Source: Candidatus Yanofskybacteria bacterium RIFCSPHIGHO2_01_FULL_43_32 (GTDB lineage Bacteria; Patescibacteriota; Minisyncoccia; 2-02-FULL-40-12; GWA2-44-9). From it: a stretch of 54,022 nt of DNA. The notes under the pieces were generated by a model, which was given only the letters and a program-made list of their open reading frames with translations, was not told the DNA's origin and ran no database searches. The position numbers and the translations under genes were made by a program. Positions 1 to 54,022 of this stretch are shown piece by piece (within the stretch, counting starts at the first letter, position 1; every line of letters starts with the position of its first letter). Where the stretch lies: assembly GCA_001794125.1 (NCBI GenBank), contig MGJF01000001.1:1-54022 (forward strand), read 5' to 3'.

Positions 1-49
1 GAATTTTTTACCATATTCTCCTCCGCAATTGATAACCTATTGAAAAACA

Positions 50-1039
50 ATGACCGAAAAACTTAAAGCGACATCGAAACTGTTAGAGGATTTCAATGCC
101 TTCGTTGATAATCGCTCAACTATTTTTCTTGCTATTTTGCCGGAATTTTTCCCGAAACTCCTAGAATGGCACTATTTGATTTGGGAAAAAGAATACCAAC
201 TTCTGAGCAAGAAAGATCAACTCGATGAGTGGAGCACTTATAGCGAGATTTCCCGAGCCCTTGATTCCATTTTTAAGAAAGTCGAGGAAAGAACATTAAA
301 AGATGGTCATAGTTTTTCATTTTTCAATAGTTTCAAAACCCATATAGAAAAATACAAAGAAAAATTTGTTGCGGGCGAGGGCGATAAGAAATTTTATTAT
401 GTCGAATCTATGATTCCTATTTTTTACTTAACACTTGTGGAAAGTATAAAAACTTCGCCAGAGAAACATGACATCTGGGATCATTACTTTCCCCCTGCGT
501 GGAAAATTACTAAAGAGAACATTCAGAAGCAAGAAAATTATGTCTCAAGAGTATTGCTAAACAACTTTTTGGAATGGGCACGAAGCAGGTTTTGGGGTTC
601 AGCAGAGAAAGAAAAATATGATGATGTTTTGGATGAAATAGCATCTAATCTTTTCCCGTCGGTCGAGCCAATTTTGTGGGCTAAATTACTGACATTGTTA
701 ATGAGACCGTGGGGAGACGATAGCCGGATGAAGTCGCTTGTTGAGAAAGGACAAAATTTCGGTTTTGCGAGTAGGATATTTGGCGGTTTCGTTGTATCGG
801 AAGAAAAAATGATGAACGAGTGGCATGACCAAATGGGTTCACAAGAAAACGCTACGATAGAACTTGCCCTGTTTCTGTTTAGCCAACATTTAACCAAAGA
901 AAATTTGAGTAATTTTGTTGCTGACCTCAACAAACTAGAGTATGACAAAGAATCTAGGGAAGAAGCACGTCGCAAAGATTATATAACCATTTTTGAAAAA
1001 ATGATTTCTTTGTTAGAGTTAGAACCAAAGAAATCATAA
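50..1039 (+). CDS. hypothetical protein, 329 aa
   Basis: Long ORF with plausible amino-acid composition; no family recognised. Confidence 0.75.
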   Translation: MTEKLKATSKLLEDFNAFVDNRSTIFLAILPEFFPKLLEWHYLIWEKEYQLLSKKDQLDEWSTYSEISRALDSIFKKVEERTLKDGHSFSFFNSFKTHIEKYKEKFVAGEGDKKFYYVESMIPIFYLTLVESIKTSPEKHDIWDHYFPPAWKITKENIQKQENYVSRVLLNNFLEWARSRFWGSAEKEKYDDVLDEIASNLFPSVEPILWAKLLTLLMRPWGDDSRMKSLVEKGQNFGFASRIFGGFVVSEEKMMNEWHDQMGSQENATIELALFLFSQHLTKENLSNFVADLNKLEYDKESREEARRKDYITIFEKMISLLELEPKKS

Positions 1040-1201
1040 GCCCGCCCGAAATTCGCCAAAACAAAACAGCGGAGCAAATGGAAAATTCCTCCCCAAACCC
1101 CTCCTTTTCCATTTGCGACTTCCGAATTCAAAAAAGATTAGCCGAGTGTTTTGCGAAATCCTTTCCCCAAAAAATAGTTTTCGCAAAACCGAGTCCGCAT
1201 T

Positions 1202-1352
1202 AGTCCCGCCACCTGCCCGAATACTTGGAGGGCAGAACACCAAAGAAAAATGTCCTTTCCTTTTTAGAAGAAATTGGTCGCGCGCAAATCCGAAAAGCAA
1301 GGAACATTTTTCTTTGGTGTCCGCCGAGGCTCTGCGAGGCGGTGGCGGGACT
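1202..1352. repeat. Structured intergenic element (multi-helix inverted repeat)
   Basis: Arms AGTCCCGCCACC (1202-1213) / GGTGGCGGGACT (1341-1352); inner helix ACACCAAAGAAAAATGTCCTT (1237-1257) / AAGGAACATTTTTCTTTGGTGT (1299-1320); side hairpin CTGCCC..GGGCAG; two more hairpins upstream (1073-1185). Confidence 0.7.
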
Positions 1353-1415
1353 GATTCATTCGTTCAGTTTCCGCTCGAAAAAGGTTCGCGCAAAGTGTAT
1401 AATTACAGCACAACA

Positions 1416-1450
1416 AATCAAAAATCGCCTTATTGGCGATTTTTGATTTT
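1416..1450. terminator. Rho-independent terminator, probably of the 3D-domain gene
   Basis: AAATCAAAAATCGCC ttatt GGCGATTTTTGATTT hairpin. Confidence 0.7.
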
Positions 1451-1455
1451 AGAGA

Positions 1456-1992
1456 TTACAGTTTGGCAATAACCTCAATCTTAACTTTTTTGTTTCCGAA
1501 TTCCATCGCCTGTTCTCTTTCCGGGAACCAGACATCGATTTTATAAGTATATCTTCTGTTCATCCTGTCTTCCACGACGAACATTTTGTCGCCGTACAAT
1601 TCTGGCATTTTTACCACAGTACCGAAGGGTAAGAAGTTAGCGGCAATGATACCGTCTCTGACCTGCGTGCCCCAAGCAGTAATAAAAGGCGTGTCATCTG
1701 TCTGATCCGGAGTTGAAGAGTAAGCGCTGGCCATTACCGTATAGGTTGCAATCGGATTGGTTTTGGGAGCGGTCTTCACTGTTTTGGTTTTTTGAACCGG
1801 AGCGGGAACCGGAGTCGGTTCGGGAGTGGTTTCCGGCACACTGGTATTTGGGGTTAGACCCTTAAGATAACTCACATTATCAGAGATGTGGGAGTTGCTC
1901 GAGATGTCAAAATAATCTGCCGCATCAACAGAAGATGAGGTTAAAACAATCATTGTTAAAAGAACTACTGAAAATGTAAGGTTTTTAATCAT
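1456..1992 (-). CDS. Secreted 3D-domain (RlpA-like/YorM-like) protein
   Basis: Signal-like N-terminus, Pro/Thr linker, C-terminal 'YTVMASAYSSTPDQTDDTPFITAWGTQVRDGIIAANFLPFGT..VEDRM'. Confidence 0.75.
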   Translation of the reverse strand: MIKNLTFSVVLLTMIVLTSSSVDAADYFDISSNSHISDNVSYLKGLTPNTSVPETTPEPTPVPAPVQKTKTVKTAPKTNPIATYTVMASAYSSTPDQTDDTPFITAWGTQVRDGIIAANFLPFGTVVKMPELYGDKMFVVEDRMNRRYTYKIDVWFPEREQAMEFGNKKVKIEVIAKL

Positions 1993-2106
1993 TGTTTTTG
2001 GGCCTGAAAAAAGTGAGATAAAAATAGCCTTTTAGGCACAAAAAAACGGCCTATCAAGCCATCTGCTACTTATTTCAGGTTATGCTATAAGTATAGCAAA
2101 TCGGGG

Positions 2107-2586
2107 TCAAAAAGTCAACCCCCCGAATGGCCATAAAACCTTAAGCATTTTAAACCCCTTTTTGGCGGAAATAACGAAGAAAAACAGCCCCATAATTATT
2201 AAGAAACCGTCATAGCTCCAGCGGGCCGGGTCGGTATCGGTCAATTTGAGCCAAAAGGCAAATTCATCAAAAGCCAGGCCCAAACCAAAACCGTGAAGAA
2301 GTGAAATTAAATACTTTGCCCGGGGACCATTAAAAATTAAAGCGAGGTATCCCGAAACGGCTAAAACAAAAAAACCATAGACGTAATGATGGACGTGCCC
2401 CACAGCAAGGCTTACCAGGAAAAAATTAGGCGCTAAAAGACTAAAAATTCTAGCGCCTGCGAAAGTCAGAAGAAATGCAAAAGCAATCGGGAAGACCAAA
2501 TAAAAATACAGCCCAGCTTCGCTGCGCTCTATTTTTTCGCGGATTATTTTTTTCCGAGTTATTTTAGAGAATACGCTTAACATCAA
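2107..2586 (-). CDS. Multi-pass membrane protein, hypothetical
   Basis: ORF with several hydrophobic segments. Confidence 0.65.
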   Translation of the reverse strand: MMLSVFSKITRKKIIREKIERSEAGLYFYLVFPIAFAFLLTFAGARIFSLLAPNFFLVSLAVGHVHHYVYGFFVLAVSGYLALIFNGPRAKYLISLLHGFGLGLAFDEFAFWLKLTDTDPARWSYDGFLIIMGLFFFVISAKKGFKMLKVLWPFGGLTF

Positions 2587-2598
2587 TAGAAATTATTC

Positions 2599-2672
2599 TG
2601 GAGCGGGTAATGGGAGTCGGACCCATCTCTTAACCTTGGCAAGGTTACATAATACCGATATACGATACCCGC
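2599..2672 (-). tRNA. tRNA-Gly(GCC)
   Basis: Cloverleaf GCGGGTA..TACCCGC, anticodon loop TTGCCAA, encoded CCA. Confidence 0.9.
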
Positions 2673-2698
2673 ATGTAAAATTTCAATTTAATATTACA

Positions 2699-3388
2699 CT
2701 AAATTTCAGGTTTTTCAAGTGATTCCTTGCCGATGAAATAATTTTGGTAAAGCTCTAACCATTTTATTATCTTCTCCTTAAGTTGGCGGCTATTTACACG
2801 TATTATGCATACTCCATAAGAATTTCTTTTTGTGGGGTGTCGCCCTTGGATGGTTGTAGATTTTCCGAATCTGGTCAAAGGTATTCTAGTAGCAATACTC
2901 CAGAGATTTTTTTGTACAGAATCAATTAAATCTGGATATATCAGGAGACCAAGACGAACCCTCTCTTCTGGAACTATCAAAGTTTTTGTCAAAAAAATAT
3001 AAAACAATCTGATAAGGTTGGGGTCACTATTTGATAGTGAAACTCGTCCATTCTCTAATTTTTTATCACCTTCTCCCCAGTAGAGCATCAATCCGGCAAG
3101 GAATAGGGGATTGTCTTTTAGGTCAGGAAATTTTATCACTGCCTCTCTCTGCCACTCCTTGTGTACCCTTCCCCACTTTTCTTTTGTGGCCTTAGCCATC
3201 AATAAAAGCTTTTCAGGATTAGCCAAAGAAGCTTTAGCCGCCAGTATGCTTTTAATTTCATAAGACCAAGGCTCCTGCTTGAACCAACCCGAAAGGGTGG
3301 CTATTGGAATACCAAGCTCTGCTACGATTTGTTTATAGCTTTTACCTGAGCGGCGTAATTCAAAAGCTTTTTCCTTATCTTTTCTCAT
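2699..3388 (-). CDS. HTH plus LAGLIDADG-like domain protein
   Basis: N-terminal 'YKQIVAELGIPIATLSGWF' HTH; 'FLAGLMLYWGEGDKK..LSNSDPNLIRLFYIFL' LAGLIDADG-like signature. Confidence 0.6.
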   Translation of the reverse strand: MRKDKEKAFELRRSGKSYKQIVAELGIPIATLSGWFKQEPWSYEIKSILAAKASLANPEKLLLMAKATKEKWGRVHKEWQREAVIKFPDLKDNPLFLAGLMLYWGEGDKKLENGRVSLSNSDPNLIRLFYIFLTKTLIVPEERVRLGLLIYPDLIDSVQKNLWSIATRIPLTRFGKSTTIQGRHPTKRNSYGVCIIRVNSRQLKEKIIKWLELYQNYFIGKESLEKPEI

Positions 3389-3542
3389 TTGTTGATAACA
3401 AGTTAAACCTCTAACTGCTCATCAAGCTTTATTATATCACGGGGTTCGGTTTTTGTGGGTAATTATGTTGATAACTTAAAAAAGCACCGACTAAATTTGA
3501 AAATATACCTTAGAAATGATACCATCCATAAGGTAAGTAATT

Positions 3543-3614
3543 GCCGGGCTAGCTCATCGGTAGAGCGCTGCCCTGAAGAGGCAGGCGTGCCCAGTTCGAC
3601 TCTGGGGCCCGGCA
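3543..3614 (+). tRNA. tRNA-Phe(GAA)
   Basis: Cloverleaf GCCGGGC..GCCCGGC, anticodon loop CTGAAGA. Confidence 0.9.
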
Positions 3615-3616
3615 CA

Positions 3617-3663
3617 TGAACCAAATCAAAACACCGCCACAGGCGGTGTTTTGATTTGGTTCA
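3617..3663. terminator. Perfect 22-bp hairpin after tRNA-Phe
   Basis: TGAACCAAATCAAAACACCGCC aca GGCGGTGTTTTGATTTGGTTCA. Confidence 0.75.
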
Positions 3664-3679
3664 AGATAACCTGGCATAT

Positions 3680-3961
3680 TTACCTGCGATTTCCTAAAAC
3701 AGATTTTAACATTTCCACCTCGCCCCGATAGATTGTATAGAACTCAAAATCTTTGAATTTTAGTTTAAAATATTCTATATTATTCGCGTCAAAACCAACC
3801 TCAATACTGCCAAGACCGGCGGATATAATTTGGAGGGCTTTCTCAAAAGCGACGTTTGCTTCCTGATAGACATTTTCTTTTCCGCCGGGCTCATTTAATT
3901 TTTGGCTCTCCACCTCCTCAATCGATCTTTGCGCGGACTGTTCAATTTTTTGGGATTTCAT
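3680..3961 (-). CDS. hypothetical protein, 93 aa
   Basis: ORF between tRNAs. Confidence 0.5.
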   Translation of the reverse strand: MKSQKIEQSAQRSIEEVESQKLNEPGGKENVYQEANVAFEKALQIISAGLGSIEVGFDANNIEYFKLKFKDFEFYTIYRGEVEMLKSVLGNRR

Positions 3962-3962
3962 G

Positions 3963-4034
3963 TGCGCGCTGTAGGATTTGAACCTACGGCCTACTCGACG
4001 TCAACGAGTCGCTCTACCCCTGAGCTAAGCGCGC
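3963..4034 (-). tRNA. tRNA-Val(GAC)
   Basis: Cloverleaf GCGCGCT..AGCGCGC, anticodon loop TTGACGT. Confidence 0.9.
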
Positions 4035-4717
4035 ATTTTTTCAGCAACCCTTTGGCAAAAGATTTTACTAGTATAAAGCAACTTTCTTTGTATGGCAATT
4101 GAACCCAACCTAATAACACATACTCCTTTATAATGCGGATACGTCGGGGATCCAAGTGTTCTTCGGTCGATGCTAACCCACTTAAAGTTATCGATGGGTA
4201 TACCAAGTTCTTTGGACCAATATTTTTTAATTTTTTGGGGATCCTGATCTGCTCGAAGGTGTAGTTCACAAGACAATTTATCTAAAGAGACGAGGTAGAT
4301 TTTTAAAAGTAATGATACAAATAGTTTAAGTATCATAGGGTCAGAATTACCCATCCCGAAGGTGTCTTTTTTAAATCCTTCCCCAAGATAAAGCATTGAG
4401 AGTGCGAGATTTAGAATTGACGGATTGCTTGCGTCGATGGTCTCTAATGTTTTCAGGGCCTGGTCTTCGGCTTCTTTTAGTCGGCTAATCTTTTGGTTAT
4501 TGTGCCATTCTATTGCTCGCTTTCTGGTCGCCACCAATCTTTGCCTCCATCTTTTATGAATAAGATCTTTTTGGCTTTTTCGTAGCTTTACTACTCTTAG
4601 CCATCCACTCAATGTAGAGCGAGGAATTTTAAGTCTAGTCTCGATGTCCTTAATCGAAGCGCTCTTTTTTCGCATTGCGATAGCCGCATCCTTAAGATTG
4701 AACCACCTCGATTCCAT
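4025..4717 (-). CDS. HTH plus LAGLIDADG-like protein, diverged paralogue of 2699..3388
   Basis: 'IKDIETRLKIPRSTLSGWL', 'LSMLYLGEGFKK..GNSDPMILKLF'; its stop codon lies inside the tRNA-Val gene. Confidence 0.6.
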   Translation of the reverse strand: MESRWFNLKDAAIAMRKKSASIKDIETRLKIPRSTLSGWLRVVKLRKSQKDLIHKRWRQRLVATRKRAIEWHNNQKISRLKEAEDQALKTLETIDASNPSILNLALSMLYLGEGFKKDTFGMGNSDPMILKLFVSLLLKIYLVSLDKLSCELHLRADQDPQKIKKYWSKELGIPIDNFKWVSIDRRTLGSPTYPHYKGVCVIRLGSIAIQRKLLYTSKIFCQRVAEKMRA

Positions 4718-4762
4718 GTATAAATTATACTCTCAAAGATACGAGTTGCAAGTTGATTTATC

Positions 4763-4792
4763 AACAAAAACACCGATATCGGTGTTTTTGTT
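4763..4792. terminator. Perfect 30-nt palindrome after tRNA-Leu
   Basis: AACAAAAACACCGATATCGGTGTTTTTGTT. Confidence 0.7.
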
Positions 4793-4796
4793 TCGG

Positions 4797-4883
4797 TGGT
4801 GCGCGGGAGAGGATTTGAACCTCCACGCCCTTGCGGGCACCACCACCTCAAGGTGGCGAGTCTGCCAGTTTCTCCACCCGCGC
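4797..4883 (-). tRNA. tRNA-Leu(GAG)
   Basis: Long variable arm, anticodon loop TTGAGGT, encoded CCA. Confidence 0.9.
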
Positions 4884-4923
4884 ATGATGCCAGATGATAA
4901 AATTATTTAATCCTCTGCTGGCG

Positions 4924-5310
4924 CTATTCGGTTTTTTCTGTTTTTTCGGCTTGAACAGAGGTGTCTATCTTTGTCTTTCTTCTTATTTCTTTGGCGGTTT
5001 TTTCCCTCAAGTAGTAGAGTTTTGAACGGCGGACTTTTGATTTCCTGACAACTTCAACCTTGTCTATTGTAGGCAGAAAAACAGGGAAAGTTTTTTCCAC
5101 GCCAATGCCGCCGGAAACCTTTCTGACGGTAACCGTGCCACCGGCCTCGGCGCCGTGTTTGCGGGCGATTATAAGACCTTCAAAGGCCTGGGTTCGCGTT
5201 TTGTCACCCTCTTTGATCTTTTGATAAACCTTAACAGTCCAGCCCGGTTTTAGGCCCTCAAATTTGTTCTGCCCCATGTTTTTTGATTGAAATAATTGGA
5301 TTTTGTCCAT
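4924..5310 (-). CDS. rplS: 50S ribosomal protein L19
   Basis: '[41 protein letters not shown]'-type L19 signature. Confidence 0.92.
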
Positions 5311-5326
5311 GGCTGTAATTGGTAGT

Positions 5327-6028
5327 TTATTTTAGCATATTTAATACTTTTTGCAACTCATCGGGCAGGTCTGTTTCAAAGGTCAATGCTTTGCCGTCAG
5401 GCGAGGTAAATTGGAGTTTATAGGCATGAAGGAAAAGACGATCAAGACCCTCAGGCGCTTCGTCTTTTTTGCGGCCGTATAACGGGTCTCCGGCAACAGG
5501 GTTTCCGATGGATTTTAGATGGACTCGTATCTGATGGGTTCTGCCGGTGTGGGGGGAAACTTCCAAGAGGGTAAAGTCGCGGAAATTTTTTATGGTGTCA
5601 TATTCAGTAACCGCTTCTTTTTTGTCTTTTAATTTTTTATTTCCCCGCACTTGTGTGGTCCGCTTCATGCCGATCCTTCCCATTGGCGCATCAATGATTC
5701 CTTTGGATTCTTTGGGCCTTCCGGAAACCAAAGCAAGATAGAATTTTTGGATTTTTCTTTCCTGAAACAAATTTTTTAAATAAAGAAATGAATCTTGAGT
5801 TTTTGCTATAACCAAAAGTCCGGAGGTGTCTTTATCCAGGCGGTGAACCAACCCGGGTCGCAGAGGGTCTTCTCCGACAGTTTTTATTTCAGGGTATTTT
5901 TCAACTAACCAGCCGGTAACACTTTTCTGTTTGTCCTCGGAATTTTTTGGATGAGTAATAAGCCCGGAGGGTTTGTTTATGACTAAAATATTTTTGTCTT
6001 CGTAAACAGTTTCAATTTTTTCCGGCAT
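5327..6028 (-). CDS. RluA/RluD-family pseudouridine synthase
   Basis: '[22 protein letters not shown]', '[19 protein letters not shown]'. Confidence 0.93.
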
Positions 6029-6030
6029 TT

Positions 6031-6107
6031 TGGTGCGCGCTGTAGGATTCGAACCTACGACCCCTGCTGTGTAAAAGCAGTGCTCTAACCAACTGAGCTA
6101 AGCGCGC
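6031..6107 (-). tRNA. tRNA-Val(TAC)
   Basis: Cloverleaf, anticodon loop TTTACAC, encoded CCA. Confidence 0.92.
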
Positions 6108-6120
6108 ATTACCTGAACTG

Positions 6121-6192
6121 TGCGCCCGCTTGGGATCGAGCCAAGGACCTCGTCATTATAAGTGACGCGCTCTACCACTGAGCTACGGGCGC
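6121..6192 (-). tRNA. tRNA-Ile(TAT)
   Basis: GCGCCCG..CGGGCGC acceptor; anticodon stem CGTCA/TGACG, loop CTTATAA gives TAT. Confidence 0.85.
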
Positions 6193-6261
6193 AAATATAC
6201 ATGAATATACATGATATTTTACGTTTTTTTGACCTTTGAGTCAATGTAATTTATCGCTCTC

Positions 6262-6643
6262 GCCTCATCATTTTTCTGGTCATAATCCTCATCTCGTCAT
6301 TCGCTTCAAGATAGCAAGTATAGATTTAAGCCAAAATAACAGGTAACCCACGCTTGCCTCCCCGTCTATCATTACGATAGGCGGGGCACTTGACCTATTA
6401 TTTTGGAATCTATATCTTGCTACTTTCAGCTCATGACTCGATTCGTCAAATAACAGAAAAACAATGAGGCTCCCGCAAGTTAAAAGCGTAGGAACCCAGC
6501 CACCTAAAGACATTTGAGACCCGGCCTTTTGCAGGGACGAGGCAGTATAATAGTAAGAAGGCACTGCCGAGAAAAGGCCGTGGCTCACATAGCCGAGGAC
6601 TCTCGCAGGGAGTCCGGAGGCGGGTCTGAAGGTGGCTGGTTCC
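6262..6643. ncRNA. Large structured intergenic region, candidate ncRNA (family unknown)
   Basis: Nested helices: GCCTCATC-ATTTTTCTG/CAGAAAAACAATGAGGC; GATAGCAAGTATAGATT/AATCTATATCTTGCTAC around CCCCG..CGGGG; GGAACCCAGCCACCT/AGGTGGCTGGTTCC enclosing AGACCCG/CGGGTCT and three hairpins. Confidence 0.5.
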
Positions 6644-6648
6644 GAAGC

Positions 6649-8472
6649 TTATCTGACAAGAGCATAGAAGTCTTTTTGTTCCAGTGTCTCTTTGCTGATG
6701 AGTTCCTTGGCGATTTTGTGGAGGGTGTCTATTTTTTGCGTCAAGACTTTTTTGGCGGAGGTAAGACCTCTGGTTATCAGTTTTTTGATCTCTTCGTCGA
6801 TCTGGAACGCAATCGTTTCCGAATAGTTCTTATTGCTCGAAATCTCTTTTCCCAAGAATACTAATTCTTCTTTCTCGCCGAAAGTGATGGGACCGAGATT
6901 GTCGGACATTCCGTATTGGGTAATCATCCGGCGGGCGAGGTCGGATGCTACCTTCAGGTCGTTTGAAGCGCCGGTGGTAGTATCTTTGAATACGATTTTT
7001 TCGGCCGCATACCCGCTGAGCAAAACAGCCAACTCTGATTCAAACTCGGAACGGGAACGAAGATGCTTGTCTTCGGCCGGCAGTTTTAAAGTATATCCGC
7101 CGGCTCTTCCGCGCGATACTATTGAAACTTTGTGGACCGGATCAGTGAAGGGGAGCGAGCAGGCCACCAAAGCGTGGCCGGCCTCGTGGTAAGCGGTTAT
7201 TTCCTTTTCTTTCTTGGAAAATATGTGACTGCGTCTTTCCGGACCGAGGATTACTTTTTCAATGGCTTCAAAAAGATTGTCCTGGGTTATTTCTTTTTGA
7301 TTGCTTCTCGCGGCTAAGATGGCGGCTTCGTTTATTAAATTTGCCAGATCAGCCCCCGACAGTCCGGGAGTTCTTTCGGCAACCAGCTTAAGGTTGACGG
7401 TTTTTGACAAGGGTTTATCCAGGGCATGGATTTTCAGTATTTCCTCGCGGTCTTTCATTGAGGGTTCATCTAAAATTATCCGTCTGTCAAAACGGCCCGG
7501 GCGAAGCAATGCCGGATCAAGAATATCGGGCCGATTGGTCGCGGCCATGACAATTACGGCGGCATCAGTGTCAAAGCCGTCCATTTCAACTAAAATTTGG
7601 TTCAAGGTTTGCTCCCTTTCGTCGTGTCCGCCTCCGAGACCGGCTCCGCGGTGTCTGCCTACGGCATCAATCTCGTCGACGAACACGATTGCCGGCGCGG
7701 TTTTTTTAGCCAGATCAAACATGTCTCTGACCCTGTTTGCTCCGACGCCGACGAACATTTCCACGAATTCAGAGCCGGAGACGAAGTAGAAGGGGACATT
7801 GGCCTCACTTGCCACCGCTTTGGCTAAAAGCGTTTTTCCCGTTCCGGGAGAGCCGACCAATAAAATACCTCTTGGTATTCTGGCTCCGAGTTTATGGAAT
7901 TTTTTCGGGTCTTTCAAAAATTCCACAATCTCCGATATTTCTTCTTTGGCTTCGATAAGTCCGGCGACATCTCCGAAGGTTACCCGTTTCTTGCCGTTTT
8001 TCTGATTGGCCAAACGGGCCTTAGACTTGCCGAAAGAAAAGGCCTGCGTGGAACCCTTTTGGGCTTTATTAAACATGAACCAGAAAATTAATATTATCAG
8101 AAGAAATGGTAAGACTATCGGAATAATAGATGATAATACCATGCCAATTGTTCCCGTCTCATCTTTGACCTGAATATTAAAAGCCGAGAGTTTCTCTTTG
8201 TCGGTTCCTAAATTAAGAAGTGTTTCAAAAGTTGAAACCCCGGTCTCTTTTTGGGAGACAAGTTTCTTGTCTCCGTCTTTAAGGACTATGTCCAGATTAT
8301 CTCCCTTGACGGTTATTTCCTTGACTTGCCCGGCGTTTATTTTGGTCACTAACTCCGAAACAGAAACATTCTCAGCCTTATCGTATGGCGACTGAAAGAT
8401 CATAACCAATCCGGCTGCGGCAAGCAGGATCAAGAAAACCATTGAAATATATTTTGTGAACTGCTTGAACAT
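6649..8472 (-). CDS. ftsH: ATP-dependent zinc metalloprotease FtsH
   Basis: Walker [12 protein letters not shown] region, HEAGH zinc motif. Confidence 0.97.
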
Positions 8473-8550
8473 TATTTAAAATTGAGTATAACCGAAGTTT
8501 TGGGTTTTTTCAAATGAATTGGCGCCCCGCTTGGCGGGGCGCCTGTATGG

Positions 8551-9252
8551 TTAATCTGAAAAGGTAACTTTTTCCAAAAGCCCTTCTTTTTCAAGGTCAA
8601 TCATCGCGGCCACGAGAGACTCGCGATTTGGCTTGAGCCATTGTTTCACGGCTTCTCCGTCAATCAAGTCTTCGGGATAGAAAACCATAGACTCAATGGC
8701 GCTGTACAGTCTTCGGAGATGGCTGAAATAAATGCCGTTGGGATTTTTATTGCCTCCGCCCCTGTTTTGAGCAAAAGGCATTTCAAACACCTGCCGGAGA
8801 GGAACCCACGGCTCGAAAGAAGCATCAATCTCATCAACCTCCCGAACCTTGCGTAGCGGTTCGGACGCTTCAACAAGAAAAACATGGATCTCGTTGGAGA
8901 CGAAGTCGCCATCTATTTTGAGACGCTTATGCATTACGAAAAGTTTTCCGACAGATCTTCTCATCTGGCAGCCCGTCTCATCTTCCAGCTCTCTTTCGGC
9001 GGCAGAAAGGGCAGCCTCCTTACTTTCAAATTGACCCGTTGGAATCCCGATTCCCGGCGGTTTGCCCTCCTTGCTTCTTTTTGGAGGCTTCTTGTTTTTT
9101 ACCAGGAGAACTTTGATTTCATCAGCTCGCGATCTTGACGGGTTCGAAGTTGTGAAATCGAAATCAAACGCGATGGCCGATACCGTAAGGATGGGCTTGT
9201 TGGCAACATTAACGCTTTCTTCAAAGAACTGGCCGGACTGCAATGTCTCCAT
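8551..9252 (-). CDS. NUDIX hydrolase domain protein
   Basis: Nudix box 'GQFESKEAALSAAERELEDETG'; SD AAGGAGG before ATG. Confidence 0.8.
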   Translation of the reverse strand: METLQSGQFFEESVNVANKPILTVSAIAFDFDFTTSNPSRSRADEIKVLLVKNKKPPKRSKEGKPPGIGIPTGQFESKEAALSAAERELEDETGCQMRRSVGKLFVMHKRLKIDGDFVSNEIHVFLVEASEPLRKVREVDEIDASFEPWVPLRQVFEMPFAQNRGGGNKNPNGIYFSHLRRLYSAIESMVFYPEDLIDGEAVKQWLKPNRESLVAAMIDLEKEGLLEKVTFSD

Positions 9253-9288
9253 GAGACCTCCTTGTATAAATTATTGCATAAAAATAGC

Positions 9289-9325
9289 CCCACGTCAATG
9301 GTCGTGGGGCCGGGGCTTTCATGGC
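9289..9325 (-). terminator. Terminator of the MBL gene
   Basis: On the minus strand GCCCCACG..CGTGGGGC followed by TATTTTTA. Confidence 0.65.
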
Positions 9326-9332
9326 CCCTAAA

Positions 9333-10835
9333 TTACAATTCAAACAAGTGGAGATGACGCGCCCAACTGATTGGAGGGCATTTCTCTCCCAGCTCATTAT
9401 GCAGGGCTGATTCCAATCCGTGGAACCCCTCTTCCGTGCAGTGTTTTACGAACACTACGTCAGGGTTGAGGCTGGTTGCAAGTGTTACCAATTCCCTGCA
9501 ATAGGGGTGGGCCGAGTAATCAAAATGGTATCCGCCGCACCTGACGTTGACCACCTTTTTTTCTAAACGAAAGTTTCTGTCCATCCTGTTCAGCACAATC
9601 GTGTGACCCGGTCCGAGGGGTTTGTTTTTTATCTCAAAAAATTCCTTCATGGCCGAACCGTCAAACCGGTGGCCGGTCGAGATCAGCGCATTCTCCGGAA
9701 CCGGCAGCATCTGGATTGCGAAATCAACTCCGGCTCCCTGATCCAGCGTTGCCGACGAGGTAACAATGGGCCGGAACCCATATTCGCCATGAGCGGCGGC
9801 GCGAAGCTGTTCTTCGTAATCTTTGCCGTTCTGGATAAGCATGACTGTTCCGTCGGCCAGCCATTTATCAAGAAGTGCCGGTTCAATCTCGGCCTTAATC
9901 GTCTTCCTCACTCCTCCGGCTACGAAAACCTTGAAGCCGAGCCGGACAAGTTTCATAACGATATTGGGTCCGCGATTGACCATAAATACGGGGAAGAGGG
10001 CGTTGCCGCCCCGGCGTTCGGTCTCATCCAGAACAGCCTTTAACCGGGTGTCCATTTCCTCTTGGCTTTCTTCCCGGTCGCGGTTGCCGTTCGTGGCTTC
10101 CGTGATGAGAATGATACGCCGGCACTCTCTGAAATTGCCCATTTCCAGGAAATTTTCACGGAGCGTCGGTACGCCTTCGGTAGTTTCCTGGTCATGACCG
10201 CAAAAGTCGCCGGTAGCGACTATCCCGTCGCCGTCGGGAGTTTTGATAAATGAAATGAATGAGCCCGGAGTGTGGCCCGAGAACGTAAAACCGAAATCCC
10301 AGTCCGGCCAATCTTCAAAAGAAAACCACTCGTCTTCTTCGTCTGTGTTCACAATCTCATAGAAACCGCCTTCGGCCCGGGCTAAGAATGTGTCAACGTA
10401 TTCCTCGCTGAACATGGCCGCCGGCGCCGGCAATCCGGAAAAATAAGCTTTCTTGGCTTCCTTTTTTTGGATAGTCAACGAGTCAGCCAAAACGATTTTC
10501 AGCTCTTCTAACGTCTTCCTCGAAAAGATGACCCGTGACTCGTCGTGAGCCAGAATAGTGGGGACGATCAGTCCCGTATGATCCGCATGGACATGCGTGA
10601 AAATCATGAGGTCAATATGAATGTCTTTGAGGTCGGCGCCGACCGGATAAGTTGTAAGTTTTTCCGCCCCGGCTCCTTCAAAAGCGAGGCCCCGGTCTAC
10701 CAGAATCGTTTTTCCGCATTTTCGGATAATGAGACTACTGGACCCGATGCCCTTCTGTTCGCCCAACTCCACAATGAAATCACAATCCGCGGCCAGATAA
10801 TCGGCCAATTCATCAAAACGGATTACCACCTGCAT
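9333..10835 (-). CDS. MBL-fold (beta-CASP/RNase J-like) hydrolase
   Basis: 'FTHVHADHTG', 'GHTPGS', 'ATGDFCGHD', C-terminal 'SAHPYCRELVTLATSLNPDVVFVKHC'; start trimmed to MQVVIRF after AAGGAAGGGG. Confidence 0.75.
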   Translation of the reverse strand: MQVVIRFDELADYLAADCDFIVELGEQKGIGSSSLIIRKCGKTILVDRGLAFEGAGAEKLTTYPVGADLKDIHIDLMIFTHVHADHTGLIVPTILAHDESRVIFSRKTLEELKIVLADSLTIQKKEAKKAYFSGLPAPAAMFSEEYVDTFLARAEGGFYEIVNTDEEDEWFSFEDWPDWDFGFTFSGHTPGSFISFIKTPDGDGIVATGDFCGHDQETTEGVPTLRENFLEMGNFRECRRIILITEATNGNRDREESQEEMDTRLKAVLDETERRGGNALFPVFMVNRGPNIVMKLVRLGFKVFVAGGVRKTIKAEIEPALLDKWLADGTVMLIQNGKDYEEQLRAAAHGEYGFRPIVTSSATLDQGAGVDFAIQMLPVPENALISTGHRFDGSAMKEFFEIKNKPLGPGHTIVLNRMDRNFRLEKKVVNVRCGGYHFDYSAHPYCRELVTLATSLNPDVVFVKHCTEEGFHGLESALHNELGEKCPPISWARHLHLFEL

Positions 10836-10875
10836 GACTCTTACCCCTTCCTTTCTTCGTCGTTTGTTAAATTGT

Positions 10876-10994
10876 TGAAGAACTCGCCCAGCACCACTTT
10901 CTATTCTAAGTTCATTATTCGTCATCAGGGGTCTGGCTGTTTCCCTGGTGATATCTTAGAAATTAAGATGGAAAGTGGTGCGGGGTGAATTCTC
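10876..10994. repeat. Long inverted repeat in the leader of the MBL gene
   Basis: AAGAACTCGCCCAGCACCACTTTC / GAAAGTGGTGCGGGGTGAATTCTC with inner CATCAGGG/CCCTGGTG. Confidence 0.6.
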
Positions 10995-11132
10995 CACGAA
11001 CTTGGCACTGGCCATATGATACACCAAAACCCTGTTTAAGTCAATGTTTTGCTCGGATGATTTTTCGCTCCGCGGTGGCGAAACAGAGAAGGCGGGATGG
11101 GGCGTGAACTTGCTATTTTTAGGTAACAAAAA

Positions 11133-11176
11133 ACACCCCGGGGGAGGAAAGAGACATGCGTCTCTTTCCTCCCCAA
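11133..11176 (-). terminator. Strong terminator of the GC-rich gene
   Basis: Minus strand GGGGAGGAAAGAGACGCATGTCTCTTTCCTCCCC followed by a T-rich tract (GTGTTTTTTGTT). Confidence 0.8.
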
Positions 11177-11200
11177 GGATGTGTGTGCGCCGACGATTAC

Positions 11201-12052
11201 TTACTCGTCGGTCTGGGCCCACCGCTGCTTGCGGCTCTGGCCCCGCGGGGTCTTCGGGGTGAACTGCGTACCCCGATCGAACCCGTCGTGACGGACGGCG
11301 TCGCCGACCTTGAAGCCGAGCCGCGACTTCATGGCCGCTTCCTGGTTCGTGCGCTCGTCGCGCTTGGCCAGGATGCTGGCTTTCACGCCCGCGGCACGGG
11401 CGTTGGCCTGGTCGAACGACTGGCTGGGCAGAAGCGCGGGCTTCGACCGCTGGTTGCCCCGCGAGTCCGTGTACTGCTCGTACACGACCTCGCCATTCCG
11501 GTCGCGCTTCAGACGCAGCCGGAACAGGCACTCGCCGGAATGGGCGCCGTGAACCGTGAGGTTCAGAGCGTCGGGTCCCACGGCCACGAACTGGCCGCGG
11601 TACACGATGTTGCCGCTCTGCTTGTCCCGCATGAGGTCGCCAGTTTCCCGGTCGACCAACGCGGTCCGGACGAAGCCCGTCACGAGCTCCGAGCAGATGG
11701 GGCAGTTCACCCCGTCCATCGGCGCCGTTTCGTCGGCGCCGTGGATTGCTTCCAGTTCCGCCGGACCCATCGGGGTGCCGCGGAACTGCGCGTGCCGCTG
11801 AAGTTCCTCGTAGCGGAGCGCGTAGCGGTCTTTCTTCCCGTAGAGTCCGGCCCGCTTCAGGCCGTACGGGTCCCGGTTCAGCCAGTCCGCCCCTTCGGGG
11901 GTGACCGTCTTGACCTTCGGCGGTGCGGATTCCGCCGCGACCGCCGCGTCCTTGTCGGACGAACCGGACAGCTCCGGAAGAACCGACGGGGTCTCCGCCG
12001 CCATCGCCGCGATATCCCTGTCCGTGACCGAGCGAATCTTCTGTCTCGCCAT
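11201..12052 (-). CDS. hypothetical protein, GC-rich gene with CxxC motif
   Basis: 284-codon ORF with SD AAAGGAGT, flanking terminator, 'CPICSEL'; markedly higher GC than neighbours. Confidence 0.75.
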   Translation of the reverse strand: MARQKIRSVTDRDIAAMAAETPSVLPELSGSSDKDAAVAAESAPPKVKTVTPEGADWLNRDPYGLKRAGLYGKKDRYALRYEELQRHAQFRGTPMGPAELEAIHGADETAPMDGVNCPICSELVTGFVRTALVDRETGDLMRDKQSGNIVYRGQFVAVGPDALNLTVHGAHSGECLFRLRLKRDRNGEVVYEQYTDSRGNQRSKPALLPSQSFDQANARAAGVKASILAKRDERTNQEAAMKSRLGFKVGDAVRHDGFDRGTQFTPKTPRGQSRKQRWAQTDE

Positions 12053-12057
12053 GGCAA

Positions 12058-12200
12058 CACTCCTTTGGCCAGTTCACTGGCCGAGAGCTCTTCCGGGGTG
12101 AATCCCCATTACATTCCGCGAAAGCGCGGTCAGTTAGGAAAGAGCGTTTTGAGGGCCAATTTGTTTGTGTTGATCAGCCCGCTAAATGCTCTTTCCTAAA
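12058..12200 (-). promoter_or_regulatory. Structured 5' leader of the GC-rich gene
   Basis: TTAGGAAAGAGC/GCTCTTTCCTAA arms; GGCCAGTTCACTGGCC hairpin (12067-12082) abutting the SD. Confidence 0.45.
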
Positions 12201-12269
12201 TAAGTTATTAAAGTAACTAAATCTTTACTATATTCTCATTATACTCCTTTCGGATAAAAAGTCAACCCC

Positions 12270-12536
12270 TCACCTTTTGAGCATCAGAAGGCTATTTTTA
12301 ATTCTTCCTTTTAATTGGCCATAGGCCTTACCGAATACTTTTAGATTTGTTTCTCTTTTTAGTGCATCTTCTTTTGAAAAATAGCCTTCAAAATACACAC
12401 AAACCCATGGCATGTATCTTTTTGTTGATATGTTATCGCCAGTATTGTGTTCTTCTATCCTCCTAATAATATTTGTCGTAATGCCAATATACAAAGAATC
12501 ATTCTTTTTACTTTTTAGGACGTAAACATAATGCAT
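12270..12536 (-). CDS. GIY-YIG nuclease domain protein
   Basis: 'HYVYVLKSKKNDSLYIGITTNIIRRIEEHN'. Confidence 0.88.
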   Translation of the reverse strand: MHYVYVLKSKKNDSLYIGITTNIIRRIEEHNTGDNISTKRYMPWVCVYFEGYFSKEDALKRETNLKVFGKAYGQLKGRIKNSLLMLKR

Positions 12537-12641
12537 GGGATAATCTTAATGCTCGAAAGGTGAGGGGTCAAGGCCATTTTTTAATTATAAAAAATGCCCG
12601 CACTTTTCGTGCGGGCCGGGGAGATTAATCCCCTTGAAAAT

Positions 12642-13289
12642 CTACGCAACCGGAGCAGAAGCCATTTCCGGAATCGGCGCCGGCGCGGAAAGGACGATTC
12701 CGGCATCGTCTGTCAGGTTAAGCTTCGAAGCTCGTGTAGACAGAAGGACTTTCGGTCCGATGCCGCGGTTGTTTTCGTCACGGCCGCCGCTGAAGACCCA
12801 GTCATTTGGAATACGGCCGGCACAGCCGAGCATCAGAACCCGGTGGCCGGTAGCGGCGCCGTCTTTTTCAAGGTAAGGGTTTAGATGCCCTTGAGTTGCC
12901 CAAAGGTTGTTGCTGGTCATTTCAACAAAAATTCTTTCCAATCCTTTCTTTTGGGCGACGAAGTCAGGGAAAAGCTCATCTTTCTTTACGTATTCATTGC
13001 GACAGAATACGAATCGGACGAAGGACATTCCCCAGTTTCTTTCATGCGGTTTTTGCCACACGTCTACGAGCTCGTAATCACCGCTGAAAGTGAAAGCAAC
13101 TTTGTTTGCCAGAGCGGCGAGATCCACTTTTGGTGTGGATTCAAGAACTTCCACGCCGGGTACCGGCGGCAAAGGAGGTTCATCAGAAGCGCGTTTGTGT
13201 GGAATTTCTGTCGGAACAAGGTTGTTCCGCATCAAAAACTGAAACACGACGAGCCGAACTGACAGACCGAGCGTTGCGATTGTCTTCAC
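12642..13289 (-). CDS. hypothetical protein, GTG start
   Basis: SD AAGGAG upstream of GTG; downstream hairpin terminator CCCGCACgaaaaGTGCGGG followed by TTTTTT. Confidence 0.65.
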   Translation of the reverse strand: MKTIATLGLSVRLVVFQFLMRNNLVPTEIPHKRASDEPPLPPVPGVEVLESTPKVDLAALANKVAFTFSGDYELVDVWQKPHERNWGMSFVRFVFCRNEYVKKDELFPDFVAQKKGLERIFVEMTSNNLWATQGHLNPYLEKDGAATGHRVLMLGCAGRIPNDWVFSGGRDENNRGIGPKVLLSTRASKLNLTDDAGIVLSAPAPIPEMASAPVA

Positions 13290-13362
13290 TCACCGCTCCT
13301 TTTTGATTGGAAACGAACGTGGCAATATTATATCACGCAAGTTATATTATTGCAAGAGTCGC

Positions 13363-13683
13363 TTCCACCTTCCCATTTACGACCTATTGCCTGCGCCTTC
13401 GGTCTCAAATGGGAAGGGATTTCGCTTGATTTAAAAACTGCGAAGGCCACATGCCTTCAGAGAACGACCCGCAGGCGCTTGGGCTTGGTTCTGCCAAGCG
13501 CCGAGGGAGAAGAAAGATTTGCCGCTGGAGCAAATCTATTCTGGTTCGATGAAGGCATGTGGCCTGGAGGGGTGGGCTAACTTATTTCTTTTATCCCTTC
13601 TTTGATTTCTTTTTGAGAGCGTCTTCTAATTTTTGCCCTTGAGACGGGCTTAACTTTGCTTTCATGGACCTGCGAAGGTGGAA
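13363..13683. ncRNA. Structured repeat family 1, copy A (core 13444-13565)
   Basis: 15-bp perfect arms AGGCCACATGCCTTC/GAAGGCATGTGGCCT; HP1 GGCGCTTGG-GCTTGGTTCTG-CCAAGCGCC; HP2 AGATTTGC-CGCTGGA-GCAAATCT; flanking helix CTTCCCATTT/AAATGGGAAG. Confidence 0.65.
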
Positions 13684-13700
13684 CGGGGATATGCCTTATT

Positions 13701-14843
13701 TTAGGAAACGGGGGTTTCTTCTGGTTTCTCATTAGTTTCTTCCGCGGGTTTATTTCCGGGAAGCGTTAACACCAACTTATGTTCTTTTGAATCTAAACTG
13801 ACGATTGCGAATTCATATTCTTTATTTACTTCAAAAACGTCGCTTAAATTTTTTTCTCCCAATTCCGCCACCGGCAGAAATGCGATTATATCTCCAGGTA
13901 ACTCTACAAAAGCGCCGTTGTTCCGGATCTTAATGACTCGGCCGTTAACTTTTTGGCCGGGTTGGTATTTTTCTTCCGCTTTGAGCCAGGGATCGTCTTT
14001 GAGGGCTTTTAAGGAAAGAGAGACCCGTCCGCCGTCCAGACTGATTATTTTTGCGGTTATGTCATCGCCCGAATGAAGGACCTCTCTCGGGTCTTCAATA
14101 AATTTCCAGTCGATTTCGGATGAGTGTATCAAACCGTCCAAAGTGTCGCTTAATTTGACGAAAGCTCCGAAATCGGTGACTTCGGTTATCTTGCCTTCAA
14201 TTAAATCGCCGACTTTTAATTTTGCTAATTCTTCTTTGACGGCCTCTTCTTTTATCGCTTTTTCGGAAACGATTAATTTATTTTCCGCTTCATTAAAATC
14301 AAGAATTTTTACTTGGAATTCCATTCCCTTGAATTTTTGCAGGGCCTGAACGATCTTGGTGGTGTCGCCTCCGTCTATCTTGGGATAATGTTCGGATGAT
14401 AGTTGCGAGAGGGGAAGGAAGCCCTGGATACCGCTGACCTCAACGATAAGGCCGCCTTTGTTGATGTTAACGATCTTGGTTGTTATTACTTCGCCCAAAT
14501 CTTTCTTCTCTTTGATATCCTGCCAGGCGGTAGTCATCTGAGCTGACCGCAAAGACAGTTCCCGGTAGCCGTCGTCGTTCTCAAGCTCAATTAACATTGC
14601 CGAGACTTTGTCTCCGGCTTTTAATCCCTTCATTCTGTCGGGGTTATCGTAAAATTCACCGGGATAAATGATCCCGATTCCTATCGGACCTAAGTCCAAA
14701 ACCACGCTTCCCTTTGAAACGCTGATTATCTGACCGTTCACTATATTACCCGGCTTAGGCAAGAAAAACTCCTCCTTGGAAAGGAGGTCCTTCATTGATT
14801 TGATTTCCGAATTATTGATTTGCATTACTATATTATTGAGCAT
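13701..14843 (-). CDS. rpsA: 30S ribosomal protein S1
   Basis: Four S1 repeats, e.g. 'VGDLIEGKITEVTDFGAFVKL'. Confidence 0.9.
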   Translation of the reverse strand: MLNNIVMQINNSEIKSMKDLLSKEEFFLPKPGNIVNGQIISVSKGSVVLDLGPIGIGIIYPGEFYDNPDRMKGLKAGDKVSAMLIELENDDGYRELSLRSAQMTTAWQDIKEKKDLGEVITTKIVNINKGGLIVEVSGIQGFLPLSQLSSEHYPKIDGGDTTKIVQALQKFKGMEFQVKILDFNEAENKLIVSEKAIKEEAVKEELAKLKVGDLIEGKITEVTDFGAFVKLSDTLDGLIHSSEIDWKFIEDPREVLHSGDDITAKIISLDGGRVSLSLKALKDDPWLKAEEKYQPGQKVNGRVIKIRNNGAFVELPGDIIAFLPVAELGEKNLSDVFEVNKEYEFAIVSLDSKEHKLVLTLPGNKPAEETNEKPEETPVS

Positions 14844-14960
14844 TCGTTCGTAGCAATGGCCCTTGAACCAAGACCATCTGGCGAATCCCCAAAATTAAAG
14901 ATTTCTTTTGTAGTAGGACTATATATTATTTATCCAAATTTTGCAACCTCTTGCACCTGA

Positions 14961-14990
14961 ATCAACGGCTCACATGTGTGAGCCGTTGAT
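14961..14990. repeat. Palindrome ATCAACGGCTCACA-TG-TGTGAGCCGTTGAT, copy 1 of 3
   Basis: Near-identical palindromes at 26532 and 35834. Confidence 0.75.
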
Positions 14991-15046
14991 TATTAAGCGC
15001 AGCCCTATTATTTTTCTGTCATTTGACGAGTCAAAATATTTTTAGA

Positions 15047-15183
15047 GCCCCCAGCCACATACCCACAGGGAGAACTTGCGCAAACGTTTCGGCTTGGTTC
15101 TTCGAAACGTTGAGCATGTAGATAGCGCCGAGCCGCTGGAGCGAGGCGACTATCGGTCGAGTCGGGGGTATGTGGCTGGGGGC
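15047..15183. ncRNA. Structured repeat family 1, copy B
   Basis: 18-bp perfect arms GCCCCCAGCCACATACCC/GGGTATGTGGCTGGGGGC; HP1 AACGTTTCG-GCTTGGTTCTT-CGAAACGTT; HP2 loop CGCTGGA. Confidence 0.65.
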
Positions 15184-15229
15184 GATTATAAGTCTTGTTT
15201 TTTACGCAATTTTTTGTTAATATTTACGT

Positions 15230-15889
15230 ATGACGATTAACTGGTTCGGGCAGAGCTGTTTCAGAATAGAGACCAAAGAGGCCCATTCGACTGGCTCAGG
15301 GCAAGTCAGTATTTTGATAGACCCGTTTTCAAAGGATATCGGGTTGAAACCGCCCAAAATCAAAGACGATATTGTCATGGTAACTCACCAACATTTTGAC
15401 CATGACAGCCTTGAGGAGATGCCTCCCGAGTCATTTCTTATAGAAAACCCCGGCGAATACGAGAAAAAAGGAATCGCCATCAGGGGCATTTCTTCGTACC
15501 ATGACAAGGTTGAGGGTAAGGAGCGGGGACTCAATACTATATATATAATGAAAGCGGAGGAGATGACCATCTGCCATTTGGGAGACTTAGGCCAGGAGAA
15601 ACTGACCGAGAATCAGGTGGATGAGATAGGGGATGTAGATATACTCTTGGTTCCTGTCGGCGGAAATTATACAATTAATGCTAAGGAAGCCGTCGGGGTC
15701 ATCGGCCAGATAGAACCGAAGATAATTATTCCGATGCATTATAAGATTAAGGATTTGAAGATTGAACTGGACGGTCCGGAAAAATTCGTGAAAGAACTGG
15801 GCCTGACGCCGGAAAAGGCAGATAAGTACAAAATATCAAAAAAACTTCTTCCGTTGGAAGAAATGAAGTTGGTAATGTTAGAAATTTAA
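15230..15889 (+). CDS. MBL-fold metal-dependent hydrolase (UlaG-like)
   Basis: 'MTINWFGQSCFRIE', 'VTHQHFDHD', 'ICHLGDLGQ'; carries an extra 'HSTGSGQ' segment. Confidence 0.85.
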   Translation: MTINWFGQSCFRIETKEAHSTGSGQVSILIDPFSKDIGLKPPKIKDDIVMVTHQHFDHDSLEEMPPESFLIENPGEYEKKGIAIRGISSYHDKVEGKERGLNTIYIMKAEEMTICHLGDLGQEKLTENQVDEIGDVDILLVPVGGNYTINAKEAVGVIGQIEPKIIIPMHYKIKDLKIELDGPEKFVKELGLTPEKADKYKISKKLLPLEEMKLVMLEI

Positions 15890-15890
15890 T

Positions 15891-16241
15891 ATGAGTTTTT
15901 TAGACGAAATCCGCAAACAACCCCAGCACCACCGAGAAATAATGTTCGGTCTTTGCGTTGTCACAGCTATTTCATTGGTGGGAATGGTCTGGTATAACTC
16001 GTTTGAGAAGAATTTGTACGTATTGTTGAACCCCGGAGAAAGCACAGACCAGAGATATTTAGCCGAAAACAAAACCGCGCCTTCGTTGCTGGGAGATATC
16101 GGCAAGACAGGACAGGATCTGAAGGCGGCGTTTTACAATATTTTCAGTTTGACCGGCAGTGACAAAAAGGACGTTATCGAAAATACGAAAGCCGGCGAAC
16201 CCGTAAGAGTGTATACACTGCCCTTATCGGAGACGAAGTAA
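15891..16241 (+). CDS. hypothetical membrane protein
   Basis: ORF immediately downstream, one TM segment. Confidence 0.6.
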   Translation: MSFLDEIRKQPQHHREIMFGLCVVTAISLVGMVWYNSFEKNLYVLLNPGESTDQRYLAENKTAPSLLGDIGKTGQDLKAAFYNIFSLTGSDKKDVIENTKAGEPVRVYTLPLSETK

Positions 16242-16394
16242 ACCCCGCCCTTGAAAAGAATTATTATAACTTATGTTACGTTCTAAAATTTAATTATTAC
16301 GATTCTTTTTAAGAGCGGAGTAAATATTTTTCAAATGATTTAAAAATGTTTGGAGGGCGGATGTCTTCCAGACATTTTCTGTTTAATTGTACGT

Positions 16395-19300
16395 ATGGCG
16401 ACAGAAATAAAACAACGGGAAATAGTCCAGGAAATGCAGCAGGCCTATCTGGAATACGCGATGAGCGTTATTGTCGCGCGCGCTTTGCCTGATGTCAGAG
16501 ACGGATTAAAACCGGTTCACCGGAGGATTTTGTATTCCATGCATGAGATGGGATTGAGGCCGACCGCGAAAACCCAGAAATCAGCCAAGGTTGTCGGATA
16601 TGTTCTCGGTAATTATCACCCCCACGGCGACACGGCAGCCTATGATTCCATGGTTCGCATGGCCCAGGATTTTTCTCTGCGTTATCCGTTGGTGAACGGG
16701 CAGGGCAACTTTGGATGTTTTACCAAAGACACAAAGGTAAAACTTACGGACGGGAGAGACTTAAACTTTAGGGAACTCATAGAAGAACACAAACAGGGAA
16801 AGAAAAACTACACCTATACAGTTAATTCTTTAGAGCTAATTTCCATAGCGGAAATTAAAAACCCAAGATTGACCAGAAAAAACTCTGAAATAATAAAAGT
16901 GTTATTAGATAATGGAGAAGAAATTAAATGTACCCCAGATCATTTGTTTATGCTCAGGAACGGCTCATATAAGAAGGCCAAAGATTTACAACCCAAGGAA
17001 TCTTTAATGCCTAATTATCAGAAAATTTCTGAAAAAACAGACAGTTTAAATCGAGACGGCTATGCCTTGGTTTACCAGAATAAAAATGGCGAATGGATCC
17101 CAGTTCACCATTTGGCGGACAATTACAATCTTACCCGAGGTATTTATGCCAAGAGCGTCGGAAGGGTAAGGCACCACAAAGATTTTAATAAACTCAACAA
17201 TAACCCCGATAACATAACTCGTATGAGTTGGGGCGAGCATTGGAAAATTCATTATACCCAGGCCTCAAATCAGCATAAAAATCCTGAATATCGCAAGAAA
17301 ATAGCAGAAGGAAGGAATGGTTATTGGGCCAATCCTTTGAATAAAGCTAAAAAAGCCGAAGAAATTTCTGTTAGAAATATAGAAAATTGGAAAAACGACG
17401 CCTATAGAGAAAAAATGGTTAAATTTTTGAGCGATGTAAATAAAAAATATATTGAAGATCATCCGGAAAAAATAAAGGAGCTTAGCACAAGAGCCACGGA
17501 AACTCTTAAAAGATTGTGGCAGGACCCAAAATACAGAGTATTGTTTCACGAGAAAATTGTTAAAGGAAATAAGAATCACACAACAAATCGAACGGGAAAA
17601 TTGAAGTTTCTCAATATTTGCCGGGAAGTTTTAAATAGACAGATTAATTTAAGCGAGAAACATTATGAGCAATTAAGAAAAGAATTATATCCTTATGGCA
17701 AGGCCACACAATGGGAGACGGGCTTAAATAAATATTTTAATGGTGATTCTAATTTAGTTTTTCACGAAATAAATAAAAACCATAAAGTAGTAAGAGTAGA
17801 AGCTATATCACACAAAGAAGATGTATATGACCTTACAATAGAAGGAAGTCATAACTTTGCATTAGCGGCTGGTGTTTTTGTCCACAACTCAATCGACGGT
17901 GATTCCGCTGCGGCTTACAGATATACCGAAGCCCGTTTGGCTCCTATATCCGAACAGCTTCTTGCGGATATAGACAAGCAGACGGTTAATTTTACCGACA
18001 ATTTTGACGGCACAATGCAAGAGCCGACGGTTTTGCCGACTCGCGTTCCGAATTTGTTGATTAACGGCTCCATGGGTATCGCCGTGGGTATGGCGACCAA
18101 TATTCCCCCGCACAATCTAACCGAGGTCTTGGATGCAATGGCGTATCTTATAGACAACAAAGAAGCGGATTTAAAAGACCTTACCCAATTTATAAAAGGA
18201 CCGGATTTCCCGACCGGTGGAGTCATATACAACGAAAAAGACATTGTCAGCGCTTATGCCACTGGCCGCGGTCCCATAATAATGAGAGGCCAGGCCGATA
18301 TTACGGAAAACAAAAAGGGCTACCAAATAATTGTTTCCGAGATTCCTTATCAGGTGAATAAATCGGAACTGATAATAAAAATTGCCGATCTTGTGAAAGA
18401 AAAGAAAATAGAAGGCATCAAAGACATCCGCGATGAATCCGATAAAGACGGATTAAGAATCGCAATTGACTTGAAGCAGGATGCTTTTCCCAAGAAAGTA
18501 CTTAACCAGATTTTCAAATACACGGAGCTTCAAAAGGCCTTTCATTTCAATATGTTAGCTTTAGTTGACGGAGGCACTCAACCCCAGATTTTGGGCTTGA
18601 AGGGATTGCTCGAGAAATTCATTGACCATCGGCACGAAGTCGTGACTCGGCGGACAAAATTTGAACTTCAGAAAGCCAAAGACAGAGCCCACATTTTGGA
18701 AGGACTTAAGAAAGCCCTTGACCACATTGACGAGATAATCAAAATAATCAGGGCCTCCGATTCAAAAGAAGACGCTTTTAATAATCTGATAAAGAAATTT
18801 AAATTCTCCGACAAACAGGCAACGGCTATTTTGGATATGAGGCTTCAGGCATTGGCCGGTCTGGAAAGAAAAAAGATAAACGACGAATTAAAAGAAAAGA
18901 AAGACCTGATTGCGTATTTTGAGGATTTGCTGGCGAGTCCGAAGAAAGTTATGGGTGTAATCAAAGAAGAATTCAAAGAAATCAGGGAAAAATATGGAGA
19001 TGAAAGACGAACAAAAGTGGTTAAGTCGGCTTTAAGAGAAATAGGGGAAGATGAGTTGATGCCCGAAGAAGATTCGCTGTTCATGATTACTCACAGCGGA
19101 TATATAAAAAGAATGCAGCCTGAAGTATTAAAATCTCAAAAAAGAGGCGGTAAAGGATTAATCGGTATGGCAACCAAGGAAGAAGATGTTGTTTCCCAAT
19201 TTTTCATGGCCAATACCCACGACAGTTTACTGTTCTTCACTAATTCCGGAAAAGTATTCCAGACAAAAGGTTATGAGGTGCCGGAGTCGTCCCGCCAGTC

Positions 19301-19994
19301 AAAAGGAAAGGCAATTGTTAATTTTTTGAACACATCTCCAAATGAAACGATTACGGCAGTAGTCCCGATTCCAAAAGAACAGAAAGGTGGATATTTGTTT
19401 ATGGCCACTGCCAACGGAGTAATTAAGAAGGTGGATGCTGATGCGTTTTCACAAGTGAGAAGCAACGGAATGATTGCAATTAAATTAAAAGGCAATGATG
19501 AGTTGGGGTGGGTCCTGTCTACTTCGGGTAATGACCAAGTAATGCTGGTTACTTCAGGAGGAAACGCTATCCGCTTTAAAGAAAAAGATGTCAGACCGAT
19601 GGGTAGAGGTGCTTCGGGTGTTATCGGTGTCCGTATGGATAAAGACGAAAAAGTTGTCGGAGCTGATGTTGTGCCATCAGGTGTTGAAAAAGGTTTGAAG
19701 ATATTGGCGGTAATGGGAAATGGTTATGGCAAAAGAACGGACCTTAAATTCTATAAGATTCAGGGCAGGGGCGGACGAGGAATTATGACCGCAAAGGTTA
19801 CGCCGAAAACAGGCAAGTTGGTCTCGGCTCACATCACCTCGGAAGAAAATAAGGAATTGATTGCTGTTTCCCGCAAAGGAGTTGTAATAAGAACTTCAAT
19901 TGAAAGCGTTTCCGTTCTCGGCCGAGCCACTCAAGGCGTCAGAATCATGCGAGTCGAATCCGGCGACGGCCTGGCCTCGGTGGTGGTGGTCTAG
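16395..19994 (+). CDS. gyrA: DNA gyrase subunit A, interrupted by an intein
   Basis: '[46 protein letters not shown]'; C-terminal beta-pinwheel repeats. Confidence 0.96.
   Translation: [1199 protein letters not shown]
16716..17888 (+). mobile_element. GyrA intein, 391 aa, with HNH-like endonuclease domain
   Basis: Starts [14 protein letters not shown] after 'GQGNFG'; ends '[12 protein letters not shown]' before '[16 protein letters not shown]'; block B-like '[11 protein letters not shown]'; HNH-like '[18 protein letters not shown]'. Confidence 0.93.
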
Positions 19995-20037
19995 TTTTCG
20001 CTCAAACCAACCCATCTTTCCGCCTTTTCTCCCGCTT

Positions 20038-20200
20038 CCATCGCAACCTCTCTTCTATCACAACTCCGCAATGCGAACAAAATGGGGTCTCATTTCATAA
20101 ATATGCGAGAGCGCTCTGCTAATTCGCATATTTACTCATTCGACCCCTATTTTGTTTACCCCATTGCTGCGTGGAGTGCTATCAGAGAGATTGACGATGG
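20038..20200. repeat. Long imperfect hairpin
   Basis: CCATCGCAACCTCTC..AACAAAATGGGGTC pairs with GACCCCTATTTTGTT..GAGAGATTGACGATGG; apical AAATATGCGA/TTCGCATATTT. Confidence 0.65.
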
Positions 20201-20343
20201 GAGCTTAAATTATATCCCGGCCAAATCCCCGTCTGAATCACTCCTCGGAGCGATACGGTAACACAAAGAAGCTGACGGATGGAAAAATTGTCATTATAGC
20301 GAAGCGCTCATTCAGGTACCACACCAAGGAGCGAGACCCCGTT

Positions 20344-20562
20344 CCCATTTGAGGCCGTTTGGTTTCGCCAGGTAACACAAGACTAAAATTAACCGATAAT
20401 TTGCTTATTCAATAAATTTTAGCCGGAAAACCCCGCTCTTTCTTGAAGATTAGAAAGAACGGGGGCAAACGGTTGCTGAAATTTATTAAGCAAATTGAAA
20501 GTTAATTTTAGTATTTGTCTGGCGAAGATCCGGAGGACGTAACCAATAGGCCGACAAATGGG
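20344..20562. ncRNA. Long structured hairpin, candidate ncRNA
   Basis: CCCATTTG/CAAATGGG, GGCC/GGCC, TCGCCAG/CTGGCGA, AATTTGCTTA..AAATTT/AAATTTATTAAGCAAATT, apical CCCCG..CGGGG. Confidence 0.5.
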
Positions 20563-20623
20563 GATGGGGTTGAGCGACACTTTGTTTATAACTCCCTACC
20601 TCTTGTGTGCTAAAATATTAAAT

Positions 20624-21211
20624 ATGCAGGCAATGAATATGCCCGGTTCGGCTTTGCCGGACACAAAGGGAACAGGCGGTTTTATGAATCCCGACAAAAT
20701 AGCCGGCGGGTTTGGAATTAAAGAAGGAATGTCGATTGCCGACTTCGGTTCAGGAGCGGGTTATTTTACCATTTTACTGGGTCAGAAAGTCGGACTCAGC
20801 GGAAAAGTTTATGCGTTAGATATTCAGGAATCAGCTCTGGATAACGTCAGGGTCAAAGCAAAAGCGGCCGGATTGGATAACGTTGAAATGATCAGAAGCA
20901 ATCTTGAAGTTTTGGGCAGTTCCGGTTTGACGGACAACTCGCAGGACATGGTCCTTCTTGCCAATATTCTTTTTCAGTCAGACAAGAAAGGAGAAATAAT
21001 CAAAGAAGCCGTCAGGGTTTTAAAGAGCGGGGGAACTTTGGTTGTGATTGACTGGAAAAAAGCGGCCGGCCAAGGCGGATTCGGACCGCCAGATGATTTA
21101 AGAACAGATGAGACAGTAATGCGTTCTTTGGCGCTTAGAGAGGGATTGGTTTTTGAGAACGAAATTGACGCCGGACAGTTTCACTACGGCATGAAATTCA
21201 AGAAGGGATGA
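20624..21211 (+). CDS. Class I SAM-dependent methyltransferase
   Basis: 'ADFGSGAGYFTILLGQKVG..VYALDIQ'; start trimmed out of the upstream structured region. Confidence 0.85.
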   Translation: MQAMNMPGSALPDTKGTGGFMNPDKIAGGFGIKEGMSIADFGSGAGYFTILLGQKVGLSGKVYALDIQESALDNVRVKAKAAGLDNVEMIRSNLEVLGSSGLTDNSQDMVLLANILFQSDKKGEIIKEAVRVLKSGGTLVVIDWKKAAGQGGFGPPDDLRTDETVMRSLALREGLVFENEIDAGQFHYGMKFKKG

Positions 21212-22518
21212 ACACAAACAAAATTTATTATATTTTAGTCGGCTCGATAGCTATTGCCGTTTTTCTGACGGTCATCTTGATTTTAAGAGGCATCGGAGGA
21301 GGCACGACTCAATCCGCGGCTCTTCAGTTTTGGGGGGTTTTCGATGACAGGAGCGCTTTTGATAAAGTTATTAATGATTTTCAGGCGCAGAATCCGGGAA
21401 TCAAAGTTTTGTACCAGATGTTTTCCTACGAAGAATATGAGAAGAGGCTGATTGACGCTTTGGCGGCAGGAGCGGGACCTGATATTGTCATGGTTCATAA
21501 TACCTGGCTGCCCAAGCACGGCGACAAGCTGAAAGCTCTTCCCGCTACGATTCCCGGACTCAAACAGCCCTTGTTGACCGTTCAGGACTACAGGGCCAAT
21601 TTTGTTGATGTGGCTTTTAACGATTTTGTTTTTAATAATCAGATTTACGCTCTTCCGTTATATGTGGATACGCTGGCCCTGTTTTACAATAAAGATATTT
21701 TAAACAGCGCCGGCATCAGCCGTCCGCCGCAGAATTGGGAAGAATTTAATTCCGATGTGGAGACGATAACCCGGCTGGATGGCAGCGGTCAGATCGTTCA
21801 ATCCGGGGCGGCTATCGGCACGGCCAGAAATATAAACCGCTCAACGGATCTTTTATCGGCGTTTATGATCCAGACGGGAACGCAGATGACCGATGCCGAT
21901 AACAGGAGCGCCTCATTTGCCGGCCGGGTCAATAATATTCCGGTTGGAGAAACTGCCTTGAAATATTACACCGATTTCGCGAATCCTTCGGTAAGGACTT
22001 ACACCTGGAATGATATTCAACACTATTCCGTGGATGCTTTTACGGGAGGTAAAACCGCGATGATGTTTAATTATTCTCATAAGGTGGGGGAACTTAAAAA
22101 CAAATCACCGCGCCTTAACTTTGCCGTGGCATCCATGCCTCAAGTGTCAAGTATTGATATTAAGAACTACGCAAATTATTGGGGCGCCGGTGTTACTGCA
22201 AATTCTAAATTTCCGAATGAGGCCTGGAAGTTTGTCGCTTATCTTGCTTCCAAGGAAGGTGCTCAAAGTTATTTAAGCGCGACTCTCCGTCCTTCGGCCC
22301 GCAGGGATTTGATTGAACTTCAGAGAAATGATTTGGACCTCGGAGTTTTTGCGGTGCAGGCCCTCTCCGCCCGTTCCTGGTATCAGATAGATAATACCGC
22401 CATAGAAAGTATTTTTGCCGACATGATAGACGATGTTAATTTTCACAGGTCTTCGGTCAAAGATTCCATAGAAAATGCCGAATCGCGGATAAGCGTTTTA
22501 ATGTCCCGCAGACGATGA
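21208..22518 (+). CDS. Extracellular solute-binding protein, family 1-like
   Basis: N-terminal TM, 'ALQFWGVFDDRSAFDKVINDFQAQNPGIKV', 'YEKRLIDALAAGAGPDIVMVHNTWLP'. Confidence 0.85.
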   Translation: MNTNKIYYILVGSIAIAVFLTVILILRGIGGGTTQSAALQFWGVFDDRSAFDKVINDFQAQNPGIKVLYQMFSYEEYEKRLIDALAAGAGPDIVMVHNTWLPKHGDKLKALPATIPGLKQPLLTVQDYRANFVDVAFNDFVFNNQIYALPLYVDTLALFYNKDILNSAGISRPPQNWEEFNSDVETITRLDGSGQIVQSGAAIGTARNINRSTDLLSAFMIQTGTQMTDADNRSASFAGRVNNIPVGETALKYYTDFANPSVRTYTWNDIQHYSVDAFTGGKTAMMFNYSHKVGELKNKSPRLNFAVASMPQVSSIDIKNYANYWGAGVTANSKFPNEAWKFVAYLASKEGAQSYLSATLRPSARRDLIELQRNDLDLGVFAVQALSARSWYQIDNTAIESIFADMIDDVNFHRSSVKDSIENAESRISVLMSRRR

Positions 22519-23423
22519 GAAAAAAAATTCTGATCGGAATTTTATCTGTTATTTTATTTGTGACATTAAGTCAGACGGTTTTAGCCGTTTCATGGTTGCC
22601 GTTAGTTCCATGCGGGATGACTAATGATAATCCGGATACTCCCCAAGATGAAAGAAAACCTTGTAACCGATGCGACCTTTTTCGTCTCGCAAAAAATATA
22701 ATTGATTTTGTTTTAATTGTAATAATGCCTGCTACTGCATTTTTATTTTTTATTTATGCCGGATTTTTGATTTTATCCAGCGCCGGAAACCCTGGGCGGG
22801 TTTCTCAAGGCAGAACCATTTTTTTCAATACGGCCATCGGAGTTGCCATCATTTCAGCTTCATGGCTGATAACAAATACGATAATAAGGAGCGTGGCCGC
22901 CGATAATGTCGCCCCCGAATGGTGGAAATTTGAGTGCCGGGTGACAACAGCCGGGCCGTCGGCGCCGGTGCCTCCAGTGCCAGCGCCAATTTTGTGTTCA
23001 CAGCCCGCCCAATTGGCCGCAAGCAATAATGAGCCGTATCCGAGAAAAAATGCGCCGGAACTTGATAGCTTGATAAGTTGTATCCAGTCGAAGTTGCCCG
23101 GCCAGAATCTTGGCAGTCAGTACACTTTTGATAACAGTTTTGAATTATGCAATTATACAAGAGGCCAGAAGACCTGCACTTCATCTTGTTCTCACGCGGT
23201 AAATTCTTGCCATTATGGAGGCAGAACGGGCGGTCAGGGAGCGTTGGCGGTGGATTTCGGAAATGAACTTATCGGCGCTAATATTATCCAAGCGGCCGTT
23301 GCGTGCGGAACGCCGAGCGGAAAAGCCCGCTGTGAAAATGCCGCCGGAGCGAATGTTGGTTGCGCGCCGGGTTCCGGAGCAACCCATGTTCACGTAAGCG
23401 CGGCAAGCTGTGATGCAAACTAA
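22515..23423 (+). CDS. VirB2/TrbC-like pilin domain fused to a possible M15-like peptidase domain
   Basis: Two TM segments 'FVLIVIMPATAFLFFIYAGFLIL'; C-terminal 'HYGGRTGGQGALAVDFG..THVHVS'. Confidence 0.55.
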   Translation: MRKKILIGILSVILFVTLSQTVLAVSWLPLVPCGMTNDNPDTPQDERKPCNRCDLFRLAKNIIDFVLIVIMPATAFLFFIYAGFLILSSAGNPGRVSQGRTIFFNTAIGVAIISASWLITNTIIRSVAADNVAPEWWKFECRVTTAGPSAPVPPVPAPILCSQPAQLAASNNEPYPRKNAPELDSLISCIQSKLPGQNLGSQYTFDNSFELCNYTRGQKTCTSSCSHAVNSCHYGGRTGGQGALAVDFGNELIGANIIQAAVACGTPSGKARCENAAGANVGCAPGSGATHVHVSAASCDAN

Positions 23424-24084
23424 ATTCATAAAAATTTCAGCGATAATTATCACCCTTTCTTTTTTCTTGGCCGGTCTTGTTTTTGCCCAAGAAGACAGGA
23501 GTCCGTTGGACAGCAGTTATCTTTTTCACCTATATTACGATAACGGCCAGCTGGTTGCCGACAGGGAAGTCCAGTTCAAATATGATGTAGTTCCGGAAAT
23601 TTTTGTTCCCGAAACTCTAAATACCCAATTTCCGTATAAAGGCGAGGTTATAAATTTAAAGGATGAAATTGCCAAGACATTCCAGTTTGACCCCCGAAAG
23701 GGCGACCCCAAATTTTTGAAAGGAAAACTTTCTGTAAAAGCGCCGTATGTTCCGGACGGCCAAAAAGTTAATTTCTATGACGGGCAGGGAAATCAGCTCC
23801 TTTCAATTTTTGTCAGCGAGAGTTCTTTCTGCAATGATGACGGTATCTGCAATCCTGATGTCGGAGAAGATACTAAAACCTGCCCGAGTGACTGCAAACA
23901 GGCTTTGCCTGTTCCGGCAGCATCTCCCGACGTTCCGTCCGCCGGCGGGGTATCGGGGATGGTAAAAGGCGTTATTTATCTTATAATTGGAGTGGTCGTT
24001 ATCGGAGGGTTTTGGTACTGGTTAAAGAAAAGGAACCGGTCAACTTTTCCGATGCCGCCCTTGCCACCCGATACCCATGTATAA
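23410..24084 (+). CDS. Secreted/anchored hypothetical protein
   Basis: Signal peptide, 'CNDDGICNPDVGEDTKTCPSDC', C-terminal TM. Confidence 0.65.
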   Translation: MMQTKFIKISAIIITLSFFLAGLVFAQEDRSPLDSSYLFHLYYDNGQLVADREVQFKYDVVPEIFVPETLNTQFPYKGEVINLKDEIAKTFQFDPRKGDPKFLKGKLSVKAPYVPDGQKVNFYDGQGNQLLSIFVSESSFCNDDGICNPDVGEDTKTCPSDCKQALPVPAASPDVPSAGGVSGMVKGVIYLIIGVVVIGGFWYWLKKRNRSTFPMPPLPPDTHV

Positions 24085-25099
24085 AATGTATAAAAAATTA
24101 TTTTTGTCGGTATTTTTGATCACGGGGATTTTCTTGATTGGCAAAAATATTTTTGCCGCGGGCGAGATTAACATAGACAGCTTTGATCTTAATCCAAAGA
24201 CCGTAGTCAACAATACCGGCGGCACCCAGTTCCAGATGACATTCAGGGCAACCGTGGATGTTGCCAAATTTAACGCGCGGTGCGGGAGCGATGCCGATAG
24301 CTTTTACTGGTATGTATATCGGGATGTTACGGGCGTGGATCTTAAAAGAGGTTCCGGCGAGGTGGCTGTCAGTCGCACTGCAGCGTTTTTAAATTTAAAC
24401 TTTGATCAAACAATCAGTATTGATACGACGGATCCGGATTTGATTAATGGGGGCACTGCCCGGTATTACGGACAAGTGAACTGTCCGAGTATGGTCTCGA
24501 TTCAAATTGCCAGATCTGCCGGTGTTCCGATAACTTTTGGCTCTGTAACCAATAAAAGTTATGCTTGTGTGGCCAATAACAATAAATATGCCTGCAGTCC
24601 GGCTAATCTGACTAATTGTTCCGATGTGTCAGCCTGCTCCGGCAGGCCCTGTGTTCAGATAGGGACAAGTCTTTGCGGCCAAGATGCCGGAGCCGCCGCC
24701 GCGCCGAAATATGGTTGCAACTCATCTAATCAGTGTGTAGCGGATGTGAATGGCATATATAGCACTTCTAATTGTGACAATAAATGCGGCGGCTCAGGCG
24801 GCACAACTCAACGGTATTCTTTTGAAATCCCCAATCCGTTAAAGGGCGGGGCGAGCGACTTTACCAGTTTGGTCAAAATCATCGCCCAGTGGATATTTAA
24901 CTTAGCAATTCCCATTGCAGTTGCTATGATTGTCTATGCCGGAATATTATTTTTGACCGCCCAAGGAGAACCGGCAAAAGTCGCCAAGGCAAAAGAGGTT
25001 TTGAAATATGCCATAATCGGCCTTGCGATAATTCTGATAGGAAGCGGATTCATCACTTTGATACAAAGTATTCTGGAACTGGGTTCCGGCAGCCAATAA
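24077..25099 (+). CDS. Secreted protein with C-terminal pilin (TrbC/VirB2)-like TM pair
   Basis: Cys-rich middle; 'IAVAMIVYAGILFLTAQGEPAKVAKAKEVLKYAIIGLAIILIG'. Confidence 0.65.
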   Translation: MYKMYKKLFLSVFLITGIFLIGKNIFAAGEINIDSFDLNPKTVVNNTGGTQFQMTFRATVDVAKFNARCGSDADSFYWYVYRDVTGVDLKRGSGEVAVSRTAAFLNLNFDQTISIDTTDPDLINGGTARYYGQVNCPSMVSIQIARSAGVPITFGSVTNKSYACVANNNKYACSPANLTNCSDVSACSGRPCVQIGTSLCGQDAGAAAAPKYGCNSSNQCVADVNGIYSTSNCDNKCGGSGGTTQRYSFEIPNPLKGGASDFTSLVKIIAQWIFNLAIPIAVAMIVYAGILFLTAQGEPAKVAKAKEVLKYAIIGLAIILIGSGFITLIQSILELGSGSQ

Positions 25100-25101
25100 T
25101 T

Positions 25102-25464
25102 ATGACAAATAAATTAAAAAATTTGGGATTTGGCATGTTTATTAATATAGCTAAAGCCGCCGACGGCGGATACCAAGGTGTCAATTTAACTATCCAGAGC
25201 GTTTTTGGCATAATTACCGGATTGGCCTGCTGGTTTACTAGATTTGCCCTTATTCTCATGGTCGTCTATATAGTATTTTATGGAATTAAATTCATGATGG
25301 CCCAAGGGAATGAGACTAAGTTCGGCGAAGCTAAAAAATCGTTTACGTGGGGGTTGGTCGGGGTCTTGGTAATACTCGGCACTTATACTATTATTGCCAC
25401 CGTCGCCAACGGACTGGGAGCGGACTATACTTTAATTGTTCCGTTGCGCTGCGGTTCTTACTAA
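25102..25464 (+). CDS. TrbC/VirB2-like membrane protein
   Basis: 'FALILMVVYIVFYGIKFMMAQGNETKFGEAKKSFTWGLVGVLVILG'. Confidence 0.6.
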   Translation: MTNKLKNLGFGMFINIAKAADGGYQGVNLTIQSVFGIITGLACWFTRFALILMVVYIVFYGIKFMMAQGNETKFGEAKKSFTWGLVGVLVILGTYTIIATVANGLGADYTLIVPLRCGSY

Positions 25465-25852
25465 CATGAAAACTATTTCAAAAATTTTATTTATAGCACT
25501 TCTTTTATTAGCCATAGCTCATACGGGCTGGGCCAGTCAACTGGCCGACTTGCCACCGGGCCAGCCGATCACGTTACCAGAGGTTGATAGTTTAATCAGC
25601 CAAGTAGCCCAATTTCTGCTGGTGGTAAGCGTTTTAATTGCGGTAATTATGATTGTCTGGAGCGGCATTACTTACATGTATGCCGGAGCTGATGCCACTA
25701 AAGTTACCGCAGCCCAGGGAAGATTTAAAAGCGCGGTAATCGGAGCGGCGATAGTTTTGGGTGTCGGAGTGATTATTCAGACAATAGCGGGGATAGTAAC
25801 CAGAGATTTTTTCTGCCAGTTCCAGCTTTTGGGGGTCTGTATTATTAGATAG
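25436..25852 (+). CDS. TrbC/VirB2-like pilin
   Basis: 'LIAVIMIVWSGITYMYAGADATKVTAAQGRFKSAVIGAAIVLGVGVIIQTI'. Confidence 0.65.
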   Translation: MFRCAAVLTNMKTISKILFIALLLLAIAHTGWASQLADLPPGQPITLPEVDSLISQVAQFLLVVSVLIAVIMIVWSGITYMYAGADATKVTAAQGRFKSAVIGAAIVLGVGVIIQTIAGIVTRDFFCQFQLLGVCIIR

Positions 25853-25908
25853 AGATTAGGTATAATTAAATGATTAATATTCGCCGTCGCTAAAAGCCAT
25901 GGCGGACA

Positions 25909-26295
25909 ATGAATGGAGGTGGATTTATGAATAAAATACAAAAGATAGGATATATTTCCATGACTGCGCTGGTTTTGTTGGTGCCGGTTTTAGCTTTAGC
26001 GGCATTGCCGAATCCGGATGTCCCGTTGCAGGGAGGAGCAGTTACCCTTGCTGAAATACAAGACAGAATAACCCAGATAGCAAGATTCTTGATTCTTGTC
26101 GGAGTTGTCTTAGCTGTCATATTCATTATTTGGGGAGGCATCGCTTATATGTTTGCGGGCGGAGCGGAAGAGAAAACCACGGCCGCAAAAGACAGGATCA
26201 AGAACGGAATAATCGGCGCCGCGGTAGTTTTGGCAGTCGGAGTTATTTTACAGACGGTTGCCGGTTTGATCGCAAGGTCATTCTTCAACGTGTAG
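25909..26295 (+). CDS. TrbC/VirB2-like pilin
   Basis: 'LAVIFIIWGGIAYMFAGGAEEKTTAAKDRIKNGIIGAAVVLAVGVILQTVAG'. Confidence 0.65.
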   Translation: MNGGGFMNKIQKIGYISMTALVLLVPVLALAALPNPDVPLQGGAVTLAEIQDRITQIARFLILVGVVLAVIFIIWGGIAYMFAGGAEEKTTAAKDRIKNGIIGAAVVLAVGVILQTVAGLIARSFFNV

Positions 26296-26321
26296 TATTA
26301 TCAAGAATTTAGACATGTCTG

Positions 26322-26351
26322 AAAAACCAACCCGAACGGGTTGGTTTTTCG
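26322..26351 (+). terminator. Rho-independent terminator of the pilin cluster
   Basis: GAAAAACCAACCCGAACGGGTTGGTTTTTC. Confidence 0.8.
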
Positions 26352-26435
26352 TTCTCGGATAAGTTTCTAACAGTGCTTTAGCCCGTTAAGAATTTCTATT
26401 GAAAAAAGATGAAAAAATGGTAAAATAATAACTAT

Positions 26436-26522
26436 GCCGAGGTGGAGAAACTGGCAGACTCATCAGCCTTAGGAGCTGATGCTCGCAAGGGCGTGTGGGT
26501 TCAAATCCCACCCTCGGCACCA
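26436..26522 (+). tRNA. tRNA-Leu(TAG)
   Basis: Long variable arm, anticodon loop CTTAGGA, encoded CCA. Confidence 0.92.
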
Positions 26523-26531
26523 ATACAGAAT

Positions 26532-26559
26532 TCAACGGCTCACACATGTGAGCCGTTGA
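26532..26559. terminator. Palindrome copy 2 of 3, convergent terminator
   Basis: TCAACGGCTCACACATGTGAGCCGTTGA between tRNA-Leu (+) and VanW (-). Confidence 0.7.
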
Positions 26560-27738
26560 TTATTCCAACGGATTTCTGGCTTGAGCGAAAGGCGGCTGGT
26601 AGTTGGAATCAAAACGTTCGTCTTTTTTCTCGCCGTTGGCATATGTGACGGTCCTGACGAAGTAAGCTTTCATGGACCCGTTGTCCTTTTGATCATATTG
26701 ATGAGGACCGTCTATCACTGCCTGTCTTTCATCGCTGGAACCGTAGAGTTCAACGATTAATTTGGTGCCTTCTTTCCTGATTTGCAGCAGGATGTGTCCT
26801 TTCGTGTCGTTAATGAATTTTAAATCAGAAACCCCGGGATAAATAGTAGCGTCAAATCCTTGCGGACTATAATATTTTACGGGAAAGGAATGCGGCCGCC
26901 TTTCTGTAATAGAAAGCCCGGCTAAAACAGCGGCCCTGAAAACGGTTGTTGAAATCTGACAGAGACCGCCCCCGTATTCCGGTATGGTTTGTCCGCCTTT
27001 TATTACCATTTCCGGTTGATATCCCGTCTTTTCATCCACACTTCCCAGAATATTGTTGAAAGAAAACTCTTCTCCGGGCTTTATGATGGTACCATTGAAT
27101 TTAGAAGCGCCGGTCTTAATGTTGTGGATTCTTGCGTCGCTTGAGCCGTGAAAGTCGGATTCGCCTTTTGCCAGCAGGGTTTTTATGCCAAGATTATTTG
27201 CCTTTTCCAGAGTAATCTCCGGTTCTATGATATCTACGGTCAGCTGGGCCGAAGTCTTGTTTTCACGAAGAGCGTTAATTATAGCCGTAGCGGACTTGGC
27301 AATATTGAATTTTTTGCCCTGGACCGATTGGCTGAACACAGCCGCTTTATTATCGCCTCCGAATTCAAATTTAGCGTCAACCGGTTCGATGTTGGTGGCC
27401 GCAGCCAGCCGAATCAGATAATCGCTAAACTTGGAAGAGACCCGCAAATCTTGTTTGCCCGAGTAAGCTCTTGTATATGATTCTATCCAGCCTTTCAACT
27501 CATCGCTTCTTACCGTTATTTTGCCGCCGGCGGTATCCAGTTCCAGATCCTTTTGGGCGGAAGCGTTAAGAATCGACGCAAAATTTTTCAACGGAACCTT
27601 GGGACTGAACGCCGAAACGGTATATAGATAGAACCGGAATCCAAAATTAAATCCGATCAGGACAATAACGCCGATTATGGTCAGTCGGTAAATTAAAACC
27701 CTGAATTCTTTAGGGCCTATATAAACTAACTTGAACAT
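26560..27738 (-). CDS. VanW family protein
   Basis: 'FSFNNILGSVDEKTGYQPEMVIKGGQTIPEYGGGLCQISTTVFRAAV'. Confidence 0.9.
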   Translation of the reverse strand: MFKLVYIGPKEFRVLIYRLTIIGVIVLIGFNFGFRFYLYTVSAFSPKVPLKNFASILNASAQKDLELDTAGGKITVRSDELKGWIESYTRAYSGKQDLRVSSKFSDYLIRLAAATNIEPVDAKFEFGGDNKAAVFSQSVQGKKFNIAKSATAIINALRENKTSAQLTVDIIEPEITLEKANNLGIKTLLAKGESDFHGSSDARIHNIKTGASKFNGTIIKPGEEFSFNNILGSVDEKTGYQPEMVIKGGQTIPEYGGGLCQISTTVFRAAVLAGLSITERRPHSFPVKYYSPQGFDATIYPGVSDLKFINDTKGHILLQIRKEGTKLIVELYGSSDERQAVIDGPHQYDQKDNGSMKAYFVRTVTYANGEKKDERFDSNYQPPFAQARNPLE

Positions 27739-27759
27739 TGATTAAACGATTAGATAATC

Positions 27760-28161
27760 CTACGAGACTTTTATCTTTTTTGTCCTGATCCTGTCAAGTT
27801 TTGGAAGACGGATGGTGAGAATCCCATTCTTTATAGATGCTTTTGCGTTATCAGCATCAACGTCAACCGGCAGTATGATGGATCTTGAGAATGGTCCCCA
27901 GTATAATTCTTGATAATAATAATTCGAAGGCCCGATCTTCTGTTCGGGCGCGCGCGCGCCTTTTATGGTTACCATGTCGTTGGTAACGGAGATGTCCAAA
28001 TCCTTGTCGCTGACCCCGGCGATAGTGGACTGAATAACCACATCATCTTCGGTCTGAAAGACGTCAATCGTAAGCTGGCCCTCGCTTTCTTGTCTGGGCT
28101 CTTTTTTGGCCGAAGTCAGTTTAACTTCCAAATTGTCGTTGTCGTCGAAGTAGTCTTCCAT
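27760..28161 (-). CDS. Hsp20/alpha-crystallin family protein
   Basis: 'LTIDVFQTEDDVVIQSTIAGVSDKDLDISVTNDMVTIKG..GPFSRSIILPVDVD'. Confidence 0.92.
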   Translation of the reverse strand: MEDYFDDNDNLEVKLTSAKKEPRQESEGQLTIDVFQTEDDVVIQSTIAGVSDKDLDISVTNDMVTIKGARAPEQKIGPSNYYYQELYWGPFSRSIILPVDVDADNAKASIKNGILTIRLPKLDRIRTKKIKVS

Positions 28162-28169
28162 AGATGACT

Positions 28170-28964
28170 TTATCCTAACAAATTTATCGATTTGTTGCTA
28201 ACCCCGTACTTAAGGAAGGCCGGTGATGTTATTGCCGGTCCGGCGGCGGTTTTTCCGCGCCTCTCTTTTATTTTATCAAATAATATTGAAACAAGAAAAG
28301 CCATGATCAGCAAAAGTGATGTCGAATAAATCAAACTTGTTACGCGATCCTCGAAAGCCGAGAGAAAGGTGTTAAAAGTAAAATGAAAAATAGTGGCCAT
28401 TATAAGTCCGACAACTATCAGTTTCTTTTTATGATCTTGGAAGAACCACGACATGGCAAGGAAGTAACCCATAAGTCCGGAAGATAGGGCATGAAGCAAA
28501 GTCGCCCCGGTAAATCGAAGAGCCCACGTGGCTAAAGTAGTTTGGGCTCCGTCGGGGAAAACTCTGAACATGACTAAAATATTCTCCATTGCGGCGAATC
28601 CCAATCCGGCGGTTATCATATAGATCATGGCATCGATCGGCTCATCGAATTCCGGATTTCTCATGATAAGCACTCTCACGGCGTAAAATTTAATGGCCTC
28701 TTCCACGACAGCGGCCCATAGAAAAAAATAAGAAGTGTTCTGGGTCAAGGCCTGGTCTATTCCGGTGATTGTCGATGCAAGCTGGGCGAAGCTGAACTGT
28801 AAAAGAATGGCAATGGGAGAAATAATAATGCCCATGAGGAAGGTTTGGGCGAGGAGGTTTTTGGGTTCGGGATGACAATCTTTTTTGGCGAAAAAATAAA
28901 GCCAGACCAAACTGGGAGTTAGTCCCAGGGATATCAGGACGACATTAATCAATGTTGGCGACAT
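28170..28964 (-). CDS. PrsW family intramembrane metalloprotease
   Basis: Multi-TM, 'AAVVEEAIKFYAVR', 'GLGFAAMENI'. Confidence 0.88.
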   Translation of the reverse strand: MSPTLINVVLISLGLTPSLVWLYFFAKKDCHPEPKNLLAQTFLMGIIISPIAILLQFSFAQLASTITGIDQALTQNTSYFFLWAAVVEEAIKFYAVRVLIMRNPEFDEPIDAMIYMITAGLGFAAMENILVMFRVFPDGAQTTLATWALRFTGATLLHALSSGLMGYFLAMSWFFQDHKKKLIVVGLIMATIFHFTFNTFLSAFEDRVTSLIYSTSLLLIMAFLVSILFDKIKERRGKTAAGPAITSPAFLKYGVSNKSINLLG

Positions 28965-28982
28965 GCTCTAAGTATAGCATGC

Positions 28983-31058
28983 CTAGCTGGGCCATTTCTC
29001 AACAATAAGAAGTCCCTTGTCTTTAATGGGTAACTTTGAGTATACTTCTTCGGTTATGAACGGCATGAATGGGTGAAGAAGTTTGAGACAGGTTAGAAGC
29101 AAATAAGCGAGAGCGTTTTTTGTTTCTTGGTCATCTTTGTCTTTTGTTTCTTCAATATATTTGTCCGCAAATTCGTGCCAGATGAAATCATATAGTTCAT
29201 GGGCCGCTTCTCCGAATTTGTATTTTTCGATATTTTTTGTCACCGATTCCGCCGCCGAGTCCATCTTGGAAATTATTTCCGAGCCGAGAGGCCTTGTCCC
29301 TGTTATTTCGTAGTCATCTCCTAATTTCATCAAAACATATCGGGCGATATTCCAGAATTTATTGGCAAATTTTTTACCCATTATGATTGTGTCTTCTCCG
29401 AACCTCATATCCTGCAGTTCGGTTGTTTGATAAGCCAAGCCGAATCTTAGAGCGTCTGCGCCGTATTTTTCGATAACTGCCAGAGGATCAATGCCAGTAC
29501 CAAGAGATTTTGACATTCTTTTCCCGTTTTTAGTGAGCACGGTTGCGTGAATGTAAATATCTTTAAACGGAGCGGAACCTGTAAAGAATTTTCCGGAAAA
29601 TATCATGCGGGCTTGCCAGAGGTAGCGGATGCCTCTGTCTGAAGTAATAAAATCAGTCGGGTAGTATTCGGTTAAGTCTTTTGTTTTTTCCGGCCAACCC
29701 ATAGCGGCAAATGGCCATAAAGCAGAAGAAAACCATGTATCAAGCACGTCTTCCTCGCCGTCAATAGGTATTTTGTGACCCCACCATAATTGGCGGGAAA
29801 TATTCCAGTCGCGGACATTGGTAAGCCAGTTTTTCATATCTTGTCCCCATTTTTCTGAATGCACTACAACTTCGCCATTACCAAGAGCTTCTATCGCCAA
29901 TTTTGCCAACTCTTCCATTTTCAGGAACCATTGTTTTGAAGGCAGAGGTTCTATTACAGAATCACATCGGTCGCAGTGGCCGACATTGTGGTCGTAGTCT
30001 TCAATTTTTTCAATCAGGCCAAGTGTTTCAAGGTCCTTGGCTATTTGTTCTCTGGCTTGAGCAACCTTCAGGCCCTGATAACGGATGCCGGCGTTCTCAT
30101 TCATCTTGCCGCGTTCGTCAATAATTTTTACAAGCGGCAAATTGTGGCGCAGAGATATTTCATAATCGGTAAGGTCGTGGGCGGGTGTGACCTTGATAAT
30201 GCCTGTGCCAAATTCTTTGTCTACAGAAATATCGTCCACAACTTTGAGGGAAATTTTTTTGATTTGCGGTGGTTGTTCGGCCGGAAGCGTATTGTCTACC
30301 GAATCTATTTCTATTTCTTGTCCGATATATTTTTTATAGCGCTCATCGCTTGGGTGAACCGCAAGGGCGGTATCGCCGAGCTTGGTTTCGGGCCGGGTCG
30401 TTGCCAATACGAACGGTCCGTATTTTATGAAATATAATCTTCCTTTTTCGGGAACATGATTTACCTCAAGGTCGGATATGGAGGTGGCACAGCGGGGACA
30501 CCAACTAATAACCCGTTCGCCCCGGTAAATCCAACCTTTCTCCTGGTATTTTTTGAAAGCAGTTTCAACGGCTTTTTGATAGCCGGGATTCATGGTGAAT
30601 TGAGTACGTGTCCAGTCAACCGAAAGCCCGAGTTTTTTGAATTGGTCAAGAATGATATTTCCATACTTCTCACGCCACTCCCACATTCGTTCAAGAAATT
30701 TTTCGCGGCCAATCTTGTGTCGGGTCAGACCTTCTTTGGCGAGCTGTTTCTCCACCTTGTTTTGGGCGGCGATACCGGCATGATCGGTGCCCGGGAGCCA
30801 AAGAGTTTTATAGCCCTGCATGCGCCGCATTCGGATGACGATATCTTCAAGGGTATTTTCTAAAGCATGACCAATGTGGAGTTCGCCGGTAATATTGGGC
30901 GGAGCGATGGCGGCTACGAATTTACGAGAAGTAAATCTATCCTCCTTCGCCGAGGCTACGGAGGACAGTCCTTCTGGACTGAAAAATCCGCTCTCCTCCC
31001 AGAGTTTGTAAATTTTGTCTTCAACTTCTTTGGGGCTGTATGCTTTCGGAAGTTCCAT
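28983..31058 (-). CDS. valS: Valyl-tRNA synthetase
   Basis: 'PPNITGELHIGHALENT', 'GKRMSKSLGTGIDP'. Confidence 0.95.
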   Translation of the reverse strand: MELPKAYSPKEVEDKIYKLWEESGFFSPEGLSSVASAKEDRFTSRKFVAAIAPPNITGELHIGHALENTLEDIVIRMRRMQGYKTLWLPGTDHAGIAAQNKVEKQLAKEGLTRHKIGREKFLERMWEWREKYGNIILDQFKKLGLSVDWTRTQFTMNPGYQKAVETAFKKYQEKGWIYRGERVISWCPRCATSISDLEVNHVPEKGRLYFIKYGPFVLATTRPETKLGDTALAVHPSDERYKKYIGQEIEIDSVDNTLPAEQPPQIKKISLKVVDDISVDKEFGTGIIKVTPAHDLTDYEISLRHNLPLVKIIDERGKMNENAGIRYQGLKVAQAREQIAKDLETLGLIEKIEDYDHNVGHCDRCDSVIEPLPSKQWFLKMEELAKLAIEALGNGEVVVHSEKWGQDMKNWLTNVRDWNISRQLWWGHKIPIDGEEDVLDTWFSSALWPFAAMGWPEKTKDLTEYYPTDFITSDRGIRYLWQARMIFSGKFFTGSAPFKDIYIHATVLTKNGKRMSKSLGTGIDPLAVIEKYGADALRFGLAYQTTELQDMRFGEDTIIMGKKFANKFWNIARYVLMKLGDDYEITGTRPLGSEIISKMDSAAESVTKNIEKYKFGEAAHELYDFIWHEFADKYIEETKDKDDQETKNALAYLLLTCLKLLHPFMPFITEEVYSKLPIKDKGLLIVEKWPS
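30941..30981. repeat. In-frame palindromic insert in valS
   Basis: CCTCCTTCGCCGAGGCTACGGAGG followed by CAGTCC-ttct-GGACTG; encodes the extra 'SPEGLSSVASAKED'. Confidence 0.7.
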
Positions 31059-31129
31059 ATGTTGTTTGACAATCGGGTATTTAGTGATAATCTTTCAAAA
31101 ATTGTAGCTTAAAAACGAGGTTTTTACAA

Positions 31130-31649
31130 ATGGTTCATGAGTGTTCCGATTGCACATTTGTGGCCGATGCGGGTAATCTTTTGACCTATTTTGTACCCAG
31201 GGAAAAGCGCGACTCTGCCGGGAATAAACCGGTCTTTGTTGGAAAGTTTACGATGACAGACTGGGCAGGTCATTCCGGTTTTTATCTCTTCAAGTGTCCC
31301 GATTGCGGCGATGTCTGTGTCGACTATCCCCACGGGTACCGCGATAATGGCTGTCTGTATATCCGGTGCGGCCGGTGCCGGTTCGAGATTATTCTTTCCC
31401 CCGGAAAGTACAAGGATATTTACCGGCGGGAACAAGTTGTTTCTCCGCCGACAGTTTTGCAGGAGCTGAGAGGTCTTTGGAAAGCAAGAAAGCAAATCAA
31501 AGACTTAAGGAGAACCGCCGGCGAGATTGAGGACAAGCATGGGGTCAAAGTTCTTGTCAGCGGAGAGGACATCCGGAACGTCAGCAATCCGGTCGGGAAT
31601 GTCCAGGCTGTCGGTCTTTTTCTTCTTTTTGTCGTAACAGCTTTAATCT

Positions 31650-31666
<17 letters not shown>
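31130..31666 (+). CDS. Zinc-ribbon-like protein with C-terminal TM
   Basis: CxxC pairs 'CPDCGDVC', 'RCGRC', terminal hydrophobic helix. Confidence 0.6.
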
Positions 31667-32759
<1,093 letters not shown>

Positions 32760-32871
32760 GATTGTAAGATTTTATCATTTTTATTGCCCATTCAACAAGT
32801 TCAGGGCAATCCTGAGCATGCCGAATGGATTGATTTTTTTCAATTTTTGTGGCAAAATACTTTAGTTACAT

Positions 32872-32946
32872 GGCCCTATCGTCTATCGGTTAGGACATTT
32901 GCTTTTCAAGCAAAGAAGGCGAGTTCGACTCTCGCTAGGGCTGCCA
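32872..32946 (+). tRNA. tRNA-Glu(TTC)
   Basis: Cloverleaf GGCCCTA..TAGGGCT, anticodon loop TTTTCAA, encoded CCA. Confidence 0.92.
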
Positions 32947-33075
32947 GGCACAATTCTGCGCCTGGCTTCGCCGAAGACAGATACAGAATTGTATCTGTCG
33001 AAGGTGAAGTCAGAAGTAGAATTGGGACGCAGGCGGGTATAGTATTGTACCCGCCCGTGTTTTAAAATATTATAT

Positions 33076-33336
33076 ATGAGATTCTATTATGTTTACGTTT
33101 TATACAACCAAAGCGAGAATTTTATTTACATAGGTTATTCCGAAGATTTAAAACAAAGAGTCACAGAACACAATAAAGGCCGTGTTAAATCAACAAAATC
33201 TTTCTTGCCCTTGGAGTTGATCCATTATGAAGCGTATAAAAACAAGAAAGACGCAAAACGCAGAGAATTATATTTGAAGACCAACAGAGGCAGAACAACA
33301 CTTCTGACAATGCTTAAAGAGTATTTTACAGAATAG
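33076..33336 (+). CDS. GIY-YIG nuclease domain protein
   Basis: 'YYVYVLYNQSENFIYIGYSEDLKQRVTEHN'. Confidence 0.9.
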   Translation: MRFYYVYVLYNQSENFIYIGYSEDLKQRVTEHNKGRVKSTKSFLPLELIHYEAYKNKKDAKRRELYLKTNRGRTTLLTMLKEYFTE

Positions 33337-33483
33337 GGTTTTCCCAAAATGCCTTTTTCGGAGGGGCCAAGGGGAGTGGAAAACTTTTCTCACAAAAGAT
33401 ACCAAAAACGGTGTTTTTTTGTTGTTTACAATCAGAGCATCTTTTGATACGGTAATTTCCAGTTACTTAAAAGTGGGTGAAAA

Positions 33484-33843
33484 ATGGCCATAAAGCATAC
33501 TGGCAAGACTTATCCGAAAGTGGATGCAAAGACATTAGCTAAAGCCCTTGGAGCTGATTCCATAACCGGTCCCCTAACTACCGATGATCAAGGAAGAGAA
33601 TTTTTCGAATTCGAAGTTATTACAAGAGACAAAGATTCCGGTACCAAACGTATTTATAAGCTTTCTGATGAAGAACTTGAAAAACATAAGCTTATTGGCG
33701 AAGCTGAAGGCCAAAACTTCTTTCTATGCCTTTTTATGGGTAGGCATGCAGACAACTTCCATAATCGTGTTTGTGGTTATAGAACATCGGAACCAACCCA
33801 GCCAGGAATGGCATTGAGAGTCGCATTTTACGAAAAAGCATAA
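33484..33843 (+). CDS. hypothetical protein
   Basis: ORF with SD-like GGGTGA upstream. Confidence 0.6.
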   Translation: MAIKHTGKTYPKVDAKTLAKALGADSITGPLTTDDQGREFFEFEVITRDKDSGTKRIYKLSDEELEKHKLIGEAEGQNFFLCLFMGRHADNFHNRVCGYRTSEPTQPGMALRVAFYEKA

Positions 33844-34035
33844 TTCCGCCTAATGGCGGTTTTATTTTTCGGTAGATAATATTAAAAAATCTAGTATTAA
33901 TGTGGGATTTTGTATAAAATATGTATAGATATCGAAGAACAAAGTTTCCCAGTGTTCTGGTTCGGCAAGCTCACCATCAAGATCTATTGGCCCTGCTATT
34001 GATTTTTAAGAAGGCGGGGAATATAATTTATTCAT

Positions 34036-34245
34036 ATGGCAAATGTGTTTGAAAAATTTAATGATTCTTTAAGCGGGATTAAGGAGGCCGAACAAACAGA
34101 GAGAACCAAAGAGGAAAAATTAGCCGGGCTTAAGAAACGGAAAGATGAGGTTCTGCAAGGGATAGAAATGAACGGCGGAAGGACGGTTTTCGATGACCGT
34201 GAACTCTTAGATCGGTTGGACAGGCAAATTAAAGAATTGGAATAA
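34036..34245 (+). CDS. small charged hypothetical protein, 69 aa
   Basis: ORF followed by the AAAAACCGCCctatGGGCGGTTTTT terminator. Confidence 0.6.
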   Translation: MANVFEKFNDSLSGIKEAEQTERTKEEKLAGLKKRKDEVLQGIEMNGGRTVFDDRELLDRLDRQIKELE

Positions 34246-34272
34246 TTATAAAAACCGCCCTATGGGCGGTTT

Positions 34273-34614
34273 TTATAATGAGGAGACAATTTTTTTGAAT
34301 ACTTCCGGGTCGTGTTCGGCGAGGTCGGCGAGGATTTTGCGGTCGAGCGCTACATTGGCTTTCAGGAATTTGTTAATTAGTTTTGAATAGGTCGTGCCGT
34401 TTTCTCTGGCGGCGGCATTTATTTTGACGGTCCAGAGATTGCGCATCGTTCTTTTTTTCTTTTTTCTGTCGGCAAACTGAAACGACCAAGCATGAAGAAG
34501 GCCTTCTTTGGCTTGGCGGTATTTGGTATTTCGGGTCCACATAAAACCCTTCGCGTGTTTCAGCAATCTTTTTCTTCGGGCATTTGCAATTGTTCCTCTT
34601 TTTACTCTCGGCAT
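34273..34614 (-). CDS. rplT: 50S ribosomal protein L20
   Basis: 'MPRVKRGTIANARRKRLLKHAKGF'. Confidence 0.96.
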   Translation of the reverse strand: MPRVKRGTIANARRKRLLKHAKGFMWTRNTKYRQAKEGLLHAWSFQFADRKKKKRTMRNLWTVKINAAARENGTTYSKLINKFLKANVALDRKILADLAEHDPEVFKKIVSSL

Positions 34615-34649
34615 TTTTAGAAATTAGGAATTAATAATTAGAAATTTAA

Positions 34650-34859
34650 TTAAATATTGCTTTGCAACAATGCTTTGGCGCTTCTCATCAATGATTTCGG
34701 GGCCATTATACGGCCCTTCTTGTTTCTTGCGGCACTGCCGGATTCTTTGGCGTTGAAATGGTCCTGATGAGGCGGGCGCTTCATCATCTTGCCTCTCCCG
34801 GTAATCTTAACCCTCTTTAAAAATGATTTATTTGTTTTTCCCGTATGTGTCATATTCAT
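34650..34859 (-). CDS. rpmI: 50S ribosomal protein L35
   Basis: 'KTNKSFLKRVKITGRGKMMKRPPHQDHFNAKES'. Confidence 0.9.
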   Translation of the reverse strand: MNMTHTGKTNKSFLKRVKITGRGKMMKRPPHQDHFNAKESGSAARNKKGRIMAPKSLMRSAKALLQSNI

Positions 34860-34866
34860 GGTTTAA

Positions 34867-35370
34867 TTATTTCTTGATTGTGATTGTCCATCCGAAAGGC
34901 GATCTTTTGACGTTGTCCTGAACGGTAAATTCCTCCGTAATAAATTTGATAAAAGTGTTCAGTCGTTCTTTGCCCAAGTGGGCAAGGGCTTTTTCGCGCC
35001 CGCGCAGAGTCAGTTCTATTTTGACAATATGGCCTTCTTTTAAAAATCCTCCGACTTGTTTGGCCTTGAACTCCAAATCATGGGTTCCCGTCTTAAATCC
35101 TACCCTGACAGTCTTTCTTTCCTGTTCCTTCTGTTTAGGGCCGGATTTCTTGTCCTGACGCTCCTTGCGGTATATATATTTACCATAATCCATGATTTTG
35201 GCAATAGGGGGCTGGGCATTCGGGCCCACCTCTGCCAAATCAAGCTCTTTCTCGCGGGCAAGCTTAAGCGCGTCAAAGGTCTTCATTGTTCCAAGCTGTT
35301 TTCCGGCTTCGTCTATAACTTGGACCTCAACCGCCTTTATTTGATTGTTTATTCTTAAGCGCTTTAGCAT
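34867..35370 (-). CDS. infC: Translation initiation factor IF-3
   Basis: 'LRINNQIKAVEVQVIDEAGKQLG', 'AQPPIAKIMDYGKY'. Confidence 0.96.
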   Translation of the reverse strand: MLKRLRINNQIKAVEVQVIDEAGKQLGTMKTFDALKLAREKELDLAEVGPNAQPPIAKIMDYGKYIYRKERQDKKSGPKQKEQERKTVRVGFKTGTHDLEFKAKQVGGFLKEGHIVKIELTLRGREKALAHLGKERLNTFIKFITEEFTVQDNVKRSPFGWTITIKK

Positions 35371-35467
35371 GTTAACAACTTGCTTATTTTAGCATGTTTA
35401 TACTAAAAAGAAAAGCCACCGGAACTTTTTGACTTTTAGTGTTTTTTATGCTAAAATTCAAGTTATT

Positions 35468-35824
35468 GGGGGTGAAAGGCTTCGACGAAATTTATGAACC
35501 AATCGGATGCTTAGAGTGGATGGCCGTTAACCACTATAAAACCTCGACCAACTTAATAGGTGCAAATACGCAACCTAATTACGCTTTCGCCTAACATCGT
35601 TTAGGTAAGCCATCCTGCCTTGATGCTAAATAAAGGATTACGGGGTGTTATATCTTTAGCTGGACAGCGGTTCATTGTTTTCCTGTTTCGCTGTTAAGAA
35701 TATGGAAAAATAGTCTGAAGTTATTTTGTTGGTTTTTTAGCTTCAAATGAAATACCAAACCGACCATCTAAGTAGAAATTCATCGGACCAAATTTCGGAC
35801 GGGGTTTCAATACCCCCACCTCCA
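35468..35824 (+). ncRNA. ssrA: tmRNA
   Basis: GGGGGTGAAAGGCTTCGACG 5' end, T-arm/CACCTCCA 3' end, tag ORF 35562-35594 = ANTQPNYAFA*. Confidence 0.95.
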
Positions 35825-35833
35825 CAGAATAAC

Positions 35834-35861
35834 TAAACGGCTCACATGTGTGTGAGCCGTT
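35834..35861. terminator. Palindrome copy 3 of 3, convergent terminator
   Basis: TAAACGGCTCACATGTGTGAGCCGTTTA between ssrA (+) and smpB (-). Confidence 0.75.
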
Positions 35862-35864
35862 TAA

Positions 35865-36308
35865 TTATTCCTCCAACCCTCTCTGCTTGGCGCGGGCAAC
35901 ATCTTTTTTCTTGATGGTTTCGCGTTTATCGTATTTCTTTTTGCCTCGGGCAATTCCGACAAGAAGTTTTATCCGCCCCTTTTTGTCGTAGAGTTTCAGG
36001 GGGACAAGGGTTAATCCGTGGGCTTGGGATGTCCCGACCAAAACGGATATTTGTTTTTTAGAAAGCAAAAGTTTGCGGGAACTTTGGGGATCATAATCGG
36101 CAGGAATGTTGCCGACTTGATAAGGTGATATAGTGGCGCCAATCAAAAAAGGTTCTCCGTTTAGTATCTTCACATAAGAACCTTTTATTGAAACCTTTCC
36201 TGTTTTGATTGATTTAACCTCGTATCCTCTCAATACAATTCCCGCCTCAAGAGTTTCAAGGATTTCATAATCAAACCCCGCTTTTGGATTATTCGCGTAT
36301 TCTGCCAT
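35865..36308 (-). CDS. smpB: SsrA-binding protein SmpB
   Basis: 'NPKAGFDYEILETLEAGIVLRGYEVKSIKTGKVSIKGSYV'. Confidence 0.96.
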   Translation of the reverse strand: MAEYANNPKAGFDYEILETLEAGIVLRGYEVKSIKTGKVSIKGSYVKILNGEPFLIGATISPYQVGNIPADYDPQSSRKLLLSKKQISVLVGTSQAHGLTLVPLKLYDKKGRIKLLVGIARGKKKYDKRETIKKKDVARAKQRGLEE

Positions 36309-36353
36309 ATCTCAATCTTATCGTGTTTTTTTCACTAAATCTATATATCCTGA

Positions 36354-36460
36354 ATAGTTCACACAACCTCTACTCGTACGGAGGGAGACGTCTTTTTAAA
36401 AATTGTACTAATTTTGTAAAAAGTGTCTCCCTCCGCTGGTTGCTTCGGTGGTAGGGGGCG
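36354..36460 (-). promoter_or_regulatory. Structured repeat family 2, copy D, upstream of smpB
   Basis: Block TAGAGGTTGTGTGAACTAT and hairpin CGGAGGGAGAC..GTCTCCCTCCG, shared with the recO upstream region. Confidence 0.6.
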
Positions 36461-36526
36461 ATTAGCAATAAAAGTTCAAACCTTATTAAAAATAAAAAAG
36501 CCCGAGAACAAAATTCTGGGCTAGGG

Positions 36527-36742
36527 CTACTTTCGTTCGACGAGATTCCCTTCGGCATTGATGTGGAGACTCGCGAGAGCTTTTTCAATTTGATCAAGCT
36601 CGTATTGAATTGCTTCTTCGTAAGTCTTAAACTTACCCGAATGAACATCGTTCAATAAGTCTTCATAACAACTTTGAATAAAGGCAAGGGAGCCTTTTAC
36701 AGCTTTTCGACTGAATCCACTTGGTGGCATTATTTTCTCCAA
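36527..36742 (-). CDS. hypothetical protein, 71 aa
   Basis: ORF, acidic helical composition. Confidence 0.55.
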   Translation of the reverse strand: MEKIMPPSGFSRKAVKGSLAFIQSCYEDLLNDVHSGKFKTYEEAIQYELDQIEKALASLHINAEGNLVERK

Positions 36743-36802
36743 AAAATGAAGTGAACCAAAAAAAATATACCATATTTCAAATCATTTTGTAGAGACGAGG
36801 GA

Positions 36803-36944
36803 TTTAAGCGAAATGACACATGCCTTCAGAGAAGGACTCGGAGGCATTTCGGCTTGGTTCTGCGAAATGCCGAGAGACAAGAAAGATTTGCCGCCGGAGC
36901 AAATCTATTCTGGTTCGGATGAAGGAATGTGTCTTGAGCGCTTT
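36803..36944. ncRNA. Structured repeat family 1, copy C
   Basis: GACACATgCCTTC/GAAGGaATGTGTC; HP1 GGCATTTCG-GCTTGGTTCTG-CGAAATGCC; HP2 AGATTTGC-CGCCGGA-GCAAATCT. Confidence 0.65.
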
Positions 36945-38001
36945 ATTTTCTTTCTTCCAGTTTAACTTTCACCTTAACTTGCCGGTCTTTTCTCAAAACA
37001 GTCAGTTCTACTTCTGATTCAACTTTAAATTTTTGGAGCATATCCTGAAGCTCTTCGGATATTTTTTCCCCGTTTAATTCCAGAATTATGTCGTTCTCTC
37101 TGATTCCGGCTTTTTCCGCGGGAGAGTCGGGGACAATGGCCACGGAATCCGGTCGGTGGTCTCGAACGACTAAAGCTCCGTAATCAACCGGCAAAGAATA
37201 TTGCTTCTGCAGTTTTTTGTCTAATTTTACGTATTGAAGACCTAAATACGGCTTAACGATCCTTCCGTATTTTATAATGTCTTCAAGGTCTTGCTTTGCC
37301 CAGTTTATCGGAATTGAGAACCCTATGTTCTGGGCGCCGAAAATAATAGCGGTGTTGATGGCGACCACCTCTCCGTCGATGTTTATCAGCGGACCGCCTG
37401 AATTGCCCTGATTAATGGCTACATCTGTCTGAAGAACGCCCCGCAGATGTTCCATTTCTCCCCCGGTGCCCAGAGCGGCGGAAATACTTCTTGATAATCC
37501 GGAAATTATTCCTTTTGAAACGGTATTGGAAAACATGCCCAAGGCATTTCCGATGGCGAGTACGGTTTGTCCCAGTTCAAGCTTTGACGAATTTCCCAGA
37601 CGAACGGCTGGCAACCCTTTTCCGCCAGCTGGCGGATTAATTTTCAAAACGGCAATGTCATTTATCGGGTCTCGGGAGAGGACTTTTGCCGGATATTCCT
37701 GAAGGTCGGTCGTAATGACGGTGTATTCGGCATCCTGATCAAAAACGACATGTTTGTTGGTGAGTATAAGACCGTCGGGATGAACGATAAATCCGGAGCC
37801 GCCGCCCACGCTTATTTTTTCTTTTTGGCCGTCCTCAACTTCTCCGAACAGGAATGGGTTTGAAAAAGGAGTACCGGGCATGCCGTAAACCCCCTTAATT
37901 TTTGGAAGGAATTTTGATATAACGACACTAACCACCGAAGGAGCGACTTTTCTCACTGCTTCAATGGGAAGCTTGTCGTATTCATTAGATAATGTAGTCA
38001 T
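36943..38001 (-). CDS. htrA: Trypsin-like serine protease with PDZ domain (HtrA/DegP)
   Basis: 'GSGFIVHPDGLILTNKHV', 'NQGNSGGPLINIDGEVVAIN', PDZ. Confidence 0.94.
   Translation of the reverse strand: MTTLSNEYDKLPIEAVRKVAPSVVSVVISKFLPKIKGVYGMPGTPFSNPFLFGEVEDGQKEKISVGGGSGFIVHPDGLILTNKHVVFDQDAEYTVITTDLQEYPAKVLSRDPINDIAVLKINPPAGGKGLPAVRLGNSSKLELGQTVLAIGNALGMFSNTVSKGIISGLSRSISAALGTGGEMEHLRGVLQTDVAINQGNSGGPLINIDGEVVAINTAIIFGAQNIGFSIPINWAKQDLEDIIKYGRIVKPYLGLQYVKLDKKLQKQYSLPVDYGALVVRDHRPDSVAIVPDSPAEKAGIRENDIILELNGEKISEELQDMLQKFKVESEVELTVLRKDRQVKVKVKLEERK
37621..37636. repeat. Palindrome TCCGCCAGCTGGCGGA inside htrA
   Basis: Identical 16-mer in tsaD; encodes the extra 'NPPAGGKG'. Confidence 0.8.
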
Positions 38002-38010
38002 ACCATAAGT

Positions 38011-38523
38011 ATGAGGCTAAAAAAGAAATTTTTCAATAGAAATACCGTTGTTGTTGCCAGAGAATTGCTTGGCAAGTTTTTGGTCAGACGCATCGGCAAT
38101 AAATTAATCCGAGCCGGAATAACCGAAACCGAGGCCTATTGCGGAATACGGGACCTTGCCTGCCACGCTTCAAAAGGTTTAACCAAGCGGACAAAAGTCA
38201 TGTTCGGTCCGGCCGGATTTTCTTATGTTTATATGATTTACGGAATGTATCATTGCTTGAATATCGTTACCGAGAAAGAAGGAAATCCATCGGCGGTATT
38301 GATAAGGGCTGTTGGTTATGAAAATTGCGATGGGCCGGGGAAACTTTGCCGGGAATTAAGAATAGACAAAAAGCTTAATGAAATAGATATAACAAAAAGC
38401 GGTTTATTGTGGATTTAAAACAATAAAATTAAAACCCCAAAATCTCAAATCAAAAAAGGCAAACGCATCGGCGTAGATTATGCCGGAAAGTGGAAGGATA
38501 AATTGTGGCGGTTCTATTTGTAA
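38011..38523 (+). pseudogene. DNA-3-methyladenine glycosylase (AAG/MPG) with in-frame TAA at 38416-38418
   Basis: 'RELLGKFLVRR..ITETEAYCG..ACHASKG..RTKVMFGPAGFSYVYMIYGMYHCLNIVT', stop, then same-frame 'KKGKRIGVDYAGKWKDKLWRFYL*'. Confidence 0.75.
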
Positions 38524-38589
38524 TTGTTGTTGACTTCAGGCGTGGGGGTGGTATTCTGCGGGCAACTGAACATTAAAAAGGAAACTAAA

Positions 38590-39204
38590 GTGGAACAGTC
38601 GGTGTGTCGTTCAGTGAGGCTCGACTCTGTCGATGAGAAGCTTGAGCTTTTGGCCGATAGAGGTATTTTTATTATCGGCGGTGAAATTGATGCCGGTACC
38701 GTAGGAGGATTGTTTGCCAACCTGTTTACAAAATTAACACCTGAAACGAAGAAGCCGCTTTGGATAATGCTGGACTCTCCCGGCGGAAGCATCTATCAAG
38801 GATTGGCCGTCTATGATTTTTTGAGAGCCGTTGCTCTTCAGGGTTGGGAGGTAAACATCATATCTGTCGGCGATGTTGCTTCAATGGCAGTATGTATTCT
38901 TCAGGCCGGAACAAAGCGCTATTCTTTTCCAAATACCCAATTTACCGTTCATCAGGCCAGTATGAGCGGTGAGGGTGAACACCAGGAAGTAAATAAACTT
39001 TTAGAAAGCGCCGAAGAGTTAAAACGGTTGAACAAGGTTGTTTTTAAGATTGTTGCCGAACGGTCGGGCATGGATATGAAAGAGCTGTTGAATCTTTCCA
39101 GAAAAACCGACTATTCCATCAGCGCCGATAAGGCCAAAGGATTCGGTCCGCATGGGCTGATTGATGAAGTGGTCGCCACGTTTCCCTTCCAAATAAACGG
39201 CTAA
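38590..39204 (+). CDS. ClpP-like ATP-dependent protease proteolytic subunit
   Basis: 'DSPGGSIYQGLAVYDFL', 'GDVASMAVCILQAG', 'FTVHQAS'; likely GTG start after AAGGAA. Confidence 0.85.
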   Translation: MEQSVCRSVRLDSVDEKLELLADRGIFIIGGEIDAGTVGGLFANLFTKLTPETKKPLWIMLDSPGGSIYQGLAVYDFLRAVALQGWEVNIISVGDVASMAVCILQAGTKRYSFPNTQFTVHQASMSGEGEHQEVNKLLESAEELKRLNKVVFKIVAERSGMDMKELLNLSRKTDYSISADKAKGFGPHGLIDEVVATFPFQING

Positions 39205-39242
39205 GTTAAGCCGTTTTTTTATTTGAGAAATTAAGGTAAGAT

Positions 39243-40856
39243 GTGTGTATGGTAAAAGAGTGGTTAAGAAAAAAAATTTCAAGCAAATTTCCGGATATAG
39301 AATTCGATATTTTAACGCCCCCCTCCTTCGCTAAAGCTTCGGAGGGCAAGCCGGATTTGGGGGATTATTCCGTTAATCTTGCCTTTATTGTTGCCAAAAG
39401 GGATGGGATAAGTCCAATGGAAGCGGGTAAGAATTTAATAGGAGAATTTTCGGGCGACAAAGAATTCAGCAAAAAATTCAGCAAGATTCAGTTTGTTCCA
39501 CCGGGGTTTATTAATTTTTATTTAAGCGAAGAATTCTTAAGGTTATCTCTCGAAACAATTATAAAAGAAGGAGACAAATTTGGGGATTCTGAAGCGGGCA
39601 AGGGGACCAAGATAAACCTTGAATTTGTTTCAGCCAATCCGACGGGTCCGTTAACGGTCGGCAATGCCCGCTCTGCGTCTTTTGGCGATACGCTTGGAAA
39701 TATTTTTAAAAAAACCGGATACGAAGTGAGAAAAGAATATTACATTAATGATGTCGGGAATCAGGTGAACAAGCTTGCCGAATCGGTAAAATTAAGAATG
39801 CTTGAATTGAAAGGCGAGAAAGTGGAATTTGGCCCTGACTTGTATCAAGGCGAATACGTGAAAGAAATAGCCAAAGAATTTTTGGACAAAGTCGTTTCAG
39901 AAAAAGATATTCCCGGCCAAGTGATAAAAGCCATGACAGACGGGGCCAAGAGCTCTGCAAAAAAAATGGGCGTCGAGTTCGATGAATGGTTTCCTGAATC
40001 GCGGCTTCATGAAAGCGGAGAAGTTAAGGAAGTTCTTGCCGAACTGGAGTTAAGGGGATTTATTGTTGAGGAAGACGGAGCCAAGTGGTTAAAGATAAAT
40101 GACGACCAGAAAGCTGTTCTGGTCAAAAGTGATGGCTCAACTACATATTTATTGAACGATATCGCTTATACCAAAAATAAATTTGAGAGAGGATTTACGA
40201 GTGCCCTAAATATCTGGGGCGCGGACCATCACGGCGATATCATAAGACTGAAAACGGGTGTTGCCGCTTTGGGCTATGATCCGGACCGTCTGGAAATACT
40301 TCTTCACCAGTTTGTCTCCATTAAAGAAAAAGGCGAACTTCAAAAAATGTCCAAAAGAGCCGGGCGATTCGTACTTTTTGATGAACTGCTGGCCGAGGTC
40401 GGCAAAGACGCTGTCAGGTTTTTCTTTCTGACAAGGGACTTAAATACTCACATGGAGTTTGATATTGACCTGGCTAAAAAACAATCAAAAGAAAATCCGG
40501 TTTTCTATATTCAATACGCGTTTGCGCGCTTAAACAGTGTTTTTGCGAAAGCGGAGGGAACCCGGACCGGTAATGCGGATAGAATTAAAGAAGAGGAGGA
40601 ATTCCGGTTATTAAAGGACCTTATTAAGCTTCCGGAAATTATCGAAGATATTTCTCAAAATTATCAGGTTCATCATTTGGCCCGGTATGCTTTGAATCTT
40701 GCCGGTGATTTTCATAAATTTTATGAGAAGCATCATATCATTCAAGAGAATGACACGGAACTGCAGTCGGCGCGCCTTTTGCTTGCCCGGGGAGTGCACA
40801 TGGTTTTGAGGATTTGTTTAGACCTTATGGGTCTTTCGGCTCCGGAGAGAATGTAG
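39243..40856 (+). CDS. argS: Arginyl-tRNA synthetase
   Basis: 'LEFVSANPTGPLTVGNARSASFGDTLGNIF'. Confidence 0.95.
   Translation: MCMVKEWLRKKISSKFPDIEFDILTPPSFAKASEGKPDLGDYSVNLAFIVAKRDGISPMEAGKNLIGEFSGDKEFSKKFSKIQFVPPGFINFYLSEEFLRLSLETIIKEGDKFGDSEAGKGTKINLEFVSANPTGPLTVGNARSASFGDTLGNIFKKTGYEVRKEYYINDVGNQVNKLAESVKLRMLELKGEKVEFGPDLYQGEYVKEIAKEFLDKVVSEKDIPGQVIKAMTDGAKSSAKKMGVEFDEWFPESRLHESGEVKEVLAELELRGFIVEEDGAKWLKINDDQKAVLVKSDGSTTYLLNDIAYTKNKFERGFTSALNIWGADHHGDIIRLKTGVAALGYDPDRLEILLHQFVSIKEKGELQKMSKRAGRFVLFDELLAEVGKDAVRFFFLTRDLNTHMEFDIDLAKKQSKENPVFYIQYAFARLNSVFAKAEGTRTGNADRIKEEEEFRLLKDLIKLPEIIEDISQNYQVHHLARYALNLAGDFHKFYEKHHIIQENDTELQSARLLLARGVHMVLRICLDLMGLSAPERM
39319..39346. repeat. In-frame palindromic insert in argS
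   Basis: CCCTCCTTCGCTAAAGCTTCGGAGGG encoding 'PSFAKASEGK'. Confidence 0.8.
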
Positions 40857-41276
40857 TATGAAAGAAAATAATCCCGCTCCAAGTATATCCATCAGGAGAT
40901 CGTTTATCGTGTCGTCCATGTCGCCCATAAAATAAGCCCTAACGCCGAAATTTTTATAGATCGGCTCGATTAACGTTTGGTTGGCCAAGTATTCGGCGAA
41001 TTCCCAAGTTACTCCTATAAACGAGACTGCGCCCAAAATGATCAGGGTGTTTTTTAATTTTGAATCAGCGGGGAGATGGTCTTTCAGGTACGCTGAAAAA
41101 AACATGGCCACGAAAAATCCTCCCGAAAAATGTAAAACCTGGTCAGACCAGGAATAGTCAAGATACCACCCGTAACAGAGGCTTATGATGTTAATAAAAA
41201 ATATCGCAATCAGGAATAAAAAAGCTTTTTTCATCTTCTGTTGATTAAATTTAACATCTAAGATAAAATTATTCAA
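40818..41276 (-). CDS. Membrane protein, DUF2238-like
   Basis: 'WSDQVLHFSGGFFVAMFFSAYL', 'TWEFAEYLANQTL', 'DTINDLLMDILGA'. Confidence 0.7.
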   Translation of the reverse strand: MNNFILDVKFNQQKMKKAFLFLIAIFFINIISLCYGWYLDYSWSDQVLHFSGGFFVAMFFSAYLKDHLPADSKLKNTLIILGAVSFIGVTWEFAEYLANQTLIEPIYKNFGVRAYFMGDMDDTINDLLMDILGAGLFSFILHSLRSRKTHKV

Positions 41277-41300
41277 TCAGTTTTTCAATAAGGAAGATAA

Positions 41301-41762
41301 ATGACCGCACCGGCTCACTACGCCATCGGCGCTGCGAGCGCATTGCTCATTCAAAATTATCTTCCGGCCGAATCCGGTGACAAGACAAGAATAGCATGGG
41401 CTTTGGGGATTGCTGTTGCATCGCATGTCGCCGCAGACGCTATTCCCCACGCTGAGCATTTTCTTAAGGGGTGGCATCTTTTCTTGGAACTTATTGTTGA
41501 GACGACAGCGATGCTTGCCGTTCTTGTCGGCGCTTCACGTTCCCCGTTTGCGGCCGCGATAATTTTGTCGGGTATGGCGGGAGCGGCCATACCCGACGGG
41601 CTTGGCATGCTAAGCCACTGTGTTAATTGGCCGGCTCTTTCATGGGTAGACGATAAAACGCATTTGTTTCACGGCAAATTGAATTTATTCTATGCCACTT
41701 TCTTTGTGCAAGTAGTGATAACTATCCTGTGCAGTATTTACGTCCGCATCAAAACCGCTTGA
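41301..41762 (+). CDS. hypothetical membrane protein
   Basis: 'MTAPAHYAIGAASALL', hydrophobic segments, HVAADAIPH. Confidence 0.65.
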   Translation: MTAPAHYAIGAASALLIQNYLPAESGDKTRIAWALGIAVASHVAADAIPHAEHFLKGWHLFLELIVETTAMLAVLVGASRSPFAAAIILSGMAGAAIPDGLGMLSHCVNWPALSWVDDKTHLFHGKLNLFYATFFVQVVITILCSIYVRIKTA

Positions 41763-41796
41763 AAAGCGGTCCTTTTTTATCTATAATCAAGTCAGA

Positions 41797-44700
41797 ATGA
41801 GCGACTTTAATTTTGCCGATAAAGAAAAAAGGATACTGGATTTTTGGAGAGATAATAAAATTTTCGAAAAATCTCTGGCCCTCCGACAATCTCAGGGCAA
41901 GTGTTTTGTTTTTTTTGAAGGTCCGCCGACGGCAAACGGACTGCCTCACATCGGGCATTTTCTGACCAGGATTTATAAAGATGTCTATGGCCGTTACAAG
42001 ACAATGCGCGGATTTTATGTCCAAAGAAAAGCCGGCTGGGACACCCACGGTCTGCCGGTGGAAATAGAAGTTGAAAAGGAGCTGGGTTTTAAAAACAAAA
42101 AAGACATCGAGATATACGGGATAGACAAATTCAACAAGAAAGCCAAAGAGAATGCCGGAAAATATATTAAGGAATGGGAAGAGATGACCAAAAAAATGGG
42201 ATTTTGGGTTGATTTGAAAAATCCCTACTTTACTTATAAAAATCAGTATATTGAATCGCTTTGGTCAATCATCAAAAAGATTTGGGACAGGAAATTATTA
42301 TATTTAGCGCATCGGGTCGTGCCTTTTTGTACAAGATGCGGGACAGGATTGTCTTCACATGAGGTAGCACAAGGATATAAAAGTGTAAAAGACAAATCGG
42401 TTTACATAATGTTCAAAATGAAGGGTGGCACCAACTCAAATTCTTATGTTCTTTCGTGGACGACCACGCCTTGGACACTTCCGGGTAATGTGGCTTTAGC
42501 TATTAATCAAAATTTATCTTACATTCGTGCGAGGATAAAGATTAATGGAGCAGAGCAGTGGGTAATAACCGCGGAAAGTACGTGGCCAAAAATTAGACAA
42601 TTTTTAGTTGAAAAAGGATTCCATCCTCATGAACAAGGGAGCCAAATACCAGTAAGGGAATTAATTGGCGAATCATATGAACCACTTTTTGATATTCCGA
42701 AATTAAAATCTCAATCGTCCTATAAAATTTATCCAGCGGATTTTGTAAACGCTGATGACGGAACAGGCGTAGTTCATACCGCGGTAATGTACGGTGAGGA
42801 CGATTACAATTTAGGAACCAGGATTGGCTTACCGAAATTTCATACCGTTGATGAGCGGGGCAGGTTTATTCATGTCGGACAGGGCCTGGACGGAATGTAT
42901 GTGAAGGATAAAGAAACAGATAATTTGATAATCGAAATTCTTGAAAAGAAAGGCAACCTTCTAAAGACGGAAGAATATGAACATGATTATCCTTTCTGCT
43001 GGAGATGCGATACGCCGCTTTTGTATTACGCCAAAGAATCCTGGTTCATAAAAATGTCGGCGGTGAATAAGGAGTTGCTGAAGAGTAATCAGAAAATAAA
43101 CTGGTTCCCCGGACACATTAAAGAAGGCCGATTCGGCCAATGGCTCAAAGAAGGGAAGGACTGGGCATTTTCTCGCGAGAGATATTGGGGAACGCCTCTG
43201 CCGATATGGAAATGCAGCGACTGCGGCGAGTTTGTGACAATCGGTTCGTTAGATGAATTGGAAAAAAACAGATACAAGCCAAAAAATGAATTCTATGTTC
43301 TGCGCCACGGACACAGCGAGAAAAACGGAAGACCCGGAGAGCCGGCGACGATAAGCTCCCGTTTGGAACACGACAAATACCATTTGACCGAAGATGGCAT
43401 AGAGCAGGTAAAAAACGTCGCAAAGAAATTAAAAAAACTTGGCGGAGTGGACACGATAATTTCTTCGCCGTTTTTGAGAACCAAAGAAACTGCCCGGATA
43501 ATTGCCGATGAATTGGGCTTGAAGGTTCACTTGGAACCGGAGATAAGAGAGTATGACCATGGTTCCGCGTGTGAAGGAAAAACCGAACATGTCTGCTTGG
43601 TTGCCCATGCTGACCAAAGATGGGAAACCAAAACTCCTGACGGTGAGAGTTGGATGGAACTGCGAAGGAGAATGTCCGGATTCTTGAGAGATCTTGACGC
43701 TAAACATGAAGGAAAGCGTATCCTGCTTGTCAGCCATGGCGACCCGATATTTCTTTTGGAGACATTTACTTTGGGGCTTGCCAAAGACGAAGCCCCGGCT
43801 TCAAGAGAAAAGATATATCCCAAAGAGGCCGAACTTAAGAAATTGAATCTGAAGAACTGGCCGCATGACGATGACGGAGAATTGGATTTACACAGACCTT
43901 ATATCGACCGGATAGTTTTAAAATGCAAAAAGTGCGGCGGAAAGATGGCAAAAATACCTGACCTGATTGATGTCTGGTTTGATTCCGGCGCCATGCCCTA
44001 TGCCCAACAGCATTGGCCGTTTGAAAACGGGAAGATGTTCAAGGAACAATTTCCTGCCGACTTTATCGTTGAAGCAATAGACCAGACCAGAGGATGGTTC
44101 TTCACGCTTCTTGCCATATCGACCTTGCTTGAAAAGGGCGCGCCGTATAAGAACGTAATGGTGCTTGGCCATGCGCTTGATGAAAAAGGCCAGAAGATGT
44201 CCAAATCCAAAGGCAACTATGCGCCGGTGATGGAATTTATGAATAAATACGGCGTTGATGTTTTGAGATGGTATTTTTTGTCGTCAATGACGATAGGCGA
44301 GAGCAAAAGCGTAATCCCGAGAGAAATAGAAGATAAGCAGAAAGGATTTTTCGGCACGCTCGGAAATTGTATAAAATTTTATGAATTATATGCTACTGAA
44401 CCAACGACCAACGACCAACGACCAACGACTTTATTAGACAAGTGGATATTGTCAAAATTAAATGAACTGATTGTAGAAGTATCGGATTGCTTGGATAAAT
44501 ACGATCCAACCTCGGCGGCTAAAGCGGTAGAGAAATTTGTTGCGGAGGATTTTTCCAATTGGTGGTTAAGGCGTTCCCGAAGAAGAAAAGAAGCCCTCGG
44601 CTTGTTAAGGTTTTTGCTTTTGGAGGTTGCCAAAATAATCGCCCCGTTCATTCCTTTTACTGCGGAAGATATTCATATGCGTATGCACGCCGGCCAAAAT

Positions 44701-45270
44701 GCCGGAACTCAAAGCATTCATCTTCACGACTGGCCGAAGGCAGATAAAAAATTGATAGATAAAAAACTGGAGAAACAAATGGAGGAAGTCCAGAATATTG
44801 TCACAATCGGCTTGGCTCAAAGAAAAGAAAAACAGATAAAAGTCCGTCAGCCGTTGAGGTCGGTATATTTGGGGCTTTCAAACGAATTTCCGAAAGATTT
44901 GGAAATTTTGATGAAAGGGGAGCTCAATGTTAAAGAAATTGTTTACGACAAGAGCCAAAAGGAATTGGTTGTCTTGAATACTGAAATTGATGAGGCCTTA
45001 ATTCACGAGGGCTACGCCCGAGAACTGATGCGTCAAATACAGGACATGAGAAAAGAAGCTAAATATAGAGTTGATGATGAAGTGTTTGGGCAATGGCATT
45101 CGGATAATCCTGACTTGTCAGCGGCAATAAACAAGTGGAGCGACGAAATAAAGAAAGATGTCCTGCTCAATAATTTTGAAAACTCCCAGCACGACGATAA
45201 GGCCTACGACGTAGAAAAAGAATTTGAGTTAGTGGCTGGCAAAAAAATCTGGATAGGGATTAAAAAATAA
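41797..45270 (+). CDS. ileS: Isoleucyl-tRNA synthetase with inserted histidine-phosphatase domain
   Basis: 'GPPTANGLPHIGHFLTRIYKD', 'AGWDTHGLPVEIEVEKELG', 'KMSKSKGNY'; insert with RHG and SHGD motifs. Confidence 0.95.
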   Translation: MSDFNFADKEKRILDFWRDNKIFEKSLALRQSQGKCFVFFEGPPTANGLPHIGHFLTRIYKDVYGRYKTMRGFYVQRKAGWDTHGLPVEIEVEKELGFKNKKDIEIYGIDKFNKKAKENAGKYIKEWEEMTKKMGFWVDLKNPYFTYKNQYIESLWSIIKKIWDRKLLYLAHRVVPFCTRCGTGLSSHEVAQGYKSVKDKSVYIMFKMKGGTNSNSYVLSWTTTPWTLPGNVALAINQNLSYIRARIKINGAEQWVITAESTWPKIRQFLVEKGFHPHEQGSQIPVRELIGESYEPLFDIPKLKSQSSYKIYPADFVNADDGTGVVHTAVMYGEDDYNLGTRIGLPKFHTVDERGRFIHVGQGLDGMYVKDKETDNLIIEILEKKGNLLKTEEYEHDYPFCWRCDTPLLYYAKESWFIKMSAVNKELLKSNQKINWFPGHIKEGRFGQWLKEGKDWAFSRERYWGTPLPIWKCSDCGEFVTIGSLDELEKNRYKPKNEFYVLRHGHSEKNGRPGEPATISSRLEHDKYHLTEDGIEQVKNVAKKLKKLGGVDTIISSPFLRTKETARIIADELGLKVHLEPEIREYDHGSACEGKTEHVCLVAHADQRWETKTPDGESWMELRRRMSGFLRDLDAKHEGKRILLVSHGDPIFLLETFTLGLAKDEAPASREKIYPKEAELKKLNLKNWPHDDDGELDLHRPYIDRIVLKCKKCGGKMAKIPDLIDVWFDSGAMPYAQQHWPFENGKMFKEQFPADFIVEAIDQTRGWFFTLLAISTLLEKGAPYKNVMVLGHALDEKGQKMSKSKGNYAPVMEFMNKYGVDVLRWYFLSSMTIGESKSVIPREIEDKQKGFFGTLGNCIKFYELYATEPTTNDQRPTTLLDKWILSKLNELIVEVSDCLDKYDPTSAAKAVEKFVAEDFSNWWLRRSRRRKEALGLLRFLLLEVAKIIAPFIPFTAEDIHMRMHAGQNAGTQSIHLHDWPKADKKLIDKKLEKQMEEVQNIVTIGLAQRKEKQIKVRQPLRSVYLGLSNEFPKDLEILMKGELNVKEIVYDKSQKELVVLNTEIDEALIHEGYARELMRQIQDMRKEAKYRVDDEVFGQWHSDNPDLSAAINKWSDEIKKDVLLNNFENSQHDDKAYDVEKEFELVAGKKIWIGIKK
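43279..43878 (+). other. Histidine-phosphatase (phosphoglycerate-mutase-like) domain embedded in IleRS
   Basis: 'FYVLRHGHSEKN', 'DTIISSPFLRTKETARIIADELG', 'EIREYDHG', 'ILLVSHGDPIFLLE'. Confidence 0.88.
44401..44430. repeat. 7-nt tandem repeat (CCAACGA)n inside ileS
   Basis: CCAACGA x4 encoding 'EPTTNDQRPTT'. Confidence 0.85.
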
Positions 45271-45274
45271 CATT

Positions 45275-45934
45275 ATGAAACTACTACTTACATCCGGTGG
45301 TCTAACTAATAAATCAATTGCCAAAGCCCTGTTTGAGTTAGTTGATAAAAAACCGGAAGATACTTCTTTGGTTTTTATTCCGACTGCTTCTAATATAGAA
45401 CAAGGAGATAAGGATTGGCTAATTAACGACCTCATCAATCTCAAAAAGCAAAATTTTAAATCAATAAGTATTACCGATATTTCGGCTGTTCCAGGGAATA
45501 TTTGGCGACCCCAGATGGAAGAAGCCGATGTTTTGTTTTTTGAAGGAGGCAACAGCTATCATTTAATGGGGTGGATGAATAAATCCGGGCTTGCTAAAAT
45601 CTTACCCGAGTTGCTTAAAACAAAGATCTATGTCGGATTAAGTGCTGGAAGTATGGTAACTGGCAAAGATTTGGCATTAATACAGTCGCAGATTCTTTAT
45701 GGAGAAGACTGGGAACGAAAAGAAGATATGGCTGGGCTTAATTTTGTAGATTTTTATTTTTTCCCGCATCTCAATTCTCCCTATTTTAATCTCCGAAAAG
45801 AAGAAATTATAAAAGAGGCAGTAAAGGATATCCATGGAAAAGTTTACGCGATGGATGATAATTCTGCCTTGAAAATAGTGGACGGGAAAGTAGAAATAAT
45901 AAGCGAGGGTAAATATCTCATTTTTAACGAATAA
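45275..45934 (+). CDS. Peptidase E-like (S51) protein
   Basis: 'MKLLLTSGGLTNKSI', 'VLFFEGGNSYHLM', 'YVGLSAGSMV'. Confidence 0.85.
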   Translation: MKLLLTSGGLTNKSIAKALFELVDKKPEDTSLVFIPTASNIEQGDKDWLINDLINLKKQNFKSISITDISAVPGNIWRPQMEEADVLFFEGGNSYHLMGWMNKSGLAKILPELLKTKIYVGLSAGSMVTGKDLALIQSQILYGEDWERKEDMAGLNFVDFYFFPHLNSPYFNLRKEEIIKEAVKDIHGKVYAMDDNSALKIVDGKVEIISEGKYLIFNE

Positions 45935-45942
45935 ATTTAATC

Positions 45943-46521
45943 ATGAAACGAGTATTTATTATTCATGGCTGGGAAGGATATCCTGAAGAAAACTGGTTTC
46001 CTTGGCTTAAGCACGAATTAGAAACGAGAGGATTTGAGGTTCATGTGCCACAAATGCCAGAAGCTGATAGTCCAAGAATAGAAAATTGGGTGCCGAAGAT
46101 AAATGAAGTAGTCGGTGTCCCAGATGAAGAAACTTATTTTGTTGGGCATAGTATGGGTTGTCAGGCAGTTGTTCGTTATTTAGAAACCTTGCCCGAAGAA
46201 GTAAAGATTGGTGGAGCGGTTTTTGTGGCGGGATTCTTCAAGAGGCTTACCGGACTTGGAGAAGAGCCTAATTTTGAAGAGATAGAAAAACATTGGCTTG
46301 GTGTGCCACCCGATCTTAAAAAAGTAAAAAATCATTTGAACAAAAGTGTTGCTATTTTTTCTGATGACGATCCATATGTACCATCGGATAATCAAGATGA
46401 TTTTAGAGACAAGCTTGGGTCAAAAATAATTATCCAACATAAAATGAATCATTTCAGCAGTAACTGGGGCGTTACCGAACTACCAGTTGTTTTGGAAGAA
46501 TTATTAAAAATGATGAAGTAA
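45943..46521 (+). CDS. Alpha/beta hydrolase (RBBP9/YdeN-like)
   Basis: 'MKRVFIIHGWEGYPEENWFPWL', 'YFVGHSMGCQ'. Confidence 0.88.
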   Translation: MKRVFIIHGWEGYPEENWFPWLKHELETRGFEVHVPQMPEADSPRIENWVPKINEVVGVPDEETYFVGHSMGCQAVVRYLETLPEEVKIGGAVFVAGFFKRLTGLGEEPNFEEIEKHWLGVPPDLKKVKNHLNKSVAIFSDDDPYVPSDNQDDFRDKLGSKIIIQHKMNHFSSNWGVTELPVVLEELLKMMK

Positions 46522-46554
46522 TAAGTTTGATTTTTTATTGCCAAATATCACCCG

Positions 46555-46655
46555 CCACCCAAACAACCGGCGGAGGGCGTGTGCCTTTTTAAAATTTAGT
46601 AAATATTTTAAAAAGGTACACCCCGCAGTCATGCATAGAGGTTGTGTGAACTATA
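46555..46655 (+). promoter_or_regulatory. Structured repeat family 2, copy E, upstream of recO
   Basis: Hairpin GTGTGCCTTTTTAAAAT/ATTTTAAAAAGGTACAC then TAGAGGTTGTGTGAACTAT. Confidence 0.6.
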
Positions 46656-46661
46656 AAATTT

Positions 46662-47222
46662 ATGAGAACTAGAGCAATAATTATAAAAAAGCAGAATACC
46701 AACGAATATGACCAGTTTGTGACTTGTTATACGCAGGAATTCGGGAAACTTACGGCTATCGCGAAAAGTGTTTTAAAATCCACCTCTATTCAGGCTATGC
46801 ATCTGGACGTTTTGAATCTTGTGGAGTTTGAACTAATCAACGGAAAGGCGATGCCGATTATTGCCGGAGCCCAGTCGGAGAATTCTTATCGCGATTTGAA
46901 GAATTCAATTCCGTCTTTGGCGGTAGCGCATTTTTTTTCAGAAATAATTGACAAGATGGTTCCCGAACTTGAGAAAGACGAAAAACTTTGGGAATTTATG
47001 ACTGACCTTTTGGATAAATTAAATCGATTTGAGCCGAGTTTAACTTTTTTAAGGCAAAAACAGTTTACTTTGCTGGGATTGCTCGGATATTCTCCGGAAG
47101 TCGCCGTTTCGGCGTCCTTTGAGCCGAATCGGCCCGGATTTACGATGCTGGATGACGCTTTTGAATACAATGCCGGATTTCGGCTTAAGTCATTAAATTT
47201 TCTCCATTCTGTGTTAAGATAA
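46662..47222 (+). CDS. recO: DNA repair protein RecO
   Basis: 'RAIIIKKQNTNEYDQFVTCYTQEFGKLTAIAKSV'. Confidence 0.85.
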   Translation: MRTRAIIIKKQNTNEYDQFVTCYTQEFGKLTAIAKSVLKSTSIQAMHLDVLNLVEFELINGKAMPIIAGAQSENSYRDLKNSIPSLAVAHFFSEIIDKMVPELEKDEKLWEFMTDLLDKLNRFEPSLTFLRQKQFTLLGLLGYSPEVAVSASFEPNRPGFTMLDDAFEYNAGFRLKSLNFLHSVLR

Positions 47223-47257
47223 TAGAGTAATCGGGAGCCTGCCCCTCCTTCACCTTT

Positions 47258-48991
47258 ATGCAATTTCTATACAACTACAATCAACTTCTGAAATGGCTGG
47301 TTTTTCTGGCTCTTTTGCTGGCTATCGTCAGCTTTCTTTCGTTCTGGTTTGGAAGTCCGTCTTTTTCCGAGTCAGGAGTAAAATTAATCATAGAAGGGCC
47401 GACCCAGGTATTGGTTGGCGATGAGGTTATTTATAAACTCAAATATTCAAATGATACCAAATTAGATTTAAATAATATGAGCTTCAAGTTCACTTATCCC
47501 GATGATTCGGTTGTTTTGAAAGACGGGACAGCGGTTACGAACCTTTCGGAAATATTCACGGTGGACCGGTTGTCTCCCGGACAGTCGGCGGAAAAAGAGT
47601 TCACGGCTTTTCTTGTCGGCGACAGAGGAAACATCAAGACAGCCAAAGCGGAGCTTTCTTATTGGGCCGGAGATTTAAGGACAGCTTTTCAGAAAACAAC
47701 TTCAATTTCTTCGACGATAATCGGTCTGCCGGTATCGCTTACCTTATCCGCGCCGCCGAATTCCGTTCCCGGTCAGGCGATCAACTATGTTTTGGATTAC
47801 AGAAACGAATCCAGCGACGATATCTATGATTTAAGATTTGAATTTGATTATCCCGACGGATTTAACGTCCAAAAATCCGCTCCCTCGCCGAACGCGGGGA
47901 ATTATATCTGGATCATTCCCGTTCTAAAAAAGAACAACGGCGGAAGGATAAGCATTACCGGAACTTTGAGCGGAAAAGAAGGGGAAACAAAGAATGTTTT
48001 AGTGGCGCTGAAAAGAAAAATAGGCGGCCAGTATGTTAATTACGAAAAAGCCGAAACTTCTTCGGTTATCGCCAATCCCTTGCTCGGCGCGGATGTGCTG
48101 GTTAACGACTCTTCCGATTATTCCGCTTTTGCCGGCGATGATTTAAATTATGCGGTCAAATATTCCAACAATTCCAACTACAATCTTGTCGGAGTAAATC
48201 TGACGATAAAACTGGAAGGCGAGATGTATGATATCTCAAGCTTGGACACGAAAGGCGGCTATTATGACAGCTCAAACGGCACAATTCTTTGGAATGCGAG
48301 CACTGTGCCGGATTTTGCCAACTTGGCTCCCAACAAAAAGGGACTGGTATCTTTCAGGATTAAACTCAAAAGCAGTATTCCTTCCGGTTCAACCGGTTCC
48401 AAGAATCTTTTTGTCAGAGCTTCAGCGAGATTAAACACCCCCAATGTTCCGTCCGATGTCGGCGGAGACGAGATTTTCGCGGAATCAAGTTTGGTAACCA
48501 AAATATCCACCCAGCCGACATTAAAACAAATTGCTTACTATAGCGATCCGGCCTTTGGTTCAGCCGGACCCTTACCTCCCGAAGTCGGAAAAGACACGAC
48601 CCTTACTATTCATTGGCAGATTTCCAATCCCGGAAATGATATGAGCGGGGTTAAAATAACCGGCACATTGCCGGCAGGGGTGATCTGGAAGAGTGTCGTC
48701 AGCGTCGGTGCGGGCCAGCCGGAACCGGCTTTCAACGCAAACACTTCCGAAGTGACATGGAATTTAGGCGTTCTGCCGCAGGGAATCGGCGTGACCGGAG
48801 CCAAGTATGAGGCAAGTTTTCAGGTGAGCGTAAAACCGTCAATCAATCAAAAAGGGAATCCGATACTCCTGATAAAGGATTCTAAACTTTCAGGGACAGA
48901 CACCTTCACAAAGCAAAACATAATCGTTCCTGATAGGGATATTACAACTAACGATCTTGTAGACCGTCCAGGAGAAGGAACGGTAAAATAA
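47258..48991 (+). CDS. Membrane-anchored surface protein with DUF11-like repeats
   Basis: N-terminal TM; repeated 'Y.V.Y.N.S...L..V...' beta-sandwich-type repeats. Confidence 0.7.
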   Translation: MQFLYNYNQLLKWLVFLALLLAIVSFLSFWFGSPSFSESGVKLIIEGPTQVLVGDEVIYKLKYSNDTKLDLNNMSFKFTYPDDSVVLKDGTAVTNLSEIFTVDRLSPGQSAEKEFTAFLVGDRGNIKTAKAELSYWAGDLRTAFQKTTSISSTIIGLPVSLTLSAPPNSVPGQAINYVLDYRNESSDDIYDLRFEFDYPDGFNVQKSAPSPNAGNYIWIIPVLKKNNGGRISITGTLSGKEGETKNVLVALKRKIGGQYVNYEKAETSSVIANPLLGADVLVNDSSDYSAFAGDDLNYAVKYSNNSNYNLVGVNLTIKLEGEMYDISSLDTKGGYYDSSNGTILWNASTVPDFANLAPNKKGLVSFRIKLKSSIPSGSTGSKNLFVRASARLNTPNVPSDVGGDEIFAESSLVTKISTQPTLKQIAYYSDPAFGSAGPLPPEVGKDTTLTIHWQISNPGNDMSGVKITGTLPAGVIWKSVVSVGAGQPEPAFNANTSEVTWNLGVLPQGIGVTGAKYEASFQVSVKPSINQKGNPILLIKDSKLSGTDTFTKQNIIVPDRDITTNDLVDRPGEGTVK

Positions 48992-49051
48992 GTTAAATAA
49001 ACAACAAAACACGGGATTCTGTCCTGTGTTTTGTTGTTAACTATATTATTT

Positions 49052-50293
49052 TTATTTACTAAAATCCTCTGGTCCGATAGCGGTAATGACTGCCTTTTCT
49101 GGAACCAGATAAGTATCTATAACCCTCACAATTTCATCGTATGAGATACTATTAATTTCAGAAATATATTCTTCTGGGGTGAAAAGTTTGGCTTGGGCAA
49201 TAAATCCAGCCGATAAAAAACCTGTTTGATTATAAGGGTTTGCGATACGAAGTTTGAATGCGCCAATAAGTCGCAACTTTATTCCGCTCAAGAGGTCTTC
49301 AGTGAATGAGCTTTTCAAATTATGAAAAATATCTTTAATCGCTTCAATGGTTTCCTTGGGCTTGCTTGTGGAAGTTTGAATTCTAAATAACCCGGCATCG
49401 TTAAAGGTCGTGTTGATTAAACCGACTGCATATACGAGGCCACGCTTGTGCCGAAGTTCTTCTGCAAGAACAGAGGATCCTCCAAAATTTAGAAAATTTT
49501 GTAATATATCTAATGCCGCCAATTCTTTAATTTTTTCGGCTGATATTGTCAAAAAATTGTAGGCTACGAGGGTTTGTTTTGTGTCTTTGGCGTAAAAATA
49601 AGGTCCTTGGTTAACAGAATTGAAGACCACGGACTGTACGATATCTGATTTTTCAGACGACCATTCATTAAAATATTTCTTAGCCAATACAATTGCCCTA
49701 TCGTGGTCCATGTTACCGGATATTACCAAAGCGGCGCGGCTGGGAAGAAGAAATTTTTCTTTATAGGTCCTAAGTTTGTCGCTACTTGCGCTCTTAATAG
49801 ATTCCACATCGCCCAGGATATTGGTTGCCAAAGGGTGGCCGCTAAATAGCTTTTCAAAGGTAAACCGTCCAAAAAAAGATTCGGTATTATCATCTGCTCT
49901 TTTCAATTCTTCAATAATAACTTTTTTCTCATTCTCAAGAGTTACGGAGTCTATTAAAGAGTTCAGGAACATATCGGATAATAATTCCAAAAGTTCTTCG
50001 GCGTAATTATCAGCGGCCTGTAATATCATTACAAGTGACTCTCTTGATGTGTACGCATTTTTATATCCTCCCTTGCTATCAATCTCTTGGGCAAGAAGAA
50101 CAGGGCTAGGACGTTTCGTTGTCCCTTTTAATAGCATGTGCTCAAGAATATGGGCATATCCTTTCTGGTGCTCTTCTTCATAACGAGAACCTGCCTTAAA
50201 AACTAACTGAATATCAACAATCGGGACTGATTTGTCCTCGTGGGTTATTATTCTAAGACCGTTGTCTAGAACAGATTCTTTGTATTTGCTCAT
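49052..50293 (-). CDS. M16 family (insulinase/pitrilysin) zinc peptidase
   Basis: 'HILEHMLLKGT' (HxxEH) and downstream conserved E region. Confidence 0.93.
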   Translation of the reverse strand: MSKYKESVLDNGLRIITHEDKSVPIVDIQLVFKAGSRYEEEHQKGYAHILEHMLLKGTTKRPSPVLLAQEIDSKGGYKNAYTSRESLVMILQAADNYAEELLELLSDMFLNSLIDSVTLENEKKVIIEELKRADDNTESFFGRFTFEKLFSGHPLATNILGDVESIKSASSDKLRTYKEKFLLPSRAALVISGNMDHDRAIVLAKKYFNEWSSEKSDIVQSVVFNSVNQGPYFYAKDTKQTLVAYNFLTISAEKIKELAALDILQNFLNFGGSSVLAEELRHKRGLVYAVGLINTTFNDAGLFRIQTSTSKPKETIEAIKDIFHNLKSSFTEDLLSGIKLRLIGAFKLRIANPYNQTGFLSAGFIAQAKLFTPEEYISEINSISYDEIVRVIDTYLVPEKAVITAIGPEDFSK

Positions 50294-50311
50294 GTCGTAA
50301 TGTTATTAAAA

Positions 50312-50342
50312 AAAGAGGGTGTCCGCAAGGAACACCCTCGGC
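50312..50342 (-). terminator. Terminator of the small-peptide operon
   Basis: Minus strand GAGGGTGTTCCTTGCGGACACCCTCTTTTTTT. Confidence 0.85.
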
Positions 50343-50351
50343 AGTACGGAG

Positions 50352-50429
50352 TTAGTTGGCCGCCTGCCCGTCGCCACCCGGCAGGTTTTCCTGCTCGGTG
50401 GCCGCTTCGTCGTCCCACCAGCGCCTCAT
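50352..50429 (-). CDS. small peptide, 25 aa (MRRWWDDEAATEQENLPGGDGQAAN)
   Basis: ATG preceded by AGGAGGTGATATCA; followed by terminator. Confidence 0.6.
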   Translation of the reverse strand: MRRWWDDEAATEQENLPGGDGQAAN

Positions 50430-50496
50430 TGATATCACCTCCTCTCAAAGTGTCTTGATGAGATTGGGGACTGAGGGAAAAGGTGCGTGGCTCTGC

Positions 50497-50586
50497 CTAT
50501 TTGCAGGCCTCGACGCCCCCATCCGGTCTCCCGTCTTCCGGGAACGTGATGTCTCCGACTTCGCTGTGCTTGTGAAACAACCGCAT
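50497..50586 (-). CDS. small peptide, 29 aa (MRLFHKHSEVGDITFPEDGRPDGGVEACK)
   Basis: ATG preceded by AAAGGATTGAGGTGATACC. Confidence 0.55.
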   Translation of the reverse strand: MRLFHKHSEVGDITFPEDGRPDGGVEACK

Positions 50587-50711
50587 GGTATCACCTCAAT
50601 CCTTTCTGCTCGATTTGCTCTATTCCGGAATACCGACGACTCGAGTCGGCATATTAAGCCCCATGCTCCGGCTTAGAGAAGGGGGTCAAGGCAGACCCAC
50701 CTCTGGTCTTA

Positions 50712-50740
50712 AATTTAACATGATTTATAGATTATGTCAA
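50712..50740 (-). promoter_or_regulatory. Sigma70-type promoter for the small-peptide operon
   Basis: TTGACA - 17 nt - TAAATT on the minus strand. Confidence 0.5.
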
Positions 50741-50780
50741 GTATCGACTCTCGGGCGATTTTTGTGTATTATTTCATTAA

Positions 50781-52106
50781 ATGAATAAAGATAATTCAAA
50801 TTTACTGGAAAAAATAGTTTCGTTATGTAAACGCAGAGGTTTTATATTTCCGGGCTCGGAGATTTACGGAGGACTAAGGGGTACTTGGGATTATGGGCCT
50901 CTTGGTTCTGAATTAAAATTCAATCTCAAGCAATCTTGGTGGGATTACATGGTTCGCGAGCGCGACAATGTTTTTCCTATGAATGCGTCCATCATGATGA
51001 ATCCGCGAGTGTGGGAAGCATCGGGTCACGTGGCTTCATTCACTGATCCGCTTATAGAATGCAAAACCTGCCATGAACGTTTTCGCGCCGACAAACAAGA
51101 AGATATAAAAGAACACGAAGAAAGGCATGCTAAAAATAAAGAAAAAGTTGAATGGACTGAACCGAAACAGTTTAACATTCTCGTAGAAGCAAAGTTGGGT
51201 GTGATTGAGGGAGAAAAAACTACAGTATATTTGCGTGGAGAGATTACGCAAGGTGTACATGTTAATTTTAAAAACATTGTTGATTCCATGCACCCAAAAA
51301 TTCCTTTTGGTGTTGCCCAGATTGGAAAGGCCTTCCGCAACGAGATTACGCCTCGCAACTTTATATTTCGTTCGCGAGAATTTGAACAGATGGAAATGCA
51401 AACATATGTGAAGCCGGACGAAAAAGAAGCAATGGAAATGTTTGAAGCCATGAAGAATTTTAGAATGAAGTGGTATCTTGACCTCGGCATGAATAAAAAG
51501 AAACTTCGTTTTCGTGAGCATGCCCCGGATGAGCGGGCACATTATGCCAGAGCTGCTTGGGATATTGAATACGAGACCCCTTGGGGCTGGGATGAGGCAG
51601 AGGGAATTCATCATCGAGGCGATTGGGACCTCTCTCGACACTCGCAATTCAGCGGGCAGGACTTATCTTATTTTGACCAAGAAGCTAAGGAGAGGTTTAT
51701 TCCATGGGTTATCGAAACATCAGCCGGTGTTGAACGGCCACTGTTATATTTTTTGTTGGATGCATACACAGAAGAAGGTGATCGCGTGGTTCTTAAATTG
51801 CATCCAAAATTAGCCCCCTATAAAGCGGCGGTGTTTCCGTTGTTGAAAAACAAACCTGAATTGGTAGCTAAAGCCCAGGGAATATACAAAGAACTAAAAA
51901 ATAATTTCACAGTTGCTTGGGATGAGAGGGGAAATATAGGTAAGCGCTATTTTGCCCAAGACGAGATAGGAACCCCGTGCTGTATTACAATTGATTTCCA
52001 AACTCTTGAAGACGATACTGTCACCATCCGCGACAGAGATACGATGAAGCAGGAGAGGGTGAGGGCAGATGAACTAAATGAAATTTTAAAGAAAATGGCC
52101 GATTGA
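50781..52106 (+). CDS. glyS: Glycyl-tRNA synthetase (alpha2 type)
   Basis: 'KRRGFIFPGSEIYGGLRGTWDYGPLGSELK', 'PFGVAQIGKAFRNEITPRNFIFRSREFEQMEMQ'. Confidence 0.95.
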   Translation: MNKDNSNLLEKIVSLCKRRGFIFPGSEIYGGLRGTWDYGPLGSELKFNLKQSWWDYMVRERDNVFPMNASIMMNPRVWEASGHVASFTDPLIECKTCHERFRADKQEDIKEHEERHAKNKEKVEWTEPKQFNILVEAKLGVIEGEKTTVYLRGEITQGVHVNFKNIVDSMHPKIPFGVAQIGKAFRNEITPRNFIFRSREFEQMEMQTYVKPDEKEAMEMFEAMKNFRMKWYLDLGMNKKKLRFREHAPDERAHYARAAWDIEYETPWGWDEAEGIHHRGDWDLSRHSQFSGQDLSYFDQEAKERFIPWVIETSAGVERPLLYFLLDAYTEEGDRVVLKLHPKLAPYKAAVFPLLKNKPELVAKAQGIYKELKNNFTVAWDERGNIGKRYFAQDEIGTPCCITIDFQTLEDDTVTIRDRDTMKQERVRADELNEILKKMAD

Positions 52107-52141
52107 CCCGCTCAAGCTTTGCTTCACAAAATTTAGGCTGG

Positions 52142-52171
52142 TTGACAAGGTGGCCTTTTTAATAGTATAAT
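52142..52171 (+). promoter_or_regulatory. Sigma70-type promoter
   Basis: TTGACA - 18 nt - TATAAT. Confidence 0.7.
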
Positions 52172-52280
52172 ATTAACTCAATCGTAGCTGTATTACCGTG
52201 GATTTCCAGACCCTTGACTAATTCGTATAAATAAGTTATAAAAAGCAGTAAGTTTTGTTGCTTGAAAACAAGGAGCTAAA

Positions 52281-53219
52281 TTGAATATCCGGAGAATTTT
52301 TGTCGTTTTGTTCGCGGCCGTTTTGACGGCGGCTTGCGGCAGAGATTCCAATTTCTCCATTCCGACCGCGCCCGGCGCGATTCCGGGAGAAAACAGCTGG
52401 CAGGGCAGAATTCCGTGGTCGCCTTACATGGTCATCCATAACGATGCCGGGGCATTATCCGGATACCAGACAGCTGTCAGAGAGCTGATGGCCCATGACG
52501 CGATACGCGGAGCAAGGGTCGGGATGTCCGAGTCCGAAGTTATGAATAACAGTCCGAACATCATCAACCAGTGGCTGGCCGCGCAGGGCCTGGAATTGTT
52601 GGTCATCGTGGACAATTACCTTTTGTTCCACGACAATCTCGAAGAGATAATGGACAGGGTTATCGCTTTGCATCCCGGAGCCACCACTTTTCAAATAGGG
52701 AATGAGATTACGACTATTCTTCCGAAGACCGGCCGGACCACCACCATTGAAGAATATATGAAAGCGTTCCGCCGCATTTACGACCATGTTTCGGTTAAAT
52801 ATCCGAACATTACGCTTGTAAGCCAGTCGACCATCAGCGCCGAAACATACGGCTCGCAAGAGCTTGAAAAAATGGTAGGCCTGGGATTGATCCGGATGTC
52901 TCCCCAACGGGTGATTATCGGGATGAACGTTTACGGCGGACCGACTGTCGCCGGCAACGCTTCGGTCATCAACTCGCAGCTTCGTTCGTACCGCGTTTGG
53001 GTGACGGAGAGCGGCTCGCTTGATCCCGACCGGCAGGTCGGCCATGTCGCGAACTCTTACCCGGCGCTTCGCAATCAGCTCCGCGCGGAGCGTATCTACT
53101 GGTACGCTCTTTGGGCGGGGGATACGGGACAGGATAACGGTTTCGGCCTCATCAAAAATCCTTACAACCCTCCGTTGTGGGAAAGCCCGCTTTACCAAAT
53201 TCTTACGGGAAAGAGATAG
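52281..53219 (+). CDS. Lipoprotein with glycoside-hydrolase-like (TIM-barrel) features
   Basis: TTG start after AAGGAG; lipobox 'LTAACG'; 'FQIGNEITT', 'WVTESGS', 'IYWYALWAGD'. Confidence 0.65.
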   Translation: MNIRRIFVVLFAAVLTAACGRDSNFSIPTAPGAIPGENSWQGRIPWSPYMVIHNDAGALSGYQTAVRELMAHDAIRGARVGMSESEVMNNSPNIINQWLAAQGLELLVIVDNYLLFHDNLEEIMDRVIALHPGATTFQIGNEITTILPKTGRTTTIEEYMKAFRRIYDHVSVKYPNITLVSQSTISAETYGSQELEKMVGLGLIRMSPQRVIIGMNVYGGPTVAGNASVINSQLRSYRVWVTESGSLDPDRQVGHVANSYPALRNQLRAERIYWYALWAGDTGQDNGFGLIKNPYNPPLWESPLYQILTGKR

Positions 53220-53223
53220 GACA

Positions 53224-53910
53224 ATGAAAAAGTGTCTGCCGTTCATTACCGCGGGAATCTTGTTTTTTGCGCCCGGAGTTCACGCCCAGGACGCGCAGAA
53301 GAAACAAACCGAAGATATTGTGAATAAATCGGGAGGTTTGTATCTGGAATTTCGCCTCATTCACGATGAAGGAAGCGCCGGAAAGGCGGCGTTCGTCGCC
53401 AATTCAGCAGGCGTGGAAATGATGAACTATTTCGACAGGAACCGTCTCGGCATATCGGGCTACGCCGTCGCATATAAGAAATACCTGAACCATGACGGAG
53501 CCACCGGCCACTTCTTGGGAGGCAAGGCGTTCCGGGAATTCAAAACCGGCCCCGTCGGACTGAAGCTCGCCACGGGTTTTGAATGGGGAAATCCTTCCGG
53601 AAAGTTCGACAAGACGGGCTATTCATACGGCCCGGAAGGCAAACTCCTTTCGTACAGGCACGTTTTTGAAAAAAGAAATTCCGGTATTCCCGGAGTTAAA
53701 CCGTCGCATGACGCCGTTTGGCGCCCGGTCGCGGACTTCAGCGTGGTCAAACGCAGAAAAGCCGTTATCATAGAAGCGGGGATACGCGCGAACATTATGC
53801 GTTTCGGCGTGGACGACTACGATCTGGCGGGGAATGGATTCGCTTTCTCGTCCCGGGACAGGTTGACGGTAGTTCCGTCCGTATTCATAGGTCTCGGATT
53901 TAAGATATAA
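53224..53910 (+). CDS. Secreted hypothetical protein
   Basis: Signal peptide 'MKKCLPFITAGILFFAPGVHAQ'; SD AGGA; coupled to the upstream lipoprotein gene. Confidence 0.65.
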   Translation: MKKCLPFITAGILFFAPGVHAQDAQKKQTEDIVNKSGGLYLEFRLIHDEGSAGKAAFVANSAGVEMMNYFDRNRLGISGYAVAYKKYLNHDGATGHFLGGKAFREFKTGPVGLKLATGFEWGNPSGKFDKTGYSYGPEGKLLSYRHVFEKRNSGIPGVKPSHDAVWRPVADFSVVKRRKAVIIEAGIRANIMRFGVDDYDLAGNGFAFSSRDRLTVVPSVFIGLGFKI

Positions 53911-54022
53911 CGGCCCCCAAAGGCCGTTTTTTGATGTCTTGACTTTTCCCACGAAAAAGAGTATAATTAAAGCATAGTCAGGGTACGGCAAGACATTCAG
54001 CTTTGCCCAACCCCCAAACAAC

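Follow-up and report, generated by a model that had tools for sequence, protein, structure and literature searches.

The stretch of DNA analysed here (the window) comprises 54,022 nucleotides of contig MGJF01000001.1 from Candidatus Yanofskybacteria bacterium RIFCSPHIGHO2_01_FULL_43_32 and carries, on its plus strand, three copies of a structured repeat that we call the Y element. Each copy is a three-way junction consisting of an outer stem (P1) and two hairpins, HP1 with GCTTGGT in its loop and HP2 with the loop CGCYGGA. Copies were scored with two covariance models, R1, built from 18 copies, and the broader model R2. Copy A (approximately 13440-13568, subtype I/II) was matched at 13438-13569 with 151 bits by R1 and 137.5 bits by R2. 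Its P1 arms (13444-13458 and 13551-13565) pair over 15 perfect base pairs, or at 91% over 22 nt; HP1 has its stem at 13474-13482/13494-13502 and the loop GCTTGGTTCTG at 13483-13493, and HP2 has its stem at 13516-13522/13530-13536 and the loop CGCTGGA at 13523-13529. Copy B (15046-15183, subtype III; model match 15046-15182, 122 bits by R1 and 106 bits by R2) has P1 arms at 15047-15064 and 15166-15183, its HP1 loop at 15092-15102, and the HP2 loop CGCTGGA. Copy C (36807-36939, subtype I; 137 bits by R1 and 124 bits by R2) has 14-nt P1 arms that pair at 93% (36815-36828 and 36920-36933), its HP1 loop at 36852-36862, and the HP2 loop CGCCGGA, and it adjoins the stop codon of an antisense gene at 36943-38001. 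When the plus strand was folded as RNA, the z-scores were -8.3 for copy A, -6.6 for copy B, and -5.1 for copy C, with no dinucleotide shuffle scoring as well, and folding as DNA was likewise far better than that of dinucleotide shuffles.

An earlier note on this DNA had described a common architecture for the three elements, and all three were found where it had placed them. The HP1 stems differ in sequence yet remain paired (GGCGCTTGG/CCAAGCGCC, AACGTTTCG/CGAAACGTT, and GGCATTTCG/CGAAATGCC) around the loop GCTTGGTTCTK in each case, the HP2 loops conform to CGCYGGA, and the outer stems of copies A and B are indeed perfect over 15 and 18 bp, respectively. The span given for copy A (13363-13683) is too wide for the element proper, and a 13-nt inverted repeat at its outermost edges (13363-13375/13671-13683) was not seen as a feature of the family. 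The motif CACATRCC, said to lie in the closing stem, holds for subtypes I and III of this genome but not for the family as a whole.

Copy A faces a second structured repeat. A shortened copy of this family (P) lies on the minus strand at 13361-13425, head-to-head with copy A and separated from it by an AT-rich spacer of 14 nt. P elements are approximately 225 nt long, with a long AT-rich inner hairpin and the ends GCGA...GAGC(G), and approximately nine near-complete copies occur in this genome, either alone or as the usual head-to-head (5'-to-5') partner of Y elements. A solo copy is located on the plus strand of the window at 20329-20583 (77% identity by blastn, E-value 2.5e-43), and others lie at L012:2600-2845, on contigs C13, C6, C4, C3, C2, and C5 of G000, and in numbers in the congeneric genome G001. 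The hairpin of 13361-13425 also occurs, reverse-complemented, 3' of the Y copy at C4:24218. At L011:2374-2600 (G000 C4:24173), the 3' flank of a Y copy is the reverse complement of the 5' flank of copy A, and the sequence looks as if the core had been flipped inside its palindromic stem.

Across the family, Y elements are 125-190 nt long. P1 spans approximately 15-25 bp of no fixed sequence, and its foot is often closed by a tandem GA motif (GCGA...GAGC), which is exact in 17 of 92 copies, with GCGA near the foot in 19 of 92. P1 is connected to the three-way junction by an internal loop of purines and a short helix, GAAC/GTTC. HP1 is made up of a helix of 3 bp, an asymmetric loop (GCA/GA or GGA/GA), a variable stem of 6-9 bp, and, on the 5' side, the fixed GCTTGGT, after which some copies have an additional variable hairpin. 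HP2 is a variable stem with the loop CGCYGGA. The loops are strongly conserved, with CGC[CTA]GGA present in 86 of 92 copies, GCTTGG in 73, and a CGNRG...CGAG loop in 88. A shorter subtype with the HP1 loop GACTG or similar and the HP2 loop AGCAG was also matched by R2. Hairpin insertions seem to be common in this genome: the Y copy at L014:3929-4113 (G000 C2:111928) has an HP2 loop interrupted by 53 nt of palindrome-rich sequence, and its 5' flank holds another palindrome, TCCCACACTCATGCATGAGTGTGGGA, bordered by repeated GACGAG. The perfect palindrome TCAACGGCTCACATGTGTGAGCCGTTGA, a further repeat, is found at 14960-14991 of the window and directly beside the Y copies at G000 C2:110463, C9:24185, and C3:12595.

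The count of three copies in the earlier note proved too low, as the genome itself (762 kb) contains 23 copies by blastn and R1 and 24 by R2. The covariance-model search that the note had proposed for further copies also recovered them beyond this genome. R1 identified copies in 28 of 95 relatives, and R2 identified 1-27 copies per genome in 24 of 28 members of the GTDB family and, under strict filters, copies in 23 of 380 genomes spread over Patescibacteria, so that occurrence is sporadic but phylum-wide. A degenerate pattern scan of approximately 85,000 species returned 58 stretches, and every stretch that the models confirmed bears a Patescibacteria name, Ca. Yanofskybacteria being among these; none of the pattern matches outside this phylum was confirmed by the covariance models. 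Phages and plasmids yielded no match, and neither did three pattern scans of viral contigs. A scan of Y element sequences against Rfam, at the gathering score and at a loose E-value, returned no match, in agreement with the note's statement that no named family was recognised, and no description of such repeats in Patescibacteria was found in the openly licensed literature. Y elements thus apparently constitute a large, widespread, and undescribed family of intergenic DNA elements of approximately 130 bases. Although the genomes of Patescibacteria are very small and few mobile elements are known from them, approximately 3 kb of this genome is taken up by some 24 copies of one selected fold.

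The fixed loops and covarying stems had been read as the mark of a selected RNA or single-stranded DNA (ssDNA) structure, and covariation across the family bears this out. In an alignment of 83 distinct sequences with 42 modelled base pairs, 88% of cells are paired and double-sided changes occur in every one of the 42 pairs; covariation scores 0.766, far above two controls in which partners were slid (0.09-0.14) or shuffled (0.21). None of the outcomes that the earlier note had set as refuting its reading (no further copies, no covariation, or a match to Rfam) was obtained, and no named MITE was identified in these searches. Because the alignment was fitted to the model, which may lean it towards pairing, P1 was rescored by an ungapped, symmetric, and strand-neutral scheme. 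The mismatches in P1 are strongly asymmetric, with 100 G.T against 15 A.C (p = 3e-13 in other genomes and 3e-4 in this genome) and 64 G.A/A.G against 2 C.T/T.C. As a G.T mismatch reads as A.C on the complementary strand, a strand-neutral process cannot produce an excess of G.T. The two asymmetries therefore indicate that it is the folding of a single strand that is under selection and rule out the mere decay of a palindrome, and the functional strand is the one bearing GCTTGGT and CGCYGGA. No G.T excess was found in P3b, near the HP2 loop, probably because loop-adjacent pairs were misassigned. The asymmetry between G.T and A.C mismatches can thus reveal the functional strand of a palindromic repeat from genomes alone.

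The outer stem evolves differently from the rest of the element. When copies whose cores are at least 95% identical are compared, mismatches amount to 0.16 per site in P1 and 0.024 per site in the core, so that P1 diverges approximately 7-fold faster; it nevertheless remains paired. Homogenisation of the core by gene conversion, arm-to-arm copying within the palindrome, or both are possible causes of this gap. An origin of the outer stems from the target site was considered because the G002 copies share cores and differ in P1; the P1 arms of these copies are still recognisably related, which makes rapid co-evolution or gene conversion of the core likelier.

The genomic context of the copies is that of a dispersed repeat. 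Y copies are intergenic, among housekeeping genes, and their 3' end often lies 0-15 nt from a stop codon. They show no preferred orientation relative to neighbouring genes (28 antisense to both, 21 sense to both, 13 convergent, and 9 divergent). All nine Y-Y pairs within 150 nt (two in G016 and one each in G000, G001, G006, G013, G021, G053, and G367) are head-to-head (5'-to-5'). The dispersal as mobile-like repeats, these doublets, and the selection on one strand are not part of the earlier description. In G001, whose rpsA orthologue has 90% protein identity, neither copy A nor copy B is present beside that gene, and the site of copy B is occupied by a short sequence similar to the 3' flank of Y elements; the two sites are not clean empty sites, which counts against a mobile reading, as the exact ends of insertion are thereby unproven. 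Four copies in G027 at separate loci share cores, with 129 of 129 nt identical between three of them, and six copies in G002 at unrelated loci have near-identical cores, which we take as support for what may have been recent spread. Between genomes, neighbouring genes are shared little more often than at random, so that positional conservation is weak at most. Recurrent places were seen beside dnaK (G000 and G008) and relA (G000, G015, and G027), with equal orientation in different genera, and could reflect hot spots or, alternatively, old copies passed on by vertical inheritance. No target-site duplication of variable sequence was found, the excess of short direct repeats being largely the constant AGCGA. 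The orientation relative to replication is inconsistent between genomes, with 8 of 8 copies one way in G119 and 15 of 21 the opposite way in G000, which speaks against a simple model of lagging-strand ssDNA. On contigs C5 and C12 of G119 (L221, L222, L271, and L275), the functional strand of the eight tested Y copies is opposite the G-rich strand, with a switch in orientation at the point where GC skew reverses, a pattern not seen in the other genomes.

Taking the fold, the selection on one strand, the dispersal, the doublets, the lack of orientation bias, and the absence of two copies from G001 as observed, we favour, with moderate confidence, the reading that the Y element is a REPIN-like non-autonomous mobile repeat in which one strand is recognised in single-stranded form, folded as a Y. 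The gene for the recognising protein would lie elsewhere in the genome, and the protein would read the fixed loops and the purine internal loops, cut close to the stem foot (frequently GCGA...GAGC), and move the element; a head-to-head doublet (Y-Y or P-Y) may be the mobile unit. We consider, with modest confidence, that the strand is more likely to be recognised as ssDNA than as RNA, and it would be exposed at replication forks or within an excised intermediate. We further suggest, tentatively, that these repeats could represent a separate class of mobile element in Patescibacteria, with inverted pairs of large Y-shaped single-strand folds as its mobile units (two Y elements, or one Y element and the unrelated P fold) and moved in trans by an enzyme other than Y1, TnpB, or a reverse transcriptase that reads the conserved loops and ignores the sequence of the stems.

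Selection on one strand, G.T wobbles, fixed loops, strong covariation, and conserved purine internal loops (GCA/GA, AGA/GAG, and the tandem GA at the foot) would equally be properties of a dispersed structured non-coding RNA, transcribed from the plus strand, that exerts its effect by binding a protein, in trans, or on mRNAs of the neighbourhood and whose copy number changes by duplication and recombination. One-strand covariation fits such an unnamed RNA and is expected to the same degree of a folded ssDNA. However, no promoter, terminator, or T-run occupies a fixed place in Y elements, and the elements favour neither an orientation nor a side with respect to genes, which together speak against a cis-acting or stand-alone RNA. 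The absence of two copies from the orthologous place in G001 and the lack of a relative in Rfam also weigh against this explanation, which we consider unlikely though credible.

In their working, Y elements most resemble the REP, REPIN, and BIME repeats associated with RAYT (TnpA-REP), which are dispersed intergenic palindromic repeats, single or in inverted doublets, that are thought to be moved in trans and whose hairpin is recognised as one strand (PMC3116915, PMC3733652, PMC8266576). Y elements are likewise dispersed, intergenic, and palindromic, and occur as singles and inverted doublets. REPs, however, are simple hairpins of 20-40 bp with a GTAG or CGTC tag (PMC3733652), whereas Y elements are three-way junctions of 125-190 nt with two fixed loops, carry such tags at the foot in 3 of 92 copies, and are not associated with Y1/RAYT genes; as they fail the tests of foot tag, size, and RAYT linkage, they were not filed as REPs. 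That they might nonetheless be REP/REPINs or MITEs of a resident Y1 transposase of the IS200/IS605 or RAYT type is suggested by the shared logic of one-strand hairpin recognition, inverted doublets, and mobilisation in trans, and by the frequency of Y1 genes in these genomes. Y1 does not track Y elements, as Y1_Tnp was found in 20 of 28 carriers and 32 of 67 non-carriers in a first scan, and the carriers G002, G003, G018, G027, and G034 have no Y1 match, even though G002 and G027 hold near-identical copies. Of the 32 loci inspected around Y1 genes, a single one contains a Y element, approximately 1.4 kb from a broken Y1 copy, and Y1 genes are not flanked by Y elements. TnpB (PF07282 zinc-ribbon family), a further candidate, was found in 0 of 28 genomes. 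An origin from Y1-type elements is thus improbable. A plain double-stranded palindromic repeat (MITE) whose symmetry is kept by template switching, without a selected fold, would account for the rapid yet paired divergence of P1, as arm-to-arm copying would give, but is very improbable given loops fixed throughout the phylum and a G.T excess unexpected of a strand-neutral process.

Other known systems differ from Y elements in several respects. ERIC and the enterobacterial RU are intergenic, mobile-like palindromic repeats of approximately 100-170 nt (PMC2759123). Y elements share these properties with them and other MITE-like repeats, and differ in the Y shape with two conserved loops, the head-to-head doublets, the distribution across Patescibacteria, and the lack of a detected target duplication; one-strand selection is a further contrast, in a comparison that covers the Y side alone. 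MITEs of DDE transposons differ from Y elements, which have no variable target-site duplication. The attC sites of integrons are folded single strands with variable stems that are recognised by a recombinase. Y elements resemble them in the folded strand and the variable stems, but none of 92 copies has R boxes (GTTRRRY/RYYYAAC) at the foot of its stem, and no cassette arrays surround the copies inspected. The omega RNAs of IS605 and IscB (TnpB, HEARO) are structured elements linked to a transposon, whereas here the TnpB zinc-ribbon family is absent from 28 of 28 genomes and the sequences scanned have no Rfam match.

The earlier note had asked for a linked transposase or RNA-binding protein, and none was found. 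Recurrent proteins among the neighbours of Y elements are encoded by housekeeping genes only, with no recurrent transposase, and no candidate mobiliser among Y1/RAYT, TnpB, reverse transcriptases, and recurrent neighbouring genes could be tied to the family. On the preferred reading of a mobile repeat recognised as a folded strand, an element that occurs phylum-wide, with its loops fixed and its stems free to covary, offers a ready handle for finding a new single-strand-recognising enzyme. Reverse transcriptases occur in 22 of 28 genomes, have no match in the copy carriers G016, G014, and G008, and are uncorrelated with Y elements. Most of the reverse transcriptase loci inspected are diversity-generating retroelements, whose TR/VR repeats exclude the Y element. 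At L347, L348, L349, L351, L352, L353, and L355, such genes accompany repeat pairs of 119-139 bp in which the mismatches lie almost entirely at A (T on the other strand) of one copy, and several of these retroelements are located within a few kb of Y elements.
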